The translations under genes were made by a program, and so were the position numbers. A stretch of DNA of 64,000 nt from an uncultured Algimonas sp. (GTDB lineage Bacteria > Pseudomonadota > Alphaproteobacteria > Caulobacterales > Maricaulaceae), in the NCBI GenBank assembly GCA_937923575.1, contig CALDUL010000016.1, forward strand, positions 1-64,000, read 5' to 3'. The notes under the pieces are model-generated. The model saw only the letters and a program-made list of their open reading frames with translations. It was not told the DNA's origin and ran no database searches. Shown one piece after another: positions 1 to 64,000 of this stretch. How positions within the stretch are numbered: position 1 is the stretch's first letter; each line of letters begins with the position of its first letter.

Positions 1-273
1 GCCCAGACCATCAAACAGCTACAGAGCTTCGGCTATCAGGTCGTCGGGCTGGCGGGGGAAACCGAGACGACAGTCGCCGAAGCGCTTGAAGCGCCTGGAC
101 GCTATGCCTTGGTGATGGGCGCGGAAGGGCCGGGCCTGCGCGAACTGGTCGCCAAGAATTGCGACAAGCTGGCGAAAATTCCAATGAGCTCGCTTGGCGT
201 ACCCGGACAGGCAGAAAGCCTGAATGTCGCGACGGCCGCAGGGATCGCGCTCTATGAGGCGCGGCGTGGATAA
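1..273 (+). CDS. SpoU-family RNA 2'-O-methyltransferase, C-terminal fragment
   Basis: The reading frame is open from the first base and ends at TAA 271-273, giving the last 90 residues of a protein that starts outside the window. The sequence carries the SpoU/TrmH knot signatures: VMGAEGPGL (motif 2) and SLNVATAAGIALYE (motif 3), which form the S-adenosylmethionine site of the trefoil-knot methyltransferases. These enzymes methylate the ribose 2'-O of a 23S rRNA or tRNA nucleotide. The fragment fits RlmB (23S rRNA G2251) best, but the N-terminal substrate-binding domain is missing, so the exact RNA target cannot be fixed from what is visible. Confidence 0.85.
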   Translation, partial: AQTIKQLQSFGYQVVGLAGETETTVAEALEAPGRYALVMGAEGPGLRELVAKNCDKLAKIPMSSLGVPGQAESLNVATAAGIALYEARRG

Positions 274-325
274 TGCCGTGGGTGCGAGACGTCCCGAAGG
301 GATCCATTATACGCCAAGTCGCTCA

Positions 326-426
326 TCCCGTGCCACCGCACGGGACCCGGCAGATCCGTGTGAGCGCAGCGAACTCATCGACCGCTCGGTGAGTTGCGAG
401 AGCTGGACCCCGACTTTCGTCGGGGT
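326..426. repeat. REP-like element of two hairpins
   Basis: Two perfect short palindromes sit in the gap between the methyltransferase and ubiA. TCCCGTGC (326-333) pairs with GCACGGGA (338-345) around a CACC loop, and ACCCCGAC (407-414) pairs with GTCGGGGT (419-426) around TTTC. The 61-bp interior is non-coding. Hairpins with CCCCG/CGGGG stems placed outward from a short linker are a common form of dispersed extragenic repeat in alphaproteobacteria. No second copy was noticed in this window, so the repetitive nature is inferred from the form and not shown. Confidence 0.5.
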
Positions 427-442
427 GAGCGAAAGATAGACA

Positions 443-1366
443 TTGTCTGTCCCGCCCATGCACACGCCTGACGCATCCGCCAAACACTGGGTTAACCGAA
501 CGCCAGAGAGCGTGCGGCCCTATCTCCAGCTCGCGCGGCTCGATCGCCCGGTCGGTTACTGGCTGCTCGCACTGCCCGGATGGGTCGGACTGCTGCTGCC
601 GTGCTGGCTCTGTCGTCCCGGCTGGGAGCCGCTCACCTCGACCCTGCTCTGGGGTGCGCTGATACTGATCGGGGCCGTTGCCATGCGCGGAGCGGGATGC
701 ACCTATAACGATATCGTGGACCGCGAGCTGGACGCGCAGGTCGAGCGCACCAAGAGCCGCCCCCTGCCCTCTCGACGGGTCAACGTGCGGCAGGCGTGGG
801 TCTGGCTGTTCGCGCAAGTCGGTTTAGGTTTCGCAGTGTGGCTCGCCCTGCCGCTCGCCGCCAAACTCATCGCTTTGGGCAGTCTACCGCTCGTCGCCGC
901 CTATCCCTTCATGAAGCGCATCACCGGCTTTCCGCAGGTCTGGCTTGGGCTGACATTCAATTGGGCGGTGCTGGTGGCCTATTCGGTCAAGGCAGGCGGG
1001 TTACATCCGTCCGTGCTACTGGTCTATCTGGGACTGGCCGCATGGACCGTCGGCTACGACACGATCTACGCCATGCAGGACGCCGAGGACGACGCCCTCG
1101 TCGGCATACGGAGCACAGCGCTGAGCTTCGGCGGGCGCGTGAGACTTGGCGTCGCGGTAAGCTATGCAATCAGCGTCGCGCTCATCATATGGGGACTGCA
1201 AGTCAGCACCGACCCACGCGCGACCTACGCAGCGATACCCTTCGCAGCGCATATGGCGTGGCAAGTCTGGCGACTGCGCGAAGACCGGGCGCTGCCGCTT
1301 TTCAAGAGCAATGTGTGGGCGGCAGCCCTGCTGGTCGCAGGGCTGGCTGTTTGGGTCGCGGTCTAG
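443..1366 (+). CDS. ubiA: 4-hydroxybenzoate polyprenyltransferase
   Basis: An integral membrane prenyltransferase that attaches the polyprenyl tail to 4-hydroxybenzoate, the second step of ubiquinone synthesis. The protein is about 307 residues, the family's usual size. It has both aspartate-rich Mg-diphosphate motifs: NDIVDRELD at about residues 89-97 and YDTIYAMQDAEDD at about 205-217, separated by several hydrophobic helices. The N-terminal LDRPVGYWLL is also typical of UbiA. The start is uncertain: a TTG at 443 or an ATG at 458, and neither has a clear ribosome-binding site. It ends 7 bp before the convergent malate dehydrogenase gene. A second ubiquinone gene, ubiB, lies at the far end of the window. 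Confidence 0.9.
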   Translation: MSVPPMHTPDASAKHWVNRTPESVRPYLQLARLDRPVGYWLLALPGWVGLLLPCWLCRPGWEPLTSTLLWGALILIGAVAMRGAGCTYNDIVDRELDAQVERTKSRPLPSRRVNVRQAWVWLFAQVGLGFAVWLALPLAAKLIALGSLPLVAAYPFMKRITGFPQVWLGLTFNWAVLVAYSVKAGGLHPSVLLVYLGLAAWTVGYDTIYAMQDAEDDALVGIRSTALSFGGRVRLGVAVSYAISVALIIWGLQVSTDPRATYAAIPFAAHMAWQVWRLREDRALPLFKSNVWAAALLVAGLAVWVAV

Positions 1367-1373
1367 CGGAGGA

Positions 1374-2483
<1,110 letters not shown>

Positions 2484-2591
2484 TTAACGCGGCAATCCTA
2501 TCCGACTTTTCCACTTGCGCACAGGTCCCGGCTCTCGCAGACGCGACGGGTCGTGTGGGGACGGCAAGGGGCACAAGAAAAGCGAGCGTCC

Positions 2592-3005
2592 ATGGGTTCC
2601 GTTTTCGATAGTCTGGCGCAGGGTTTCCCCTGGCTGATCTTCTACCTTCTGACAGTGTCCGTCCTCTATGTCGGCGGCATCTTCGTCTATGTGAAGCTGA
2701 CCCCGCACCGCGAGTTCGAGCTGGTCGGCTCCGGCAATATGGCAGCGGCAATCCATCTCTCGGCGCTGATCGTCAGCCTCGCCCTGCCCTTGGCGGCCAC
2801 ATTGGTGCACAAGATTTCGCTGTTTGACGTGGCGATCTGGGGTCTGTTTTCGCTGGCGCTGCAACTCTTCCTCTTCCGGGTCACGGATTTGGTCTTTCGC
2901 GGCATGCCGCAGTTGATCGAACAGGATGTACCCGGCCCAGCCATGGTGCTGGCGGCATTCAAGCTGGCGGGCGCGATCATCCTCGCCTTCGCCATCGCGG
3001 GCTGA
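2592..3005 (+). CDS. DUF350-family inner membrane protein
   Basis: A 137-residue, very hydrophobic protein with four predicted membrane helices (about residues 8-30, 47-68, 73-95 and 115-136). It resembles the DUF350/YjfL family, whose biochemical role is unknown. ATG 2592 is chosen because it opens directly onto the first helix; a slightly longer frame begins at 2553. It is the first gene of a tightly packed run on the + strand (protease, extensin-like protein, membrane protein, methyltransferase), which suggests an envelope-related transcription unit. Confidence 0.65.
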   Translation: MGSVFDSLAQGFPWLIFYLLTVSVLYVGGIFVYVKLTPHREFELVGSGNMAAAIHLSALIVSLALPLAATLVHKISLFDVAIWGLFSLALQLFLFRVTDLVFRGMPQLIEQDVPGPAMVLAAFKLAGAIILAFAIAG

Positions 3006-3837
3006 TCCTATCCGCTGGCTCCGCTTCATACCGGATTGGGCGATCTACGCCGCCATCGTGGTCATCATACTTGGCATCGCGAACCGCTCCGGGCCGTCTA
3101 TCGACGACCCCGCGCCGCCGCCGCCCGGCCTCGGCCCGCTGCTACCGTCGGAGACGCCGCGCGACGAGCGCATTTTGGTCGAGATCGACGCACCGAAATC
3201 GGGCATCGGCACGGCCTTCGCCTCTAATGCGTCAGGCCAATGGGTAACGGCGCGCCACGTCGTGGACAGCTGTGACCAAGTCGGTGTGCAGATCGGCGCG
3301 CGCCAGCTGCTGCGGATTGACGAAACCCTGATCGACGAGACGGCCGACATCGCCGTGCTGCAATCGGGCTGGAGCCGCAAACCGCTCGCGGCCGATCTGA
3401 CCTCGCAGCGCCAGATAGGAGAGACCGGCTATTTCTTCGGCTATCCGCAGGGCCGCCCAGGCGAGGTCGTCGGGCGCCTGATGAGCCGCGGCCGGATGCA
3501 GATCCGCGGGCGCTATGACACGGATGAGGGCGTGCTGATCTGGTCCGAAGTTGCGCGCACCTCCGGCCTCCGAAAGTCACTTGGCGGGCTGTCTGGTGGC
3601 CCCGTGCTCGACAAGGACGGCGAGGTCATCGGTGTCGTCGCAGCCGAGACGCCCGCCATGAACGGGCGTCGGCGGGGCCGGGTCTATACCGTCACGCCGC
3701 GCAGCCTGTCGCGCGTCCTGGCCACCTCCGGCACCGTCCCCGTACCGATCGACATGGACAGCTATCCCATAGCGGCTGACCGACTGCGCCGCGACCGCCG
3801 CATCGCACAGGTCGTATGCCTGAACGAGGACAGCTGA
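2926..3837 (+). CDS. membrane-anchored trypsin-like serine protease
   Basis: The catalytic triad of the chymotrypsin/HtrA fold is visible: His in VTARHVVD (about residue 110 of the longest frame), Asp in ETADIAVLQ (about 140) and Ser in GGLSGGPVLD (about 222). A single hydrophobic stretch, WAIYAAIVVIILGIA, precedes a proline-rich linker, so the protease domain is probably periplasmic and tethered. No PDZ domain is seen. The start is unresolved: the only in-frame ATG (2926) overlaps the DUF350 gene by 80 bp, while GTG 3058 would cut the membrane anchor. The stop overlaps the next gene by 22 bp. Its substrate is unknown. Confidence 0.75.
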   Translation: MYPAQPWCWRHSSWRARSSSPSPSRADPIRWLRFIPDWAIYAAIVVIILGIANRSGPSIDDPAPPPPGLGPLLPSETPRDERILVEIDAPKSGIGTAFASNASGQWVTARHVVDSCDQVGVQIGARQLLRIDETLIDETADIAVLQSGWSRKPLAADLTSQRQIGETGYFFGYPQGRPGEVVGRLMSRGRMQIRGRYDTDEGVLIWSEVARTSGLRKSLGGLSGGPVLDKDGEVIGVVAAETPAMNGRRRGRVYTVTPRSLSRVLATSGTVPVPIDMDSYPIAADRLRRDRRIAQVVCLNEDS

Positions 3838-4538
3838 CGTTGCGGGGCTGGCTGGTCCTCGCAGGCCTCATTGCAGTGATGGGTGCGGGCGCTTGGGCGG
3901 CGGACCGCTATATCCCCGCGCAGCACCTCCCCTGGAAACCGCTCGATCCCGCCCTGCCGCTTGGCTACGCGACCAAGGGGCAGCTGCTTCGGCTGTCCGT
4001 CTCGCCGTCGGATGTGTGCATGGATATGGCCCGCGACATTGCAGGCTTCGAGACGATCCCCAGCGAGCCAAAGAACGCCGCCGAGCCCTGCGGCTGGGAC
4101 GTGGCGCGGCTGGTCTATGGCAATGCAGATGCAGTGCTCGCGCCGGGCGAGGCCAATATGCAGTGCCCGCTCTCCGTCGCCAGCTTTCTCTGGCTGCGAG
4201 AGGTGGAAACGCTGGCTCAGGACCGCTTCGGTCAGAGCCTCGCGCGCATCCACCACATGGGCACCTACTCCTGCCGCCGTCAGCGCGGGAATGGGTCAGG
4301 GCGCTGGAGCGAACACGCCTTTGCCAATGCGTGGGATATCGGCGCGTTCGAGCTGGCCAATGGTCGGCTGGTCCGGGTGCTGAGCGGATGGGACGGCGAG
4401 CCAGAGGAACAGGCCTTTCTTCGCGATGTCCGCCGCGCAGCCTGCAAGGTCTTCAACGTCACGCTCAGCCCCGACTATAACGCGGCCCATAAAGATCACC
4501 TGCACGTCGACATGGGTCCGTCTTCCGCATGCCGCTAA
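3816..4538 (+). CDS. extensin-like C-terminal domain protein
   Basis: A 240-residue protein with an N-terminal membrane anchor (residues about 10-28) followed by the extensin-like C domain found in many alphaproteobacterial envelope proteins. Diagnostic stretches are GTYSCRRQ, SEHAFANAWDIGAF and LSPDYNAAHKDHLHVD. The conserved histidines and aspartates in SEH, D-I and H-x-D resemble the metal-site layout of peptidoglycan-processing metallopeptidases, so a cell-wall role is plausible but not shown. It starts inside the 3' end of the protease gene, indicating translational coupling. Confidence 0.85.
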   Translation: MPERGQLTLRGWLVLAGLIAVMGAGAWAADRYIPAQHLPWKPLDPALPLGYATKGQLLRLSVSPSDVCMDMARDIAGFETIPSEPKNAAEPCGWDVARLVYGNADAVLAPGEANMQCPLSVASFLWLREVETLAQDRFGQSLARIHHMGTYSCRRQRGNGSGRWSEHAFANAWDIGAFELANGRLVRVLSGWDGEPEEQAFLRDVRRAACKVFNVTLSPDYNAAHKDHLHVDMGPSSACR

Positions 4539-4556
4539 AGCGCGTTAGGGGACCGC

Positions 4557-5081
4557 ATGCATGTTCTTCTTTTGCTACTCGGTGGTGCCGCTACGATCTT
4601 CTTCTACCTGTCGCGGATTTCGCGCGGGGCGCAGGATGTGGCGGATGCAGCGCAGACCATTTCCAACATACCCCGCCGCCGCCGCCACGCCAAGGCGGTC
4701 AACACGCGCGGGCTGGCGCTGGTGCAATCTCCCGTCGAAGCCGCCACCGTGCTCATGCTCTCTATCTCACGCATGTCGGATGACCGCCGCCTCAGCGACC
4801 GGGAGCGCGCCATGATCGAACGCCAGCTGGTGTCGCAGATGGCAATGGAGTCGGAAGACGCGGACGGCATGGTGCTGCAAATGGAGCTGGTCCACGAGGA
4901 CGTCACCCTGCCCGAGACCGCGCTCTTTCCCATGGTCGATATCCTGCTGAACAGCATCGACAACGCGGACGCGCGCAGGCTCGCCAGCATGATGAACGCA
5001 GTGGCCGAAGTACATGGCAAAACGCATGAGCAGCTGGACTTCATCCGCCGCTACCGCAACCGCATGGGGCTGCTCGGATGA
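4557..5081 (+). CDS. unknown protein with N-terminal membrane helix
   Basis: I do not recognise a family. The 174-residue product begins with one hydrophobic segment (residues about 2-18) and continues as a soluble, mostly helical and acidic domain with regularly spaced leucines (for example RERAMIERQLVSQM and LLNSIDNADARRLASMM). The helical character loosely recalls TerB-like domains, but no metal-binding pattern is evident. It lies 18 bp after the extensin-like gene and overlaps the methyltransferase gene by 4 bp (ATGA), so it is almost certainly co-translated with them. Confidence 0.7.
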   Translation: MHVLLLLLGGAATIFFYLSRISRGAQDVADAAQTISNIPRRRRHAKAVNTRGLALVQSPVEAATVLMLSISRMSDDRRLSDRERAMIERQLVSQMAMESEDADGMVLQMELVHEDVTLPETALFPMVDILLNSIDNADARRLASMMNAVAEVHGKTHEQLDFIRRYRNRMGLLG

Positions 5082-5890
5082 GCCTTGACCGGAACGCCTA
5101 TGACGCGCGCGTGGATGCGCTGATCCAAGAGCATATCCCAGAACTGCGCGTCTATTTGCGCAACCACGCGCAGCGCTTTTTCGAGCTCTTCTCCACTGTT
5201 GCCGAATTGTGCGGCGAGTTACCCGCACCGCGTATTCTCGAAGTCGGGACGTCCCCCTTTTCCGCGCTCTATCGTGACATGTTCCCACGGGCAAAACTGA
5301 CGACGGTGGACCGACCCAAGCGTATGGACGGCACGTCGGCGCGCGAAGCCAAGCGGCGCTACGGCTCTGTGCGTCACCACAATGTCGATCTGAACCGCAA
5401 GCCCCTGCCCGTGATCGGGCAGTTCGATGTCATCGTCTTTAGCGAAATTCTGGAGCATCTGACAGTCGCGCCAGAGCAGGTCATCAGCGAGCTCATCGCC
5501 AATCTCGCACCTGAAGGCTCGCTTTATCTGACCACACCCAATGTGTTTTCCTACCGCCATCTGATGCAGACGCGCCACCGCCAGAACCCGCGGCCGGAGC
5601 TTTTCCGCCGTGGCGAAGACGTCCATGCGACATACCACGTGCGAGAATACGCCATGACGGAGATCGTGGCCGCGGTCCACGCGGCGGGTGGGCGTACAGT
5701 TTCGGGCACCTATTCCGATTGCTGGGAGCGAGAACCGGACGTCGCCGCAAAGCTCGCGCGCTTTCCCTATTTGCAGGGCAATCTGGTCATCATCGCCAAA
5801 CGCGCTGAGTCGACCGACAGCCAGACTCAGATCGAGTTCCCGATGTTCGGCGCTTTCGACCCGCTACGCCAGGATCTACACGAGGTCTAA
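5078..5890 (+). CDS. class I SAM-dependent methyltransferase
   Basis: A 270-residue protein with the Rossmann methyltransferase core. Motif I is ILEVGTSPF at about residues 52-60; the acidic residue after strand 2 is in TTVDR; motif IV-like FDVIVFSEILEHL is at about 112-124; and LYLTTPNV follows. The EILEHL stretch is typical of methyltransferase-11/23 type enzymes acting on small molecules, lipids or sugars. The acceptor is unknown. It starts in the ATGA overlap with the upstream membrane protein gene and its 3' end overlaps the convergent zinc exporter gene by 4 bp. Confidence 0.8.
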   Translation: MSLDRNAYDARVDALIQEHIPELRVYLRNHAQRFFELFSTVAELCGELPAPRILEVGTSPFSALYRDMFPRAKLTTVDRPKRMDGTSAREAKRRYGSVRHHNVDLNRKPLPVIGQFDVIVFSEILEHLTVAPEQVISELIANLAPEGSLYLTTPNVFSYRHLMQTRHRQNPRPELFRRGEDVHATYHVREYAMTEIVAAVHAAGGRTVSGTYSDCWEREPDVAAKLARFPYLQGNLVIIAKRAESTDSQTQIEFPMFGAFDPLRQDLHEV

Positions 5891-6783
5891 AGCCTCTCGA
5901 TCGTGACGTCGTCCGCCGCTTTTCCCAGCGCATGGCGGGCCTTGTCGATTGCGTCGTCGTCGCCGCGCGCGCGCAGCGTTACGACCGTCCGCTCCGGCGT
6001 CAGCGACCAGACGCGCAACTGTTCGATCTCGAGCCCGTCGATGGCGTCGAGTTCTGTGCGCAGAGCGCCTGCCTCACGGGGCGCCCCCTGCATCAGCACG
6101 CGCGCGCTATCCCGCGCCAGCCCGTAAGCGCTGCGAAGGATGAGCAGCGCAACGAGCACAGACAGGATTGGATCGGCAGCAACCCAACCCGTCGCCATGA
6201 TGATGAGCGCGGCCAAGATCGCGGCGGCGCTGCCAAGCAGATCTCCGAGCACATGCAACATGGCCCCGCGTATGTTCAAATTCTCGGCGTCCGCGCCCAT
6301 GAGAATCCAGAAGACGAGCACGTTCACGCCCAGCCCCGCGAGCGCGACCCAGAGCATGGGGCCCGCTAATACCTCCGCAGGGGACGCCAATCGCTCGATG
6401 GCTTCCCAGACGATCCAACCCGCGACGGCGAACAGCGTCAGCCCGTTCACAAAGGCCACCAGAATCGGCACGCGGTCATAGCCGAAGGTATAATCCGGCG
6501 TGGCGGGGCGCTGGGCGATGCGGAAGGCCACCCATGCCATGGCGAGCGCGGCGAAATCGGTGACCATATGACCGGCATCGGCGAGCAGAGCGAGCGAGCC
6601 GGAGATCAATCCGCCCGCGACTTCGACACCGACAAACAGTCCTGTCAGCAGGGCGGCGAGGCCGACGCGACGGGCGTTATCCGCTGTCACCGACGGTGCG
6701 TGAGAGTGTCCATGGCCGTGGCCGTGACCATGATGGTCATGCAAATGGCCGTGACCGTGGTGATCGTGGTGATGTTCAGCCAT
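5887..6783 (-). CDS. CDF-family zinc/divalent cation exporter
   Basis: A 298-residue cation diffusion facilitator expected to export Zn2+ (possibly Co2+ or Cd2+) from the cytoplasm by proton antiport. The first 27 residues are an extreme His/Gly-rich metal-binding tail (HHHDHHGHGHLHDHHGHG and onward). The transport site residues appear as HMVTD in helix 2 (about residues 72-76) and HVLGD in helix 5 (about 176-180), the HxxxD pairs that select zinc in CzcD/ZitB-type members. The C-terminal cytoplasmic dimerisation domain is present. No metal-responsive regulator is adjacent. Confidence 0.9.
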   Translation of the reverse strand: MAEHHHDHHGHGHLHDHHGHGHGHGHSHAPSVTADNARRVGLAALLTGLFVGVEVAGGLISGSLALLADAGHMVTDFAALAMAWVAFRIAQRPATPDYTFGYDRVPILVAFVNGLTLFAVAGWIVWEAIERLASPAEVLAGPMLWVALAGLGVNVLVFWILMGADAENLNIRGAMLHVLGDLLGSAAAILAALIIMATGWVAADPILSVLVALLILRSAYGLARDSARVLMQGAPREAGALRTELDAIDGLEIEQLRVWSLTPERTVVTLRARGDDDAIDKARHALGKAADDVTIERL

Positions 6784-6851
6784 GACTGCGCTCTGCCACG
6801 CTTCCAGCTCGCCTTAAAGGTTGCTCAATCCGATTTTGCTATGGCGAGGCG

Positions 6852-7967
6852 ATGAGCAGCCCTCTTTCCATATCCACGATTGCGACCGACGCGATGTCAG
6901 AGACAGACCGCACGGCATGGCTCGCCCTTCGCGACGCTCACCCCGAGCTCGAAAGTCCGTACCACCATCCCGATTATCACCAGCTGGTCCACGCGCATAT
7001 GGGCGGCGGAAAGCTGAGCCTCGCGCGCGACGGGCACACGCTGGTTGCCGTGCTGCCATGGCAGGGCGGTCGCTTCGCCCGCGCGTCCGGCGCACCGATG
7101 AGCGACTATCAGACCGTGATCGCGGACCCAGCGCGCGCCTTGAACGCCGATGCCTTGCTGCGCGGGCAGGCCGTCGGTGCATTTCACTACACGGCCATGC
7201 CCAGCGACGATCAATCAGGCCAGCCCACGGCGCGCATCGCCCTCGCTTCCGCCGACAAATGGCGCGCGGAACAGGACGGCTCCTACCGCCGTCATCTGAA
7301 ATCGACCCGCCGTCGTATCCGCAAGGCCGAGACCGAAGTCGGGGAGCGGCGCTTTGTCCATCAGTCCCGCGATATCGACGCCTATGCGGCGTTGATGCGC
7401 TGGAAGTCGGAGAAATTCTCGGAGACTGGAAAATACGACGTGCTCGCCAATCCCGGCACGTCCGGCCTGCTACGCGAGTTATGGGAGCGCGGCCCGAGCG
7501 CCGAATTGCGTGCCGATCTCCATGTGCTCTATTTCGGCGACCGCATCGCGGCGTGTGATCTCGGCATTACCGACGGGCGCATTTTTCACAGCTGGATCGT
7601 CGGCTATGACGCGGAGCTATTACCTTACGCACCCGGCATTCAACTGCTTGAGGGCGTCATCGATGCGAGCGACGCCATCGGCTACCGCGTCATCGATCTT
7701 GGTCCGGGTCTGGACGGCTACAAGCGCCACTATGCGAGTCATTCGCGCCATGTCGCGGGCGGCGTTGTGACACTGCCGAGCGCGGCGGGTGCGCTGGCTG
7801 GTCTCTATGACCGCGCCGAAGACCGCCTGCGCGCGCGGACCGGCGATGCGTTGGGCAAGGCCCGCCGCCGCTACAGTCAGATCGCCGCCTGCGAGCCGCG
7901 ATTCGGCGGTCAAGCCAAGGCAATGGGACAGGCACTCGGCGCACACTTCGGCCGCAAACCCGCCTGA
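6852..7967 (+). CDS. CelD/BcsL-type GNAT-like acyltransferase
   Basis: A 371-residue protein of the CelD/FemAB-like acetyltransferase group (Acetyltransf_6). The recognisable core is YRRHLKSTRRRIRKAE (about residues 145-160), the central RWKSEKF block, and the C-terminal APGIQLLEG ... DLGPGLDGYKRHYA, where the acyl-CoA fold ends. Relatives act in exopolysaccharide or cell-envelope modification, often near cellulose genes, but none are here, so the acceptor is unknown. It is transcribed divergently from the zinc exporter across a 68-bp gap. Confidence 0.8.
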   Translation: MSSPLSISTIATDAMSETDRTAWLALRDAHPELESPYHHPDYHQLVHAHMGGGKLSLARDGHTLVAVLPWQGGRFARASGAPMSDYQTVIADPARALNADALLRGQAVGAFHYTAMPSDDQSGQPTARIALASADKWRAEQDGSYRRHLKSTRRRIRKAETEVGERRFVHQSRDIDAYAALMRWKSEKFSETGKYDVLANPGTSGLLRELWERGPSAELRADLHVLYFGDRIAACDLGITDGRIFHSWIVGYDAELLPYAPGIQLLEGVIDASDAIGYRVIDLGPGLDGYKRHYASHSRHVAGGVVTLPSAAGALAGLYDRAEDRLRARTGDALGKARRRYSQIAACEPRFGGQAKAMGQALGAHFGRKPA

Positions 7968-8041
7968 CCAGTGCTGTTTTTGCCTTGTGTTGCGATCGCG
8001 CAACGCCTCTCACCGCATATGTGACAAAGTCGCGACACCGC

Positions 8042-8069
8042 GTGACAAGTGTAATTTGCTCGCTATAGC
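8042..8069 (+). promoter_or_regulatory. candidate sigma-70-type promoter of the TonB receptor gene
   Basis: GTGACA at 8042-8047 and TATAGC at 8064-8069 are separated by 16 bp and lie about 65 bp upstream of the receptor's ATG. This is the best -35/-10 match in the 166-bp gap. The leader then contains the ribosome-binding site GGGGAG just before 8134. The match is by eye and unverified. Confidence 0.35.
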
Positions 8070-8133
8070 TAGACCCTGAGGGTGAAAACACCCCGTTAAT
8101 TATGAACGAAAATCGTTCGGGGAGAATCAAGCG

Positions 8134-10677
8134 ATGAAAACACACAGCAGAATTGCGGCTGGTCTTCTGGCGTCGACGACAATGGCGACGATGATGGCGA
8201 GTCAGGGCTTCGCCCAGGACAATGACCCGTTCGCGGACGAGATAGAGGACGTCATCATCGTGACGGCCACGCGCCGCCGCGAGGACATTCAGGATGTCCC
8301 GATCGCTGTGACCGCGCTGTCGCCGGAACTGCTGCAGGACAAGGGTGTCGTGAACATCCAGGACCTGGCCATCGTCGCGCCGTCGTTTGCTTCAAGCCAA
8401 GCGCAGACCAACTCCGGCTCCGTCGTGCTGCGCATTCGCGGCGTCGGCACCACATCGAACAACATCGGCTTCGAGAGCGCGGTCGGCGTCTTCATCGATG
8501 GGGCCTATCAGTCCCGCCCCGGCGTTGCTCTCGGCGAATTCGTCGATGTCGAGCGCGTTGAAGTCCTCCGCGGTCCGCAGGGCACCCTCTTCGGCCGCAA
8601 CACCTCGGCCGGTGCGCTGAACGTCGTCAATGCCTCGCCGGACATCTACGGTGACTTTGGTGGCTTCGCCAATTTCACCTATGGCAATTACGACCTCATC
8701 AATGTGCAGGGCGCGCTGAACATCCCTATTGTGCAGGACAAGGTCGCCGCCCGTCTGACCGGCGCCTATCGCAGCCGCGACGGCTATATCGACGTCTTTG
8801 ACGGCGACGGCGAGTTCCTCGGCGCGTCCAACTCGGTCGAAAACATAATCCTGCGCGGCCAGGTCGGTTTTGAAGCCAATAACGGTCTGGAAGGCCGGAT
8901 CATTGCGGACTTCTCCGACGCATCCAGCAGCTGCTGTGTGGCCGTCGAAGTGCTCAGCTCTAACCTAGAAGTCGGCGGTGCGTTTGCCGCCGTAGGCGCT
9001 GGCGCGCGCGGCGGCATGAGCGCTCCGAACGTGCCGACGAGCCCGACGGATGTCTTCGGCGTGCAGAACGCGGTCGATAATCTTTATGCCAATGCCAGCT
9101 TCCTGCCGACCTCCGAGAGCGATCAATTCGGCCTTACCGCCAATTTGCAATACCCGATCTCGGACAATGCGGACCTCGTCTATGTCGGTTCCTACCGCGA
9201 ATATACGGGCGGTGAAGCTTATGACTCGGACTTCTCCGGTCTCGACGCCTTCAATGTCGGCGGGCTGGAAACGGCCATCGATACGATGACGCATGAATTG
9301 CGTGTTCAGGGCGACGCCTTGGACAGCCGCCTGTCCTATCTGTTTGGCGGCTACTACTCGAACGAGAAAATCGACGCCTTCACCAACTTCGAGCTCGGCC
9401 CCGATTACGACACGTTGGTTGCGGCGAACTTCGGCGGTCTCGCCGGTCCCGCACCGCTGCAGCTATTTACGGGCGTTAACCCCGATCTTGTCGATGTCAC
9501 CAATAACTACACGCAGGACTCCACGACCTTCTCCGTCTTCACGCACAATGTCTTCGACATCACCGACAAGCTCGATGTGACTGTCGGCCTGCGCTACACG
9601 GACGAAAGCAAGGACGGCACTTTCGGCCAGAGCAACTTCAACAATCCGCTCTGCCCGGCCGCGCTCGGTTCCATCGGCGCGGGCAACGTCCCGGCTCCGC
9701 TGACCACCGGTGTTTTCGGCCTCGCCTGTCTGGCCTTTACCGCTCCGGCCGACCTGCCCGCTGCCGCCGTCTTCCCGCTGCCCCTCACCTTTGACGAGGA
9801 GTTCAAGGACGACGAGCTCGTCTACACGGGTAAGCTGGGCTATGAATTCACCAACGACATCTCGGCTTATGCGAGCTTCACCCACGGCTACAAGTCGGGT
9901 GGTTTCAACCTCGACAACACGGCCGCGATCGGTGGTGCGGACCCGCGCTTCCTTTCGGAAACCGTGGACGCCTATGAGATCGGTCTGAAGTCGCGCCTGT
10001 TCGACAACCGGCTAACGCTCAACGTCGCGGGCTTCATCGAGAATTTCGAGAACTTCCAGGTTCTGGAATTCACCGGGGCGCAGTTCACGACGTTCAACGT
10101 GCCGGAGGCCACTGCGGAGGGTGTCGAGATCGAGACCTTCTTCACTCCGATGGACGGTGTGTCGTTCAACGCGGCGCTGACCCTGCTGGACGCCAGCTAT
10201 CCCGACGACTGCGCGGGCGACAACGCGGCGGCCAACCCCGCCACGCTTTGCGGCAACTCTCTGACCAATGCGCCGGACGTCGTATCGGTGATCGGCGCGC
10301 AATATGACCGCCCGATCACGGACAAGCTGAACCTCATCGGCAGCTTCCAGATGCGCTATGAGAGCGACCGCCGGACGTCGACACAGGCGACCGTCGTGCC
10401 AAACGCGGCCGCCATTGCGGCTGCGGGCAGCCTGCAAGCCGCGATCGACGCCTCCCCGGATGTCGCATTCGATGTCCAGGACGCGAACCGCAAGATCAAC
10501 CTGCGTATCGGCATTGCGGAGAGCGACGGTGGCTGGGCTCTCGAAGGCTGGGCCAACAATGTGACCAACGAGCTGACACGCGGTGTGACGTTCAACACGG
10601 TGCTGCGCGGCTCGTCGCGCTCGGCCTTCGTGCAGGACCCACGCACATATGGCGTGACCCTTCGGACCAATTTCTAA
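8134..10677 (+). CDS. TonB-dependent outer membrane receptor
   Basis: An 847-residue ligand-gated outer membrane transporter. It has a signal peptide (about residues 1-27, ending GFA-QD), a TonB box-like segment DVIIVTATRR at about 40-49, a plug domain with VERVEVLRGPQGTLFGRN (positions about 139-156), and a C-terminal 22-strand barrel ending in YGVTLRTNF with the terminal phenylalanine needed for barrel assembly. Length and plug motifs match receptors used by this group for scavenging organic substrates as well as siderophores. It precedes an aldehyde dehydrogenase, an alcohol dehydrogenase and an alkylsulfatase, so an organosulfate or hydrophobic alcohol ligand is inferred. A terminator follows directly. 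Confidence 0.92.
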   Translation: MKTHSRIAAGLLASTTMATMMASQGFAQDNDPFADEIEDVIIVTATRRREDIQDVPIAVTALSPELLQDKGVVNIQDLAIVAPSFASSQAQTNSGSVVLRIRGVGTTSNNIGFESAVGVFIDGAYQSRPGVALGEFVDVERVEVLRGPQGTLFGRNTSAGALNVVNASPDIYGDFGGFANFTYGNYDLINVQGALNIPIVQDKVAARLTGAYRSRDGYIDVFDGDGEFLGASNSVENIILRGQVGFEANNGLEGRIIADFSDASSSCCVAVEVLSSNLEVGGAFAAVGAGARGGMSAPNVPTSPTDVFGVQNAVDNLYANASFLPTSESDQFGLTANLQYPISDNADLVYVGSYREYTGGEAYDSDFSGLDAFNVGGLETAIDTMTHELRVQGDALDSRLSYLFGGYYSNEKIDAFTNFELGPDYDTLVAANFGGLAGPAPLQLFTGVNPDLVDVTNNYTQDSTTFSVFTHNVFDITDKLDVTVGLRYTDESKDGTFGQSNFNNPLCPAALGSIGAGNVPAPLTTGVFGLACLAFTAPADLPAAAVFPLPLTFDEEFKDDELVYTGKLGYEFTNDISAYASFTHGYKSGGFNLDNTAAIGGADPRFLSETVDAYEIGLKSRLFDNRLTLNVAGFIENFENFQVLEFTGAQFTTFNVPEATAEGVEIETFFTPMDGVSFNAALTLLDASYPDDCAGDNAAANPATLCGNSLTNAPDVVSVIGAQYDRPITDKLNLIGSFQMRYESDRRTSTQATVVPNAAAIAAAGSLQAAIDASPDVAFDVQDANRKINLRIGIAESDGGWALEGWANNVTNELTRGVTFNTVLRGSSRSAFVQDPRTYGVTLRTNF

Positions 10678-10701
10678 GCGTCCGTCCATGCAAAGATGAC
10701 G

Positions 10702-10736
10702 AAAGGGCCGCAGCTAATCAGCTTTGCGGCCCTTTT
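10702..10736 (+). terminator. Rho-independent terminator after the TonB receptor
   Basis: GGGCCGCA (10705-10712) pairs with TGCGGCCC (10725-10732) and is followed by a T tract. It lies 25 bp beyond the receptor's stop and before the aldehyde dehydrogenase gene, so the receptor may be expressed separately from, or more strongly than, the enzymes behind it. Confidence 0.85.
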
Positions 10737-10782
10737 TCGTTTCCGATAACACTCAATGTAATTAACAGCCGGGGAGACCGAC

Positions 10783-12270
10783 ATGGTCCGCATCAATCCA
10801 GACAAAGTTGACACCAAGGGGCCGAGCGCCGCGCAGATGCAGGCCGCACTCGACGTCCAGCGCAAAGCGTTCAAGGCCAATCCCTACCCGGCGTGGGAAA
10901 CGCGCAAGGCGCGGCTGACCAAGCTGCGCGATGCGATCATGGACAATGAGGACGCGATCAAACAGGCCATTTCCGATGACTTCGGCAGCCGCGCCGGGTT
11001 CGAGACGGACTTCGCGGACATCGTGTCCTGCTATAATGAGATCAAAGACTATCTGGATCACGGCGAGAAATGGATGCGGCCGCGCAAGGTCTCCATCGCC
11101 TTGGCCAATAAACCGGGCCGCGGCGAGATCATCCCGCAGCCGCTGGGCGTGGTCGGCATCATCGTGCCGTGGAACTATCCGCTCTTCCTCGCTGTCTCGC
11201 CGATGATCGGAGCGATCGGCGCGGGCAATAGTTGCATGATCAAGATGAGCGAATACACGCCGAAATTTTCCGGCCTGTTCAAGAAGATGATGGACGAAAC
11301 TTTCACGCCGGAAGAAGTCTATGTCGCCACGGGCGGTGTCGACGTCGCGCAGGCCTTCTCCTCCCTGCCCTTCGATCACCTGCTCTTCACCGGATCGACC
11401 TCGGTCGCCAAGCACATCATGCGCGCGGCGTCAGAGAACCTCGTGCCCGTCACTCTGGAGCTTGGCGGCAAGTCGCCTGTCATGGTTCAGGACGATGTCG
11501 AGATGGCCGAGATCGCGCCGCGCATCGCGCTCGGCAAGATGATGAACGCCGGACAAACCTGCATCGCGCCGGACTATGTGCTTATGCCGTCCGCCAAGGT
11601 CGATGCGTTCTCGGAAGCCATGATCAGTCAGGCGGAGAGCATGTATCCGACCTTCGCCGGCAATGACGACTACACCTCCATCATCGCCGACAGCCATTAC
11701 GCGCGATTGCAAGACCTGCTCGACGATGCGGAAGAGAAAGGCGCGACCATCCGTGTGGCAGGCGATGACGACAAGCAGCAACTCGCCAAGGAGCGCCGCA
11801 TCCCGCTGACAGTCGTCACCAATGTGAAGCCCGACATGCGGATCATGCAGGAAGAGATCTTCGGACCACTGCTCCCCGTCGTCGCCAGCGATACGCTCGA
11901 TGACCAGATCGAATATGTCCAGGATCACGACCGCCCGCTGGCGCTCTATCTCTTCACCCATGACGACGGCGCGCAGAAGCGGGTGCTTTACGAAACCCAC
12001 GCAGGCGGCGTCACGACCAATGACACCATGTGGCACATCGCGCAGTCCGAACTGCCCTTTGGCGGCGTCGGGCCAAGTGGCATGGGCGCCTATCAGGGTG
12101 AGAAAGGGTTCGAGACCTTCTCCCACATGAAGAGCGTCTTCCACCCCGGCACGAAGGGCTTCCTCGCCAATATGAAGGGCAAGATGATGGCTCCGCTGCT
12201 CGCGCCTTATGACGAGAAATCTCGCAAGCTGCTGGCGCAGGCCAAGAAAATGGCGGGCGCAGCGCAGTAA
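10783..12270 (+). CDS. coniferyl-aldehyde-dehydrogenase-like ALDH
   Basis: A 495-residue NAD(P)-dependent aldehyde dehydrogenase of the class-3/CalB group that oxidises aldehydes to acids. Visible are the cofactor segment IIVPWNYPLFL, FTGSTSVAK, the catalytic-base region LELGGKSP (about residues 226-233) and the nucleophile in NAGQTCIAPDYV (Cys about 260). ATG 10783 follows a GGGGAG ribosome-binding site. The stop overlaps the ATG of the GMC oxidoreductase by one base (TAATG), showing coupled translation. In this setting it would oxidise the aldehyde made by the neighbouring alcohol dehydrogenase; the family also accepts aromatic and medium-chain aldehydes, so the substrate is inferred. Confidence 0.88.
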   Translation: MVRINPDKVDTKGPSAAQMQAALDVQRKAFKANPYPAWETRKARLTKLRDAIMDNEDAIKQAISDDFGSRAGFETDFADIVSCYNEIKDYLDHGEKWMRPRKVSIALANKPGRGEIIPQPLGVVGIIVPWNYPLFLAVSPMIGAIGAGNSCMIKMSEYTPKFSGLFKKMMDETFTPEEVYVATGGVDVAQAFSSLPFDHLLFTGSTSVAKHIMRAASENLVPVTLELGGKSPVMVQDDVEMAEIAPRIALGKMMNAGQTCIAPDYVLMPSAKVDAFSEAMISQAESMYPTFAGNDDYTSIIADSHYARLQDLLDDAEEKGATIRVAGDDDKQQLAKERRIPLTVVTNVKPDMRIMQEEIFGPLLPVVASDTLDDQIEYVQDHDRPLALYLFTHDDGAQKRVLYETHAGGVTTNDTMWHIAQSELPFGGVGPSGMGAYQGEKGFETFSHMKSVFHPGTKGFLANMKGKMMAPLLAPYDEKSRKLLAQAKKMAGAAQ

Positions 12271-13910
12271 TGGCCGGGCGCGCCTTTGACTACGTCATCG
12301 TCGGCGCCGGTAGCGCCGGCGCGACCATCGCCAACCGCCTGACCGCAGACCCGGATGTGTCCGTCCTGCTGCTGGAGGCGGGCGGTACGCATAAACATTG
12401 GTCCGTGCGCATTCCCGGCGCGGCGGTGGCGAATATCGTGCTGAAGGCGCGTAATTGGGGCTTCGAGACAACGCCTCAGTCGGAGCTCGACGGCCGGCAA
12501 GGCTACCAACCGCGCGGCAAGATGCTGGGCGGCAGCTCTGGCGCGAACGCGATGATCTATATTCGCGGCACGCAATATGACTATGACAACTGGGCCGCGA
12601 TGGGCGCAGACGGCTGGTCCTATGCCGACGTCCTGCCCTATTTTCGCAAGTCCGAGCACCGCGAAGCGGGCGCGAATGACTTTCACGGCGAAGGCGGCGA
12701 GCTGAACGTTGCGCCGATCACCAGCTCGGCAGAGATCAACGACGTCTTCATCGAGGCGGCCAAGCAGATGCAGCTGCCGATCAACGCCGACTTCAACGGC
12801 GAAAGCCAGGAGGGGATTGGCCTGTATGAAGTCACGCAGAAGGACGGCGAGCGCTGGAGCACGGCCCGCGCCTTTCTCGACCCCATCATGGACCGCCCGA
12901 ACCTGACCGTCGTTGAACACGCATTGACCGAAAAAGTACTGGTCGAGGACGGCCGCGCCACGGGCGTCCGCTACCGCGTGACCAAGGGCGGGACAGGCCC
13001 GCAGGAGGTTGCCGCCAATCGCGAGGTCATCGTCTGCGCGGGCGCTTTCGGCTCTCCGCAGCTGCTCCTGCTGTCCGGCATCGGCGCGAAGGAAGACCTC
13101 GCACCGCACGGGATCAAACAGGTCGCGGAGCTGCCAGGCGTCGGAGAAAATCTGCAGGACCACATCGATGTGACGCTCTGCTACAAATCCAAGATGAAGG
13201 ATCTGCTGGGTGTCTCAATCCCGGGCGCCTTCCGCCAGCTAGGCGAAATGTTCCGCTACAAGCGCGAGCGCAAGGGTCTCTGGACCACGAATTATGCGGA
13301 GAGCGGCGGCTTTCTCTATACCGACCGGACAGAGCCCTCCCCTGATATCCAGCTGCATATGGTGCGGGCTATCGTCGACGATCACGGCCGGAAGATGCAC
13401 ATGGGTCACGGCTATTCAGTGCATGTCTGCGTGCTGCGGCCCAAGAGCAAGGGCACGGTCAAGCTGACCAGCGCCGACCCGGCCGACGCACCCGCCATCG
13501 ACCCGCGCTACCTGTCGGACGAGCGTGACCTCAACACGCTGGTTCGCGGCGTGCGCCTGCTGCAGCGCATCCTGCGCGCGCCCGCATTCGAAGGCGCGAG
13601 CACCAAGGCGCTCTACGCCGCTGACTCTGACGATGAGGCAGAGATCATCGCCGACATCCGCGCCCGCGCCGACACGGTCTACCACCCCGTCGGCACGTGC
13701 AAGATGGGCGTGGACGACATGGCCGTGGTCGACCCGCGCCTGCGCGTGCACGGCGTCGCTGGCCTGCGCGTGGCCGATGCCTCTATCATGCCGCAGATCG
13801 TGTCCGGCAACACCAACGCCCCCGCCATCATGATCGGCGAAAAAGCCGCCGACATGATACGCGAGGACTGGGCCTCCGCCAGCCAAGGCAATGCGCTCGC
13901 GGCGGAGTAG
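12270..13910 (+). CDS. GMC-family alcohol dehydrogenase (FAD)
   Basis: A 546-residue glucose-methanol-choline oxidoreductase. The N-terminal ADP-binding site is DYVIVGAGSAGATIANRL (about residues 5-22); GMC signature 1 is around RGKMLGGSSGANAMIYIRG, signature 2 includes GAFGSPQLLLLSGIG, and the C-terminal active site has PVGTCKMG followed by SGNTNAPAIMIGEKAA. The overall type is that of AlkJ-like primary alcohol or choline dehydrogenases that pass electrons to the respiratory chain. It is coupled to the upstream ALDH and followed after 39 bp by an alkylsulfatase, so a long-chain primary alcohol is the likely substrate (inference). Confidence 0.9.
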   Translation: MAGRAFDYVIVGAGSAGATIANRLTADPDVSVLLLEAGGTHKHWSVRIPGAAVANIVLKARNWGFETTPQSELDGRQGYQPRGKMLGGSSGANAMIYIRGTQYDYDNWAAMGADGWSYADVLPYFRKSEHREAGANDFHGEGGELNVAPITSSAEINDVFIEAAKQMQLPINADFNGESQEGIGLYEVTQKDGERWSTARAFLDPIMDRPNLTVVEHALTEKVLVEDGRATGVRYRVTKGGTGPQEVAANREVIVCAGAFGSPQLLLLSGIGAKEDLAPHGIKQVAELPGVGENLQDHIDVTLCYKSKMKDLLGVSIPGAFRQLGEMFRYKRERKGLWTTNYAESGGFLYTDRTEPSPDIQLHMVRAIVDDHGRKMHMGHGYSVHVCVLRPKSKGTVKLTSADPADAPAIDPRYLSDERDLNTLVRGVRLLQRILRAPAFEGASTKALYAADSDDEAEIIADIRARADTVYHPVGTCKMGVDDMAVVDPRLRVHGVAGLRVADASIMPQIVSGNTNAPAIMIGEKAADMIREDWASASQGNALAAE

Positions 13911-13949
13911 AGCCGCCGCGCGTCCGCACCGAAGATACAAGGACTGACC

Positions 13950-15884
13950 ATGATCCGCCCTCTCGCTCTCGGCGCGGTGCTATTACTCGCAGCCTCAAAC
14001 TCCGCCCTCGCCCAGACTGTCTCGCCCTTCGTAGAGCGCGCTCATGCAAAAGCCGAGGCGCAGCTGGACTTCGACGACCAGCGCGACATCGAGCGCGCGC
14101 TGAGGGGCTTCGTAACGACGTCTGATGACTTTCCGGTGCCGGGTCCGGACGGCTCCCCTCGCCCGGCTTGGGATCCATCTAATTTTGAATTCTTGCAGGG
14201 CGAGCGGCCCGCGACTGTCCACCCGGCCCTCTGGCGGCAGAGCCAGCTCAACGCGCTGCACGGCCTCTTCGAGGTGACGGACGGCATTTGGCAGGTGCGT
14301 GGCTTTGATCTTTCCAACCTGACTATCATCCGCGGCGAGACCGGATGGATCGTGGTCGACCCGCTGATCTCGCGTGAGACGGCCGCCGCCGCCATGGAAC
14401 TCGTCAATCGCGAGCTGGGCCAGCGTCCCGTCTCTGCCGTCATCTTTACCCACAGCCACGTCGATCATTATGGCGGTGTGCGCGGGGTAATTGGCGACGA
14501 CTTCACCGGCGATATCATCGCGCCCGCCAACTTCGTGGTGGAAAGCGTATCGGAGAACGTGCTGGCCGGGAATGCCATGGCGAGGCGAGCGAGCTATATG
14601 TTCGGCGGGCTGTTGCCCAAGAGTTCGACGGGCGATGTCGGCTCCGGTCTCGGCCCCGGCATATCGACTGGCACGCCCGGCATCATGACGCCGACGATAA
14701 GCATTTCGGACGAGTTCGAAACCCACATCATAGACGGCGTGGAGCTTGAGTTCATGCTCACCCAAGGGGCCGAGGCGCCCAGCGAGTTCATGTTCTATCA
14801 GCCCGGCGCGCGGGCCTTTCACCAAGCGGAGATCATCAATCACACGCTGCACAATCTCTACACGCCGCGGGGGGCCAAGGTCCGGGACGGCCGCCTCTGG
14901 TCGAGCTATATCGACACCGCCGTGCAGCGCTACGGCGACCGCACCGACGTCTCGCTCGGCTCGCATCACTGGCCCGTCTGGGGCGAGAACGACGTGGGCG
15001 ATCTCTGGACCGGGCAGCGCGATCTCTACCGCGTGATCCACGACCAGACGGTGCGCCTCGCCAATCAGGGCCACACGATCGACGAAATTCCGTCGCTGAT
15101 CCAGCTGCCCGACAGTGTGGCCAGCCGCTTCGCCAATCGCGGCTATTACGGAACCCTAAGCCATAATAGTCGCGCGCAATATCAGCTTTATTTCGGCTAT
15201 TTCGACGGCAATCCGGCCAATCTCGATCCGCTGACGCCCACGGACGCTGGACGCCAATTCGTCGATTACGCAGGCGGCGCAACGGCCGTTATGCGAAAGG
15301 CGGGCGAGGACTTTGATGCGGGGCGTCTGAAACGCGCAGCCACCGCGCTAAATCACCTTGTCTTTGCCGAGCCTGCCAATCAGCCCGCAGCCGATCTTCT
15401 CGCCGAAGTCTATACTCAGATGGGCTATGCGGCGGAGAGTGGGCCTTGGCGAAATTTCTACCTGACTGGCGCACAGGAGCTACGAAATGGTGTCGCCGAG
15501 CTGCCTGTGCCGCGATCGACCAACAGCGACACCATCCGCGCCGTCCCGCTGACTCAGATATTCGACCTGATGGCTGTGCGGCTCGACCCGGCCAAGGCGA
15601 CGGACGGCCGGGCGGTGAATATGATCATGACCGACACGGACGAGCGCGCGCATCTCTTCGTCTCCGGCGGTGCGCTGCACCACCGCATGGGCGTGACGGA
15701 TGACGACGCCCCGACGCTGTCCATCACGCGCAAGGGTTTCGATAGGCTGAACCTAAAGCAGACAACGGTGGCGAAGCTGGTTCTTTCGGGAGACGCCAAG
15801 CTGTCCGGAAACCCGCTCAAGCTGCGGAGCTTCTTCGCTCAATTCGAAGAACCGCCCTTCTGGTTCGAGATTGTGCGGCCTTAA
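13950..15884 (+). CDS. alkyl sulfatase, metallo-beta-lactamase type (SdsA1-like)
   Basis: A 644-residue exported hydrolase that cleaves linear primary alkyl sulfates to alcohol plus sulfate. It has a signal peptide ending in SALA-QT, the zinc-binding THSHVDHYGG motif at about residues 167-176, the family block HNLYTPRGAKVRD, the SHHWPVWG segment, and a C-terminal SCP2-like domain (from about residue 530) believed to bind the hydrophobic alkyl chain. Length and domain order match SdsA1-type enzymes. Its product would be the substrate of the GMC dehydrogenase directly upstream and then of the ALDH, making a three-step route to a fatty acid. Confidence 0.9.
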   Translation: MIRPLALGAVLLLAASNSALAQTVSPFVERAHAKAEAQLDFDDQRDIERALRGFVTTSDDFPVPGPDGSPRPAWDPSNFEFLQGERPATVHPALWRQSQLNALHGLFEVTDGIWQVRGFDLSNLTIIRGETGWIVVDPLISRETAAAAMELVNRELGQRPVSAVIFTHSHVDHYGGVRGVIGDDFTGDIIAPANFVVESVSENVLAGNAMARRASYMFGGLLPKSSTGDVGSGLGPGISTGTPGIMTPTISISDEFETHIIDGVELEFMLTQGAEAPSEFMFYQPGARAFHQAEIINHTLHNLYTPRGAKVRDGRLWSSYIDTAVQRYGDRTDVSLGSHHWPVWGENDVGDLWTGQRDLYRVIHDQTVRLANQGHTIDEIPSLIQLPDSVASRFANRGYYGTLSHNSRAQYQLYFGYFDGNPANLDPLTPTDAGRQFVDYAGGATAVMRKAGEDFDAGRLKRAATALNHLVFAEPANQPAADLLAEVYTQMGYAAESGPWRNFYLTGAQELRNGVAELPVPRSTNSDTIRAVPLTQIFDLMAVRLDPAKATDGRAVNMIMTDTDERAHLFVSGGALHHRMGVTDDDAPTLSITRKGFDRLNLKQTTVAKLVLSGDAKLSGNPLKLRSFFAQFEEPPFWFEIVRP

Positions 15885-16007
15885 GGACGCGCGGGCGCAT
15901 AAACGACGCCAGCGCAAGAACCACATGCCTACCTCGCTGCGCTCCGTTCCGGGCGCCGCCCTTGCGTCGTGGGGGAGCAGAGCCCCCAGACTTGAGTGAC
16001 GCTCTAT

Positions 16008-18077
16008 CTACCAGATCTTCACGCGCTGTTCCGGCGGCAGATACATGGCGTGGTCAGGGCCGACGTCGAACGCCTCATACCATGCGTCGACATTGCGCAC
16101 GATGCCATTGGCGCGGAATTCGCCCGGGCTGTGCGGGCCGTTCTTGATCTGGGCGCGCAGGGCTTCCTCCCGCCATTTTATGGCCCAGACCTGCGCCCAT
16201 GCCATGAAAAAGCGCTGATCGCCCGTCATGCCATCGATAATCGGAGCCTCCTTGCCGTTCAGCGAGCGCTTATAGGCCTCATAGGCCATGGTCACGCCGG
16301 TCAGATCGCCGATGTTTTCGCCGAGACCCAGACGACCATCGAGGTTCTGACCTGGGAGCGGCTCAAAGGCGCTATATTGCTCAGCGAGCTTGCCCGCACG
16401 CTCTTCGTAACGCTCGGCATCTTCGGGCGTCCACCAGTCGCGCTGCACACCATCGCCGTCCGATTTACGGCCCTGGTCGTCAAATCCGTGACCCATCTCG
16501 TGGCCGATGACTGCACCGATACCGCCGTAGTTGACGGCCGGGTCGGCATTGGGATCGAAGAACGGCGCATCGAGAATTGCGGCCGGGAAGACGATCTCGT
16601 TGAGCGTGGAGTTGTAATAGGCATTCACGGTTTGCGGTGTCATGCCCCATTCCTCGCGGTCGATCTCGCTGCCCAGCTTGGAGAGATCATCGGCATTGGA
16701 CCAGACACGCGCGCTCTTCATGGAGCCATAGAGATCGTCGCGGTCGATATTCAGACCGTCATAGCGCTCGAACTCGCTCGGATAGCCGATCTTCGGGCGG
16801 AATTTGGCGAGCTTATATTGCGCCTGTTCCTTGGTTTCATCGCCCATCCATTCCAGACCGTCGATGCCGTCCTTGAAGGCGGAGCGCAGGTTTTCGATCA
16901 GCTCTTCCATCTGCGCCTTGCTGCTGGGCGGGAAATGGCGGTCAACATAGACCGAGCCGACCAGTTCGCCGAGCGTGCCGTTGACTGTGCCGACGCCGCG
17001 CTTCCAGCGTGGGCGCTGCTCTTCCTGACCGCTGAGTTGCTTGCCGTAAAAGGCGAAGCGCGCGTCATCGATGGCCTTGGGCAGGATCGCCGCATTGCCG
17101 CCGATCAGGCGCACGGTGAGATAGTCTTTCAGCACGTCGATATCGGTCTTCGACATCACCTTGGCCGCGTTTTCCAGCGCCTCGGGTTGGCGGACGACGA
17201 AGTTCTCCTGCTCGCCGAGGCCGGCGGCTTGGAGCATGTCGGCCATCGGAATGCCGTCCATCATCGACAGCAGCTCGGCACGGGACATCTTGTTATATGT
17301 CCGGTCGCGGTCGCGGTTTTCAACGCGGCTGTAGTATTTCTTCGCGAGGTCCGTCTCGAAGTTCATCAGAACATCGGCGCGTTCGACGCTGGGCTGTTCG
17401 CCGGCGGCTTCCAGCATGGCCATGATGTAGTCGCGGTAGCCGGAGAGGATTTCCTGACCCTTCTCGCTATCGTCGAAGTAGTAGTCCTTGTTGGGCAGGC
17501 CCAGCCCGGATTGATTGACGTAATAGATGTAGTTGTCGTTGTCCTTGGCGTCGATCCAGACATAGCCGCCAACGGGTCCGCCGACGCCCAGAGCGGGATC
17601 GGCCATGAGCATGGCTATATCGTCGAGGTTTTGCGCAGCACGGATCTTGGCGAGGTCGGCCTGAATTGGCTCCAACCCGCGCGCTTCGATGGCGTCGACG
17701 TCGGTATAGGCGGCGAAGAGGTCGCCGATGCGTTTTTCATCCGCGCTTGGATTGTCCTTGGCGGCGCTCTCCTCGATGATCTTTCGCACACGCAGCTCGG
17801 CTTCGTCAGCGAGCAGATTGAAGGAGCCGTAGCGCGAGCGGTCGGCGGGTATCTCCGTCCTTTGCAGCCAGCCACCGTTCACATATTTGAAGAAATCGTC
17901 GCCGGGATCGACGGTGGTGTCCATGTTCTCCGTCGCGATTCCGAAGGAGCCGAGTTTGGCTTTTTGCGGCGCGACGCTCACCTTTGCCGCCGGATCGGAC
18001 GGAGCAGAGGTATCGGCTGCGGGCGAGCAGGCAAGCAGCAGGGCAGCACCCGCGGTCATCAGAAGTGCGTGTTTCAT
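16008..18077 (-). CDS. M13 (neprilysin/PepO-like) metallopeptidase lipoprotein
   Basis: A 689-residue zinc endopeptidase of the neprilysin family. ATG 18077 opens a lipoprotein signal with the lipobox LLAC (Cys about 17), so the mature enzyme is lipid-anchored on the periplasmic side. Zinc site: GHEMGHGFDD (HExxH at about residues 525-529), with the third ligand in GENIGDLTG about 58 residues later. The C-terminal NVDAWYEAFDV block is also family-typical. It lies 71 bp downstream of the RND pump gene on the same strand and may share its transcript, but a role in efflux is not implied. Confidence 0.92.
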   Translation of the reverse strand: MKHALLMTAGAALLLACSPAADTSAPSDPAAKVSVAPQKAKLGSFGIATENMDTTVDPGDDFFKYVNGGWLQRTEIPADRSRYGSFNLLADEAELRVRKIIEESAAKDNPSADEKRIGDLFAAYTDVDAIEARGLEPIQADLAKIRAAQNLDDIAMLMADPALGVGGPVGGYVWIDAKDNDNYIYYVNQSGLGLPNKDYYFDDSEKGQEILSGYRDYIMAMLEAAGEQPSVERADVLMNFETDLAKKYYSRVENRDRDRTYNKMSRAELLSMMDGIPMADMLQAAGLGEQENFVVRQPEALENAAKVMSKTDIDVLKDYLTVRLIGGNAAILPKAIDDARFAFYGKQLSGQEEQRPRWKRGVGTVNGTLGELVGSVYVDRHFPPSSKAQMEELIENLRSAFKDGIDGLEWMGDETKEQAQYKLAKFRPKIGYPSEFERYDGLNIDRDDLYGSMKSARVWSNADDLSKLGSEIDREEWGMTPQTVNAYYNSTLNEIVFPAAILDAPFFDPNADPAVNYGGIGAVIGHEMGHGFDDQGRKSDGDGVQRDWWTPEDAERYEERAGKLAEQYSAFEPLPGQNLDGRLGLGENIGDLTGVTMAYEAYKRSLNGKEAPIIDGMTGDQRFFMAWAQVWAIKWREEALRAQIKNGPHSPGEFRANGIVRNVDAWYEAFDVGPDHAMYLPPEQRVKIW

Positions 18078-18148
18078 GGCGTGGTCCTCAGTGTAATTTT
18101 GTAAGTCGGCCAGGCCCTTCTCAGGCCAGACACGAGGGTGGGGGCAAG

Positions 18149-21100
18149 CTATTCTGCCGGGCTCGGCGGCGGCATGGTGCCGGGCGCAACGGGTCGGGGC
18201 ATGTCCGGCACGCCTTCGACGTCGTCTAGCGCCAGGGCCAGATCCGGGTCGTAGGTCGAGCCAAGCGGCGGCAGCTTCTCGCCCGCCCACAGCCCGCGGA
18301 AGAAGCGCGAGATGTCGACCCCGATGCCGTACATGGCGGGCACCAGCATCAGCGTCAGGAAGAAGTCGAACAGCACGCCGAATGCGAGCGCGACGACCAT
18401 CGGCTTCAGGAACTCGGCCTGTACGCTGGTCTCGAACAGGATCGGCGTGATGCCGATGAAAGTCGTGACGGAGGTCAGCAGGATCGGCCGGAAACGCGCG
18501 ACACAGGCATCGAGCATGGCCTGGTAGGCGCCAACGCCCTTGTCTCGCAATCGGTTGACGTAGTCGATCAACACGAGGTTGTCGTTCACCGCCACCCCCG
18601 CAGCGGCGAAGAAGCCGAACAGGCTCATGATACCGACCGGAACCCCCGTTACCAGATTACCGAAGATCATACCGACCCAAGCAAAGGGTAGCGCGACCAT
18701 GATCAACAGCGGCTGGGAGTAGGATTTGAATGCGATGCCGAGCAGCACATACATCACGACAACGATGGCCAGCAGAGAGACTCTCAACTCTCTCTGGAAG
18801 GTCGTGACCATTTCGTCGTCACCAACCTCGACGCGCTCCACATTCGGATGGCGCAGGCGCCATTCCGGCAGGAAGTCCGCTTCGATGTTGCGCTTGATGA
18901 CTTCCAGCTCGCTCTGCTCACCGGTCACGCGACCGCCGGTGTATTCCACCTGACGACGGTTGCGGCGCTGAATACGCGAAACACCCTCTGCAAACTCGAC
19001 ATCGGCGACGGAAAACAGCGGCACTTCGACACCATTGGGCGCGCGAATGCGTAGCGTTTCCAAGCTGTCGATGCTCTCGCGCGCGGCCTCGGGATAGCGG
19101 ACCATGACGCGGACATCTTCGCCGTTACGCGGCAGGCGCTGCACTTCCTGGCCGAAGAAGGCCTGACGGACTTGCCGCGTGACGTCTTGCAGCGTGATGC
19201 CGAGCGTTTCCGCACCGGGCTTCAACACGAAGCGGATTTCCGACGCCGAGCTTTCGAGGCTGTCCCAGGTACGGGCGACCTTGGCGTAATTGTCCATTTC
19301 CGATTTCAGATCGAGAATGGCGGCGCGCAGATCGTCCTCGTCGGCCGAGGCGACGGCGTACCAGAGACCGCCACCCCCACCGAAGCCGCCTTCGGTAAAG
19401 CCGTAGTTCACGCGGTAGGCATCCGGAATCGGACCGACATATTCCTCCAGCTTGTCCGCCACCATCTTCGTGCTGATCGCGCGACGCTTGTTCGGATCAG
19501 ACAGGACGAGAAATCCGTCGATTTCGCGCGATGACGCAAACATGCCGGGCAGACGGATGATCGGTTCGTCAATGCCGAACTCTTCCTTCGACGCATCGTT
19601 TAGACGGTTGATGCCGTCCTCGACCTGATCGCGGACTTGTTGGATGCGCTCGAAGTTCGTGCCTTCCGGGAAGCGCGCATTCACCTGAATCATGTCGCCC
19701 TGGACTTCGGGGATCCACGCGGTCGGGGCCACGCCTGCGCCCAGCAGTGTGAAGGCCATGATCAGCAGGCCGACGAACGCCGACAAGGTGATGTAACGAA
19801 AGCGAATAAGCGCCGCTGCGATGGGCCGGAAATAGCGCTTCGCGAAATAGACCAATCCATCGGCCAACTTCTGTTGAAAACGCAACAGCAGATTGGAAGA
19901 CGTCTCGACGTGTTTCAGGTGGCGCAGGTGGGCGGGCAGGATGAAGAAGGCTTCGATCAGGCTGAAGATCAGCACAGCAATGACGACGAGGCTGATCTGT
20001 GCCGTCATGGCCCGGATCGGACCGGTCAGCAGCATGAAAGGCACGAACATCAATATTGTCGTGATCACGGCGAAGAAGACCGGCTTGACCACCATATTGG
20101 CTCCGCCGATCGCCCCGCGCTCACCCTCGATGCCGTTCTCGACATGCATGTGAACGGACTCGCCCACGACAATGGCGTCATCCACGACGATGCCGATCAC
20201 CAGCAGGAAGGCGAAGAGCGAGATCATGTTCAGCGTGATGCCGAGCGCAGGCGCAATGGCGATCGCCCCGGCAAAGGCGGCGGCGATACCGATCGTCACC
20301 CACAGCGCCACTTTGGGGCGCAGGAACAGGATCAGGATCAGCAGCACGAGCACCATACCGGACAGAGCATTGGAGCCGATCAGGTTCATCCGGCTGTCGA
20401 ACAGCGTCGAGCCGTCGAACCAGATCTTGAACTCCAGACCGGGCGGGAGCTCGTCCTTGATATCTTTTTCAAACTGACGGATCGCTTCGCCCGCTTCGGT
20501 GATGTTGGACACATCGGGTGAAAGCACCTGGAAGACCGCGCTGGGCAAGCCGAAGGCCGTACTCTCGAAGTCGGTATTTTCGAACCCGTCGATGACATTG
20601 GCGATATCGCCCACGCGTACCGTGCCGCCGTCCGGCGTCTGCCTCACGACGATATTCTCGAACTCGGCCTGAGTGTCGGCGAGATTTCGCGCGCGCAGCT
20701 GTAGATTGCCTGCGGTCGTCTCGACCTGCCCGGCGGACAGATTGACCGATGTGCCAGAGATCGCGGAGGCGACCTGGTTGAACGTCAGGCCGTAGCGGCG
20801 AAGCGCCTCTTCGGACACTTCGATGGTGACCTGCTCGGGCTGTTTCGTGATCTGATTGGTCAGCTGCATGCCCGGCAATTGCGTCAGCTTCTGACGGAAG
20901 CGCGTGGCCTCGCGTTGCAGCGTCAGCGGATCGACATCGCCGTAGAGCGCCAGATACATGATGTCCGGGCGCGCATCCCAGCGGAAAACCTGCGGGCGGA
21001 AGGCATCGGGCGGTAGATTGCGCACACCGTCCACGCGCGACTTCACCTGATCAAGCATCTTTTCGTAGTCGACGTCGAGCTTTGTCCGAATATTGACGTT

Positions 21101-21370
21101 GCCCGAGCCCTCGCGCGAGGTGCTCTCTATATAGTCGATCCCGTCGAGGCCCTCGACCGCTTCCTCGATGCGCGAGACAATCTGCTCTGACACATCGCGC
21201 GGCGACGCACCGTTCCAGGCGACGGAAACGGAGATGCCGTTGAAGGTGGATTGCGGGACGAACTCGCGCTCCATGGAGAAATAGCCGAACGCCCCCGTCA
21301 CGAACATGACGATCATGAGCAGGTTGGCGGCGACCGGATTGCGGACGAACCAGGCTATGATGTTGCGCAT
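18149..21370 (-). CDS. RND-family efflux permease
   Basis: A 1073-residue inner membrane pump of the AcrB/HAE type, driven by the proton gradient. It begins with the usual WFVRNPVAANLLMIV first helix, has two large periplasmic loops, and carries the proton-relay acidic pair in helix 4 (IGIVVDDAIVVGESV, about residues 400-414). Length and the duplicated six-helix halves are standard. Porter-domain subtype resembles the less-studied AcrB-like group that accompanies NodT-type outer membrane factors. It is the third gene of the operon nodT-like, adaptor, pump; 25 bp separate it from the adaptor. The substrate cannot be read from sequence. Confidence 0.92.
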   Translation of the reverse strand: MRNIIAWFVRNPVAANLLMIVMFVTGAFGYFSMEREFVPQSTFNGISVSVAWNGASPRDVSEQIVSRIEEAVEGLDGIDYIESTSREGSGNVNIRTKLDVDYEKMLDQVKSRVDGVRNLPPDAFRPQVFRWDARPDIMYLALYGDVDPLTLQREATRFRQKLTQLPGMQLTNQITKQPEQVTIEVSEEALRRYGLTFNQVASAISGTSVNLSAGQVETTAGNLQLRARNLADTQAEFENIVVRQTPDGGTVRVGDIANVIDGFENTDFESTAFGLPSAVFQVLSPDVSNITEAGEAIRQFEKDIKDELPPGLEFKIWFDGSTLFDSRMNLIGSNALSGMVLVLLILILFLRPKVALWVTIGIAAAFAGAIAIAPALGITLNMISLFAFLLVIGIVVDDAIVVGESVHMHVENGIEGERGAIGGANMVVKPVFFAVITTILMFVPFMLLTGPIRAMTAQISLVVIAVLIFSLIEAFFILPAHLRHLKHVETSSNLLLRFQQKLADGLVYFAKRYFRPIAAALIRFRYITLSAFVGLLIMAFTLLGAGVAPTAWIPEVQGDMIQVNARFPEGTNFERIQQVRDQVEDGINRLNDASKEEFGIDEPIIRLPGMFASSREIDGFLVLSDPNKRRAISTKMVADKLEEYVGPIPDAYRVNYGFTEGGFGGGGGLWYAVASADEDDLRAAILDLKSEMDNYAKVARTWDSLESSASEIRFVLKPGAETLGITLQDVTRQVRQAFFGQEVQRLPRNGEDVRVMVRYPEAARESIDSLETLRIRAPNGVEVPLFSVADVEFAEGVSRIQRRNRRQVEYTGGRVTGEQSELEVIKRNIEADFLPEWRLRHPNVERVEVGDDEMVTTFQRELRVSLLAIVVVMYVLLGIAFKSYSQPLLIMVALPFAWVGMIFGNLVTGVPVGIMSLFGFFAAAGVAVNDNLVLIDYVNRLRDKGVGAYQAMLDACVARFRPILLTSVTTFIGITPILFETSVQAEFLKPMVVALAFGVLFDFFLTLMLVPAMYGIGVDISRFFRGLWAGEKLPPLGSTYDPDLALALDDVEGVPDMPRPVAPGTMPPPSPAE

Positions 21371-21395
21371 GACGCTCTCCTATCCCGTTGGCGGG

Positions 21396-23120
21396 CTATC
21401 CGCCGGTTGGGCCGCCGCCACCGGGGCGTTTCGGCTCGACCAGAACATTGGTCGGATCGTTCATGTCGAGCACCTTTAGGGGCACTTCGGTGCGCGAACG
21501 CTCCATCGGTGACACAACAACCAGTTCGCCCGGCTGCACGCCAGAGCGCAAAACCGCGCGGCTGGCCGATGTGTCGATGACATCCACTGTACGAATTTCG
21601 GCCTGACCTGTATTGTCGACGACGTAAACTTCGTCACGCGGGCGCAGGGCGTCACGCGGCAGAACGATGGCACCTTCGATGGTGCGACCCTTGATTTCCG
21701 CATCCACGAACAGGCCGGGCGCGAGTGCCACGCCGTCCTGAGCGCCCGCACCATAGGGGTCGAAGACCTCGGCAATGGCGAACAGTGCGCGGGTCTGCGT
21801 ATCATAGCTGGCGTCCGTCCGCATGATCCGGCCCTCCCATTCGCGGCGCTGTCCGGCGAGAACAGTCGACAGCGTCACGATCGGCGCGGTTTCACGGCTC
21901 TTGGCATTGAACGCTATCGGCAGCGCGAGCTTGGTGAGATCAGCATCGGTCAACGGTAGGCGAATTTCGACGATGTCATTGGAGAAGATGCGTCCGAGAC
22001 GCGCGCCGGGTGCCACGAACTGCCCAACGTCTGCGGATTTGGATCGCACGCGGCCGGCGAAGGGCGCGGTGACATTGGCGCGCGTCAGCTGCAGCCGCGC
22101 ATTCTCCAGATCGGCGCGAGCGGATGCGAGAGCGGCCTCGGCCTGTTGGCGCTGCGGCTGGCGCAGGGCGAGCGGGCTGGCTTGGCCGCGTCCGAGCTCG
22201 GCGTAGTCGGCGCGGGCTATCTCGCCTTCGGCGATTTCGCGGGTCAGGGTCTGCTGGGCTTGGGCCACCGCCGCTTCGGCGCGGATCACGGCGACGTTGA
22301 AATCGCTCGGATCGATTCGGACCAGCGTTTCGCCGCGGCGGAAATTACCGCCCTCGATGAAGTTGGGCGACACATAGACAATCTTGCCGCCGACCTGCGG
22401 GACGAGGTCGATTTCGGTGCGCGGACGGACTTCGCCCTGCGTCGTGACGACGAGCTGAATGTCCTGACGGTCGGCAGTCCCGGCCCTCACAGCCAAGGTA
22501 TTGAACGGCTTGCGTTTCTCTTCCTCTTTCTCGTTCAGCGCCACGATGCCCAGACCCATGACGATGAGACCGAGGACCACCCAGATCGGCAGGATGACGG
22601 TGCTGATCGGACGAGAAAAGCGAGGGTTGTCGGCTGTAATACGGCGGATGCCCGTGATGAAGACGACAATCGACAGGACGAGGAAAATCATCATGAGGAG
22701 GCCCAACGCCCCACCGGGCCGATCCTGTCCCTTGGGGCCGCCTCGCCCACCGCGTTCGCCACGCTGCGGACCTGCGGCGGCTTCGGGTTTCGCGAGTTCG
22801 GATTCCAGCGACGCCTTGATTTGCTTGCGGCGGGCCTCCGACGTGTCCTCCGGCAGCGAATCCAAGACGGACTGTACAACGGCAGGGTCGACTTCGACCG
22901 TTTCCTGCGCCGGCTTATTGGCCTTGGCGAGCTCGGCCGCTTTGCCGAGACCTGACATGGCGACAAACATCGTTAGCAGGAAGAAGAGCGGAACGATGAT
23001 CAGCGGGATGCGCCAGCGCAGAGCGCGTGAGGTCTTGCTCTCCTTCGCGCTGCCGATTGGCGCCGCGCCCAAAGTATTTCCCGACGGATCGCCGATGGTC
23101 GTGCTGTAGTTATCGGTCAT
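21396..23120 (-). CDS. RND efflux periplasmic adaptor with multi-span N-terminus
   Basis: A 574-residue membrane fusion protein. The C-terminal two-thirds is a standard adaptor: a lipoyl/barrel-sandwich half around residues 225-260, an alpha-hairpin rich in Ala/Gln, the second lipoyl half near NVTAPFAGRVRSK, and beta-barrel and membrane-proximal domains. The first 200 residues are unusual: three hydrophobic spans (about 38-57, 140-160 and 172-195), with a Gly/Arg/Pro-rich linker (GPQRGERGGRGGPKGQDRPG) between spans 1 and 2. Typical adaptors have a single anchor or a lipid. The start codon overlaps the stop of the nodT-like gene by 4 bp (ATGA). Confidence 0.88.
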   Translation of the reverse strand: MTDNYSTTIGDPSGNTLGAAPIGSAKESKTSRALRWRIPLIIVPLFFLLTMFVAMSGLGKAAELAKANKPAQETVEVDPAVVQSVLDSLPEDTSEARRKQIKASLESELAKPEAAAGPQRGERGGRGGPKGQDRPGGALGLLMMIFLVLSIVVFITGIRRITADNPRFSRPISTVILPIWVVLGLIVMGLGIVALNEKEEEKRKPFNTLAVRAGTADRQDIQLVVTTQGEVRPRTEIDLVPQVGGKIVYVSPNFIEGGNFRRGETLVRIDPSDFNVAVIRAEAAVAQAQQTLTREIAEGEIARADYAELGRGQASPLALRQPQRQQAEAALASARADLENARLQLTRANVTAPFAGRVRSKSADVGQFVAPGARLGRIFSNDIVEIRLPLTDADLTKLALPIAFNAKSRETAPIVTLSTVLAGQRREWEGRIMRTDASYDTQTRALFAIAEVFDPYGAGAQDGVALAPGLFVDAEIKGRTIEGAIVLPRDALRPRDEVYVVDNTGQAEIRTVDVIDTSASRAVLRSGVQPGELVVVSPMERSRTEVPLKVLDMNDPTNVLVEPKRPGGGGPTGG

Positions 23121-24607
23121 GGCAATTCCACTCCGAGAATTTCGAGGGGTTGAGCGTCCGCCAGTGCGGGATCGGCGGCAAAGCCAGCCCCGCCTAGCGC
23201 CACATGTAAACGAACCCGGTTTGTCAGTCTCTGCGCCCGCGCGCTGATAAGCTGGCCTTCGGCGTTGAGACGACGCGATTGCGCGTCCAGCAGCTGCAGA
23301 ATGGTCACGAGGCCTTCGGTGTAGCGGAGCTCCAGCCGCTCTTCGGCCTTCACAGCCTCATCGAGCGACACGCGCAAGGCGGCTTCGCGCGCGGCGAGGC
23401 GTTGCTCCGCATCCAGCGCGTTCTCGACTTCGAGATAGGCCTGCAGCACGGTGTCGGCATAATTCTCCAGCTGGGCTTCGAGCCGCGCACGCTGCGCATC
23501 GACCTGCGCGCGAAGGCGTCCGCCCTGAAAGATCGGAGCCGTCAGATTGGTGCCGAGCTGGATCGCGAGCGACTTCAGATCGAAGATGTTTTCCAGCGAC
23601 TCTCCGCCGAACTCACCGGAACGCGCCGCGTCGCCAATGCTGGCATTGAACGACAGGCTCGGCAGCAGTGCCTTGCGGGCGACGTCGACATCCAGACCGG
23701 CTTCGCGAATGCGCCGCTCGGCCGCTTGAATGTCGGGGCGACGGGCGAGCATGAGCGACGGCGTGCCAGCGCCTTCGAGCACGGGGAGCGCCGGAAGATC
23801 TGACGGCAATTGAACGTCGGCATCTGGATAGAGGCGCGCGAGCACCTGCACCGCGCGCGCTGTGGCGTCGGCATTCTGCAAGCGTAGCTGCTCGAGCGCC
23901 TGACTGTTGGCGAGAGCGGAGCGCGCAAGACGCACATCCGAACTGCCCGTCAAACCGTTCTCGAAACGCCGCTCGGTCAGGCGCAGCGAGCGTTCCTGTG
24001 TCTGAATATCGCGCGCGGACAGATCGACCAGCAGCGCCGCCTCGACCGCATCGAACCAACCCGAGGCCACACGCCCCGCGACGGATAATTGCAGTGCGGC
24101 GAGATCGGCGGCCGACGCGTAGATCGCTTCCCCGTCCGCTTCGACGCCGTCCGCGATGCGGTCAAAAAGATCGACTTCCCAATTGGACGCCAGACCGAGC
24201 TGGTAGGTCGTGGAGCCCGCACCGAAGCCAACCCCGCCTTCGCTGCGGTTGGCCGTGAACTGCGCGCCGAGCGTCGGATAGAATTCCGCGCGGGTGATGC
24301 GTCGCGCCGCCAGCGTGGCATCGAGATTGGCGAGCGCACGGCGCACAGACGGATTATCGCTCGTCGCGGCATTCACCAAGGCGCTGAGCTTGGGATCGGC
24401 AAAGCTCTCCACCCAATCGGCGCGCGGCAGGCCGTCGGGTGCGCTCTCGGACCAGTCGGCTTCCACCGGCACGCGCGTCTCAGGCGCAACGACGGTTGGC
24501 TCGATCCGGTCGGCAAGCGTCGCGCAACCCCCGACCCCCACGGACGCACTCAAAGCAGAGCTGAGCAGCACAGCGGCTTTCAATTTCATATTACGTCGCA
24601 TCGTCAT
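23117..24607 (-). CDS. NodT-family outer membrane efflux lipoprotein
   Basis: A 496-residue outer membrane channel of the TolC/OprM group that completes the tripartite pump. It has a lipoprotein signal ending in the lipobox GVGGC, then two repeats of the outer membrane efflux fold, with conserved ASNWEVDLFDRI and a second-half block LEVENALDAEQRL. Several Met codons occur at the start (24607, 24601, 24589); the longest is given because none has a decisive ribosome-binding site. First gene of the efflux operon, divergent from phoR. A 17-bp dyad in the intervening region could be its operator. Confidence 0.9.
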   Translation of the reverse strand: MTMRRNMKLKAAVLLSSALSASVGVGGCATLADRIEPTVVAPETRVPVEADWSESAPDGLPRADWVESFADPKLSALVNAATSDNPSVRRALANLDATLAARRITRAEFYPTLGAQFTANRSEGGVGFGAGSTTYQLGLASNWEVDLFDRIADGVEADGEAIYASAADLAALQLSVAGRVASGWFDAVEAALLVDLSARDIQTQERSLRLTERRFENGLTGSSDVRLARSALANSQALEQLRLQNADATARAVQVLARLYPDADVQLPSDLPALPVLEGAGTPSLMLARRPDIQAAERRIREAGLDVDVARKALLPSLSFNASIGDAARSGEFGGESLENIFDLKSLAIQLGTNLTAPIFQGGRLRAQVDAQRARLEAQLENYADTVLQAYLEVENALDAEQRLAAREAALRVSLDEAVKAEERLELRYTEGLVTILQLLDAQSRRLNAEGQLISARAQRLTNRVRLHVALGGAGFAADPALADAQPLEILGVELP

Positions 24608-24674
24608 GGCCTGGCACGGCTCTCCTCGGTTGCGCAGCTCATTGCGACCGAATGACCCGTCATGTCAATTGTTA

Positions 24675-24691
24675 TTATCGAAAAACGATAA
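24675..24691. promoter_or_regulatory. 17-bp dyad, candidate operator of the efflux operon
   Basis: TTATCGAAAAACGATAA is a perfect inverted repeat with 6-bp arms and an AAAAA centre, lying in the 176 bp between the divergent efflux operon (start 24607) and phoR (start 24784). Size and symmetry suit a dimeric repressor such as a TetR- or PadR-type protein. No such regulator gene is adjacent, so the cognate protein would be encoded elsewhere. Confidence 0.4.
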
Positions 24692-24783
24692 GTGTCTGGC
24701 TAGATAGCAACTTTGCAGCATCTCCTGCGGCAAACCATTCTTTCTTGCTGGCCTTGTATGCATCTGGGCGGCATGTTCGTCCG

Positions 24784-26274
24784 GTGAACCCGCCTACGGC
24801 AAAAATATCCGCGACGCAGCCTGGCATCGAGATTCGCAATGATGCTCGCAATCTCGACCTTGCCGAGCCGGTCGCCGCGCCGCAGATGCGCGGCTCTGAG
24901 CTTATCGTCGTCAGCCTGTTTGCGGGCATGGCACTGCTCGCGCTCATGGTTCTGTCGCGCGTGCCGGTTCTGTTGGGGCTCGGCGTCATCGCCGCCTATC
25001 TCGCCGCCGTTCTGACCTATGCGCGTATGGCGATTAGTCGGCGCGAAGCGAGCGGTGGCGGGGCTCTGCCGCTCAACGGGCTGTCGGGCGCAAAGTTCAC
25101 CGCAACACTGTCTGACAACCTGCCGCAAGCTGTTGTCGTGCTCGATAGCAAGGGCCGGGTGCTTCACGCCAATCCCCTCGCCCAGAACCTGATCGAGATC
25201 GACCGTATCGGACGCCCCTTTGGCGTCTATTTGCGGGATCCGGAAATCTCCGACCGTCTCGCCGAGGCGCTCGCGGGCTATACGCCCGAACCGCTGATGG
25301 TTCACCGCGAAGTGCCGACCGAGAGCTACATCTCCTGCTTGTTTTCCGCCGCGACAAAGATCGAGGACGGTTCGGGACGGGTTATCGTGCTGGTCGTGCT
25401 CAATGATGTCACCGAGCTGGTGCTCGGCGGGCAGCGCCGCGCCGATTTCCTTGCCAATGCGAGCCATGAGTTGAAGACGCCGATCGCCTCAATGCTCGGC
25501 TACATCGAAACACTGCGTGGTCACGCCAAGGACGATCCCGAAGCGCAGGCGCGCTTTCTCGGAATCATGGCGGGACAAGCGGAGCGCATGCAGCGACTTA
25601 TCAGCGACCTGCTCTCCCTGCGCCGGATCGAGCAGAGCGAGCACATCGCGCCGACCGAGACTGCCGACCTCGACCTGTCCGTGCGCGCCGCCATAGAGAG
25701 TGTCGCCCCGCTGGCCGATCGGCGCGGGGTGAAGCTGAAATACAAGCGCAAGAAGCGGAGCATCGTGCCGGGCCACCAGGACGAGACCATCCAGCTCTGC
25801 CTCAACCTGATCGAGAATGCGACCAAGCTTTCGCCCGAAGGCGCGACCGTGCGCATCACCCTGTCGCATTTCGACGAGTGGAAGCCGAGCGTGCCATTCG
25901 CCGATGGCTACCTGCCGGAGTCTGCACCGACCCGCACGATCAACCCGCCCTCGACCGTGCCTCTTCCGCTCTACACCATCACCATATCGGATGAGGGCCC
26001 GGGCTTTTCCGCCGCTCACCTGCCCCGCGTGGGCGAGCGCTTTTACCGCGTCGCGGGTGATCTATCGTCGAAGGAAAAGGGCACGGGATTGGGCCTCGCT
26101 ATCGTCAAACACATCGCCCGTCGTCACCGCGCCGGTTTGATGGTGCGCAGCGCTCCAGGCGACGGAACGGAGTTCTGCATCATCTACCGCGCGCGGGAAG
26201 TGGACGACGCGCGCGGTGTCCCGATTGAGGGTTTGGGTACGGACACCGGAAAATCGCCCGATAAGCTGTTTTAA
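24784..26274 (+). CDS. phoR: phosphate-regulon sensor histidine kinase
   Basis: A membrane histidine kinase that senses phosphate limitation through the Pst/PhoU system and phosphorylates PhoB. From GTG 24784 the order is: two close hydrophobic spans (about residues 40-80), a PAS-like domain (LSDNLPQAVVVLDSKGRVLHANP), the HisKA box NASHELKTPIASMLGY with the phosphorylated His at about 227, the N box LNLIENATKLSP, DEGPGF, and the G2 box GTGLGLAIVKHI. This matches PhoR in having PAS plus kinase and no large periplasmic loop. A frame without clear start continues upstream to 24652, so the start is uncertain. It is followed by phoU and phoB. Confidence 0.88.
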   Translation: MNPPTAKISATQPGIEIRNDARNLDLAEPVAAPQMRGSELIVVSLFAGMALLALMVLSRVPVLLGLGVIAAYLAAVLTYARMAISRREASGGGALPLNGLSGAKFTATLSDNLPQAVVVLDSKGRVLHANPLAQNLIEIDRIGRPFGVYLRDPEISDRLAEALAGYTPEPLMVHREVPTESYISCLFSAATKIEDGSGRVIVLVVLNDVTELVLGGQRRADFLANASHELKTPIASMLGYIETLRGHAKDDPEAQARFLGIMAGQAERMQRLISDLLSLRRIEQSEHIAPTETADLDLSVRAAIESVAPLADRRGVKLKYKRKKRSIVPGHQDETIQLCLNLIENATKLSPEGATVRITLSHFDEWKPSVPFADGYLPESAPTRTINPPSTVPLPLYTITISDEGPGFSAAHLPRVGERFYRVAGDLSSKEKGTGLGLAIVKHIARRHRAGLMVRSAPGDGTEFCIIYRAREVDDARGVPIEGLGTDTGKSPDKLF

Positions 26275-26321
26275 ATCAACATCGTCAGCCGTCACGAAAG
26301 CGATATGTAAGCTTGTTTGCG

Positions 26322-26373
26322 GCGTCATTTTTGTGTCACGCATTTGTCACCTTGTCCCTTGATAGGGTATAAA
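26322..26373 (+). promoter_or_regulatory. Pho box (three 7-bp units) and promoter of phoU-phoB
   Basis: Three direct repeats resembling the PhoB unit CTGTCAT occur at 11-bp spacing: GCGTCAT (26322-26328), GTGTCAC (26333-26339) and TTGTCAC (26344-26350). The third overlaps a -35-like TTGTCA, and TATAAA (26368-26373) follows at an 18-bp spacing. This is the arrangement expected for a PhoB-activated promoter. It lies in the 172-bp gap between phoR and phoU, so phoU-phoB would be boosted autogenously under phosphate starvation. Confidence 0.75.
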
Positions 26374-26446
26374 TGACGAATCATTGCGCTACCGGTCCGA
26401 TTTGGTCCGGTGGATTGGGAACCGCGCAGTGAACGAGGACCTGGCA

Positions 26447-27166
26447 ATGGCCAATCTGGCAAATCACACCCTCTCGGCCTATGATGTCGACTTGAACAAG
26501 CTGACGACGGCGCTGTCCGATCTGGGCAGCCTGGTCGAAGCTATGGTCACGGATGCCGTGCGGGCCATGCGTACGCGCGATGCGGAGCTGGCGCGCTCTG
26601 TTGTGCACCGCGATCTCGCCGCAAACCGGCTGCAGGCCAAGATCGACGATGACGCCATGCGCATCCTCGCCCTGCGCAATCCTATGGCGACCGATCTGCG
26701 TCGCACGGTCGGCGCTATTCGCGTGGCGACCGATCTGGAACGGATCGGCGATCTGGCGGAAGGCATCGCCAAGCGCTCGCTGGGGCTGTCCGATCCCTAT
26801 GCCCGCGAGCTCGTTGGCGGGGTCGTGCGCATGGGCCGCGCGGTGAAAGCACAGCTCGCCAAGGCGCTCGACGCCTTCCTGCGCGAGGACCCGCGGGCCG
26901 CTCTGCAGGCTTGGATGGGCGATGGCGAAATCGATACTCTCTATAATAGTATTCTGCGCGAGTTGCTGACGCACATGATGGCCGACCCGGCGCGCATCAA
27001 TGCCTGCACCGCCCTGCTCTTCGCGGCCAAGAACCTGGAGCGCATCGGCGACCACGCCAGCAATATTTGCGAGCATATTTATTTCACCTCGACCGGCGCG
27101 CAGCTGATTGAGGACCCGACCGTGCGCGAGCTCCGCGCGCGCCAGCCAGACGCCGCATCGTTGTAA
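26447..27166 (+). CDS. phoU: phosphate-signalling complex protein PhoU
   Basis: A 239-residue all-helical cytoplasmic protein that holds PhoR in its inactive state when phosphate is plentiful. Both PhoU repeats are visible: the first with ALRNPMATDLRRTVGAIR and DLERIGDLAEGIAKR (about residues 75-115), the second with NLERIGDHASNICEHI (about 200-215). The E-R-I-G-D signatures are the metal-cluster segments of the family. ATG 26447 is chosen for the upstream GAGG at a suitable distance. It lies between phoR and phoB, with no pst transporter genes in the window. Confidence 0.92.
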   Translation: MANLANHTLSAYDVDLNKLTTALSDLGSLVEAMVTDAVRAMRTRDAELARSVVHRDLAANRLQAKIDDDAMRILALRNPMATDLRRTVGAIRVATDLERIGDLAEGIAKRSLGLSDPYARELVGGVVRMGRAVKAQLAKALDAFLREDPRAALQAWMGDGEIDTLYNSILRELLTHMMADPARINACTALLFAAKNLERIGDHASNICEHIYFTSTGAQLIEDPTVRELRARQPDAASL

Positions 27167-27181
27167 CCTCGGAGCCGACGC

Positions 27182-27871
27182 ATGAAGCCCTATGTCCTGA
27201 TCGTTGAAGACGAAGACGCGCTGGCAACGCTGCTGGAATATAATTTCGGCAAGGAGGGCTATGAGACCGCCATCGCTATGGATGGCGAGGAAGCGTTGCT
27301 TTTGGCGTCCGAGCGAACGCCCGATCTGATCCTGCTGGATTGGATGCTGCCCAAGCTGTCCGGTATCGAAGTCTGCCGCCGACTGCGTCGTCGCAAGGAA
27401 ACCTCCAAGACGCCCGTCATCATGCTGACCGCGCGCGGAGACGAGACCGACCGTATCACCGGCCTCGATTTCGGCGCGGATGACTACATGATCAAGCCGT
27501 TTTCCATGCCGGAGCTGTTTGCGCGGACCCGCGCCCTGATGCGCCGCGCCAAGCCGAGCCTGCTCGAAGACGTCATCCGCGTCGGCGATGTCGAAGTGGA
27601 TAGCCAAGCCTTCCGTGTCAAACGCGACGATCAGGCGCTGCATTTAGGTCCAACGGAATTTCGCCTTCTCGACCATTTCGTGCGCCATCCGGGACGCGTC
27701 TTCTCACGCGAACAGCTGCTAGACGCAGTCTGGGGGCGCGACGTCTATGTCGAAGCGCGAACCGTCGATGTGCACATCGGGCGGTTGAGGAAAGCGCTGA
27801 AGCTGCCCGGCAAGGGCGATCCCATCCGGACAGTGCGGAGTGCGGGATACGCCTTTGAAGCGGTGGACTAA
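27182..27871 (+). CDS. phoB: phosphate regulon response regulator
   Basis: A 229-residue OmpR-type response regulator. The receiver domain has the acidic pocket at E9/D10/D12, the phosphorylated Asp53 in LILLDWMLPK, Thr/Ser in MLTARG and Lys in MIKPFSMPEL. The C-terminal winged helix (about residues 125-229) ends in TVDVHIGRLRKAL, the recognition-helix region that reads Pho boxes, and RTVRSAGYAFE. It is 15 bp after phoU, follows the phoR kinase gene, and its own upstream region contains a triple Pho box, all of which support PhoB over other OmpR family members. Confidence 0.92.
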   Translation: MKPYVLIVEDEDALATLLEYNFGKEGYETAIAMDGEEALLLASERTPDLILLDWMLPKLSGIEVCRRLRRRKETSKTPVIMLTARGDETDRITGLDFGADDYMIKPFSMPELFARTRALMRRAKPSLLEDVIRVGDVEVDSQAFRVKRDDQALHLGPTEFRLLDHFVRHPGRVFSREQLLDAVWGRDVYVEARTVDVHIGRLRKALKLPGKGDPIRTVRSAGYAFEAVD

Positions 27872-27908
27872 CCGAGGGATCGTCCGACAACAGAGCCTTA
27901 ACAAATAA

Positions 27909-27930
27909 ACCGGGCGCAAGCCCGGCCTTT
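27909..27930 (+). terminator. Rho-independent terminator after phoB
   Basis: CCGGGC (27909-27914) pairs with GCCCGG (27919-27924) around a GCAA tetraloop and is followed by CCTTTTATT. It lies 38 bp after the phoB stop and just before the end of the convergent FliJ-like gene. Confidence 0.8.
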
Positions 27931-27954
27931 TATTCCGCAATGTCGCGAGTGCAG

Positions 27955-28326
27955 TTAGCCAGCCCGCCGCTGCGCACGCTCTGCCTCTTGCGCCATGCGC
28001 CGCGCTCGGACGCGCTCATAGCTGTCGAGCGCGTCGAGCGCTCCGCGCAAATCGCCGCTAAGATTGGACGCCTGATCGACAATGTCTCCCAGCGAGCGGC
28101 GCAGGTTCTCTTTTCGTGCAATGACGGACTGAGCGTAGCTGCCGTAAGCGACATAGCCTTCCTTTTGCGCACCCGCATCGACACTGTCTTCCGGCACAGA
28201 GTCGGTCAGTTTGCGGATTTGGCGTTCGAGGTCTTCACGCGTCGCGTCAAGCACGGCAATACGCTTTTGAAGTTCTGCGACCCGAAAGCGGGTGCGCGCA
28301 ATATGTTTCTCCGACATCTGTGCCAT
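27955..28326 (-). CDS. FliJ-like coiled-coil protein
   Basis: A 123-residue, strongly helical and charged protein with two long coiled-coil stretches (about residues 10-45 and 68-115) separated by the GYVAYGSYAQS turn. Size, the loop between helices and the basic C-terminal arm recall FliJ, the soluble stalk protein of the flagellar export ATPase, but sequence similarity in this family is weak. ATG 28326 is chosen because GGAGAG precedes it at a good distance. It is divergent from ctrA; FliJ/FliI genes do neighbour ctrA in several alphaproteobacteria as I recall, which supports the call. No other flagellar gene is present here. Confidence 0.5.
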   Translation of the reverse strand: MAQMSEKHIARTRFRVAELQKRIAVLDATREDLERQIRKLTDSVPEDSVDAGAQKEGYVAYGSYAQSVIARKENLRRSLGDIVDQASNLSGDLRGALDALDSYERVRARRMAQEAERAQRRAG

Positions 28327-28477
28327 GTCTGTCTCTCCATCCACCTAATCCACGTCCGTGTTACCCGGACTGCGTTTGAGCCTGTGTACTGCGGCAGGCT
28401 TTCAACCTCGTTAGGAAACGCGGTTAAGCGATCTTCACCTTGATGGTTGCGACCACTCGCCATTTCATTGCGGCTGC

Positions 28478-28594
28478 GAATCGTGAAAACACTGATGACA
28501 GAGTGTTAAGGCTGTTAACCTCCGGTTTACGGAGTTCCCTTAGCGCTGATGGCTCATTAACCATGGAGCCCAGAAGCGGGCGGTCATGCGAATC
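28478..28594 (+). promoter_or_regulatory. ctrA upstream region with GANTC sites and CtrA boxes
   Basis: The gap upstream of ctrA holds two CcrM methylation sites GAATC (28478-28482 and 28590-28594). It also holds a near-complete CtrA box TTAA-N7-TTTAC (28515-28530, one mismatch to TTAA-N7-TTAAC), an extra TTAA at 28506-28509, and the half-site TTAACCATG at 28557-28565. In Caulobacter, methylation state and CtrA feedback set the timing of ctrA transcription; the same elements here suggest conserved cell-cycle control. The region is shared with the divergent FliJ-like gene. Confidence 0.7.
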
Positions 28595-28611
28595 GCCTGG
28601 AGGGGGTTATA

Positions 28612-29307
28612 ATGCGGGTTCTTCTTATTGAGGACGACATGGCCACGGCACAGGGCATCGAATTGATGCTCAAGTCCGAAGGCTTCAATGTCTACACGAC
28701 CGATCTCGGCGAAGAGGGTGTCGATCTCGGCAAGCTCTATGATTACGATATCATCCTGCTCGACCTGAACCTGCCCGACATGCCCGGCTTTGAAGTTCTG
28801 AAGACGCTGCGCATGGCAAAGGTCCAGACGCCGATCTTCATCCTGTCCGGCACGAATGATATCGAGACCAAGGTCCGCGGCCTCGGCACTGGCGCCGACG
28901 ACTATATGACCAAGCCTTTCCACAAGGACGAACTCGTGGCCCGTATCCACGCCGTCGTCCGCCGCTCGAAGGGTCACAGCCAGTCGATCATCACCACTGG
29001 CGAGATCAAGGTGAACCTCGACGCGAAAACCGTCGAAGTCGGCGATCATCGCGTTCACCTGACAGGCAAAGAATATCAAATGCTGGAGCTGCTTTCGCTC
29101 CGCAAAGGCACGACGCTTACCAAGGAAATGTTCCTCAACCACCTGTATGGCGGCATGGACGAGCCCGAGCTGAAGATCATCGACGTCTTCATCTGCAAGC
29201 TGCGCAAGAAGCTGGCGGCCGCCACCGACGGCGAACACCATATCGAAACCGTCTGGGGCCGCGGCTATGTCCTGCGCGACCCTGCCAAGGAAAAGATGAG
29301 CGCGTAA
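28612..29307 (+). CDS. ctrA: cell-cycle master response regulator CtrA
   Basis: A 231-residue OmpR-type regulator. The protein starts [20 protein letters not shown], with the phospho-acceptor Asp51 in [41 protein letters not shown] and a C-terminal wing ending [15 protein letters not shown]. These are the near-invariant stretches of CtrA, the regulator that silences the replication origin and drives motility, pilus and division genes in alphaproteobacteria. The C-terminus MSA resembles the hydrophobic AA-type degron end seen in Caulobacter, but is not identical. Start ATG 28612 follows GGAGGGGG. A strong terminator follows. Confidence 0.97.
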
Positions 29308-29348
29308 GCGATCGTCTCAGGGGCGACCCTCCAAAGCCCCGCGTGAAG

Positions 29349-29375
29349 AACCCTGCCCTCGTGGCAGGGTTTTTT
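29349..29375 (+). terminator. Rho-independent terminator after ctrA
   Basis: AACCCTGCC (29349-29357) pairs with GGCAGGGTT (29363-29371) around CTCGT, followed by a run of T. It ends the ctrA transcript about 40 bp after its stop. Confidence 0.9.
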
Positions 29376-29725
29376 GTTGGGCATTGCCGCCATGCCCACC
29401 CGCCCGAGGCCTCCCAAAAGGGAGGCACAGACGAACGATATTGAGCAGAATGCGGCGACGGGCCGTCATTTCCTGTTCAGTTTGGCAGGGGTGAAGTCCG
29501 GCGTGCTGCAGAACGCAAATGCACCGCTCTGGTCGCGCGCACGTCGTATTGTCTTCCCATCAGTCTGTGTCGCCATTGCCCTCGCCACTGGGATGGCAAC
29601 ACTCACTTTTCTTGCTTCTGACGAAAGCGGTTCGCCCGTGGACCGATGGAGAGCGTATTGCGGAAATGGACCTATCTCCGCGCTGGGCGTTGAAGCCGAC
29701 TGCAATCCGTGCCACCAGAACAAAG
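29376..29725. other. 350-bp gap between ctrA and rmuC, no supported gene
   Basis: Open frames cross this stretch on both strands, including one with a hydrophobic run on the + strand near 29551-29620. None has a ribosome-binding site or recognisable similarity, and the composition is uneven. The rmuC promoter must lie here. I see no repeat or RNA structure. Confidence 0.5.
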
Positions 29726-30847
29726 ATGGAACCTCTGTTCGAAATCGGCGGTGCGAGCGTTACAGTCCTGGAGTTGGTCATTGGCCTTCTCCTGCTCTGC
29801 GCGGGCGTGCTGCTGTCCCTGCTCTTTCGCCGCCGCGACACGGGGCTGCATTCTGAGCTGATGGCCATGCGCGGACAACAGGCGGAGCTGCAAGGGCGAC
29901 TGGCGCAGCTCGCAGAAGAACAGGCACAACGCGGTGACCTTTTCCAGAGCTCGCTGGACAACCGCCTATCGGACCTGACCGACCGTATGGGGCGCAACCT
30001 TGCGGACAATTCTGAGCGCTCAGCCCAGCATCTGAAGTCGCTGCACACGCGGCTCGAAGTCATCGACCGCGCTCAGCGCAACATCGAAGCGTTGGCGGGC
30101 GAGGTCTCCGGCCTGCAGTCTATCCTGTCCAACAAGCAGGCGCGCGGGGCCTTTGGCGAAAAGCAGATGCAGAGCCTGATCGAGCAATTCCTGCCCGCAC
30201 GGAGCTATGGCTTTCAGAGCACGCTGTCGAACGGCACGCGTGTCGATGCGCTGATACACCTGCCCGGCGATCACCTCGACGTCGCGGTGGATAGCAAATT
30301 TCCGTTGGAGGCCTGGCAGCGGCTGATGGATGCGGAACAAACCGGCGCAGACACGACAATGGCCGTGCGAAAGTTCAAGGCCGACTGCCTGCGCCATGTT
30401 CGTGACATCGCCGACAAATACCTTCTGCCCGGAGAGACCCACGACGTCGCGCTGATGTTCCTGCCCAGCGAAGCCATCTATGCGGAGCTCCACGCGCGCT
30501 ACGCGGACGTCATCGACCGCAGTTTCCAGTCGCGCGTGATGATCGTCTCGCCGACGACTTTCATGGCGACGCTGCACACGATGAACGCCGTATTGAAAGA
30601 TGCCAATATGCGGGAGAATGTGCACCTCATCCTCGACGAGGTTGGCACGCTGCAGACGGATGTCGCCCGGCTGGAAGAGCGGGTCACGCGCATGTCTTCG
30701 CAATATAAAACGCTCGGCAAGACGCTGGACGAGGTCGAGATCAGCACGGGTAAGATCGGCAAGCGTTCTGCGCGGATCGAGAGCATGGAGCTCGGCGAAG
30801 AGACAGCGGACACGCTGCCGCCACCCGCGGCCAATCGCCTGTTATGA
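29726..30847 (+). CDS. rmuC: RmuC-family DNA recombination protein
   Basis: A 373-residue protein with one N-terminal membrane helix (about residues 11-30), a coiled coil (about 35-115) and the RmuC nuclease-like domain. Diagnostic blocks are GAFGEKQMQSLIEQFLP, VDALIHLPG, VDSKFPLEAWQRL and FLPSEAIYAELHA. The D-x-K in VDSKFPLE resembles a PD-(D/E)XK active site. RmuC limits inversions at short inverted repeats in E. coli; its mechanism is poorly known. ATG 29726 is used because it opens onto the membrane helix; earlier in-frame Met codons give an unlikely N-terminus. The stop overlaps the next gene (ATGA). Confidence 0.9.
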   Translation: MEPLFEIGGASVTVLELVIGLLLLCAGVLLSLLFRRRDTGLHSELMAMRGQQAELQGRLAQLAEEQAQRGDLFQSSLDNRLSDLTDRMGRNLADNSERSAQHLKSLHTRLEVIDRAQRNIEALAGEVSGLQSILSNKQARGAFGEKQMQSLIEQFLPARSYGFQSTLSNGTRVDALIHLPGDHLDVAVDSKFPLEAWQRLMDAEQTGADTTMAVRKFKADCLRHVRDIADKYLLPGETHDVALMFLPSEAIYAELHARYADVIDRSFQSRVMIVSPTTFMATLHTMNAVLKDANMRENVHLILDEVGTLQTDVARLEERVTRMSSQYKTLGKTLDEVEISTGKIGKRSARIESMELGEETADTLPPPAANRLL

Positions 30848-31182
30848 GCCGCTACATCTATTACGGCGGGCGTATCTTCCGCGCGGTCGCGACCGAAGGC
30901 GACGGGGACGTCAGCCGCGACACCATCTTTCGCTATGAGCAGCGAGAGGATGTCCTCATGGGCTCCTATTCCGGCGGCGACATTGAATTCGGCTCCATCG
31001 TCGGGACCGTTCACCCGGACGGTCGGCTATCCTTCCTCTATCAGCACATCACCAAATCCGGCGAGATGCGGTCCGGCTCCTGCGAGAGCATTCCGGTCTG
31101 GGTGGACGGACGGCTGCGCCTTAACGAGCGCTGGCAGTGGCATGACGGTGGTTCCGGCACGAGCGTGATCGAGGAGCTCTGA
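30844..31182 (+). CDS. small conserved protein (family often mislabelled N-acetylglutamate synthase)
   Basis: A 112-residue protein whose repeated beta-strand pattern (GGRIFRAV, FRYEQREDVLMGSYSGGDIEFGSIVG, FLYQHITKSGEMRSGSC, NERWQWHDG) matches a small widespread family that databases often label n-acetylglutamate synthase. The family has no acetyltransferase motif, so that label should not be taken as a function. It looks like a lipocalin-like or beta-barrel fold. It is translationally coupled to rmuC by an ATGA overlap. Confidence 0.75.
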   Translation: MSRYIYYGGRIFRAVATEGDGDVSRDTIFRYEQREDVLMGSYSGGDIEFGSIVGTVHPDGRLSFLYQHITKSGEMRSGSCESIPVWVDGRLRLNERWQWHDGGSGTSVIEEL

Positions 31183-31322
31183 GAGCGAAGTCGCTCCGCT
31201 ACAACACACCTAGCCGCAATCGTGCTGATCGAGTCTGTAGCGCCCGTCCGCTTGCTTACTTGACGAGAGACGCACCGCCGAGCGGCGAGACTAGATGTAC
31301 GTCCTTCCCTCGCGTGCCGCCA

Positions 31323-31928
31323 TCAGACCGCGCGGCGGCTCTTCATGGCGGCGGCGATTGTCCCGTCATCGAGATAGTCGAGCTCGCCCCCAATCGGCAC
31401 GCCGTGGGAGAGGCGGGTGATCTTGACCCCGGTCTTTTCCAGATGCTCGGTGATGTAGTGCGCTGTCGTCTGCCCATCGACGGTAGCGTTCATAGCGAGC
31501 ACGACTTCGTCCACCTCGTCCGTGCCGACGCGGCGTAATAGCGAAGCGATGTTGAGGTCTTCCGGCCGGATCCCGTCCAGCGCCGACAGCGTTCCGCCCA
31601 GCACATGATAGGTCCCGCGAAACGCACCCGCGCGCTCCATCGCCCAGAGGTCGGACACATCCTGCAACACGCAGATGGAGCGCTTGTCACGGCCCGGCGC
31701 TGTGCAGACATTACACGGATTGCTGCTGTCGACATTGGCGCACACAGAGCAGGTCTCGATCGTCTCCGCCGCATGCTGCATCGCACCGGCGAGCGGGGTC
31801 ATCAGCTTGTCCGGCGCTTTGAGCAGATGCAGCGCAGCACGGCGGGCCGAGCGCGGACCCAATCCCGGAAGCCGCGCGAGCAATGCGATCAGGCGGTCGA
31901 TTTCAGGCGAAATGGAAGGGCCGGCCAT
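31323..31928 (-). CDS. recR: recombination mediator protein RecR
   Basis: A 201-residue DNA-binding protein that, with RecO, loads RecA on gapped DNA. It has the helix-hairpin-helix [17 protein letters not shown] (about residues 20-36), the zinc finger with Cys60, Cys63, Cys72 and Cys75, and the Toprim domain with [20 protein letters not shown] and the C-terminal [20 protein letters not shown]. Every family hallmark is present. In most bacteria recR follows dnaX-ybaB directly; here two unrelated genes (ggt and a TIM-barrel protein) lie between. Confidence 0.97.
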
Positions 31929-32018
31929 GCGTCAACTCCGGTGAGAGGGAGGACGAGCGAAACCCTGCCCGTCAGGCTTAAGCATGTGGGAGATTCGGCG
32001 CGAATTTCAACGGCTTTG

Positions 32019-33749
32019 CTATGGCCCGACTGCGAGCGAACGCGGGTCGCGGCTATCCGCCTCGCCGACGAAATATTGCCCGTCCCAACCCACCGAATTG
32101 ACCCGGCCGAGGGTCGTCGTTGCAAAGCCTCCGCGCTCATTCCGAACCAAACTATGCCCCATGCGGTCGAGCAGCCGCAGCGTGTCAGGGCTGACGCCCG
32201 GCTCGACGCTGACACGGTCGGGCAGCCATTGGTGATGGATGCGCGGCGCGTGCAAGCCTTCCGCGATATTCATATCCCACTCCACCGTGTTGAGCACAGT
32301 CTGGAGGACCGCCGTGATGATGGTCGAGCCGCCGGGCGAACCCGTGGCCAGCACCACGCGGCCGTTCTTTCGCACGATCGTCGGCGTCATGGAGGACAGC
32401 GGGCGCTTGCGCGGCTCTATCGCATTGGCCGCCCCGCCGATCAGCCCATAACCATTCGGCGTGCCCGGCTTGGACGAAAAATCGTCCATCTCATTATTGA
32501 GCAGAAAGCCAGCGCCGTCGACCGAATAGCCCGACCCCCAGGAGAAGTTCAGCGTGTAAGTCACTGAAACAGCGAGACCTGCGGAATCGATGACCGAGTA
32601 ATGCGTCGTATTCAGGCTCTCTCGCGGGAGCTCCGCACCGGGCAGGATGTCTTCGCTGCGGCTCGCCTGCATCGGGTCAATCGTCGCGCGAAGGCGGTCG
32701 GCATAATCGCGTTCGGTCAGCGCCTCGACAGGCACATCGGCGAAGTCCGGATCGCCGAGATATCGGCTCCGATCCGCATAGGCGCGGCGCATGCTTTCAA
32801 TCAGCTTGTGAAAATAGGCAGCCGAATTGTGGCCATCTTCTGCGAGGTCGTAGCCTTCCAGAATATTGAGCATCTGCACCAAATGCACTCCACCGGATGA
32901 CGGCGGCGGCATGGCGGCGATCTCGTAGCCATTGTAGCTCCCGATGACAGGCTCACGTTCCACGACGGTATAGCTGGCCAGATCGTCTGCCGTGATCAGC
33001 CCTCCACCGGCTTCCATTTCTGCGACGATCAGTTCCGCCGTTCGACCCGTGTAGAAGCCCTCGCGCCCCTTTAGCGCGATGCGGCGCAGCGTCTTGGCGA
33101 GGTCGTGCTGCACCAGTCGATCTCCGGCTGTCCGGCCGGCGAAGTATTCGACCGAGCTGGGGTCCGCATCGAGGCTGTCGGCACTCGCAATGCTGTCGGC
33201 GAAGGCGGGCGTCACGACAAAGCCCGACTGCGCGAGACGAATGGCTGGACCCATGACCTGTCGGCGCGTCATCGTCCCGCGCGTCTCCAGCGCATGCAGC
33301 AGCCCTGCGACTGTCCCCGGCACGCCGGCGGAGAGATGCGAAAATTGTGCGCGCGTGCTGTCCACCTCCCCGTCCGCATCCAGATACATGTCCCGTGTCG
33401 CCGCTGCTGGGGCTTGTTCGCGAAAGTCTACGGCGACGATGTCGTCGCCCGACCCGCCAATCATCATGAAGCCTCCACCCCCGATATTGCCCGCCTGCGG
33501 GTGGGTCACGGCCAGTGCGAAACCCACCGCCACAGCCGCATCCACAGCATTGCCACCGCGCCGGAGGATGTCCGCCCCGACCCGCGCCGCAATCGCTTCC
33601 TGCGCCGACACCATACCGCGGTCGGAGACAACAGGCTGATGGATGGCGTCGTATTGGTAGAAGGCCCGCGCGGCGGGGTTGTCAGCGGCAAATGCGGTGG
33701 CCGGGAGAGCTATGAGCGCGGCTGCGAGAAGAGGTTTGAGCATAGTCAT
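32019..33749 (-). CDS. ggt: gamma-glutamyltransferase
   Basis: A 576-residue exported enzyme that cleaves the gamma-glutamyl bond of glutathione and related peptides in the periplasm. ATG 33749 (or 33743) opens a signal peptide ending in ATAFA-AD. The precursor cuts itself before the nucleophile threonine in LNTTHYSVID (about residue 378), giving large and small subunits. The small subunit has SSMTPTIV and GSPGGSTIITAVLQ, typical substrate and oxyanion-pocket segments. Together these indicate a complete, active GGT. It is on the recR-dnaX strand, 90 bp upstream of recR. Confidence 0.93.
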   Translation of the reverse strand: MTMLKPLLAAALIALPATAFAADNPAARAFYQYDAIHQPVVSDRGMVSAQEAIAARVGADILRRGGNAVDAAVAVGFALAVTHPQAGNIGGGGFMMIGGSGDDIVAVDFREQAPAAATRDMYLDADGEVDSTRAQFSHLSAGVPGTVAGLLHALETRGTMTRRQVMGPAIRLAQSGFVVTPAFADSIASADSLDADPSSVEYFAGRTAGDRLVQHDLAKTLRRIALKGREGFYTGRTAELIVAEMEAGGGLITADDLASYTVVEREPVIGSYNGYEIAAMPPPSSGGVHLVQMLNILEGYDLAEDGHNSAAYFHKLIESMRRAYADRSRYLGDPDFADVPVEALTERDYADRLRATIDPMQASRSEDILPGAELPRESLNTTHYSVIDSAGLAVSVTYTLNFSWGSGYSVDGAGFLLNNEMDDFSSKPGTPNGYGLIGGAANAIEPRKRPLSSMTPTIVRKNGRVVLATGSPGGSTIITAVLQTVLNTVEWDMNIAEGLHAPRIHHQWLPDRVSVEPGVSPDTLRLLDRMGHSLVRNERGGFATTTLGRVNSVGWDGQYFVGEADSRDPRSLAVGP

Positions 33750-33929
33750 GGTGTCGGGCGCGAGCGGCGCAGCGTCAAGCACCGCCTAAGATGAGGCTAG
33801 TGGTCGCCAAGGAATTGCCTCTTCTAAGCCTTCGCCTCTCACTCAGCCCTCGTCCCGGGATCCATCTCCATATCGGCGTGTCGTGCGCGCGGGAGCGATA
33901 CCGAGGTTAAGCCTGGCGACAAAGATTTC

Positions 33930-34808
33930 TTATATCGACACACTCATCGCAACAATGTCGCTCACGGCCCGCGCATAATCTTTGCCCTCAGCCCAGAGCT
34001 CCAACCCGATCGGCCCGGCGTAGCCGCCTGTCCTCACCTGACGAATGACATTGGCCCAGTTCACGTCGCCCGTTCCCGGCTGAGTTCGGTCGGGCGTGTC
34101 TGCGATTTGGACGTAGCCGATCGTGTCCGCGTGGTTGCGCAGTCCGCCGATCAGCTCCCCTTCTTCCCTCTGCATATGGAAGAGATCGTAGTTAAGCCTC
34201 ACCGCGTCGGAGCCAATATCACGCACCATGGCGACGGCATCGTGGGAGCCATAGATGAAGAAGCCGGGATGATTGTAGCGATTGAACGGCTCGATCGCGC
34301 AAATGACGCCAGCCTCCACAAAGATCGGAGCGGCGGCTGCGATATGGTCGCGGTAGGTGTTTAGGCTATCGGTCTTGGAGATGCCGTCCACGACACTGTG
34401 GCCGACGACTGTGACGACCGGGCAGTCCAACCTATTGGCATTATCCACCGCGCGGCGGCAAACCTCCATGAAGTCTGGGCCAGATTCCGGTCTAGCGAGC
34501 TGGCCCGCACCTGCCACGATCTGCGCGACGTTTACGCCGGCATCAGTCGCCGCCGTGGCGATGTCACCCACCTTGCGGCCGGACGCCTCAATCGCCCACA
34601 TTTCGATATGGCTGAAACCAGCCCGCGCCGCCGCATCAAATCGCTGCGCGAACGGCAGATCGGCGTACCAACTCTCCACATTCAGCGCATAGCCGGAGAG
34701 AAGGCTCTGACGATCGGCGCCGGAGAATGTGGCGCCCTCACCGCCCGAACAGGCAGCCAGCGCGGCTGCGCCCGCTCCGGCCACCAACAGCTCCCGCCGG
34801 TCTATCAC
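33930..34808 (-). CDS. exported TIM-barrel isomerase/epimerase-like protein
   Basis: A 292-residue protein of the xylose-isomerase-like TIM-barrel superfamily, closest in appearance to hydroxypyruvate isomerases: FSHIEMWAIEA, CAIEPFNRYNHPGFFIY and NYDLFHMQREEGE carry the acidic and His metal ligands. Unlike cytoplasmic Hyi it begins MIDRRELLVAGAGAAALAAC, a twin-arginine signal with a lipobox-like Cys, so it is probably exported as a lipoprotein. The start is a GTG at 34808, immediately after the ybaB stop with no spacer. Substrate unknown. Confidence 0.8.
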   Translation of the reverse strand: MIDRRELLVAGAGAAALAACSGGEGATFSGADRQSLLSGYALNVESWYADLPFAQRFDAAARAGFSHIEMWAIEASGRKVGDIATAATDAGVNVAQIVAGAGQLARPESGPDFMEVCRRAVDNANRLDCPVVTVVGHSVVDGISKTDSLNTYRDHIAAAAPIFVEAGVICAIEPFNRYNHPGFFIYGSHDAVAMVRDIGSDAVRLNYDLFHMQREEGELIGGLRNHADTIGYVQIADTPDRTQPGTGDVNWANVIRQVRTGGYAGPIGLELWAEGKDYARAVSDIVAMSVSI

Positions 34809-35141
34809 CTAGAACGGCATCTTCATGCCGGGCGGAAGCGGTATATCGCCCATTGCGGACTTCATGGTCTCTGCCGTGGCCTGATCCATCTTTACCTTGG
34901 CGTCCTGAAAGGCGGCGATTATCAGGTCTTCGAGCATTTCGCGGTCATTGTCATCCGCGCTTCCGAGCAGGCTGGGGTCGAGCGTCAGCGCTTTCATATT
35001 GCCGCCGCCTGAGAGCGTGACCTGCACCAGCCCACCACCGGAACGACCCGTCGCCTCGATATCCGCGACCTGGGCCTGTGCGGCCTCCATCTTGGACTGC
35101 ATCTGCTTGGCCTGTTTCATCAGGCCCATAAGGTCTTTCAT
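34809..35141 (-). CDS. ybaB: YbaB/EbfC-family nucleoid-associated protein
   Basis: A 110-residue DNA-binding dimer. It has the long N-terminal helix KQAKQMQSKMEAAQAQVADI, the beta-hairpin GGGLVQVTLSGGGNMKALTLDPSLL, the C-terminal helix LIIAAFQDAKVKM and the terminal GDIPLPPGMKMPF, which is nearly invariant in the family. It binds DNA without strong sequence specificity and is usually co-transcribed with dnaX and recR. Start ATG overlaps the dnaX stop by 4 bp (ATGA). Confidence 0.95.
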   Translation of the reverse strand: MKDLMGLMKQAKQMQSKMEAAQAQVADIEATGRSGGGLVQVTLSGGGNMKALTLDPSLLGSADDNDREMLEDLIIAAFQDAKVKMDQATAETMKSAMGDIPLPPGMKMPF

Positions 35142-36850
35142 CTGTCGTCTCCTGCCGTGAAGTTCCCAGCAATAACATTGGGCGCGCGGTCCGTGATTCC
35201 AAGCAGCTCCGCATCTTTGAGCAGCGGATGGGTAAAGGCCGGATGGCTCCGGTCTTCCGCGTCCTGCGCTGCCTTGGCCGCGCGACGGGCGTCAGCAAGA
35301 GTCGGGTCGCCCATGGTTTCGGCCGGGCTGACCAGCCAGTTGGCGCCCGTCAGCTCCTGCAGAGACCGCACCATCCGCCCGATCAGAGAATTGTGGCGCG
35401 GCTCGGTGATGAACACCGCCGCCTGTCCGGGCGCGAAGCTGACGACACTGACATAGCGCTCCAGATCGGAGCGCAGACGCAGGTCGTCGACCGCTTCGAC
35501 ATAGTCCTGGAAGGTCGCGAGATGCAGGCTCGGTGCGGGTGTCGGCGCGGCGACGGGCGCAGTGGCCATGACGGCTTGCTGCGCTCCCGATACAACGGGC
35601 GCTACCGCTGTCGATGCGGGTGCGGACGGCGCAGGGCCGCTGAGCTGCGGTAACCCTTCCCCGCCCTCGCTCTGCAGCTTCTGAGCCTGTTCGATGATCT
35701 GTTTCGCGAGCTCCGGCGGTGGCATCTGCCCCGCAAGCGCGAGCTTGATCAGCGCCATTTCGGCGGCAGCCAGCGGCACCGGCGCGCCGCGCACCTCAGT
35801 ATGGGCGCTCATCAAGATCTGCCAGGCACGGGTCAGCTGCCCGGTCGTGTAGCTCTCCCCCAGCCCACGCAGCCGCACGATCTGATCCGGCGCGAAGTCG
35901 AACTCCGCATCGACGCCCAGCGTCTGCGCGCGGGTCACTTCGTGGCAGATGTCGAGCAAGTCACCCATGACCACCGCCGGGTCCGCGCCGTCGTCATATT
36001 GCCCGCGCATCAGGTCCAGCGCCGTTTTGGCGTTGCCGCTCATCGCGCCTTCGAACAGGTCGATAATGCGGACACGGTCGGCGAGGCCCAGCATGGTGCG
36101 CACCTGCTCGGCTGTGACCTCGTCGCCGGACGTGCCGCCCTGAACCATCGCCTGATCCAGCAGCGAAAGCCCGTCGCGCACAGACCCTTCGGCCGCGCGG
36201 GCGATCAGGGCCAGCGCTTCGTCTGAGATTGCCACGCCTTCCTTGCCCGCAATCCCCTTGAGGTGTTCCGCGAGAATGCCAGCCTCCACCCGGCGCAGAT
36301 CGAAGCGCTGACAACGGCTCAGCACGGTGATTGGCACTTTACGGATTTCTGTCGTGGCGAAAATGAATTTGGCATGGGCAGGCGGTTCTTCCAACGTCTT
36401 CAGCAGCGCGTTGAAGGCCCCCGCCGAGAGCATGTGCACCTCGTCGATGATATAGACTTTGTAGCGCGCATCGGCCGGGGCGTAACGCACACCGTCCAGC
36501 AGCTCACGCATATTGTCGACGCCCGTGCGGGACGCGGCGTCCATTTCCAGCACATCCATGTGCGCGCTCGCCATGATGGCTTGGCAATGACGACCGGGTG
36601 TGTCGAGCTCCACGCTGGGACCATCGACGGTCTCGGTTTCATAGTTCAGCGCCCGCGCGAGCAGCCGTGCCGTCGTCGTCTTGCCGATCCCGCGCACACC
36701 CGTCAGCATGAAGGCGTGAGCAATTCGCCCCGTCTCGAAGGCATTCTTCAGCGTCGTGACCATGGCGTCCTGCCCGATCATGTCCTCGAACGTCGTCGGC
36801 CGGTATTTCCGGGCCAGGACCTGATAGTTCTGCTGCGAGGTGTCGGACAT
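35138..36850 (-). CDS. dnaX: DNA polymerase III subunit gamma/tau
   Basis: A 570-residue clamp-loader ATPase. From ATG 36850 it shows ARKYRPTTFEDMIGQD, Walker A GVRGIGKTT (residues 51-59), the sensor/DEAD-like IIDEVHML, EEPPAHAKFIFATTE and SRCQRFDLRRV. The usual zinc-binding four-cysteine module is reduced to one cysteine in TPGRHCQAIM, a divergence I believe is shared with Caulobacter-type DnaX. The Ala/Pro-rich linker (about 395-440) precedes the tau-specific C-terminus. No obvious slippery A-run for making gamma by frameshifting was seen. Operon dnaX-ybaB. Confidence 0.96.
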   Translation of the reverse strand: MSDTSQQNYQVLARKYRPTTFEDMIGQDAMVTTLKNAFETGRIAHAFMLTGVRGIGKTTTARLLARALNYETETVDGPSVELDTPGRHCQAIMASAHMDVLEMDAASRTGVDNMRELLDGVRYAPADARYKVYIIDEVHMLSAGAFNALLKTLEEPPAHAKFIFATTEIRKVPITVLSRCQRFDLRRVEAGILAEHLKGIAGKEGVAISDEALALIARAAEGSVRDGLSLLDQAMVQGGTSGDEVTAEQVRTMLGLADRVRIIDLFEGAMSGNAKTALDLMRGQYDDGADPAVVMGDLLDICHEVTRAQTLGVDAEFDFAPDQIVRLRGLGESYTTGQLTRAWQILMSAHTEVRGAPVPLAAAEMALIKLALAGQMPPPELAKQIIEQAQKLQSEGGEGLPQLSGPAPSAPASTAVAPVVSGAQQAVMATAPVAAPTPAPSLHLATFQDYVEAVDDLRLRSDLERYVSVVSFAPGQAAVFITEPRHNSLIGRMVRSLQELTGANWLVSPAETMGDPTLADARRAAKAAQDAEDRSHPAFTHPLLKDAELLGITDRAPNVIAGNFTAGDDR

Positions 36851-36938
36851 CTGCCACTGACTATATGCAGGGGAGCCGTGCATGGGAAGCGGCGCGCAGT
36901 GGGTTGCGCACAACGCATCGGGCGCGCAATGATGGCGC

Positions 36939-38348
36939 ATGCCACTCTTTCGCGAACGGCATGATTACAAGCACCGCCCCGCCGCGCGCTGGGAGGACGG
37001 GCGCTTTATTCCGCCGCACCACTTACCGATCGAACGCTCCGTGGGTGAGTGGGATCGGATCGACTGGCTCCGCTACATTCGGGCCTCGGCGCAAAACCCG
37101 CTTTGCGGCATGACCCGCATCAGCATCGAAGAACACGACGCTATCGTCCACTCGCAGGGCTATGACTTCCTCGTGCCGACCAAGCCCGAGACCCTGCGCG
37201 AGGTTTTTGTCGAGAAGGTCGATGCGCTACGCCATTCCGATATTCGCAACGCTATTCTGAAACCGGCCCTGCGGGAGGGGCTTGTGACATCCGAAGGTGA
37301 CCGGTGGAAGCATGACCGACGCGCGCTCGCCCCGGTCTTCACGCCCAGACGCATCGACACGCTGGCCGGCGCTATAGACAGAGCGACCCAAGACATCATC
37401 CCGGCTCTGCTGGCCAAGGACGAAGTCGCGATCGACGACGTCATGGTCGAGCTGACCTATGGTGTGCTGAGCCGGGCGCTGTTCTCCGGCCAGTTGGAGG
37501 AAGGCCGCGATATCAGCCTGCGCGAGATCGACCGTTTCCTCAATACCATGGGACGGCCGGACCCGGTGGACTTCGTCGATGTGCCGCAATGGATCCCGCG
37601 CGTGACACGGGTTGGGCGCATGGGTCCGGTAAAGCGCTTGCGCCGCTATATCTCGGAGATGGTCGAAGTGCGCCGGACGCAGGAGGGAGAGCCCCGTGAC
37701 GATCTGCTCTCCGCCATGCTTGCCGAGGACGCCTTCACCGAGGAGCAGCTCCAGGACCAGCTGATCACATTCATTGCGGCCGGGCATGAGACCACCAGCC
37801 GGGCGCTGACCTGGCTGTTCTACCTGCTGTCGCAAGACAAGAACGCCTATGAACGGCTCGAAGCGGAAATCGACGCGCTCGATACGTCTGCGCCCGCCGC
37901 GGAGTGGAAGACCCATCTGCCCTTCACCCGCGCCTGTTTCGACGAAGCCTTGCGGCTCTACCCGCCAGCGCCCTTCCTGTCGCGACAGCTCGACAGGGAC
38001 GAGACACTGGCCGGAACGCCGCTGAAGAAGGACACCATCGTCTTCTGCAATATCTGGCTGGTGCATCGTCATCGGCTGCTGTGGGATCAGCCGGATGCCT
38101 TTGTGCCGGAGCGCTTTCTGGAGGAGAACCAGCGCAAGACGCCGATCGACCGGTTCCAATACATTCCGTTCGGGCTCGGCCCGCGCGTCTGTATCGGCGT
38201 GCGCTTTGCGGTGCTCGAGGCGCTGATCATGATTGTGCGACTGGCGAAGACTTATCGGTTCGAGCTCGCGGGCGAGCATCCGTGGCCACATGCGCGGGTA
38301 ACGGTGCGGCCGGAGGAGACGCTGCGGATGCGGGTGGTGCGGCGGTAG
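36939..38348 (+). CDS. cytochrome P450
   Basis: A 469-residue heme monooxygenase. I-helix oxygen-binding motif is AAGHETTSR (about residues 279-287), the K-helix EALRLYPP, the PERF segment FVPERFLEEN, and the heme-thiolate loop PFGLGPRVCIG with the axial Cys near 417. Overall it resembles the bacterial CYP102-like/CYP4-like group that oxidises fatty acids or alkanes, more than the short class I bacterial P450s, but has no fused reductase. Redox partners are not in the window. It is divergent from dnaX with an 88-bp gap between start codons. Confidence 0.93.
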   Translation: MPLFRERHDYKHRPAARWEDGRFIPPHHLPIERSVGEWDRIDWLRYIRASAQNPLCGMTRISIEEHDAIVHSQGYDFLVPTKPETLREVFVEKVDALRHSDIRNAILKPALREGLVTSEGDRWKHDRRALAPVFTPRRIDTLAGAIDRATQDIIPALLAKDEVAIDDVMVELTYGVLSRALFSGQLEEGRDISLREIDRFLNTMGRPDPVDFVDVPQWIPRVTRVGRMGPVKRLRRYISEMVEVRRTQEGEPRDDLLSAMLAEDAFTEEQLQDQLITFIAAGHETTSRALTWLFYLLSQDKNAYERLEAEIDALDTSAPAAEWKTHLPFTRACFDEALRLYPPAPFLSRQLDRDETLAGTPLKKDTIVFCNIWLVHRHRLLWDQPDAFVPERFLEENQRKTPIDRFQYIPFGLGPRVCIGVRFAVLEALIMIVRLAKTYRFELAGEHPWPHARVTVRPEETLRMRVVRR

Positions 38349-38492
38349 GGGATGATGTCGGCGCTTCGCGCCGCGCTCGCTGCGCGAGACTAGCCTTCTA
38401 ACCATTACAGCCCCTTCGTCCGCGGCTACGGAGCGGGTGAAAACGCTGTGGGCGCGGCTTGGCGTGATCTCGATGGTTTTGGAGGTTGAGTG

Positions 38493-38585
38493 AAAGACCG
38501 GACACCGACCCGCGGGCGAATCGTTACGGCTGCTTCGTTCCCGACCTGACCGGGTTGGCGACAGACCACGTCCGGGCCGATCTTT
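38493..38585 (-). ncRNA. ffs: signal recognition particle 4.5S-type RNA
   Basis: Read on the minus strand, the stretch contains GGTCAGGTCGGGAACGAAGC followed by AGCCGTAACG, the conserved SRP RNA apical domain (GGUCAGG...GGAA tetraloop side, AGCAGCCGUAAC internal loop) that binds Ffh. The ends AAAGA and TCTTT, and CGGAC and GTCCG inside them, pair to form the stem, giving about 93 nt, the size of alphaproteobacterial SRP RNAs. The GGAA loop variant and exact ends are by eye. It sits between the P450 gene and nudC, near dnaX, a frequent location in bacteria. The remaining 144 bp upstream (38349-38492) hold nothing I recognise. Confidence 0.9.
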
Positions 38586-38694
38586 CGAGCGCGATATGGC
38601 GAAAGCCGCCGGCTTTCGCAAGTCTGCAAAACCGCTGTCGTGATGCGCGCATATGAGCTTTGCCAAGAGCCGCGCGCCGCGATAGCCCAACGTC

Positions 38695-39600
38695 ATGGCT
38701 GCACCCCTCCTCCCCGATCATCCCATCCCCTTTGCGGGCTCTCGTGTTGATTTTTCCGACATGGACCGGACCGATGCCGCGCTCGCCCGCTATCAGTCCA
38801 ACGAGTTGGCGAGCTGCATCCTGCTGCACCGCGGACAGGTCGCTGCCGATGGGCCGAAGCTGCTTCGCGCCGCCCCGGATGCGGTGGCGCGGCTGTCGTT
38901 GCAGGAACCAGGTCTAATCTTCCTCGGAGTCGAAGGCGACGGCGATCCGGTCTTTGCAGCCGCGCTGAACAGCGACGACATGCTGCCCGAAGGCGCACTG
39001 GTGGATTTGCGCATGGGCGGGCATAAGCTCGCGCCCGATGCGCTGGCGCTGGCAGGTCGCGCGCGCTCCATGCTCGATTGGCACCGCACCCACCGTTTCT
39101 GTGCAAATTGTGGCGCGCAGAGCGTGTCGTCGGAAGGCGGTGCGAAACGGGTCTGCGGGTCCTGTGAAACCGAGCACTTCCCGCGCGTCAATCCGGTGGT
39201 AATTTTCCTGATCGAACATGAGGGCTCCGTGCTGCTCGGCCGCGGTCCGGGCTGGCCCCCGGGCTTCTACTCCGCGCTGGCCGGCTTCGTGTCGCCTGGC
39301 GAGACCATCGAAGAAGCCGCCACCCGAGAGGGCATGGAGGAGGCGGGCGTTAGCCTGTCCGAGCACCGCTATCTCTTCTGTCAGCCGTGGCCTTTCCCGA
39401 GCCAGCTCATGGTCGGGCTCATCAGCAAGGCCGATGGGCGCGACGTCACGATCGATCCGAAAGAGCTGGAAGACGCGCGCTGGTTTACGCGCGACGAAGT
39501 CGCCGCCGTGTTCGACAAAACAGGACAGGCGTTCATGCGCCCGCCCCGCACGACGATCGCGCATCAATTGCTGCGCGCGTGGTTGGCGGAAACGGCCTAG
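38695..39600 (+). CDS. nudC: NAD(H) pyrophosphatase / RNA decapping hydrolase
   Basis: A 301-residue Nudix hydrolase that splits NADH to NMNH and AMP and, in E. coli, removes NAD caps from RNA. It has the four-Cys zinc ribbon CANCG ... CGSCETEH (about residues 138-160), the Nudix box GFVSPGETIEEAATREGMEEAG (positions about 199-220, consensus Gx5Ex7REUxEE), and the NADH-specific QPWPFPSQLM motif. These together define NudC rather than a generic Nudix protein. Its stop overlaps that of the convergent YHS gene. Confidence 0.95.
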   Translation: MAAPLLPDHPIPFAGSRVDFSDMDRTDAALARYQSNELASCILLHRGQVAADGPKLLRAAPDAVARLSLQEPGLIFLGVEGDGDPVFAAALNSDDMLPEGALVDLRMGGHKLAPDALALAGRARSMLDWHRTHRFCANCGAQSVSSEGGAKRVCGSCETEHFPRVNPVVIFLIEHEGSVLLGRGPGWPPGFYSALAGFVSPGETIEEAATREGMEEAGVSLSEHRYLFCQPWPFPSQLMVGLISKADGRDVTIDPKELEDARWFTRDEVAAVFDKTGQAFMRPPRTTIAHQLLRAWLAETA

Positions 39601-40043
39601 TCCAAAACTTCCGGCCAATTGGCATCGGCATCGGCAATGAACTCGTCGCGTAACGCGTCCCAGCGCTTTTTCACGCGATTGGAGTAGTTGAGGTATAGCT
39701 TGCCATCCGCGACATACCAATGTGCCGGGCGGCCAGGTGCGAGCTTTTCCTTCGCCACGGCCCAGGCGCAATAGCCACCATATTGCGGCGCAAACCCGTC
39801 TGGGTTCAGCAGAAACAGATCGAGATTCGCCTGGGTGTCAAAGCGCCAGGTCGCATCCTTATAGCGGGTCTGGAACTCGGTACGACCCTTCAGCGGCTTG
39901 CCCTTGTGAAAGCTCACAGCGTCAAAGCCGTCTATGGCGAGATCGTTGCGCCAGGACGTGTAGATCTCCGCCTTGTCGGCATAGGCCGCCGGCGCGAGTG
40001 CGGCGAAGGCCACGACGAGCGGTATGAGAATGCGTTTGATCAC
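39597..40043 (-). CDS. exported YHS-domain protein
   Basis: A 148-residue secreted protein. GTG 40043 opens a clean signal peptide (IKRILIPLVVAFAALAPAAYA); a longer in-frame extension lacks any start of quality. The mature part has the YHS core: IDGFDAVSFHKGKPLKGR, YKDATWRFDTQANLDLFLLNPD and YGGYCAWAVAKEK with the Cys residue seen in this exported subgroup. YHS domains bind metals or act as small structural modules; no specific role is known for this exported form. It ends in a 4-bp overlap with nudC. Confidence 0.85.
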   Translation of the reverse strand: MIKRILIPLVVAFAALAPAAYADKAEIYTSWRNDLAIDGFDAVSFHKGKPLKGRTEFQTRYKDATWRFDTQANLDLFLLNPDGFAPQYGGYCAWAVAKEKLAPGRPAHWYVADGKLYLNYSNRVKKRWDALRDEFIADADANWPEVLD

Positions 40044-40074
40044 GACAGATATATGGGGGCTGCCGCGCCCGGGC

Positions 40075-40917
40075 TCAAGCTTGACCCAGTCTGACGGGGT
40101 CAGCCGGGTAACTGCCGAGGTGGCGGACTTCCTCGGTAAAGAAGCGCAGCTCATCCAGGGCGTGCCGCATCGCCTCACTGTCGGGATGGCCTTCGACATC
40201 GCAATAGAACTGCGCCGCCTTGAACCCACCGCCGACCATATAGCTTTCCAGCTTGGTCAAGTTCAGCCCATTGGACGCGAAACCGCCCAACGCCTTATAG
40301 AGCGCAGACGGCACGCTGCGCAGTCGAAACACGAAGGAACTGACACAAGGCCCTGAATTTACATCGGGTATGCGCGCCTCTCTTTCCAATACGATGAAAC
40401 GCGTCGTGTTCGAGCCGCTGTCTTCGATGTCGGCGGCGAGGATCTCCAAGCCATATGTTTCGGCGGCCTTCACGCTCGCCACCGCTGCCACAGAGCTGTC
40501 TCCGCGCTCGGCAACCTTGCGCGCCGCGGCCGCCGTATCGACGTCTGCTTCGCTGTCGATGCCCAATCGAGCGAGGCTCTCACGGACCTGCCCCAGCGCC
40601 ATCGGGTGAGAGCGCGCGACGCGAATACCGGAGAGTGTGGCACCCTTCAGGCCCAGCAACTGGTGATGGATCGGCTGATAGCGCTCCGCCGTGATGAACA
40701 GGCCGCCGGACGGCAGCAGGTGGTAGATATCGGACACCCGGCCCGCGACTGTGTTCTCGACCGGAATCATCGCGATCTCCGCCGCGCCCTCGCGCACCCG
40801 CTCAAAGGCCTGCGCAAAGCTGGCACAGGCCCAGCTCTCGTGATTGGGGAAGTGTTCCTGGCAGGCGAGATCGGAGAAGGCTCCGGGTTCACCCTGATAG
40901 ACAATGCGTGCGCTCAT
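40075..40917 (-). CDS. pheA: prephenate dehydratase
   Basis: A 280-residue monofunctional enzyme converting prephenate to phenylpyruvate in phenylalanine synthesis. The catalytic domain has GEPGAFSDLAC, MIPVENTVAGRVSDIYHLL and the key Thr in SGSNTTRFIVLE (about residues 165-176). The C-terminal ACT regulatory domain follows, with GLNLTKLESYMVGGGFKAAQFYCDVEG; here ESY replaces the usual ESRP phenylalanine-binding motif. No chorismate mutase domain is present. Directly upstream lies a large inverted repeat (40920-41186), which would form its 5' leader if transcribed. Confidence 0.94.
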   Translation of the reverse strand: MSARIVYQGEPGAFSDLACQEHFPNHESWACASFAQAFERVREGAAEIAMIPVENTVAGRVSDIYHLLPSGGLFITAERYQPIHHQLLGLKGATLSGIRVARSHPMALGQVRESLARLGIDSEADVDTAAAARKVAERGDSSVAAVASVKAAETYGLEILAADIEDSGSNTTRFIVLEREARIPDVNSGPCVSSFVFRLRSVPSALYKALGGFASNGLNLTKLESYMVGGGFKAAQFYCDVEGHPDSEAMRHALDELRFFTEEVRHLGSYPADPVRLGQA

Positions 40918-40919
40918 GT

Positions 40920-41186
40920 AGGTCGTGAACTCATAAGTGGGACGGATTTTGATCGTTCAAAGCGTTTCATGGGCTAGGCGCGGGCTCGCCGCGGTGTCCG
41001 TACACCGCAAGAGACCGCAACGACGTCCCATTAACCGCTTTGGACGACCCCGAAGGGGCAGCTTTGGGGCGTCTCGTGGACGTCGTTGCGGCTTTTGGCA
41101 AGGCGGACGCATTGTCTGCAAGCCGCGCCTAGCCACGAAACGCCGCAAAGCTGTCAAAACACGCCCCACTTGTGAGTTCACGACCT
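40920..41186. repeat. 267-bp imperfect inverted repeat with nested stems
   Basis: The left arm 40920-40983 and the reverse complement of 41123-41186 are about 80% identical over 64 bp, allowing one single-base shift. Both begin AGGTCGTGAACTCA and end GGCTAGGCGCGG. Inside, CCGCAACGACGTCC (41015-41028) and GGACGTCGTTGCGG (41078-41091) pair perfectly. The two 31-bp segments between outer and inner stems are equal in length but unpaired, and the left one holds its own hairpin GCGGTGT-CCGT-ACACCGC (40991-41008). The 49-bp apical loop holds CCCC-GAA-GGGG. No coding is supported. It could be a MITE-like element, or a structured RNA with a central bubble (6S-like in shape), or a pheA leader. Confidence 0.7.
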
Positions 41187-41328
41187 GTCGCATTGCCCGC
41201 CCGCGACGCTGCGCCGCAAGGGGTTTTACCGTTGCAGCGGCGTTCCATATTAGTAAGAGAGCGCGCAATGAGGTGACGAGCGGGAATCCGCCGTCATCGG
41301 GACCGAAAAAGAAGAAGGTGTCATCCTG

Positions 41329-41988
41329 ATGGATCCACTTGGTACAAACAAGATCATGGCTGCTGTGCTGGGCGCCGCGCTGGTCTTCATGGCGATCCGC
41401 ACGATCCCCGAATTCCTAATGCACCACGATGTGCCGGACGTTCCGGCCTATCAGGTCGGTCCGCTCGAAGTCGTAGAGACTGGTGGCAACGAAGACCTCC
41501 CCTTCCCGCAACTCGCCTGGGTCGATGCGATGGATGCGGAGCGAGGCGCCAAGGTCTTCAAGAAATGCAAGTCCTGCCACAATGTCGAAGCCGGCGGCGC
41601 GCATAGCACGGGCCCGAATCTTTACTCCGTCGTCGGCCGCCAATCTGGCGGAGCGTCTGGTTTTGCCTACAGCGGCGCGATGTCAGGCGCGGGTTATAGC
41701 TGGGGCTATGAGGAGCTGGACGGCTTTCTGAAGAAGCCGAGCGAATACATGCCCGGAACGAAGATGAACTTCGTCGGCTTGAAGAAGCCGGCAGACCGCG
41801 CTGCCGTGATCGAATATCTGCGCGTGGCGGCGGCTAATCCCGTTTCGCGCCCCGAACCCGCTGCCGCTCCGCTGACCGAAGAGGCCGAGACTGCGACTGT
41901 CGAGGTCGATGGTGGCGTAGAGATCGAAGAGCCGACGCTGGACGGTTTGGGCACGGACGACGCGCCTGCCGAGAATAGCGAAGACTAG
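41329..41988 (+). CDS. membrane-anchored c-type cytochrome (CycM/c552-like)
   Basis: A 219-residue electron carrier. An uncleaved N-terminal helix (about residues 8-28) anchors it in the inner membrane with the heme domain in the periplasm. Heme attachment is C80-K-S-C83-H84 in FKKCKSCHNVE, and the distal ligand is Met146 in MPGTKMNFVGL. The layout is that of class I mitochondrial-like cytochrome c with an anchor, as in Paracoccus c552, which links the bc1 complex to cytochrome oxidase. The acidic, Ala/Glu-rich C-terminal tail (about 170-219) is extra. It ends 3 bp before the convergent NlpC/P60 gene. Confidence 0.9.
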   Translation: MDPLGTNKIMAAVLGAALVFMAIRTIPEFLMHHDVPDVPAYQVGPLEVVETGGNEDLPFPQLAWVDAMDAERGAKVFKKCKSCHNVEAGGAHSTGPNLYSVVGRQSGGASGFAYSGAMSGAGYSWGYEELDGFLKKPSEYMPGTKMNFVGLKKPADRAAVIEYLRVAAANPVSRPEPAAAPLTEEAETATVEVDGGVEIEEPTLDGLGTDDAPAENSED

Positions 41989-41991
41989 GTC

Positions 41992-42816
41992 TTAATCCAG
42001 CCGCCTCACGCTGCGTAGCGGCGTCCCGGCGGCGGCGATCCGTTTGAGTGCGCCGAGCAGCGGCTCTTCTACCACGCCCATATGCCACGCATTGGCGTGG
42101 ATCAGCCGCGAGCGCGTGGTGAGCATCCCGACGTGACCGGGCCAGAACAGAAGGTCGCAGGGCTGACCCTGTCGCGCGGTGATCTCCGCGATTGGCACCT
42201 CTGAGCCCAGCGCCCGCTCCTGCTGGTCCGCGTCCCTTGGGCAAGGCAGGCCGCAAGCGTCCAGCACGCGCTGGATCAGCCCGGAGCAATCCAGCCCCCG
42301 CGCGCCTGTCCCGCCCCAAACATAGGGCTGCCCGATGAAGCGACGGGCAACAGCGACCGGGCTAGTCTCGCGCTCGGTGAGCGGCGCAAGATGTCGGTCG
42401 CTCACCCATGCCCCGGCTCCGATCTGGTAATAGCCGTCCTCTTCAGCCACGACCGCGACCCGCGCGCCCATCGAGATGTGCATGACAATACGGGATTTCA
42501 GCTGGGCGCGGGAAAAGACCGGTGCGGAAAGCGCCGTCACACTATGTGTCGGTCTGGCGGCGTTCTCTACCAGCCCCCGGCTCGGCACCCAGCCGACATA
42601 ATCCGTAACGCGTCCCCTGAGCGCGAGCGCACGTCCGTAGGAGAAACCGCCCTTATTCGCGTGGACGTCGAAAACTTGCCCATGCAGCATCTCCGTCTGC
42701 AGCGAGGCGCGGCGCGAGGGCGTGTCGGTCAGAGGGGCGCTGGGGAGCGAAAGGCGTAACCGAGCAAGCCTTGGGCCCGTACCCGGCGCGAGCGATGTTC
42801 GGGCGTCACGCGCCAC
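41992..42816 (-). CDS. NlpC/P60 (C40) peptidoglycan hydrolase
   Basis: A 274-residue cysteine peptidase predicted to cut the peptide stems of peptidoglycan. The N-terminal part has SH3-like segments (about residues 40-160, with DYVGWVPSRGL and GAWVSDRHL); the C-terminal catalytic domain has the nucleophile in GARGLDCSGLIQ (Cys about 177) and the catalytic His in FWPGHVGML. No signal peptide is evident, which is typical of this alphaproteobacterial subgroup, often encoded beside an M17 aminopeptidase as it is here (43581-44999). Start is GTG 42816, 9 bp after the MarR-type gene. Confidence 0.88.
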   Translation of the reverse strand: MARDARTSLAPGTGPRLARLRLSLPSAPLTDTPSRRASLQTEMLHGQVFDVHANKGGFSYGRALALRGRVTDYVGWVPSRGLVENAARPTHSVTALSAPVFSRAQLKSRIVMHISMGARVAVVAEEDGYYQIGAGAWVSDRHLAPLTERETSPVAVARRFIGQPYVWGGTGARGLDCSGLIQRVLDACGLPCPRDADQQERALGSEVPIAEITARQGQPCDLLFWPGHVGMLTTRSRLIHANAWHMGVVEEPLLGALKRIAAAGTPLRSVRRLD

Positions 42817-42825
42817 GACGAGGCC

Positions 42826-43332
42826 TTAGCGCCGCATCGACTCCGGCAACTCATCCAGAATGATATCGCCGAATTTGCGCAGGAAGTTGATGCCATCCGG
42901 CGTGCGGCGCAGCACGATGGAACGGCGATCGCGCGGGTCGTCAGCGCGCACGACATAGCCATAGCTTTTCAGCCGGTCGATGGCGCGGCTGATGACGGCC
43001 TTGGTCACGTTGAGCTTGGCCGCCAGAGAGCGGACCGTATGCGGCCCGACTTCGAGATAAACACAGAGCATGACGGCCATCTGACGCGCAGACAGGTCCG
43101 GCATGTCGCCCGCGACGGAAGCAACGGTGACATCCTTCCAGAGCGCCAGCGTATCGGTCGTGGACAGTCGCGAAGCGCGCATGGCGGGGCGGGAGGAAGC
43201 GTTGCGCTGGACGGGTTCCCGGCTCTCCGGGACGACGAAGGCAGACGGCTCCGGCGCACGTGCGGCCTGGCGCTTGGCGACATTTCGGGACGTCGGCGCG
43301 GGCTGCCGGGCGCTCTTATTGTCTACCGCCAT
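42826..43332 (-). CDS. MarR-family winged-helix regulator
   Basis: A 168-residue DNA-binding protein. The first 60 residues are Ala/Arg/Pro-rich and probably disordered. The winged helix follows: LSARQMAVMLCVYLEVGPHTVRSLAAKL, then the recognition helix NVTKAVISRAIDRLKSYGYV and the wing RADDPRDRRSIVLRRTPDG, the classical MarR pattern. The effector and targets are unknown. It is immediately upstream of the NlpC/P60 hydrolase gene on the same strand and probably co-transcribed with it. The 248 bp upstream to the aminopeptidase gene are empty apart from a likely promoter. Confidence 0.88.
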   Translation of the reverse strand: MAVDNKSARQPAPTSRNVAKRQAARAPEPSAFVVPESREPVQRNASSRPAMRASRLSTTDTLALWKDVTVASVAGDMPDLSARQMAVMLCVYLEVGPHTVRSLAAKLNVTKAVISRAIDRLKSYGYVVRADDPRDRRSIVLRRTPDGINFLRKFGDIILDELPESMRR

Positions 43333-43580
43333 GCCCGTTCCGCCTCTTGTGAATCACTGGATTACCCAAGGACTCGCATAGTGGCGATTCAGCGGTCAAG
43401 AACGTTCCGGGCTTGATATGGTCCGAATCAACCAAGTGATTCAAAACCCTAACAACTTTCTAAAGCCACACAGATTGGCCCGCCCCGCCCCGGAGTCCTG
43501 CAGCCATTGTGCAAGGCCCAATCCCGGCGTCGGGGCAAATATTTCTGAGATTTGGCTGCTGGATCAGCGCTTCATGGGCG

Positions 43581-44999
43581 TCAGCTTTCCATGGGCGTAT
43601 TAAGACCCCCGGCTGCGAGCCAGCTGAACAGCCCCCTCACCGCATAGACATCTGCGCCCTTGGGGTGTCCTGCGCGCGCGGCCGGGTTCCAGCCATAGAC
43701 GTCAAAGTGCATCCACGGTGTGTCGGCCACAAAGCGCTCCAAAAACAGCGCCGCCGTTACCGCACCGGCAAATCGCCCACCCGCATTCTTCATGTCGGCA
43801 ATCGGGCTGCGCAACATGGCGCGATAGGGCTGCCACAGCGGCATGGGCCAGACCGGGTCCAGCTCTCGCATGCAGTGTTCTGATACGGGTTCGTGCAGCG
43901 CGTCGCGATTGGTGAAGAAGGGCGGCAGCTGCGGGCCGAGCGCGACACGTGCGGCACCGGTCAGTGTGGCGAAGTCGATCATCAGCGCCGGATTGGACTC
44001 GGTCGCCTTGCACAGCGCATCGCCCAGCACGAGGCGGCCTTCCGCATCTGTGTTGTCGATTTCCACCGTCAGGCCCGTGCGCGACGGCAGGATGTCGCCG
44101 GGACGATAGGCATTGGCGGAGACCGCATTCTCCGCGATCGCCAGCAGGCAATGCAGCCGGATTGGTAGCTTCGCCGCCATGATCATGGATGCCAGCGCCA
44201 ACGCATGGGCCGCGCCGCCCATGTCCTTTTTCATCAGCCGTGCACCGGACGCGCCCTTCATATTCACGCCACCCGTGTCGAATGTGATGCCCTTGCCGAT
44301 GATGGCGAGGCGCGGATGGCTGTCGTCGCCCCATTCCAACTCGACCAGACGCGGGGCCTCATGCGCTGCGCGACCGACGGCGTGGATCATCGGGTAATTC
44401 TGCTCGAGCAGATCATCGCCGACGATCTCGGAGTATTCGGCGCCGTGCTCGCGTGCCAGATCGCGTGCGGCCTCGGCCAGCGCAATCGGGCCCATATCCC
44501 CAGCAGGAGTGTTGATCAGATCGCGCCCCAGACCCGTGGCCGTGACGGCCGCCCGCGCGCCGTCGATATCGACCGTGTCGCCAACGACCAGCAGCGCAGG
44601 CTCTCGCGCGTCTTTCAGATAGCGAGTGAAGCGGTAACTCCCCATCCCCCAAGCGACGGTCGTAAGCCGCGCAGAGAAATCATCCGGTAGGCTCGCCAGC
44701 GCATATTCCCCAGTCGGCAGGCTGCTCGACAGCTGCCCAACGCGCATCTCCCGTTCCAGATCCATCGCCTCGGTTCCGACGCCCATCAGCACAGCAGCGA
44801 TTGAGCCGTCATCGTCCGGTAGCAAGGCAGTCTGGCCCGCTTCACCCGCAAATGCGCGCGACCGGGCAAAGCCAGATTGCAGCGCGTTCAGGCCTGCCAG
44901 CGCATCTTCCACGGCGTCTGGTCTTAGCACGTGAACGGCGATGGCCGCGCCGGAACTGTCGCGTTCAGACGGTCGGATCAGAGTTGTGGGATGAGACAT
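43581..44999 (-). CDS. M17 leucyl-aminopeptidase-family protein
   Basis: A 472-residue cytoplasmic metallo-aminopeptidase. The conserved catalytic domain shows GKGITFDTGGVNMK (Lys and Asp metal ligands, about residues 237-250), MKKDMGGAA, the signature NTDAEGRL (about 319-326) and DFATLTGAARVALG. Together these supply both metal sites and the catalytic Arg. ATG 44999 is used; the frame upstream to 45140 reads through the promoter region of tadD. Divergent from tadD with a 139-bp gap containing candidate CtrA half-sites. Confidence 0.92.
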   Translation of the reverse strand: MSHPTTLIRPSERDSSGAAIAVHVLRPDAVEDALAGLNALQSGFARSRAFAGEAGQTALLPDDDGSIAAVLMGVGTEAMDLEREMRVGQLSSSLPTGEYALASLPDDFSARLTTVAWGMGSYRFTRYLKDAREPALLVVGDTVDIDGARAAVTATGLGRDLINTPAGDMGPIALAEAARDLAREHGAEYSEIVGDDLLEQNYPMIHAVGRAAHEAPRLVELEWGDDSHPRLAIIGKGITFDTGGVNMKGASGARLMKKDMGGAAHALALASMIMAAKLPIRLHCLLAIAENAVSANAYRPGDILPSRTGLTVEIDNTDAEGRLVLGDALCKATESNPALMIDFATLTGAARVALGPQLPPFFTNRDALHEPVSEHCMRELDPVWPMPLWQPYRAMLRSPIADMKNAGGRFAGAVTAALFLERFVADTPWMHFDVYGWNPAARAGHPKGADVYAVRGLFSWLAAGGLNTPMES

Positions 45000-45034
45000 G
45001 CAGTGTTCGCTTCGCCAGCTATCGTAAGAGGTCG

Positions 45035-45078
45035 TTAACCCCACCTCTTTACGTTTATTAACGATGCGGGTGTGACTC
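45035..45078 (+). promoter_or_regulatory. candidate CtrA half-sites and GANTC between aminopeptidase and tadD
   Basis: TTAACC at 45035-45040 and TTAACGATG at 45058-45066 (one mismatch to the CtrA half-site TTAACCATG) lie 20 bp apart, and GACTC (a CcrM GANTC site) is at 45074-45078. They lie 60-105 bp upstream of tadD. Weaker than the sites at 54712 and 56902. Confidence 0.4.
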
Positions 45079-45138
45079 ATAAAATCCCTCCGCGCAATCA
45101 TTGGCTTTGGCGCTTGCGCCCGGCCGGAAGAGGCCCAC

Positions 45139-46470
45139 ATGACTTTGCGTTTTAGAATTCAGCCCGCCCTCGCCCTGCCCGCCATGCTGTTGCTATCTGC
45201 CTGCGCCGTCGCGCCGGGGATGACGGCTCAGGAAGAAACGATCCAGCAGGAAGCCGAGATCAATAAATACATGCCGGCTTCGCGCGACATGCGCGACAAT
45301 ATCGAGACCCAGCCCCTTTTCGCACAGGCCGCATTCTGGAGCCATGAATACGACCTCAACCCCTCGGATCTGGAAAGCGCGCTGAAGCTCGCCGCCGCCG
45401 TACGCAAACTCGGCAACCCAGCCCGCGCGGTCGAAATCACCCAGACCACCCGGGCCATACACCCGCGCGACCCGTATTTGCTTGCTGAGTTTGCGGCCGC
45501 GTTGATTGCGGATCAACGCGCCATGGATGCCGTCGCGCCGCTGGACCAAGGCCTGCGCCTCGCCCCGCAATATGCGCGGCTGTGGTCGCTCAAGGGCGCG
45601 GCTCTCGACCAGATGGAAGATTACGATACGGCGCGCCGCCATTATTCGCGCGCACTGTCGATCACGCCGAACGATCCCAATGTACTTGCCAATGTCGGGC
45701 TGTCGCACGCGCTCTCCGGCGATCCCGTGACAGCGGAGCAATGGCTCCGCCGCGCCGTGGCCGCACCGGGTGCCAGCGCTGGCGTGCGCCAGAACCTCGC
45801 CCTCGTTCTGCAGCTGCAGGGAAAGACGGAGGAAGCGCAGCGTCAGCACCGTATCGCGGGCCAATCGCGCGCCGATCAGAAGCTACCGCATGACCCGATC
45901 CCCGCTCATCAAGCGCGCTCGACTTCGGCACAGCCACAGATGCGTGGCGCCATGCAGCCCCGCGCTCCACGGCAAGCGCAACAACAGCGCCGCATGCCGC
46001 GGCAGGGCGCAGTCCGCACACCGCAACAGCCCCGGCAGCAAGCCACCGCGCAAGCTCCATCCTACGGTGCGCAAGCGCCAGCCGCGAGAATTGTGACACA
46101 AGGTCAGAACGGTCAGCCTTTCGCCAGCGCATCTGACGCTGCCCGTGCCGCCGCGCGCAAGCGTCAAGCGGCAGGAGCTGCAGCACAGCAGCCCATGATG
46201 GCGAACGGAGAGATGACGGCAGAACAGCAAGCTCTGCTCGCGCGTATCGGTGCAAGCGTGCAGCCTACCGCTGCCACGCCGCCTGCCGCGCGTCAGGCCG
46301 CCGCGCCGCATGTCGTCGGCCCGGCGCTTCGCTCCCAGCCCGGTGCACGTCCCCAGCCCGGGTATGGTCAGCCGCAAGGCTATGCGCCGCAGCCGCAGGG
46401 CTACCCACCGCAGCCACAGCTGGCTGGTGCACCGACGTCCCGCCGAGGGGCCGCGCGCAGCAGACGCTAG
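45139..46470 (+). CDS. tadD: TadD-like TPR lipoprotein of the Flp pilus system
   Basis: A 443-residue exported protein. Signal peptide with lipobox LLSAC (Cys about 21), then three or four tetratricopeptide repeats (about residues 70-235; for example DPYLLAEFAAALIADQRA, PQYARLWSLKGAALDQ and DPNVLANVGLSHALSGD). TadD proteins support Tad secreton assembly. The C-terminal 190 residues are a low-complexity Gln/Pro/Ala tail with repeats such as QPQGYAPQPQGYPPQPQ, much longer than in usual TadD. It lies tail-to-tail with tadC. Confidence 0.8.
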   Translation: MTLRFRIQPALALPAMLLLSACAVAPGMTAQEETIQQEAEINKYMPASRDMRDNIETQPLFAQAAFWSHEYDLNPSDLESALKLAAAVRKLGNPARAVEITQTTRAIHPRDPYLLAEFAAALIADQRAMDAVAPLDQGLRLAPQYARLWSLKGAALDQMEDYDTARRHYSRALSITPNDPNVLANVGLSHALSGDPVTAEQWLRRAVAAPGASAGVRQNLALVLQLQGKTEEAQRQHRIAGQSRADQKLPHDPIPAHQARSTSAQPQMRGAMQPRAPRQAQQQRRMPRQGAVRTPQQPRQQATAQAPSYGAQAPAARIVTQGQNGQPFASASDAARAAARKRQAAGAAAQQPMMANGEMTAEQQALLARIGASVQPTAATPPAARQAAAPHVVGPALRSQPGARPQPGYGQPQGYAPQPQGYPPQPQLAGAPTSRRGAARSRR

Positions 46471-46492
46471 TCGCCCTTCCAACCCCAAACAG

Positions 46493-46530
46493 AAAAGCCC
46501 GCTCCGGAGATTTCCGGAGCGGGCTTTTTC
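46493..46530. terminator. bidirectional terminator between tadD and tadC
   Basis: A perfect 16-bp stem, AAAAGCCCGCTCCGGA (46493-46508) with its complement 46513-46528, around a GATT loop. A-run on one side and T-run on the other let it work for both convergent transcripts. Confidence 0.93.
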
Positions 46531-46581
46531 GTGACGGATGGAGCGCGGCGGTTCGTTTCGCGACCGGCTGAGGCCAAGCCT

Positions 46582-47541
46582 CTACAGCGCTTCGGCGAGG
46601 CGCATGGCGGCGGGTGTCAGGATGACGATGAACAGCACGGGCAGGAAGCACAGGATCATCGGGACCGTCAGCTTGGCGGGCAGCGAGGCGGCCTTCTTCT
46701 CGGCCGCCATCTGACGCATCATCCGGTTCTCATTCGCCATGGTCCGCAGGGTTTCGCCCAACGGCGTACCGTAGCGTTCCGACTGCACGAGAGCCGTCGC
46801 GACCGATTTGATACCAACGTGATTGTTGCGCCGTGCGAGGTTCTCATAGGCGACGCGGCGCGATGACAGATAGGACAGCTCGGCCGTCGTCAGCTGGAAC
46901 TCTTCCGCCAGCTCCACGGAGTTTTCGGCCAGCTCGTCCGCCACGCGACCGAAAGCGAGCTCCACGGACATGCCGGACTCCACGCAGATCAGCAGCAAGT
47001 CGAGCGCGTCCGGGAAGACTTCCATGATGGACGCCAGACGCTTCTGCGCCTTGCTCTTTAGCAGCGCGCCCGGAAGATAGTAGCCGAGCGTGGTAAGCGC
47101 GAGCGTACCGGCGGCACGCTGGACCATCGACCAGCCCGGCACATTGAGCAGGATCAGGAAGACGAGACCGAATCCCAAACCAACCAGCGGCAGGATGAGC
47201 TTGATCATGTAGAAGCGGTAGATCGGCGCCTGACCCCGCATGCCGGCCTGCGCCAGCTTGTCTTTCAAGTCGGAGGCTTCCAGCAGTTTTTCGAGGCTGA
47301 ACTTGTCGACCAGGTCGCGGGCCATGCCCTTGCTCTCGTTACGCAGGCTCGCCTCAGACTCCAGCTGTGCCATACGGTTCTGACGCATGGTGTCGCGCGC
47401 ATTGGCGACGGAATCCATCCGTTTCTTGAGCTTGTCGCCTTCCAGCAGCGGGGCAACGAGTATGTAGAGCGTCACGCAGAACGCGATCGTGATACTCAGA
47501 TAGATGATCTGAGACAGGAATTCGGCTGATGAACCACCCAT
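46582..47541 (-). CDS. tadC: Flp pilus inner membrane platform protein TadC
   Basis: A 319-residue type II secretion F-domain protein. It has an N-terminal helix, then two hydrophobic regions (about residues 110-165) and the GSPF core DALDLLLICVESGMSVELAF and LVQSERYGTPLGETLRTMA, ending with a C-terminal span. With TadB it forms the membrane base on which the CpaF ATPase extrudes Flp pilin. It is the last gene of the operon cpaB-cpaC-cpaD-cpaE-cpaF-tadB-tadC, 10 bp after tadB. Confidence 0.92.
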   Translation of the reverse strand: MGGSSAEFLSQIIYLSITIAFCVTLYILVAPLLEGDKLKKRMDSVANARDTMRQNRMAQLESEASLRNESKGMARDLVDKFSLEKLLEASDLKDKLAQAGMRGQAPIYRFYMIKLILPLVGLGFGLVFLILLNVPGWSMVQRAAGTLALTTLGYYLPGALLKSKAQKRLASIMEVFPDALDLLLICVESGMSVELAFGRVADELAENSVELAEEFQLTTAELSYLSSRRVAYENLARRNNHVGIKSVATALVQSERYGTPLGETLRTMANENRMMRQMAAEKKAASLPAKLTVPMILCFLPVLFIVILTPAAMRLAEAL

Positions 47542-47551
47542 GGCGAACCCC

Positions 47552-48535
47552 CTAGAACTTGAAGTTGATCATCTTGCGCATCCAGACGACGCCGACCGCC
47601 ATCATGATACCGCCGATCATCATATTTTTCTGACCACGATCCGTCGTGAACAGCTCTTCCATATAATCCGGAGACAGGATCGAGACGAGCACGCCCACGA
47701 CGATCGGCATGGCGCCGATGATGATGGCGGACATTTTGGCTTCGGCGGACAGCGCCTTGATCTTCTCGACCAGCTGTTTGCGCCCGCGCAGCACGTTGGA
47801 GAGGTTCGCCAGGGATTCACCAAGGTTACCACCGGACGTCTTCTGGATGTTCAGCACGGTTGCGAAGAAGTTGACCTCTGGCGTCGGCATACGTTCATAC
47901 ATTTGCTCCAGGCAGACCTCGACCGGGATACCGACACTCTCTCCCTCGACCACGCGACGGAACTCGGTGCCCATCGGCTCCGGGCTTTCGTGGGCAATGA
48001 TCTTCAGGCAGTCACCCAGCGGCAGGCCGGTGCGCACACCACGCACGATGATATCCATACCGTCGGCAAACTGCTCGGTGAATTTCTTCTGACGCTTGTT
48101 GATGGCCGCGCCGAGAATGAAGCGCGGCATACCGAAACCCGCGACGAAGCCGCCCCCGGCAACAATCAGCAGCGGTGCTTTCAGCACAAACAACAGACCT
48201 GTCACAGCGACTGCGATGATGATCGAAATCATGGTGAACTTGGCGGGCTCTATGCTCCAGTCGGCCTGGATCAGGCGCGATTCCAGTGACTTGGCCTTTT
48301 TCTTCTTCTGCTTCTGGCGCTCTTCGAGCTTACCGAGCGTATCCTCGATCTGCTTGCGGCGCGAACCTTGGTCGTCCTGTTTTAATTTGTCACGCAGCGA
48401 CCCACGCACGGTCGTCTTGCCCGAGAGCTCCTTGACGCGCGAGTTGTTGGCTGAGCCGCCGCCGCTGAGCAGCAGCATCCCGAGTATGCCGACCATGCCG
48501 GCACCCGCGATTGCGATGATAAGCTGCTGATCCAT
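47552..48535 (-). CDS. tadB: Flp pilus inner membrane platform protein TadB
   Basis: A 327-residue type II secretion F-domain protein, paralogous to TadC. N-terminal anchor (about residues 7-25), a charged coiled segment (LEERQKQKKKKAKSLESRL), a hydrophobic pair (about 103-145), then the F domain with FADGMDIIVRGVRTGLPLGD and FFATVLNIQKTSGGNLGESL, and two C-terminal spans. Together with TadC it makes the pilus platform. It is 14 bp after cpaF. Confidence 0.92.
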   Translation of the reverse strand: MDQQLIIAIAGAGMVGILGMLLLSGGGSANNSRVKELSGKTTVRGSLRDKLKQDDQGSRRKQIEDTLGKLEERQKQKKKKAKSLESRLIQADWSIEPAKFTMISIIIAVAVTGLLFVLKAPLLIVAGGGFVAGFGMPRFILGAAINKRQKKFTEQFADGMDIIVRGVRTGLPLGDCLKIIAHESPEPMGTEFRRVVEGESVGIPVEVCLEQMYERMPTPEVNFFATVLNIQKTSGGNLGESLANLSNVLRGRKQLVEKIKALSAEAKMSAIIIGAMPIVVGVLVSILSPDYMEELFTTDRGQKNMMIGGIMMAVGVVWMRKMINFKF

Positions 48536-48549
48536 CTAGGTCGTGTCCT

Positions 48550-49953
48550 CTATCCGCCCGCTTCGTCGAGGGCCTGCGCGAGGTCCTTTTCAAGGTTGAA
48601 GTAGCGTGCGCGGTCCCAGAAGGCCGGACGTGCAATACCGGTCGATTTGTGCTCGCCGATGATGTTTCCGTCGGCGTCTTCGCCGTCCATTTCGTATTTC
48701 AGCAGATCCTGCGTCACGATCACGTCGCCTTCCATCCCGATCACCTCGGTGATGTGAGTGATGCGGCGTGAACCGTCGCGCAGGCGGGTGGCCTGAACCA
48801 CGACATCGACCGATCCGACGATCATTTCGCGAATGGTGCGCGCGGGCAGCGAGAAACCGCCCATGGTGATCATGGATTCCAGTCGCGACAGAGCCTCGCG
48901 CGGGCTGTTGGCGTGGAGCGTTCCCATGGAGCCGTCGTGACCCGTGTTCATGGCCTGCAGAAGATCGAACGCTTCTGGCCCACGCACCTCACCCACGATG
49001 ATACGCTCTGGACGCATCCGCAGGCAGTTTTTCACGAGATCGGCCATGGTGACCTTGCCCTTGCCCTCGAGGTTGGGCGGGCGTGTTTCCAAGCGCACGA
49101 CATGCGGCTGCTGCAGCTGCAATTCGGCTGCGTCTTCACATGTGATGATGCGCTCATCCGGGTGGATAAAGCCGGTAAGACAGTTCAGCAGCGTGGTCTT
49201 GCCCGAACCCGTACCGCCGGAAATGACGATGTTACACTGGCAGGCGCCGATGATTTGCAGCACCTTGGCGCCAGCAGGCGAAATGGACTTGAAGTTGACC
49301 AGATCGGCCAGGGTCAGCTTGTCCTTCTTGAACTTACGAATGGTAAGCGCGGGGCCGTCAATCGACAGCGGCGGCGCGATGACGTTGACACGAGAGCCGT
49401 CGAGCAAGCGGGCGTCACAGATCGGTGAAGCTTCGTCGACGCGGCGGCCGACCTGGCTCACGATGCGCTGACAGATATTCATCAACTGGGTATTGTCGCG
49501 GAAGCGAATATTCGTCTTCTGCATCTTGCCGCCCGTCTCGATAAAGACGTGCTTGGCCCCATTGACCATGATGTCGGCGATGTCGTCGCGCGCGAGCAGC
49601 GGCTCTAGCGGACCATAACCGAGAATATCGTCGCAGATTTCCGTGATCAGCTGATTGGACTCGGCCACCGATAGTCGAACGTTACGGATCGCGATAATCT
49701 CGTCAACGATCGTGCGGATTTCCTCACGCGCCTTGTCTGGCTGCATGCCAGCGAGAGCCGAGACGTCGATCGTCTCGAACAGCGCGTTGAAGATGGTCGC
49801 CTTGGTTTCGTAATACTCTTCGGACGGCTCCTGCCCGCGCGAGCTCGGACGCGGCGCAGACACGGCCGCCGGCGCTGGCTCCGGAGCGGGCTTAGGCGCG
49901 GACTCGGTCTTGGCGGGCGCAAGCGCCTGCGCTTCGGAGCGTTTACCGAACAT
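48550..49953 (-). CDS. cpaF: Flp pilus secretion ATPase
   Basis: A 467-residue TadA/CpaF hexameric ATPase that powers pilus extension. Its variable Pro/Ala-rich N-terminus (about residues 10-42) leads to the three-helix bundle and N2 domain, then Walker A GGTGSGKTTLLN (about 244-255), the Asp box with ITCEDAAELQL, Walker B-like RIIVGEVRGPEAFDLLQAMNTGHDG and the His box LHANSPREALSRLE. It lies within the cpa operon, 6 bp after cpaE, and carries all catalytic residues of the family. Confidence 0.96.
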   Translation of the reverse strand: MFGKRSEAQALAPAKTESAPKPAPEPAPAAVSAPRPSSRGQEPSEEYYETKATIFNALFETIDVSALAGMQPDKAREEIRTIVDEIIAIRNVRLSVAESNQLITEICDDILGYGPLEPLLARDDIADIMVNGAKHVFIETGGKMQKTNIRFRDNTQLMNICQRIVSQVGRRVDEASPICDARLLDGSRVNVIAPPLSIDGPALTIRKFKKDKLTLADLVNFKSISPAGAKVLQIIGACQCNIVISGGTGSGKTTLLNCLTGFIHPDERIITCEDAAELQLQQPHVVRLETRPPNLEGKGKVTMADLVKNCLRMRPERIIVGEVRGPEAFDLLQAMNTGHDGSMGTLHANSPREALSRLESMITMGGFSLPARTIREMIVGSVDVVVQATRLRDGSRRITHITEVIGMEGDVIVTQDLLKYEMDGEDADGNIIGEHKSTGIARPAFWDRARYFNLEKDLAQALDEAGG

Positions 49954-49959
49954 GCGGAC

Positions 49960-51627
49960 CTACCCTTTTTTCTTCATCAGACCGGCGAAGAGCGACTTTC
50001 CGCCGACATCTTCAATACCGGGCGACTTAGAAGCCTTGCCCTTGCGACCCTTTTTGACCTTGGCAGCAACGGTTGGCGCCATGCTGAATTTGCCTGTGCG
50101 CAGGCGCTCGGCGATATATTCCAGACCCGGCACAATAGGCGCGGCGTCTTTCATATCAGGCAGCATTTTGCCCTCGTTACAGGCACGCGAGAAGGTGTCG
50201 GGATCAAAACCGATGACCAGCGATGGCTCCAGGCCGACGGCAGAGGCGAAGTTTTCGACACTGATTTCGTCTTCCTTGGATTTGCAGCGACCCGTCTGGT
50301 TCAGGATCAGGATCGGATCGGGATCGTTGGGGCGCTGGGCGCGCAGGAAGTCGATCAGGTTCTTGGTGTTGCGCAGGTTCGGAAGATCCGGCGTCGCCGT
50401 GATGACCACATCGTCGACGGTCGTCAGCGTGTTGGTGGTCCAGTCGCACCAGAAATGCGGCAGATCGAGCAGCGCTAGCGGGCTGATCGAACGCACGCCG
50501 CCGATGATGGCCTCGTAAGCGGAGGAATCCATGACGGGCTTGGTATTCAGGCTGGATGCGGTCGGCAGCAAGCTCAGACGCGGCGTATGGCGCACCATGA
50601 TACGGTCCAACAGGGTCTCGTCCATGCGGTCCGGCTCGGCGAGGGCCTCCTCCAGACCCGATGCGGAGTCATAGGTGAAATCGAGAGCCGTGGTGCCCCA
50701 AGCGCTGTCTAGATCGATCATCGCCGTTTCCTGCTGCAGGCGCTCGGCCAGCACCCAGGCAATGTTGTGCGCAAGCGTCGAAGAACCGACCCCGCCCTTC
50801 GCCCCAAAGAAAGCAATGGCGCGTCCGGTGAACGGCGTTTCGGGATCGGAGTAGAGCTCTGAGAGCGAACGAATCAGGTTCAGCGGGTGCAGCGGCGGCA
50901 CGATGTAATCGCTCACACCCTTGTCCATCAGCTGGCGATAAAGGCGAATATCGTTGGCCGCACCGATGATGACGACTTTCGTGCCCTCATCGCAAACGGA
51001 GGCAAGCTGCTCGAGCTGATTGAACAACTCTTCGCCGCGCATACCGCTCTCGATCAGGATCAGCGAAGGCGTGTTTTCCTTATGGTAGAAGTCGATCGCC
51101 GCCGACAGACCACCCATATAGATCTTGCAGTTCGTCCGACGCATGCGCCAGTCTTTGCTCATCGTGTTGATGCAGCTGGCGGTCTCATTGCGGTCGCAAA
51201 AAGCGTGGATCGAAATCTGCGGCATGGACCGCTCTCCGGTCTCCTTTGCGAAGTCTTCCGGTGCCTGGCTGATGATCTGCGGCAACGGAGCCGCTGGCGA
51301 GGCGGCGTATTGGTGTGACCCCTGCTGAGGCGCGAGATGCTGCGGCGCTCCATAAGGTGCTACGGCAGGCTGGGGCACAGCTGTCGACGCGGGATAGCCC
51401 GCTGGCATCTGCAAAGGCGCAGCCATCGGAGCGGCATGTGGCTGGGGCGCGTGAGGCGCGGGCACCTGACCGGGCACTGGCATCGGAGCCGCCATGGGTC
51501 GCGGCTGCATGGCGCCAGGCGCGGGCATGGCGCGCGGCGGCTGCATCTGGCCGGGTACGGGCACAGGCATGGCCGTTGGCATTGGCATCGCCGTTGGCAT
51601 GGGGCGAGGTTGTGTTGGCGTGCTCAT
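49960..51627 (-). CDS. cpaE: Flp pilus assembly/localisation protein TadZ
   Basis: A 555-residue MinD/ParA-like protein. The first 130 residues are a low-complexity Met/Pro/Ala/Gln-rich tract with repeating PMPTAMPMPTAMP and PGQMQPP-like units. A receiver-like domain without phosphorylation residues follows (about 140-265), then the ATPase with the deviant Walker A FFGAKGGVGSST (about 275-286), DLDSAWGTTALDF and a C-terminal basic tail (KKGRKGKASK). TadZ/CpaE places pilus components at a cell pole. ATG 51627 is used; the longer frame runs through cpaD. Located 7 bp after cpaD. Confidence 0.9.
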   Translation of the reverse strand: MSTPTQPRPMPTAMPMPTAMPVPVPGQMQPPRAMPAPGAMQPRPMAAPMPVPGQVPAPHAPQPHAAPMAAPLQMPAGYPASTAVPQPAVAPYGAPQHLAPQQGSHQYAASPAAPLPQIISQAPEDFAKETGERSMPQISIHAFCDRNETASCINTMSKDWRMRRTNCKIYMGGLSAAIDFYHKENTPSLILIESGMRGEELFNQLEQLASVCDEGTKVVIIGAANDIRLYRQLMDKGVSDYIVPPLHPLNLIRSLSELYSDPETPFTGRAIAFFGAKGGVGSSTLAHNIAWVLAERLQQETAMIDLDSAWGTTALDFTYDSASGLEEALAEPDRMDETLLDRIMVRHTPRLSLLPTASSLNTKPVMDSSAYEAIIGGVRSISPLALLDLPHFWCDWTTNTLTTVDDVVITATPDLPNLRNTKNLIDFLRAQRPNDPDPILILNQTGRCKSKEDEISVENFASAVGLEPSLVIGFDPDTFSRACNEGKMLPDMKDAAPIVPGLEYIAERLRTGKFSMAPTVAAKVKKGRKGKASKSPGIEDVGGKSLFAGLMKKKG

Positions 51628-51634
51628 TGTCGTC

Positions 51635-52312
51635 CTACCCGCCCGTGCTTTGTGAGCTTTGTGTCTGACCGGCCGGTTGGACGGCGGCGGTGGCGGTGCC
51701 GTTGATATAGGCATCATAGATGACCTGGCGGCGTTGCGCGTTTGGAGCATCCGGCGTCCGCGGCTCCAGCAGCTGGTACGGATCACTGACCATGGCGGCG
51801 AGGTTGGCTGAAGCGAAGCAGCCGAAGTTGCTCGTCGGGCCGTTCATCCGCGTGCGGGTGAGATCCGGCATATTCGCACAGTCCTGCGGCACGGTGCGTA
51901 GTGTCTTGTAGGATACGACGACCGGAGCGGGCAGTCCGGGACGCGCGGGGAATTGTCCATATTGCACGGCATTGGGTGCAAGCCCGGCCTGGCGCATGAC
52001 GGAATTCAGCATCTGATCTGTCTGAGCGACGCCCGGGCCGCCGGTCGATGGACGGTTGATGTGCAATGCGCCCGACCCGCTGGCGGCGTATTCGCGCATG
52101 AAGTTCGCCACGGCCGCCTGATCGCGTGCCGACAGGACGAGCCCGTCCGGACGCGCATAGAGCTCCAGACGCTCGACCGTTTCGGACACCTGCACGGGGT
52201 TGAGCCGATGCGACGGCACAGCGCTCTGGCTGGCGTAGCTCTGGCAGGCACTGAGACCGCCGAGAGACGCTATGGCGACAGCGCCCAGAAGACTGGATTT
52301 AAGCGTAGTCAT
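51635..52312 (-). CDS. cpaD: CpaD-family pilus assembly lipoprotein
   Basis: A 225-residue outer membrane-associated lipoprotein of the Tad system. ATG 52312 is preferred over 52321 because AGGAG lies 6-9 bp before it and directly abuts the other. The signal ends in the lipobox LSAC. Family hallmarks are the ETVERLELYARPDGLVLS stretch and GCFASANLAAMVSDPYQLLEPRTP, the latter typical of CpaD. Lies between the secretin and cpaE and presumably stabilises the secretin. Short spacers indicate co-transcription. Confidence 0.9.
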   Translation of the reverse strand: MTTLKSSLLGAVAIASLGGLSACQSYASQSAVPSHRLNPVQVSETVERLELYARPDGLVLSARDQAAVANFMREYAASGSGALHINRPSTGGPGVAQTDQMLNSVMRQAGLAPNAVQYGQFPARPGLPAPVVVSYKTLRTVPQDCANMPDLTRTRMNGPTSNFGCFASANLAAMVSDPYQLLEPRTPDAPNAQRRQVIYDAYINGTATAAVQPAGQTQSSQSTGG

Positions 52313-52324
52313 CGTCGTCATCTC

Positions 52325-53812
52325 CTAATCCACCACATGCCCGAAGGGGCCATCGGCCGTGACGACGGCGTTATCGCCATAGACCGAATTGATACGCCCC
52401 AGCAGCGCCGACTCCCGGTCGCTAGCCGCCACGAAACCTTCGAGCGGCGTCTGCAACTTGTCCGGATGGGTCGCATCGACGAGGTAAGGCGTCACGATGA
52501 TGACCAGTTCGGTCTGGACGGATTGGCTGTCGCGATTGCGGAACAGCGCGCCCAGTCCGGGAATATCCTTTGCGCCGGGAACGCCGTCATAGGAGGTGCG
52601 CGCCTCCTCTCGGATCAGCCCCGCGATAACGAGGCTCCCGCCTGCTGGCAGTTCGACGACCGTATTGGCACGGCGCACGCGCAGACCCAGAATATCGCCC
52701 CCAAGGCCGCCGGTTTCGAAGCTGTTTTCCGTCGTCGGCTCGGATACTTCGGTCGAAATATTGAGCGAAATCAGCCCCTCGGACAGAACGACTGGTGTGA
52801 AGCCCAGTGCGACACCGAAGGATTTGAAAGTGAATGACCGTTGCAGACCGCCGGTTTGCGGGTCGACCACCACGCCAGACAACACGGGGAATTCACCGCC
52901 GGAGAGGAAGTTTGCCGTCTCACCCGAAATAGCCGTCAAGGTTGGCTCTGCGAGTGTGCGGATCAGGCCGACACGCTCCAGCGCTGTCAATGCGCCGGTA
53001 AGCGAGCGAATGTCGCCGCCGCCCGTGTTGTTATAGCCGACATTGCCGATGAAACCGGCGCCAGCGTCGACGCCGACATTATTGAACAGGCTGACCGTGC
53101 TATCGCCCAGCTCAGCCACGGCCGAGAGGTTGAATCCCAACTGTTTGACAACCGAGCGCTGCATTTCGACGATGCGAACCTTCAGCATGACCTGGTCTTT
53201 GCCGAGCACTGAGAGCAGATTGACGATCTCGCCATTGCCGGCGCCCGTGCCCTGCCACATCTCCGCGATGCGCTCCACTTTCAGTGCCGTTTCGGCGTTC
53301 GGAACGGAGCCCGTCAGCATGATGTTGTTGTTGACCGATTGAACCTCGACCTCGGCACCCGGCGCATGTTTGCGCACCAGATCGGTCAGGCCATTGATGT
53401 CGCGCTCGACGCGGATGTCGATGTTGAGCAACTCCTGCCCGTCATGTCCGTAGAAATAGACATTGGTCTGTCCGGCCGCCTTGCCGATCAGCACTGTGCG
53501 GCGCGAGGTGTGCACCACAGCTTCGACGATGTCGGGATTGGAGACGATCACGTCCATGACATTGGCCGGCAGCTCGATCACGGTGGATTTGGAGAATGGC
53601 AGCACGATGGAGCGGTTCAGCCCCTCACCCGGGCTTTGGATGCGGACGCCATCGGCCGATGCACTGGTCGGGAAGGCGGCGATGGAGCCGTAGGAACGAT
53701 TATTGGCATGGGCCGAACTCGCCAAGCCGAGCACGCCCGCAAAGGCGATAGCGGCCGCGCTCTTCAACCAGCGGGACGACGAAGTATGGCTGTGCAGTGT
53801 GGAACGGTTCAT
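52325..53812 (-). CDS. cpaC: Flp pilus secretin (outer membrane channel)
   Basis: A 495-residue RcpA/CpaC protein forming the outer membrane pore. It has a signal peptide (to about residue 36, ASSAHA-NN), an N-terminal pilus domain (about 65-135: VIELPANVMDVIVSNPDIVEAV), a BON-like module, and the secretin core (about 225-445: LIRTLAEPTLTAISGETANFLSGGEFPV and VELPAGGSLVIAGLI). All secretin signature residues are present. It is 2 bp after cpaB and 3-12 bp before cpaD, within the operon. Confidence 0.95.
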   Translation of the reverse strand: MNRSTLHSHTSSSRWLKSAAAIAFAGVLGLASSAHANNRSYGSIAAFPTSASADGVRIQSPGEGLNRSIVLPFSKSTVIELPANVMDVIVSNPDIVEAVVHTSRRTVLIGKAAGQTNVYFYGHDGQELLNIDIRVERDINGLTDLVRKHAPGAEVEVQSVNNNIMLTGSVPNAETALKVERIAEMWQGTGAGNGEIVNLLSVLGKDQVMLKVRIVEMQRSVVKQLGFNLSAVAELGDSTVSLFNNVGVDAGAGFIGNVGYNNTGGGDIRSLTGALTALERVGLIRTLAEPTLTAISGETANFLSGGEFPVLSGVVVDPQTGGLQRSFTFKSFGVALGFTPVVLSEGLISLNISTEVSEPTTENSFETGGLGGDILGLRVRRANTVVELPAGGSLVIAGLIREEARTSYDGVPGAKDIPGLGALFRNRDSQSVQTELVIIVTPYLVDATHPDKLQTPLEGFVAASDRESALLGRINSVYGDNAVVTADGPFGHVVD

Positions 53813-53814
53813 GA

Positions 53815-54651
53815 CTATCTCTGCTGCAGCTGGACGGTTTCGACTTCGCCCTGACGGTAGATCGTCAGCGGCGGCTTGGGCGCAGCGGTCTTTTTGGGCT
53901 GATAGGCACGGCTGATTGCGCGGCTGTTCGCCCCGGTGAATCCGCGGAGCAGCAAGGTCAGATCGCCGCGGTCCTGCGCGACCGTGATGGCTGCGCTGTC
54001 CTCAGGCGACAGTTCCAGCGTTGCGGTCGACCCCGGCATGGCTGCGCCCAGCTCCGGGTTCATCGTGTAGGATTGATCGATCGCCAAGACGTTGACGTTC
54101 TTGAAGATGGTGTTGGCCTCGATGACTGGACGGCCGTCCCCGCCGGGTTGGGCCGGCAGAACCCGTTTCAGCATGACGTCGACCTTGTCGCCCGGCAGAA
54201 TAAAACCGCCAGAGGCGCTATCGACACTGATGCGCACGGTCACGGCGCGCATGCCGGGCTTCAGCAGCGCCGCCATGATGCCCGCTTCGCCGGCGCGGAT
54301 GAATTTGGACATGGTGACAGGCTCGCCGGGAGTCAGCGGGTCGCGCACGATCGAGCCGGACAGCTGGTCAATGACGCTGACTTCGGCTCCCGGATCGCGC
54401 ACGACGAGCGCGGGCGTCACGGCATCTTCGGGCCATTTTATCCATGTCAGCTGATCCGCCGTTATCCGCGTACCGCGAGACAGGTCGGTAGAAACGCTGA
54501 GAACGTCGGCATAATCGACGGTTTCGACAATGCGCTCTATGGTCGGCGCTACGGCAACTGGCGCGTCGGGCGTGGACGACAGGGTGTAGAACACCACACC
54601 ACCCAGCACGACGAGGCCGCCTATCAGTCCGAGTCTTACTTTCTGGTCCAT
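53815..54651 (-). CDS. cpaB: Flp pilus assembly protein CpaB (RcpC)
   Basis: A 278-residue periplasmic protein with one N-terminal membrane helix (about residues 5-25), an SAF domain (about 45-115: DLSRGTRITADQLTWIKWP, GEPVTMSKFI) and the RcpC/CpaB core (MRAVTVRISVDSASGGFILPGDKVDVML). CpaB is thought to interact with peptidoglycan and the secretin. First gene of the seven-gene cpa operon. Its upstream region has a CtrA half-site, suggesting the whole operon is under cell-cycle control. Confidence 0.93.
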   Translation of the reverse strand: MDQKVRLGLIGGLVVLGGVVFYTLSSTPDAPVAVAPTIERIVETVDYADVLSVSTDLSRGTRITADQLTWIKWPEDAVTPALVVRDPGAEVSVIDQLSGSIVRDPLTPGEPVTMSKFIRAGEAGIMAALLKPGMRAVTVRISVDSASGGFILPGDKVDVMLKRVLPAQPGGDGRPVIEANTIFKNVNVLAIDQSYTMNPELGAAMPGSTATLELSPEDSAAITVAQDRGDLTLLLRGFTGANSRAISRAYQPKKTAAPKPPLTIYRQGEVETVQLQQR

Positions 54652-54681
54652 GTCCCCACTTTCGAAAAGCGCACGTCTTCC

Positions 54682-54720
54682 GAATCGGGCTTAGGGGCAA
54701 GGGTTCTAAGGCATGGTTAA
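54682..54720 (-). promoter_or_regulatory. CtrA half-site and GANTC upstream of cpaB
   Basis: On the minus strand TTAACCATG is at 54720-54712, a perfect CtrA half-site, 61 bp upstream of the cpaB ATG; a GAATC CcrM site is at 54682-54686. The placement fits CtrA activation of the cpa operon. A second related GTAACCAT lies about 20 bp further upstream. Confidence 0.6.
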
Positions 54721-54749
54721 CAACGGGTCTTTGGCAGGTAACCATATGC

Positions 54750-54765
54750 GCCGAAAGCGGCGCCG
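54750..54765. repeat. short GC hairpin between cpaB and cpaA
   Basis: GCGCCG (54750-54755) and CGGCGC (54760-54765) pair around AAAG. It lies between the terminator of cpaA and the CtrA site of cpaB. Role unknown; it may be part of the terminator region. Confidence 0.5.
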
Positions 54766-54792
54766 CCCGTTACGACCGCGCGACCGCCCACG

Positions 54793-54830
54793 AAAAAGGG
54801 CGGCGACCGGGATTTGGTCACCGCCCCTTT
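54793..54830 (-). terminator. Rho-independent terminator after cpaA
   Basis: On the minus strand, GGGGCGGTGACC (54827-54816) pairs with GGTCGCCGCCC (54808-54798, one asymmetry) and runs into TTTTT at 54797-54793. It ends cpaA before the cpaB operon begins, so cpaA/pilin genes and cpaB-tadC are separate units. Confidence 0.85.
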
Positions 54831-54849
54831 ATGAAAACTGGGCTGCAAA

Positions 54850-55353
54850 CTAGCTCATGATGGCCAGTGCAATCTGAGACGTCGGCCAGACCGTCAGCGC
54901 ACCAGCGGAGATCGCCAAGCCGTAGGGCATGTGGCCTTCGCCTTGAAACATCTTGTTGATGAACACGGTGCCCTCCAAGCGGACAGGCACATATTTCCGC
55001 CCGATCAAGAGCACCAGCCCAAGCGCCGCCCCGAATAGCGTGGTGTAGAGGATAAATGACATCACCTCGGTGAAACCGAACCACAGGCCGACAGAGCTCA
55101 TCAGCTTGACATCGCCCGCGCCCAATCCTTTCAGCGCCCATAGGATGAAGCCGACGACGAAGAGAATACCGCCGACGGCCATATGCTCGCCAAACCATTC
55201 CAGCCCGCCCCAGGTCAGAGGCAGCGTGACTGCGAACGAGGCCATAACGACGGCGGACACCCAGTTCGGGATCTTCATTTCCGAGAAATCCGTATAGCAC
55301 GCCACCATCAGAGGGGCGACAAACAGCAATGTAACGATGAAGCCGAGAACCAT
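54850..55353 (-). CDS. cpaA: Flp prepilin peptidase CpaA/TadV
   Basis: A 167-residue type IV prepilin peptidase of the short class with about five membrane helices. The catalytic aspartates are Asp22 in CYTDFSEMKIPNW and Asp81 in KGLGAGDVKLMS, the standard pair. It cleaves the leader of the Flp pilins and probably of the TadE-type pseudopilins encoded nearby. The N-methylation domain of larger prepilin peptidases is absent, as usual for Tad systems. Placed downstream of the two pilin genes on the same strand. Confidence 0.95.
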   Translation of the reverse strand: MVLGFIVTLLFVAPLMVACYTDFSEMKIPNWVSAVVMASFAVTLPLTWGGLEWFGEHMAVGGILFVVGFILWALKGLGAGDVKLMSSVGLWFGFTEVMSFILYTTLFGAALGLVLLIGRKYVPVRLEGTVFINKMFQGEGHMPYGLAISAGALTVWPTSQIALAIMS

Positions 55354-55446
55354 GGCGCGTGAACTCCGAAGTGAGCGAGCCGACTAGCAAAACGGTCTTA
55401 AAAGAGTGTGTGGTGACTGGTCGAGCGATAGCCCTTTGGCCAAAAC

Positions 55447-55474
55447 GCAAAAGACACGGCGCGGTGGCCGTGTC
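55447..55474 (-). terminator. Rho-independent terminator after the second Flp pilin gene
   Basis: On the minus strand GACACGGC (55474-55467) pairs with GCCGTGTC (55460-55453), followed by TTTTGCGTTTT. It lies 46 bp after the pilin stop, so cpaA needs its own promoter or read-through. Confidence 0.85.
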
Positions 55475-55520
55475 CTTGAGTGGCGACGCATGACGCGCCG
55501 CGTATAGCGAGATCTTCGAA

Positions 55521-55709
55521 CTACAGACCGTTCGGAGACACTTCGGGTTGCGAATCTTTCATCGCTTCCGCTGCATCATCAAAGCGGGTGTTTATATTTC
55601 CACCGACAGCAGAGACGGTTGCGATAATCGAGACAGCGATCAGCGCTGCGATCAAGCCGTATTCGATGGCGGTGGCACCGCTTTCTTCATTTGCGAACCT
55701 ACGAAACAT
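55521..55709 (-). CDS. Flp-family pilin, second copy
   Basis: A 62-residue type IVb prepilin. The leader MFRRFANEESG is cut after Gly11, exposing ATAIEYGLIAALIAVSIIAT, with the essential Glu five residues into the mature protein and the EYGLI Flp motif. The mature C-terminus (NINTRFDDAAEAMKDSQPEVSPNGL region, positions 38-62) is acidic and differs from the other pilin, so it may be a minor or adhesive subunit. ATG 55709 is chosen for its GGGGGA ribosome-binding site. A strong hairpin lies between it and the upstream pilin gene. Confidence 0.93.
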   Translation of the reverse strand: MFRRFANEESGATAIEYGLIAALIAVSIIATVSAVGGNINTRFDDAAEAMKDSQPEVSPNGL

Positions 55710-55725
55710 TCCATCCCCCATCTTG

Positions 55726-55759
55726 GAAAAGTGGGGCGAGGCCGTGTGAGGCCTCGCCC
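55726..55759 (-). terminator. hairpin between the two Flp pilin genes (attenuator-like)
   Basis: On the minus strand GGGCGAGGCC (55759-55750) pairs perfectly with GGCCTCGCCC (55743-55734) around a 6-base loop, followed by CACTTTT. It has the form of an intrinsic terminator with a short T tract. A second hairpin (arms at 55771-55775 and 55798-55802, with inner GGGAGG/CCTCCC stem) precedes it. They should reduce transcription into the second pilin gene or protect the first gene's mRNA end. Confidence 0.75.
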
Positions 55760-55811
55760 TGAAAGTCATACGAAGTGGGAGGCCGAAACCTCCCGGTCTT
55801 CGTAGCCAGCC

Positions 55812-56009
55812 TTAGAGGGCGTTGGCGGACGTTCCGCGCTTGGCTTTCTTCAGCTCGCCAGCGACAGTGTCGAACTTCTCGTTCACGCGGTCACCAACAG
55901 CGGTGGCACCAGCGATCAGAGCGACAGCGATCAGAGCGGCGATGAGGCCGTATTCGATAGCCGTTGCACCGGACTCGTCGTTCGAGAATTTGGTAAAGAG
56001 GTTTTGCAT
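55812..56009 (-). CDS. pilA: Flp-family major pilin
   Basis: A 65-residue type IVb prepilin. The leader MQNLFTKFSNDESG is cut after Gly14; the mature pilin starts ATAIEYGLIAALIAVALIAG with Glu at position 5. The C-terminal part is short and charged (VNEKFDTVAGELKKAKRG), typical of Flp pilins. It is the first gene of the pilin pair with its own long upstream region and an intrinsic-terminator-like hairpin behind it, so it is probably the abundant structural subunit. Confidence 0.95.
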   Translation of the reverse strand: MQNLFTKFSNDESGATAIEYGLIAALIAVALIAGATAVGDRVNEKFDTVAGELKKAKRGTSANAL

Positions 56010-56037
56010 AACTAACTCCCACGTATGCGTTTCATAT

Positions 56038-56156
56038 GGAGGAGAATTCCTCCGCTAGGGTCAGGCCCCCTATCCGGGTGTTCCTGATTGAGGTCCTTCT
56101 AGTGACCACGATTTAATGTGAGGTTTGGAAGCACGGTGAATCAAAAATAAAGATTC
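56038..56156 (-). promoter_or_regulatory. pilA upstream region with GANTC sites and 5' UTR hairpin
   Basis: Two CcrM sites, GAATC (56138-56142) and GATTC (56152-56156), lie 130-145 bp upstream of the pilA start. A TTAA half-site is on the minus strand at about 56116-56113; it lacks a good second half. GGAGGA (56038-56043) pairs with TCCTCC (56048-56053), giving a hairpin 30 bp before the start. Control by CtrA is likely by analogy with Caulobacter pilA, but the box here is weak. Confidence 0.4.
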
Positions 56157-56280
56157 CGGTCCGCAGGCGGCCGAATGGCCCGCCTATATATAAAGAGAGC
56201 GCATGATTGAGGCGGTCGCATCTAAACGCTTCATTCACCTTGGCGATTTAACGGTGGCTCCATATCAATTGGAGGGACAC

Positions 56281-56877
56281 ATGCGCCGCATCGTCCAAAC
56301 CCTGAAAATTTCCGCTCTTGTCGGCACCACGGCCGCGACCGCCGCGCTCTGTAGTGCCCTGCCCGCGCAAGCCGGCGATCAGATCTTTCGCGTCGATCTG
56401 AACAAGACTGAAGTGGTGCGACTGCCCGCCAGCGCCGGTTCGATCGTGATCGGCAACCCGGCCATCGCCGATGTCAGCATTCAAAGCCCGAATACGGTCT
56501 TTGTCGTCGGTCGCGGCTACGGCGAAACCAATCTAATCGTGATGGACCGCCAAGGGCGCACGATGATGGATGCCGACATCCAGGTCACATCCGTCACACC
56601 GACCCATGGCGTGCGTCTGTTCAACGGTAGCGTCCGTCAGACCTATTCCTGCGCACCCTACTGTCAGCCGTCCCCGATCCTCGGCGATGATCCTGGCTTT
56701 ATTGGCGGCAATAGCGGCGCGGCGAAAGCCACAGGCAACAATACCATAGTCGACAATGCGCCCGAATCCGATGCGCTGGCCGATACCGCGCGCAGCAATC
56801 CGGCGGCCTCTGCCCGGCAGACCCCAGGCGGCCCAAGCGGCCCAAGCGGCTTCCCACAAGGCAACGTCGAGCGCTAG
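56281..56877 (+). CDS. pilus-assembly N-terminal-domain protein (CpaC N-domain paralogue)
   Basis: A 198-residue exported protein. ATG 56281 follows GGAGGG and opens a signal peptide ending in LPAQA-GD. The domain at about residues 38-110 (KTEVVRLPASAGSIVIGNPA, VFVVGRGYGETNLIVMD) matches the N-terminal domain of the CpaC secretin encoded at 52325-53812 (compare STVIELPANVMDVIVSNPDI). The C-terminus is a flexible tail with a Cys pair (YSCAPYCQP) and Pro/Gly/Ser-rich end; there is no secretin core. It is divergent from pilA. A TATATA -10-like element is near 56185. Confidence 0.85.
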   Translation: MRRIVQTLKISALVGTTAATAALCSALPAQAGDQIFRVDLNKTEVVRLPASAGSIVIGNPAIADVSIQSPNTVFVVGRGYGETNLIVMDRQGRTMMDADIQVTSVTPTHGVRLFNGSVRQTYSCAPYCQPSPILGDDPGFIGGNSGAAKATGNNTIVDNAPESDALADTARSNPAASARQTPGGPSGPSGFPQGNVER

Positions 56878-56901
56878 TCAGCGTAGGAACCTGTTGTCGC
56901 G

Positions 56902-56917
56902 TTAATCGCTTGTTAAC
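56902..56917 (+). promoter_or_regulatory. full CtrA binding site upstream of the TadE gene
   Basis: TTAA (56902-56905), 7 bp, TTAAC (56913-56917): an exact match to the CtrA consensus TTAA-N7-TTAAC. It lies 96 bp before the TadE start, in the 135-bp gap after the pilus N-domain gene. This is the best CtrA site in the window. Confidence 0.7.
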
Positions 56918-57012
56918 GCCGAACCTCAGCCCAATTTTAAGCTCTCCCGCCCTACTGTGTCCCGCGAAAGTGGATCGCGTGTCGATCCGCCATGGGTTCG
57001 GAGTATTGTGGG

Positions 57013-57639
57013 ATGAGCATGAGAGACACATTCTGGTCGCGCCAATGCGACAAGGCGGAGCGACGCATTCAAGCCGCTGTGAGCCGGTTCACGCGTGAAG
57101 ATCACGGCGCGTCCGCGATAGAATTCGCCATTCTTGCCGTGCCGTTCCTGGCGCTAATCTTCGCGATTCTAGAGCTTGCCTTGCTCTTCTTCACCGCATC
57201 CGTTCTCAGCCACGCCGTGTCCGACACGGGGCGCCTGTTGCGTGTTGGCGCGCTCCAAGGCTGCGGCGGCGGACCGGACTTCAAGGCGCTCGTCTGCGAC
57301 AGCATGCACAACCTCATGGATTGCGAGAACAATCTGCGCATCGACGTCGAAAGCGAGCCGAGCTTCCAGACCGTGACATTTGAAGAGCCTGAAGGTCCCG
57401 ATAGCGACGATCCGGACAATGCAGTCCCCCCTGGCAATTGGACGGAGACGACGGCGGGCGATCCCGTCGTGATCCGCGCGACTTTCTATTACCCGCTGAT
57501 GATGCCGGGTCAGATTTCCCGCCTTGAGAACGTCAAGGGCTCGGGCCGCCACATGCTGGTCGCCTCTACCGCCTTTCGCAACGAGCCTTTCCCCGTCTCC
57601 AACGAGTGCAGCCAAACCGTGCAGGACCGTCTGAACTAG
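57013..57639 (+). CDS. TadE-like pseudopilin, first copy
   Basis: A 208-residue Tad pseudopilin. After a charged N-terminal stretch, the pilin-like segment GASAIEFAILAVPFLALIFA (about residues 32-51) holds the prepilin peptidase site and conserved Glu in the +5 position. The remaining part is a periplasmic domain with six cysteines. The start is chosen among ATG 56992, 57013 and 57019; none has a strong ribosome-binding site. It follows a perfect CtrA box and precedes a second TadE gene by 47 bp. TadE/F proteins are needed for pilus assembly. Confidence 0.85.
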   Translation: MSMRDTFWSRQCDKAERRIQAAVSRFTREDHGASAIEFAILAVPFLALIFAILELALLFFTASVLSHAVSDTGRLLRVGALQGCGGGPDFKALVCDSMHNLMDCENNLRIDVESEPSFQTVTFEEPEGPDSDDPDNAVPPGNWTETTAGDPVVIRATFYYPLMMPGQISRLENVKGSGRHMLVASTAFRNEPFPVSNECSQTVQDRLN

Positions 57640-57686
57640 CGTTTCGCTGGAACAGACCCCCGACACGGATTGCAGGAGTAACGAAC

Positions 57687-58325
57687 ATGACCAAGAACAC
57701 GATCAAGACCACACGAGATATCCCGGCCCTCGGCCCAGATGAGGACGGCACGGCGGCAATTGAATTTGCCATCCTCGCGCCCTTCATCATCGGCCTTTAT
57801 CTCGGCCTTGCCGAGCTTTCCATGGGTATGGGCGTCGAACGCCAGATCAGCCATTCCGCATCGGTTGCGGGCGATCTCGCGACGCAGGTGACAGAGCTGG
57901 AAATCGAAAACGTCGCGGACATCATGGCCGCCACCATGCGGGTGGCCGGTGTGCGCGATATGGAAAATCTCACCATCAGCCTGGAGAGCTTCTCCATGGA
58001 GGACAATGGCGACATCAATAATCTCGGCTCCGCGGTCTATAACACGGCCGGCGAAGGCGATCTGCCGGCATTCGACGTGAACACGCTTGGTCCGGAATTG
58101 CTATCGGCGGATTCCGGCGTTGTCGTCGCCCGCGTGCGCTATCCTTACTCCCCGATGGGCCTGAGCCGCCGCGAGAATGCGGAAGGCAAGCGCTGGCTGC
58201 CGGATGAATTGAACTTCGGGGACACCTTTATCCTCAAGCCACGCCGCTCGACCGAGATCGAGATCGTGGAGGCCGACAAGAAGACGACCTGCACCGGCCG
58301 TTTCGACAACATCACCTGCACATAG
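57687..58325 (+). CDS. TadE-like pseudopilin, second copy
   Basis: A 212-residue protein with the N-terminal pseudopilin segment DGTAAIEFAILAPFIIGLYL (about residues 20-39) bearing the cleavage-site Gly and Glu+5, followed by a periplasmic domain. AGGAG precedes ATG 57687 at a good distance. It is a paralogue of the gene just upstream; the pair fits TadE/TadF. A TadG protein with a von Willebrand domain, often third in this set, is not present in the window. Confidence 0.87.
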   Translation: MTKNTIKTTRDIPALGPDEDGTAAIEFAILAPFIIGLYLGLAELSMGMGVERQISHSASVAGDLATQVTELEIENVADIMAATMRVAGVRDMENLTISLESFSMEDNGDINNLGSAVYNTAGEGDLPAFDVNTLGPELLSADSGVVVARVRYPYSPMGLSRRENAEGKRWLPDELNFGDTFILKPRRSTEIEIVEADKKTTCTGRFDNITCT

Positions 58326-58336
58326 TCCCGGCGCAC

Positions 58337-58359
58337 AAAAGGCCCGCTCCCCGGGCCTA
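58337..58359 (-). terminator. terminator of the tyrosine phosphatase gene
   Basis: On the minus strand GGCCCG (58357-58352) pairs with CGGGCC (58346-58341) and is followed by TTTTG (58340-58336). It overlaps the phosphatase stop and lies 11 bp after the convergent TadE stop, so it may serve both. Confidence 0.75.
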
Positions 58360-59166
58360 GCCGTCCAGCGGCTCGCGGTAGCGCTCGCGCAGCCGCGCCT
58401 GTCGCGCCTCGCTGATGCCCAGCGTGTCACGCGCATAGACGTCGAACTCCCCCATCATCCCAAGGCTCGCCTCCAGGTAATCCGGATCGACGCCAAACAT
58501 GGGCCGCAGCATATCGGCCGTGAACTCTCGGCCGTGGCGTTCGGAGAACATCTTCGCGGCAGGAGCGAGGATCGCCTCGATATCGACGGCATCCCGGGTC
58601 AGCAGATAGTCGGCCATGATGTCGTCGTCCGATACGCCGAGCAAGCCCAGCACCAGCGCGCACAGCGTGCCCGTGCGGTCCTTGCCCGCCGCGCAATGCA
58701 CCAGCACGTTCGGGCCCTCGCCCGCGTCTTCTTCCGTCATCGCCAGCAGGGCTTCGCGGTGAATAGCCTTGAACCCCGCATCATGTGGACGCCCGGTATA
58801 GCTGCCCATCATGTAGCGGCGCGCATCCTCGGCCGTGTACATCTCTTCGCGCGTGAAGGCTTCGTGCGGTGCAACCTTGGCGTCCTCGCGCGCTTGGTCC
58901 TTGGGCAAGGTCAGCACCCTGTCCGGCGACCATTTCGATGGCTGTTTCACACGCTCGGGCGCGTGTCGCATATCAATGACGACATCGATGCCCAGCGACG
59001 CGATGTCGGACAACTCGCCCTCGGATAGATTAGCGAGGTGGGCCGAGCGAAACAGCCGGTCAGTAACGACGCGGTGCCCTGCCCCCGCCGCATAGCCCCC
59101 GAAGTCACGAAAGTTGAAAATCGTCTGATAGGGTCGGACGCGTTGTTCGAAAGGTATAAGTGACAT
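58357..59166 (-). CDS. tyrosine/dual-specificity protein phosphatase
   Basis: A 269-residue phosphatase of the bacterial tyrosine phosphatase group (Y_phosphatase3 type). The P-loop is VHCAAGKDRTG with nucleophile Cys158 and Arg164; the N-terminal NFRDFGGYAAGAG block and FRSAHLANLSEGE are also typical. A general acid Asp is probably in VIDMRHAPER. Substrates could be phosphotyrosine proteins or phosphoinositide-like molecules; nothing nearby decides. It lies 90 bp downstream of nrdB on the same strand. Confidence 0.88.
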   Translation of the reverse strand: MSLIPFEQRVRPYQTIFNFRDFGGYAAGAGHRVVTDRLFRSAHLANLSEGELSDIASLGIDVVIDMRHAPERVKQPSKWSPDRVLTLPKDQAREDAKVAPHEAFTREEMYTAEDARRYMMGSYTGRPHDAGFKAIHREALLAMTEEDAGEGPNVLVHCAAGKDRTGTLCALVLGLLGVSDDDIMADYLLTRDAVDIEAILAPAAKMFSERHGREFTADMLRPMFGVDPDYLEASLGMMGEFDVYARDTLGISEARQARLRERYREPLDG

Positions 59167-59256
59167 GGGCGCGCGCTACAGAGTAACGCACGCCCAAGCT
59201 AGTAGCGTCTGTCAATCATCAGGCCGCCGATTGACGCATGCCTGATCGTGCAGCGC

Positions 59257-60303
59257 CTATTCCGCAGCGTCGAGCGCGCGCTTCGCATCATAGCTGGCAA
59301 ATTTCGCCCAGACTCCGTCGCCGCCATGCCAGTCGCCTTCGGTCGCACCTTTGGAGTACTCGGTCGCGCGCGCTTCGAAGAAGTTGGCATGCTCGACACC
59401 GTTCAGGATCTCCGTCAGCCATGGCAGCGGATGCTCCTCGACGCCGGCATAGACCGTCGGCAGGCCCAGCTGCTTCAGACGCCAGTTGGCGATGTAGCGG
59501 ATGTAGCGCTTGATATCTTCGGCCGTCATGCCCTCGACCGGACCCATCTCAAACGCCAGGTCAATGAACTTGTCTTCGAGCTTCACGACCGTCTTGCAGC
59601 AATCCGCGATATCGTCCTTGACCGCCTGCGTCAGCGCGCCGGTCTCTGCGGCAAAGGTGTGGAACAGCTTGATCATGCCCTCACAGTGCAGGCTCTCGTC
59701 ACGCACGGACCACGACACGATCTGACCCATGCCCTTCATCTTGTTCAGGCGTGGGAAATTCATCAGCATGGCGAAGGAGGCAAACAACTGCAGCCCCTCG
59801 GTGAAGCCGCCGAATACGGCCATGGAGGTCAGGATATCGCGATCAGACTCGACACCGAACTGACCCAGATAGTCATGTTTGGCGACCATCTCGTCATATT
59901 CCATGAAGGCAGAGAATTCGCTGTCTGGCAGGCCGATCGTCTCCAGCAGTAGCGCGTAGGCCGCGATGTGGATCGTCTCCATATTGGAGAAGCTGGCCAG
60001 CATCATCCGAACTTCCACCGGCTTGAACAGCGGCATGTAGTTTTCCATGTAGTTGCCGCCGACTTCGACGTCCGACTGAGTGAAAAAGCGGAAAATCTGG
60101 CCCAGCAGATTCTTCTCGACGTCCGTGAGGTTCGTCGTCCAGTCCTTCAGGTCCTCGCCCAGCGGCACTTCTTCCGGCATCCAGTGGATCTGCTGCTGAC
60201 GACGCCAAAACTCATAGGCCCAAGGATAGCGGAACGGCTTGTAGGTCTTGGACGGCATGAGAAGCCCGGAAGAACCCGTGCTGATGAAGTCGATGTTGCC
60301 CAT
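59257..60303 (-). CDS. nrdB: ribonucleotide reductase beta subunit, class Ia
   Basis: A 348-residue di-iron tyrosyl-radical subunit that activates NrdA for dNTP synthesis. Metal ligands and radical: Asp78 in FFTQSDVEV, Glu109 and His112 in NMETIHIAAY, radical Tyr116, and a second set in SVRDESLHCEG. Spacing E-x2-H-x3-Y matches E. coli NrdB E115/H118/Y122. No nrdA is adjacent on either side, so the alpha subunit is encoded elsewhere. Two NrdR boxes lie upstream. The length is close to the family norm. Confidence 0.96.
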   Translation of the reverse strand: MGNIDFISTGSSGLLMPSKTYKPFRYPWAYEFWRRQQQIHWMPEEVPLGEDLKDWTTNLTDVEKNLLGQIFRFFTQSDVEVGGNYMENYMPLFKPVEVRMMLASFSNMETIHIAAYALLLETIGLPDSEFSAFMEYDEMVAKHDYLGQFGVESDRDILTSMAVFGGFTEGLQLFASFAMLMNFPRLNKMKGMGQIVSWSVRDESLHCEGMIKLFHTFAAETGALTQAVKDDIADCCKTVVKLEDKFIDLAFEMGPVEGMTAEDIKRYIRYIANWRLKQLGLPTVYAGVEEHPLPWLTEILNGVEHANFFEARATEYSKGATEGDWHGGDGVWAKFASYDAKRALDAAE

Positions 60304-60332
60304 TGTCTCGTCCTTAGCTCTCTTTGACCCAC

Positions 60333-60379
60333 CTACTACGTGTAGTGGCTACCCCCGGATTACGGCCCATATCTTGTGA
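60333..60379 (-). promoter_or_regulatory. tandem NrdR boxes upstream of nrdB
   Basis: On the minus strand TCACAAGATATGGGCC (60379-60364) and CCACTACACGTAGTAG (60348-60333) both fit the NrdR pattern with core CAC-w-A; their centres are 31 bp apart (three helical turns), the spacing NrdR needs for cooperative binding. The nearer box ends 30 bp before the nrdB ATG. It predicts repression of nrdB when dATP is high. The rest of this 279-bp gap has two GANTC sites and nothing else I recognise. Confidence 0.75.
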
Positions 60380-60582
60380 GGATCCGTAAACGAAGCCTTT
60401 ACAGAAGCCGATTCCCGATTGCAGGCAAGAACGGCCTTCCGCCATGGGATAACTCTGTGTGTCGCACGAGAATCGCACAAAGCTCTGCGAAGGCTATGTT
60501 TTTGCTTTTAGGTCGCAGGGCCATTCTGCCCGAATGATCGTCACGGATGCGACATTATGCGCTGGCGTCTCGCGCGCGCGAG

Positions 60583-61092
60583 CTAGCCCGAGAGACAGCT
60601 CCGCGCAGCCTTGTGAAGCCTTGTCGCCCAGGCCCGCACACTTGGCAGCGCATCCGCTCCCACCGACCAGCGCGCTCCACTGTCACCGACGCTCAATGAC
60701 AGATCGCCGTCCAGATATAGACCCCCGGTGCCATGCGGCCCGGCTGCATCGGGCCAATCCGCGTAGATATGCACCAGACCCGGGCAGTCCGACAATGCGC
60801 CCGACGCGCGCGGCAAGTTCATACCGACTGTCAGGGACAGGAGTTCATCTTCGGTCAGAGGAAGCGCTTCGGCCAGATTGCGAAGCTCTCGGCTAAAGGA
60901 GGCATCGTCATGTCTGTCCTCCGCGACCAGAACCGAAAATGTCTCATCGTCCGGGTCGATACAAATATGCGTCGACCGCGTGACGGCGCTGATGTGGTTG
61001 CCGTGCAACGTCACAAAAAACGCATCGTCCGGACAGGATGAGCGTTCGGTCTTCTCCCACGCGACCACCAAAAGAGGTCGCGTGAACATCAT
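60583..61092 (-). CDS. unknown 169-residue protein
   Basis: I do not recognise a family. The product is soluble, acidic and probably alpha/beta: it begins MMFTRPLLVVAWEKTERSS, has an acidic middle (CIDPDDETFSVLVAEDRHDD), a helix ETRELRNLAEALPLTEDEL-like stretch near residues 66-85, and a C-terminal GDLSLSVGDSGARWSVG. Codon use resembles that of neighbouring genes, which supports real coding. No Cys/His pattern or catalytic motif is visible. It is 9 bp downstream of a possible small secreted peptide gene. Confidence 0.55.
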   Translation of the reverse strand: MMFTRPLLVVAWEKTERSSCPDDAFFVTLHGNHISAVTRSTHICIDPDDETFSVLVAEDRHDDASFSRELRNLAEALPLTEDELLSLTVGMNLPRASGALSDCPGLVHIYADWPDAAGPHGTGGLYLDGDLSLSVGDSGARWSVGADALPSVRAWATRLHKAARSCLSG

Positions 61093-61101
61093 GAGTTCCC
61101 G

Positions 61102-61266
61102 TCACGCGGATCCCGTTTTCTCGTGTAGCTCCGCGACCTCATTGGCCCGCTCCAATCGGTCACTGAGAGTTGGCATGGCGTTCGCCAGAGTCGGAATTGC
61201 AAACAGGGCAATCGCGAGCGATAGTCGCCTTACAACTCCACACTTCCCGATCTTGTTCAACGACAT
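61102..61266 (-). CDS. possible small secreted peptide (54 residues)
   Basis: From ATG 61266 the frame encodes a basic N-terminus, a hydrophobic core RRLSLAIALFAIPTLANA with a canonical Ala-x-Ala signal peptidase site (about residue 30), and a 24-residue mature peptide that is helical and charged (LSDRLERANEVAELHEKTG). The signal peptide is convincing for so short a frame. The ribosome-binding site is poor (GGGACGG). It lies 9 bp before the unknown 169-residue gene. Could also be chance, since it overlaps nothing else and has no known family. Confidence 0.4.
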   Translation of the reverse strand: MSLNKIGKCGVVRRLSLAIALFAIPTLANAMPTLSDRLERANEVAELHEKTGSA

Positions 61267-61369
61267 AATAGCCGTCCCATACCACCAATTCAGCCTTGCG
61301 GAAACGACGATGCCGCACTGCGAACTTCGCGCTATGCCGTCTGCACTCCGCCGCTTATAGCGCGTTCCG

Positions 61370-62938
61370 ATGCTCCGCCGCACTGCTACATTCTTCAGAT
61401 TGCTCCGCACGGGCTGGGTGTTGATCCGCCATGATGCACTGGTGCCAAAGGAATACGAGCCATTCGTGCCCGGCGGCGTGCGGGGCGTGGCAGCGGTCTC
61501 GCGCTTTTTCTCGATCCGCAAACGATCAGATAATCCCGGCGAGCGCTTCGCAAAAGCGCTGGAGCAGCTCGGCCCGGCCTATATTAAATTCGGCCAGATC
61601 CTCTCCACCCGCGGCGACATGTTCGATCCGGTATTTGCCAAGGGACTGTCGCGGCTAAAGGACAAGGTGCCGCCGTTTCCGATGGAAAAGGCCGAAGCCA
61701 TGCTGGAGGCCGAATGGGGCGCGCCGTGGCAGACGCGCCTTGCCTCGCTTTCGGAGCCCGTTGCCGCCGCCTCTGTCGCGCAGGTGCACAAGGCCGTCAC
61801 GAAAGACACGGGCGAGACCGTCGCCATCAAGATCCTGCGGCCCAATATCGTGGACCGTATGACCAAGGATATGGACGTCATCGCTCAGGTCGCGAACCTA
61901 GCCCACAAGCTGGTCCCTTACACTCGCCGCCTGCAGCCGCGCGCCTTCGTCGCCGAAGCCCGTCGCGCGGTTATGCTGGAGCTCGACCTGCGGCTGGAGG
62001 CCTCTGCCGCGTCGGAGATGAGCGACATCGCCGAAGCGACCGGGCTGTTCCGCGTGCCGACGATCCACTGGGACCTGGTCGACAAGAACATCATGGCGAC
62101 CGAGTGGATCGACGGCATTCCGTTTTCCTCTGACGAGATGCTCGAACTCCCGCTGGAAGAGCGCCAGCGACTGGCGAAAGCGGTCATTCAGAGCTTCCTT
62201 GCCAGCACCTTTACCTACGGCATTTTCCACGCCGACATGCATGAAGGGAACCTCTACCGCGGCCCGGACGGGGAGCTGGTGCTGCTCGATTTCGGCATCC
62301 TCGGCCGGCTGGGCGACGAGGAAATCCGCTTCGAGATCGACACGCTCTACGGCTTTCTGCAGCGCGACTACTTCAAGATCGCGCAGGTCCATTTCGATAT
62401 TGGCTACGTCCCGCCCAACCACTCTGTCGAGGAGTTCGCCACAGCCCTGCGCGCCGTCGGTGAGCCGATCTTCGGCAAGCAGGCGGAAGACGTCTCCATG
62501 TCGAAGGTACTGATCCAGCTGCTCGAAATTACCGAGATGTTCGACATGCCACTGCAGCCGCAGCTGATCCTGCTGCAGAAGACGATGATGCAGGCCGAAG
62601 GCGTCGCGCGCAGGCTCGATCCCAAATTCGACATGTGGGAGGCGAGCCGTCCCGTCGTCGAGGACGCCGTGCGCTATGAGCTCGGCCCCGAGCGGGTCGT
62701 GGACGACGCGCTCGACACGCTGGCAAGACTACGGACCACGCTGCGCAAGCTGCCGGACGCGACGGAGAATATAGCGAAACTTGCCGACGCCTGGGCCAAT
62801 GGCGAGATCGATCTGAGCAACGCGCCAGTGGTAAAAACGGCGGAGATCAAGCGCGAGAGCCCCTTGCGCCCGGTGGCCTACGCGGCAGCAGGCGCGGCGC
62901 TGGCGCTCGGCGGCATGTGGGCGGCGGCGCAGCTGTGA
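61370..62938 (+). CDS. ubiB: ubiquinone biosynthesis ABC1-family protein UbiB
   Basis: A 522-residue atypical kinase-like protein required for ubiquinone synthesis. Family marks: the KxGQ motif AYIKFGQILSTRGDMF (about residues 71-86), the Ala-rich nucleotide loop VAAASVAQVHKA, the lysine in VAIKILRP, the catalytic-like HADMHEGNLY (about 288-297), LLDFGILG, and a hydrophobic C-terminus (about 503-520) anchoring it in the membrane. ATG 61370. In many alphaproteobacteria ubiB is followed directly by coaBC; here two other genes come between. Confidence 0.96.
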   Translation: MLRRTATFFRLLRTGWVLIRHDALVPKEYEPFVPGGVRGVAAVSRFFSIRKRSDNPGERFAKALEQLGPAYIKFGQILSTRGDMFDPVFAKGLSRLKDKVPPFPMEKAEAMLEAEWGAPWQTRLASLSEPVAAASVAQVHKAVTKDTGETVAIKILRPNIVDRMTKDMDVIAQVANLAHKLVPYTRRLQPRAFVAEARRAVMLELDLRLEASAASEMSDIAEATGLFRVPTIHWDLVDKNIMATEWIDGIPFSSDEMLELPLEERQRLAKAVIQSFLASTFTYGIFHADMHEGNLYRGPDGELVLLDFGILGRLGDEEIRFEIDTLYGFLQRDYFKIAQVHFDIGYVPPNHSVEEFATALRAVGEPIFGKQAEDVSMSKVLIQLLEITEMFDMPLQPQLILLQKTMMQAEGVARRLDPKFDMWEASRPVVEDAVRYELGPERVVDDALDTLARLRTTLRKLPDATENIAKLADAWANGEIDLSNAPVVKTAEIKRESPLRPVAYAAAGAALALGGMWAAAQL

Positions 62939-63047
62939 GGGGAAAGCGTCACCGTAAAAATTCTTAACTGTTACTACAATATCTTATTTACCTCTAAGAA
63001 ATTTTAGGGCAGTTCTGGCTGCACGCAAGTTAGGGAAGGAGTATGAT

Positions 63048-63347
63048 ATGAAGATATCGGCAGAAGGAGCCCGTAGAAGCGTTTATCGCCATGAAGTGGC
63101 AGATGAAGGTTTCGACAAAGTAGCCATTACTTCAAAAGGCAATCTTCGCGTAAAAATTCGGACGCTTCAAAACCCTGGCATAGGTTCTGGAGTGTATGAC
63201 CTGACACTAACGTTTAGCAAGAAAGAGGCGTTAAGGTTGTACGAGAAAGCTGTGATTGCCGAAGAGCAAATGAAATTGCGGAAACAGGCGCAAACTATAT
63301 CAAAGCTAGAAGGTCGCATTGACGACCTTGAGCGCAAATTAGGGTAG
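63048..63347 (+). CDS. unknown 99-residue protein in an AT-rich segment
   Basis: I do not recognise a family. AGGGAAGGAG stands 6 bp before ATG 63048, a very strong ribosome-binding site. The N-terminal two-thirds looks like a beta-rich domain (RVKIRTLQNPGIGSGVYDLT); the C-terminal third is a helix/coiled coil (AEEQMKLRKQAQTISKLEGR). Base composition is clearly lower in GC than the flanking genes, as is the region from 62950, and codons ending in A/T are frequent, suggesting recent acquisition. It separates ubiB from coaBC. Confidence 0.7.
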   Translation: MKISAEGARRSVYRHEVADEGFDKVAITSKGNLRVKIRTLQNPGIGSGVYDLTLTFSKKEALRLYEKAVIAEEQMKLRKQAQTISKLEGRIDDLERKLG

Positions 63348-63788
63348 CTAAAATTCACCCACATCGCACTGCAGGCATGTCACGCCCCGCGCGCGCCACA
63401 TGTCTACAACCTGCTGTCGGTCATCGACGGTGAAGGCGATGTCTCTCCCCTCCGCAATGAAGCGGTCCAGTATCTCCGACTTGAAGATGTCGTCGCGGCG
63501 GTAGTCTCCGTCCGCGCGCATGGAGACGCGGTTGAAGGAGATCTCGTTCCAGGTCAGCCAGGTCTCTGTGACCTTGCGAAAGGCCTCATTCCGACCTGTG
63601 ACGATCTGCAGATCATACTGCCCCGCCTCCCACAGCGTGCGGTAGAGCAACACGATGGGCGCGTTGGGCGTGTCCTCACCCATGGCTCCGTTGAAGCGCT
63701 TCCAATCTGGGCGCTCTCCGTCGAGAAAGTGGCGGCGGTGGCGGATGTCGGCGAGGGTGCCGTCTATGTCGAAGATGACCGTTTGCAT
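63348..63788 (-). CDS. HAD-superfamily phosphatase, polynucleotide-kinase-phosphatase-like
   Basis: A 146-residue HAD hydrolase. Motif I is VIFDIDGTLAD at residues 4-14 (Asp8/Asp10), motif II IVTGRNEA, and motif IV TVDDRQQVVDMWRARG near the C-terminus. This arrangement resembles the phosphatase half of T4 polynucleotide kinase and related 5'-nucleotidase-like stand-alone proteins. ATG 63788 is used because it opens exactly on motif I; an upstream ATG at 63842 adds 18 residues with no family match. Convergent with the AT-rich gene (stops abut). Confidence 0.85.
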   Translation of the reverse strand: MQTVIFDIDGTLADIRHRRHFLDGERPDWKRFNGAMGEDTPNAPIVLLYRTLWEAGQYDLQIVTGRNEAFRKVTETWLTWNEISFNRVSMRADGDYRRDDIFKSEILDRFIAEGRDIAFTVDDRQQVVDMWRARGVTCLQCDVGEF

Positions 63789-63864
63789 CGGAAGCGTTTG
63801 CCAGCTTCGCGCCGTATTCGCAAAGGACTCGCCACGGAGCATGGCGACCCGCTAAGCTCGCCCC

Positions 63865-64000
63865 ATGAAAAACGTGCTCCTCATCATCGGCGGCGGCATT
63901 GCGGCATTCAAGTCGCTGCTGCTCGTACGCGAGCTCAAGAAGCGCGGGATCGGCGTGCGAGTGATACTGACGCAAGGTGGATCTCAATTCGTGACGCCTC
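63865..64000 (+). CDS. coaBC: bifunctional coenzyme A biosynthesis protein CoaBC, N-terminal fragment
   Basis: The first 45 residues of a flavoprotein whose remainder lies beyond the window. MKNVLLIIGGGIAAFKSLLL and VILTQGGSQFVTP are the FMN-binding start of phosphopantothenoylcysteine decarboxylase (CoaC part). The full protein would also ligate cysteine to 4'-phosphopantothenate (CoaB part). It is in the usual ubiB-coaBC neighbourhood. ATG 63865; the HAD gene is divergent, 76 bp away. Confidence 0.9.
   Translation, partial: MKNVLLIIGGGIAAFKSLLLVRELKKRGIGVRVILTQGGSQFVTP

Follow-up and report, generated by a model that had tools for sequence, protein, structure and literature searches.

The window analysed here is a stretch of 64,000 nucleotides from an uncultured Algimonas sp., and between pheA and a divergently oriented cytochrome c gene it carries a non-coding element of 267 bp, which lies upstream of pheA with its edge 2 nt from the start codon (Table 1). 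The initial annotation had described a large imperfect inverted repeat at this position, and this repeat is real: its 64-31-14-49-14-31-64 layout agrees exactly with the sequence, and no inverted repeat elsewhere in the window is stronger at spacings of up to 1.5 kb. Its folding energy is better than that of all 200 dinucleotide shuffles with DNA parameters (z -12.5) as well as with RNA parameters (z -13.7). The outer 33 bp are 88% complementary to each other. Open reading frames in the element are short and overlapping on both strands, the longest (130 aa) extending past it, and inspection of both strands revealed no transposase gene. Neither a sigma-70-type promoter nor a T-run terminator was found for the element, the latter as already stated in the initial annotation. 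The element is not 6S or another Rfam RNA: the Rfam search suggested in the initial annotation gave no match for the element in the window at the gathering score or by E-value, and a search over nine loci holding relatives resulted in weak sub-threshold matches only. A bacterial small SRP RNA is located about 2.4 kb away from the element.

Table 1. Features at the pheA–cytochrome c locus (positions in the window).
Feature	Position	Strand	Evidence or remark
Bacterial small SRP RNA	38489..38586	-	RF00169, 53.1 bits
pheA (prephenate dehydratase)	40075..40917	-	PF00800, E 1.3e-52
Whole element	40920..41186	.	flanks ...CATG-T and G-TCGC; left junction TA, right junction TG (imperfect)
64-bp arms of the inverted repeat	40920..40983 / 41123..41186		
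Perfect 14-bp inner stem	41015..41028 / 41078..41091		
P1 left arm, terminal inverted repeat, AGGTCGTGAACTCATAAGTGGG..., IS5-type end	40920..40952	+	18 nt in common with an IS5-family element end (L169)
P2 arm, 95-nt hairpin; base stem TCGTTCAAAGCG / CGCTTTGGACGA	40953..41047	+	covariation; arm length fixed in other copies
P2 internal-loop motif, 5' half, AGGCG	40976..40980	+	conserved motif
P2 internal-loop motif, 3' half, CAACG	41018..41022	+	conserved motif
P4, central mini-hairpin, CCCCGAAGGGG	41048..41058	+	comparison of copies
P3 arm, 95-nt hairpin, roughly the mirror image of P2	41059..41153	+	covariation; fixed length
Mirrored motif in P3, CAACG	41084..41088	-	conserved motif
Mirrored motif in P3, AGGCG	41126..41130	-	conserved motif
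P1 right arm, terminal inverted repeat	41154..41186	+	complementarity to left arm
Cytochrome c gene, divergent from pheA	41329..41988	+	PF00034, E 2.6e-12

The pairing originally proposed, a set of nested stems, resembles the minimum-energy RNA fold of the single copy, but the comparison of copies supports another one in which the outer stem P1 (33 bp) encloses two independent 95-nt arms, P2 and P3, with an 11-nt mini-hairpin between them. This geometry is near-invariant, running 33-95-(9-11)-95-33 from outer stem through arm, mini-hairpin and second arm back to the outer stem, and 34 of 45 copies are 264–268 bp long. In an orientation-coherent MAFFT alignment of the eight copies from the genus both partners have changed in 47 of the 101 predicted pairs, and 92.8% of the cells are paired compared to 33–42% when the partner is slid by one to three bases. 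Among 50 matches aligned to a covariance model 99 of the 101 pairs vary on both sides, with a covariation score of 0.69 (0.17 when shuffled and at most 0.13 when slid) that is an upper estimate, since the alignment is biased towards the model and some copies are represented in it by both strands. The eight-copy alignment and a comparison of the arms of 45 copies are free of the two-strand problem, and the latter also works without a class-wide alignment. In these 45 copies the two arms of P1 are on average 86% complementary within a copy, whereas the similarity of a given arm between copies is 45%, compared to 39% for shuffled arms; the bases of the P2 and P3 arms follow the same pattern with 74–76% versus 38–40%. 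The interior fold is the most conserved property of the family, and the idea of a decayed MITE with a central bubble is too simple. Conservation of fold and size amid a near-complete turnover of sequence suggests selection on the fold itself. P2 and the reverse complement of P3 have a mean identity of 0.60, barely above the 0.56 of shuffled sequence, and we do not claim that the arms are duplicates; only their motif is clearly mirrored.

This motif forms an internal loop in each arm and consists, read on the arm's own strand, of AGGMG (AGAAG in some copies) on the 5' side and CRACG on the 3' side. It is present in P2 of 40 and in P3 of 33 of the 45 copies, compared to 0.5% in shuffled sequence, and position 4 of AGGMG lies opposite the R in CRACG without Watson–Crick pairing. 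AGGMG/CRACG with the neighbouring conserved A.G and G.A mismatches looks like a non-canonical internal-loop motif, for which the data are suggestive. Owing to this mirror arrangement of the arms, exactly one arm is in motif form on whichever strand is read.

The covariance model R1 was built from the eight genus copies and matches the copy in the window over model positions 1–267 with 272 bits. With R1, relatives were detected in 15 genomes out of the 137 of the family, belonging to six genera; they are full-length, except in a few of these genomes that have partial matches only. Across the class, full-length relatives are present in 18 of the 385 genomes or species sampled, with 85–158 bits, whereas scores in 180 kb of control DNA do not exceed 10.4 bits, and this count of 18 is a lower bound because R1 misses some true members (L165, L166). 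Relatives are also located on plasmids of Nitratireductor and Phyllobacterium, where they occupy intergenic sites, one of which touches an annotated gene at its end. A search of phages and plasmids by DNA similarity gave no match to the copy in the window, and the relatives surfaced there only with other family members as query. The model also matched an 80-bp near-perfect hairpin (L130, G093 C1:393471-393550), which is probably unrelated.

A single copy per genome had been named in the initial annotation as an outcome that speaks against a MITE, and the opposite was found. The source genome (G000; 2.58 Mb in 122 contigs, about 85% complete) holds three copies, the one in the window and two more full-length relatives, and the closest sister species (G011) holds at least six, with further copies of the same genus in G012 and G009 and five copies in G028. 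They adjoin unrelated genes at unrelated loci. Besides the pheA locus described below, empty sites were identified for five more copies, two from G000 by comparison with G011 and three from G011 by comparison with G000, and a sixth for a copy on contig C26 of G011, compared only with the more distant G017 and G006 of the same genus; the flanks at these sites have diverged and an exact target duplication is not readable there. The C26 copy (L112, 1576–1842) occupies a gap of 9 nt that separates two co-directional genes and must therefore, as we infer, be tolerated inside an operon transcript. It begins at the stop codon of one gene and stops a few bases short of the other's ATG, and both look like purine-biosynthesis genes. 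On contig C6 of G028, whose genome is nearly complete and has no IS5_3 transposase, three full-length copies lie within 12 kb at 55271, 65653 and 67169 (L124, L158 and L131), two of them 1.5 kb apart.

Autonomous elements with the same termini came to light when annotated plasmids were searched with the element ends. An 840-bp IS5-family element from Methylobacterium (L169) starts with 18 nt, AGGTCGTGAACTCATAAG, that are identical to the end of the element in the window; its inverted partner end is TTATGAGTCTACGACCT, it is flanked by TA on both sides and it encodes an IS5-family transposase (NF033580) in two frames. Three further IS or IS-like elements (L170, L171 and L178) have 16–17 nt of the same end with a weaker inverted partner 1.1–1.3 kb away, and IS5 transposases are annotated in L171 and L178. 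The family has a second end class, AGGGTCAGGACC..ATTAAT, which is also found on elements of 832–836 bp (L173 and L174), with DUF4096 and DDE domains in the transposase of L174. TA is present at both junctions in 38 of 55 family copies and at one or both junctions in 52 of them, the copy in the window belonging to those with TA at one end only. IS427-group elements of Paracoccus are 832–865 bp long and mostly have 2-bp target repeats (PMC3281130), and the assignment to an IS427-like group is based on size, two-frame organisation and the 2-bp target.

Neither an end-pattern search nor a transposase-family search of the source genome revealed an autonomous parent with matching ends, no IS with matching ends was found in G028, and most of the carrier genomes checked, including the source genome, have no IS5_3 transposase; in such carriers the partner is therefore either missing or lost, or it belongs to another type. 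In G142 a decayed IS5 remnant was considered and dismissed, its end being about 85% like one end class and thus too weak to count. The covariance model did not match the IS and other end-match loci (L169–L179, L182), and none of these IS has the interior of the element. By their ends, the 45 copies form 12 classes at 70% identity. In Phyllobacterium two relatives (L167 and L168) have much of the interior in common but different ends, each matched on both sides, and such a joint replacement of both ends would fit an adaptation to different IS5-type transposases. Variants of other sizes exist as well. In G133 three elements of about 161 bp (L144, L149 and L163) and one of 66 bp (L153) combine the AGGGCCTGTGGACAATTA ends of the 266-bp class with a shorter, different interior, and several near-identical copies among them suggest recent activity. 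A class of 300–325 bp with AGAGC...GCTCT-like ends (L121, L123, L126, L132, L134 and L139 from G133, G137, G142 and G143) shows an enlarged centre where the mini-hairpin would be.

The element is thus multi-copy and insertion-polymorphic, with IS5-type ends, TA flanks and a covarying fold that is found class-wide, and we regard it as probably a MITE of about 266 bp with IS5-family (IS427-group-like) ends that is moved in trans and whose hairpins work as folded nucleic acid. The initial annotation had left the choice between MITE ends and a structured RNA, and each was partly right, the first with regard to dispersed copies, empty sites, TA and IS5-family termini and the second with regard to the conserved covarying fold. 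Mobilisation in trans by an IS5-type transposase is a strongly supported inference, and such enzymes would insert the element at intergenic TA sites. The part enclosed by the ends consists of the two roughly mirror-image 95-nt hairpin arms and the central mini-hairpin, and with the same internal loop in each arm, on the arm's own strand, any transcribed or single-stranded strand would present one arm. The hairpins would then act as folded nucleic acid, and the fold could make an insertion beside genes and inside operons tolerable or could recruit a host factor.

Whether RNA or DNA is the folded form can be approached from the stems, as G.U pairs should outnumber A.C mismatches in the stems of a single RNA strand under selection. 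Over all stems 140 G.U pairs were counted versus 125 A.C mismatches, showing no overall single-strand bias, and RNA is therefore not proven. In the eight orientation-coherent copies the ratio of G.U to A.C is 17:5 in P2 and 4:14 in P3, and with each arm read on its motif strand it becomes 31:9 (small and non-independent counts), a lean that fits hairpins selected on their own strand. The fold might instead act as DNA, with hairpins or a cruciform in single-stranded or supercoiled DNA joining the ends or being recognised during transposition, and the two-fold mirror arrangement of the arms, the same four-armed fold obtained with DNA parameters and the missing G.U excess over all stems would agree with this. 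However, the transposases of the IS5 family belong to the DDE enzymes and work on duplex ends, the interior is missing from the autonomous IS elements examined, and the 31:9 lean is what RNA would show. We consider an action as DNA rather unlikely and see a slight lean towards RNA in host transcripts over single-stranded or cruciform DNA.

Complementary arms could also be maintained in a MITE by a mutational process, such as template switching at hairpins or conversion from arm to arm, instead of selection on the fold. Correction towards perfection is known for long palindromes, any transposase requires ends that match each other, and a lack of an overall G.U excess over A.C is in line with this process. 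Yet the mismatches persist, with A59.G105 in all eight genus copies and G.A at 61/103 in six of them, and the mismatched positions covary: of the bases facing each other in the loop, 38 arms have A.G and 30 have C.A (68 of 73 arms, with 5 exceptions), corresponding to the variants AGGAG/CGACG and AGGCG/CAACG. Moreover, correction alone does not explain arms fixed at about 95 nt and a length of about 266 bp across families, and we consider this process an improbable source of the pattern.

For a fixed structured RNA gene or a cis-regulatory leader of pheA one could cite the position 2 nt upstream of the start codon, the very stable RNA fold and the strong covariation with a conserved loop that covaries outside Watson–Crick rules. 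Against this, the pheA–cytochrome gap of G011, whose pheA is 94–97% identical to that in the window, is intact without the element, which is also absent from the pheA gap in the other genomes of the genus whose gap was read; the other copies lie beside unrelated genes, the ends are of transposon type with TA, and Rfam gave no match. A comparison of orthologous gaps had been suggested by the initial annotation, and the absence from the closest relative fits a mobile element, not a fixed RNA gene. A leader specific for pheA is refuted by the empty gaps and a fixed RNA gene is very improbable, while a general RNA role may exist within the mobile element. In G003, which belongs to the same genus, pheA is distant with 36% identity (L050) and perhaps a replacement.

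MITEs are usually treated as decayed IS remnants with incidental folding. As a plain MITE the element would be ordinary; what surprises is a fold that keeps its size throughout a class although its sequence has turned over almost completely. With the size constant and both sequence and ends turned over, this points to selection on the fold, and dozens of natural variants are now available for asking why a gene-less element needs one. The covariance model also allows the annotation of repeats that are missed by sequence similarity. In the review and open-access literature we found MITEs that fold incidentally and CIR repeats and no description of this element family, which does not prove that an earlier description is absent. 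We tentatively put forward the possibility of an undescribed class of mobile elements in which the fold and not the sequence is conserved (33-95-11-95-33 with the mirrored motif), which would have spread through the Alphaproteobacteria, repeatedly exchanging its ends for different IS5-type transposases, and whose arms would act as RNA (or single-stranded DNA) from either strand.

Among known systems, REP/REPIN and ERIC-type sequences are likewise dispersed, palindromic and non-coding. REPs are 20–40 bp long, have GTAG or CGTC as tag and are accompanied by a RAYT transposase, and ERIC is enterobacterial; size, ends and fold of our element all differ from these, and membership in REP/REPIN was rejected on the basis of size and ends. 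The CIR repeats (Caulobacter CcrM-associated intergenic repeats; Chen and Shapiro 2003, as described in PMC2229807) are also intergenic in Alphaproteobacteria, with two stem arms, a linker and TA at the termini, but according to that description they are about 110 bp long, lack terminal inverted repeats and have a conserved GANTC, whereas our element of about 266 bp has long terminal repeats and is depleted in GANTC (none in the copy in the window, and 4 sites in 22 copies versus 21.7 expected), and it hardly can be one of them. With the IS427-like group of the IS5 family (832–865 bp, Alphaproteobacteria) the element shares the terminal repeat sequence and the TA flanks, and it differs in having no transposase and an interior unrelated to the IS interiors examined. 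The terminal inverted repeats, the dispersed insertion-polymorphic copies and the lack of an internal transposase gene are features of a MITE that the element shows, and its ends in common with autonomous IS (L169; L170, L171 and L178; for the second class L173 and L174) are those of an IS5-family MITE. Like the bacterial MITEs RUP with IS630-Spn1, Correia/NEMIS and MITEPye1 of Paracoccus yeei, it is small, non-coding, intergenic and insertion-polymorphic, with ends of an IS family and stem-loops. Unlike them, it shows a covarying four-arm structure in place of one long stem, and a single interior architecture of fixed size is kept class-wide while the sequence and even the terminal repeats are replaced.
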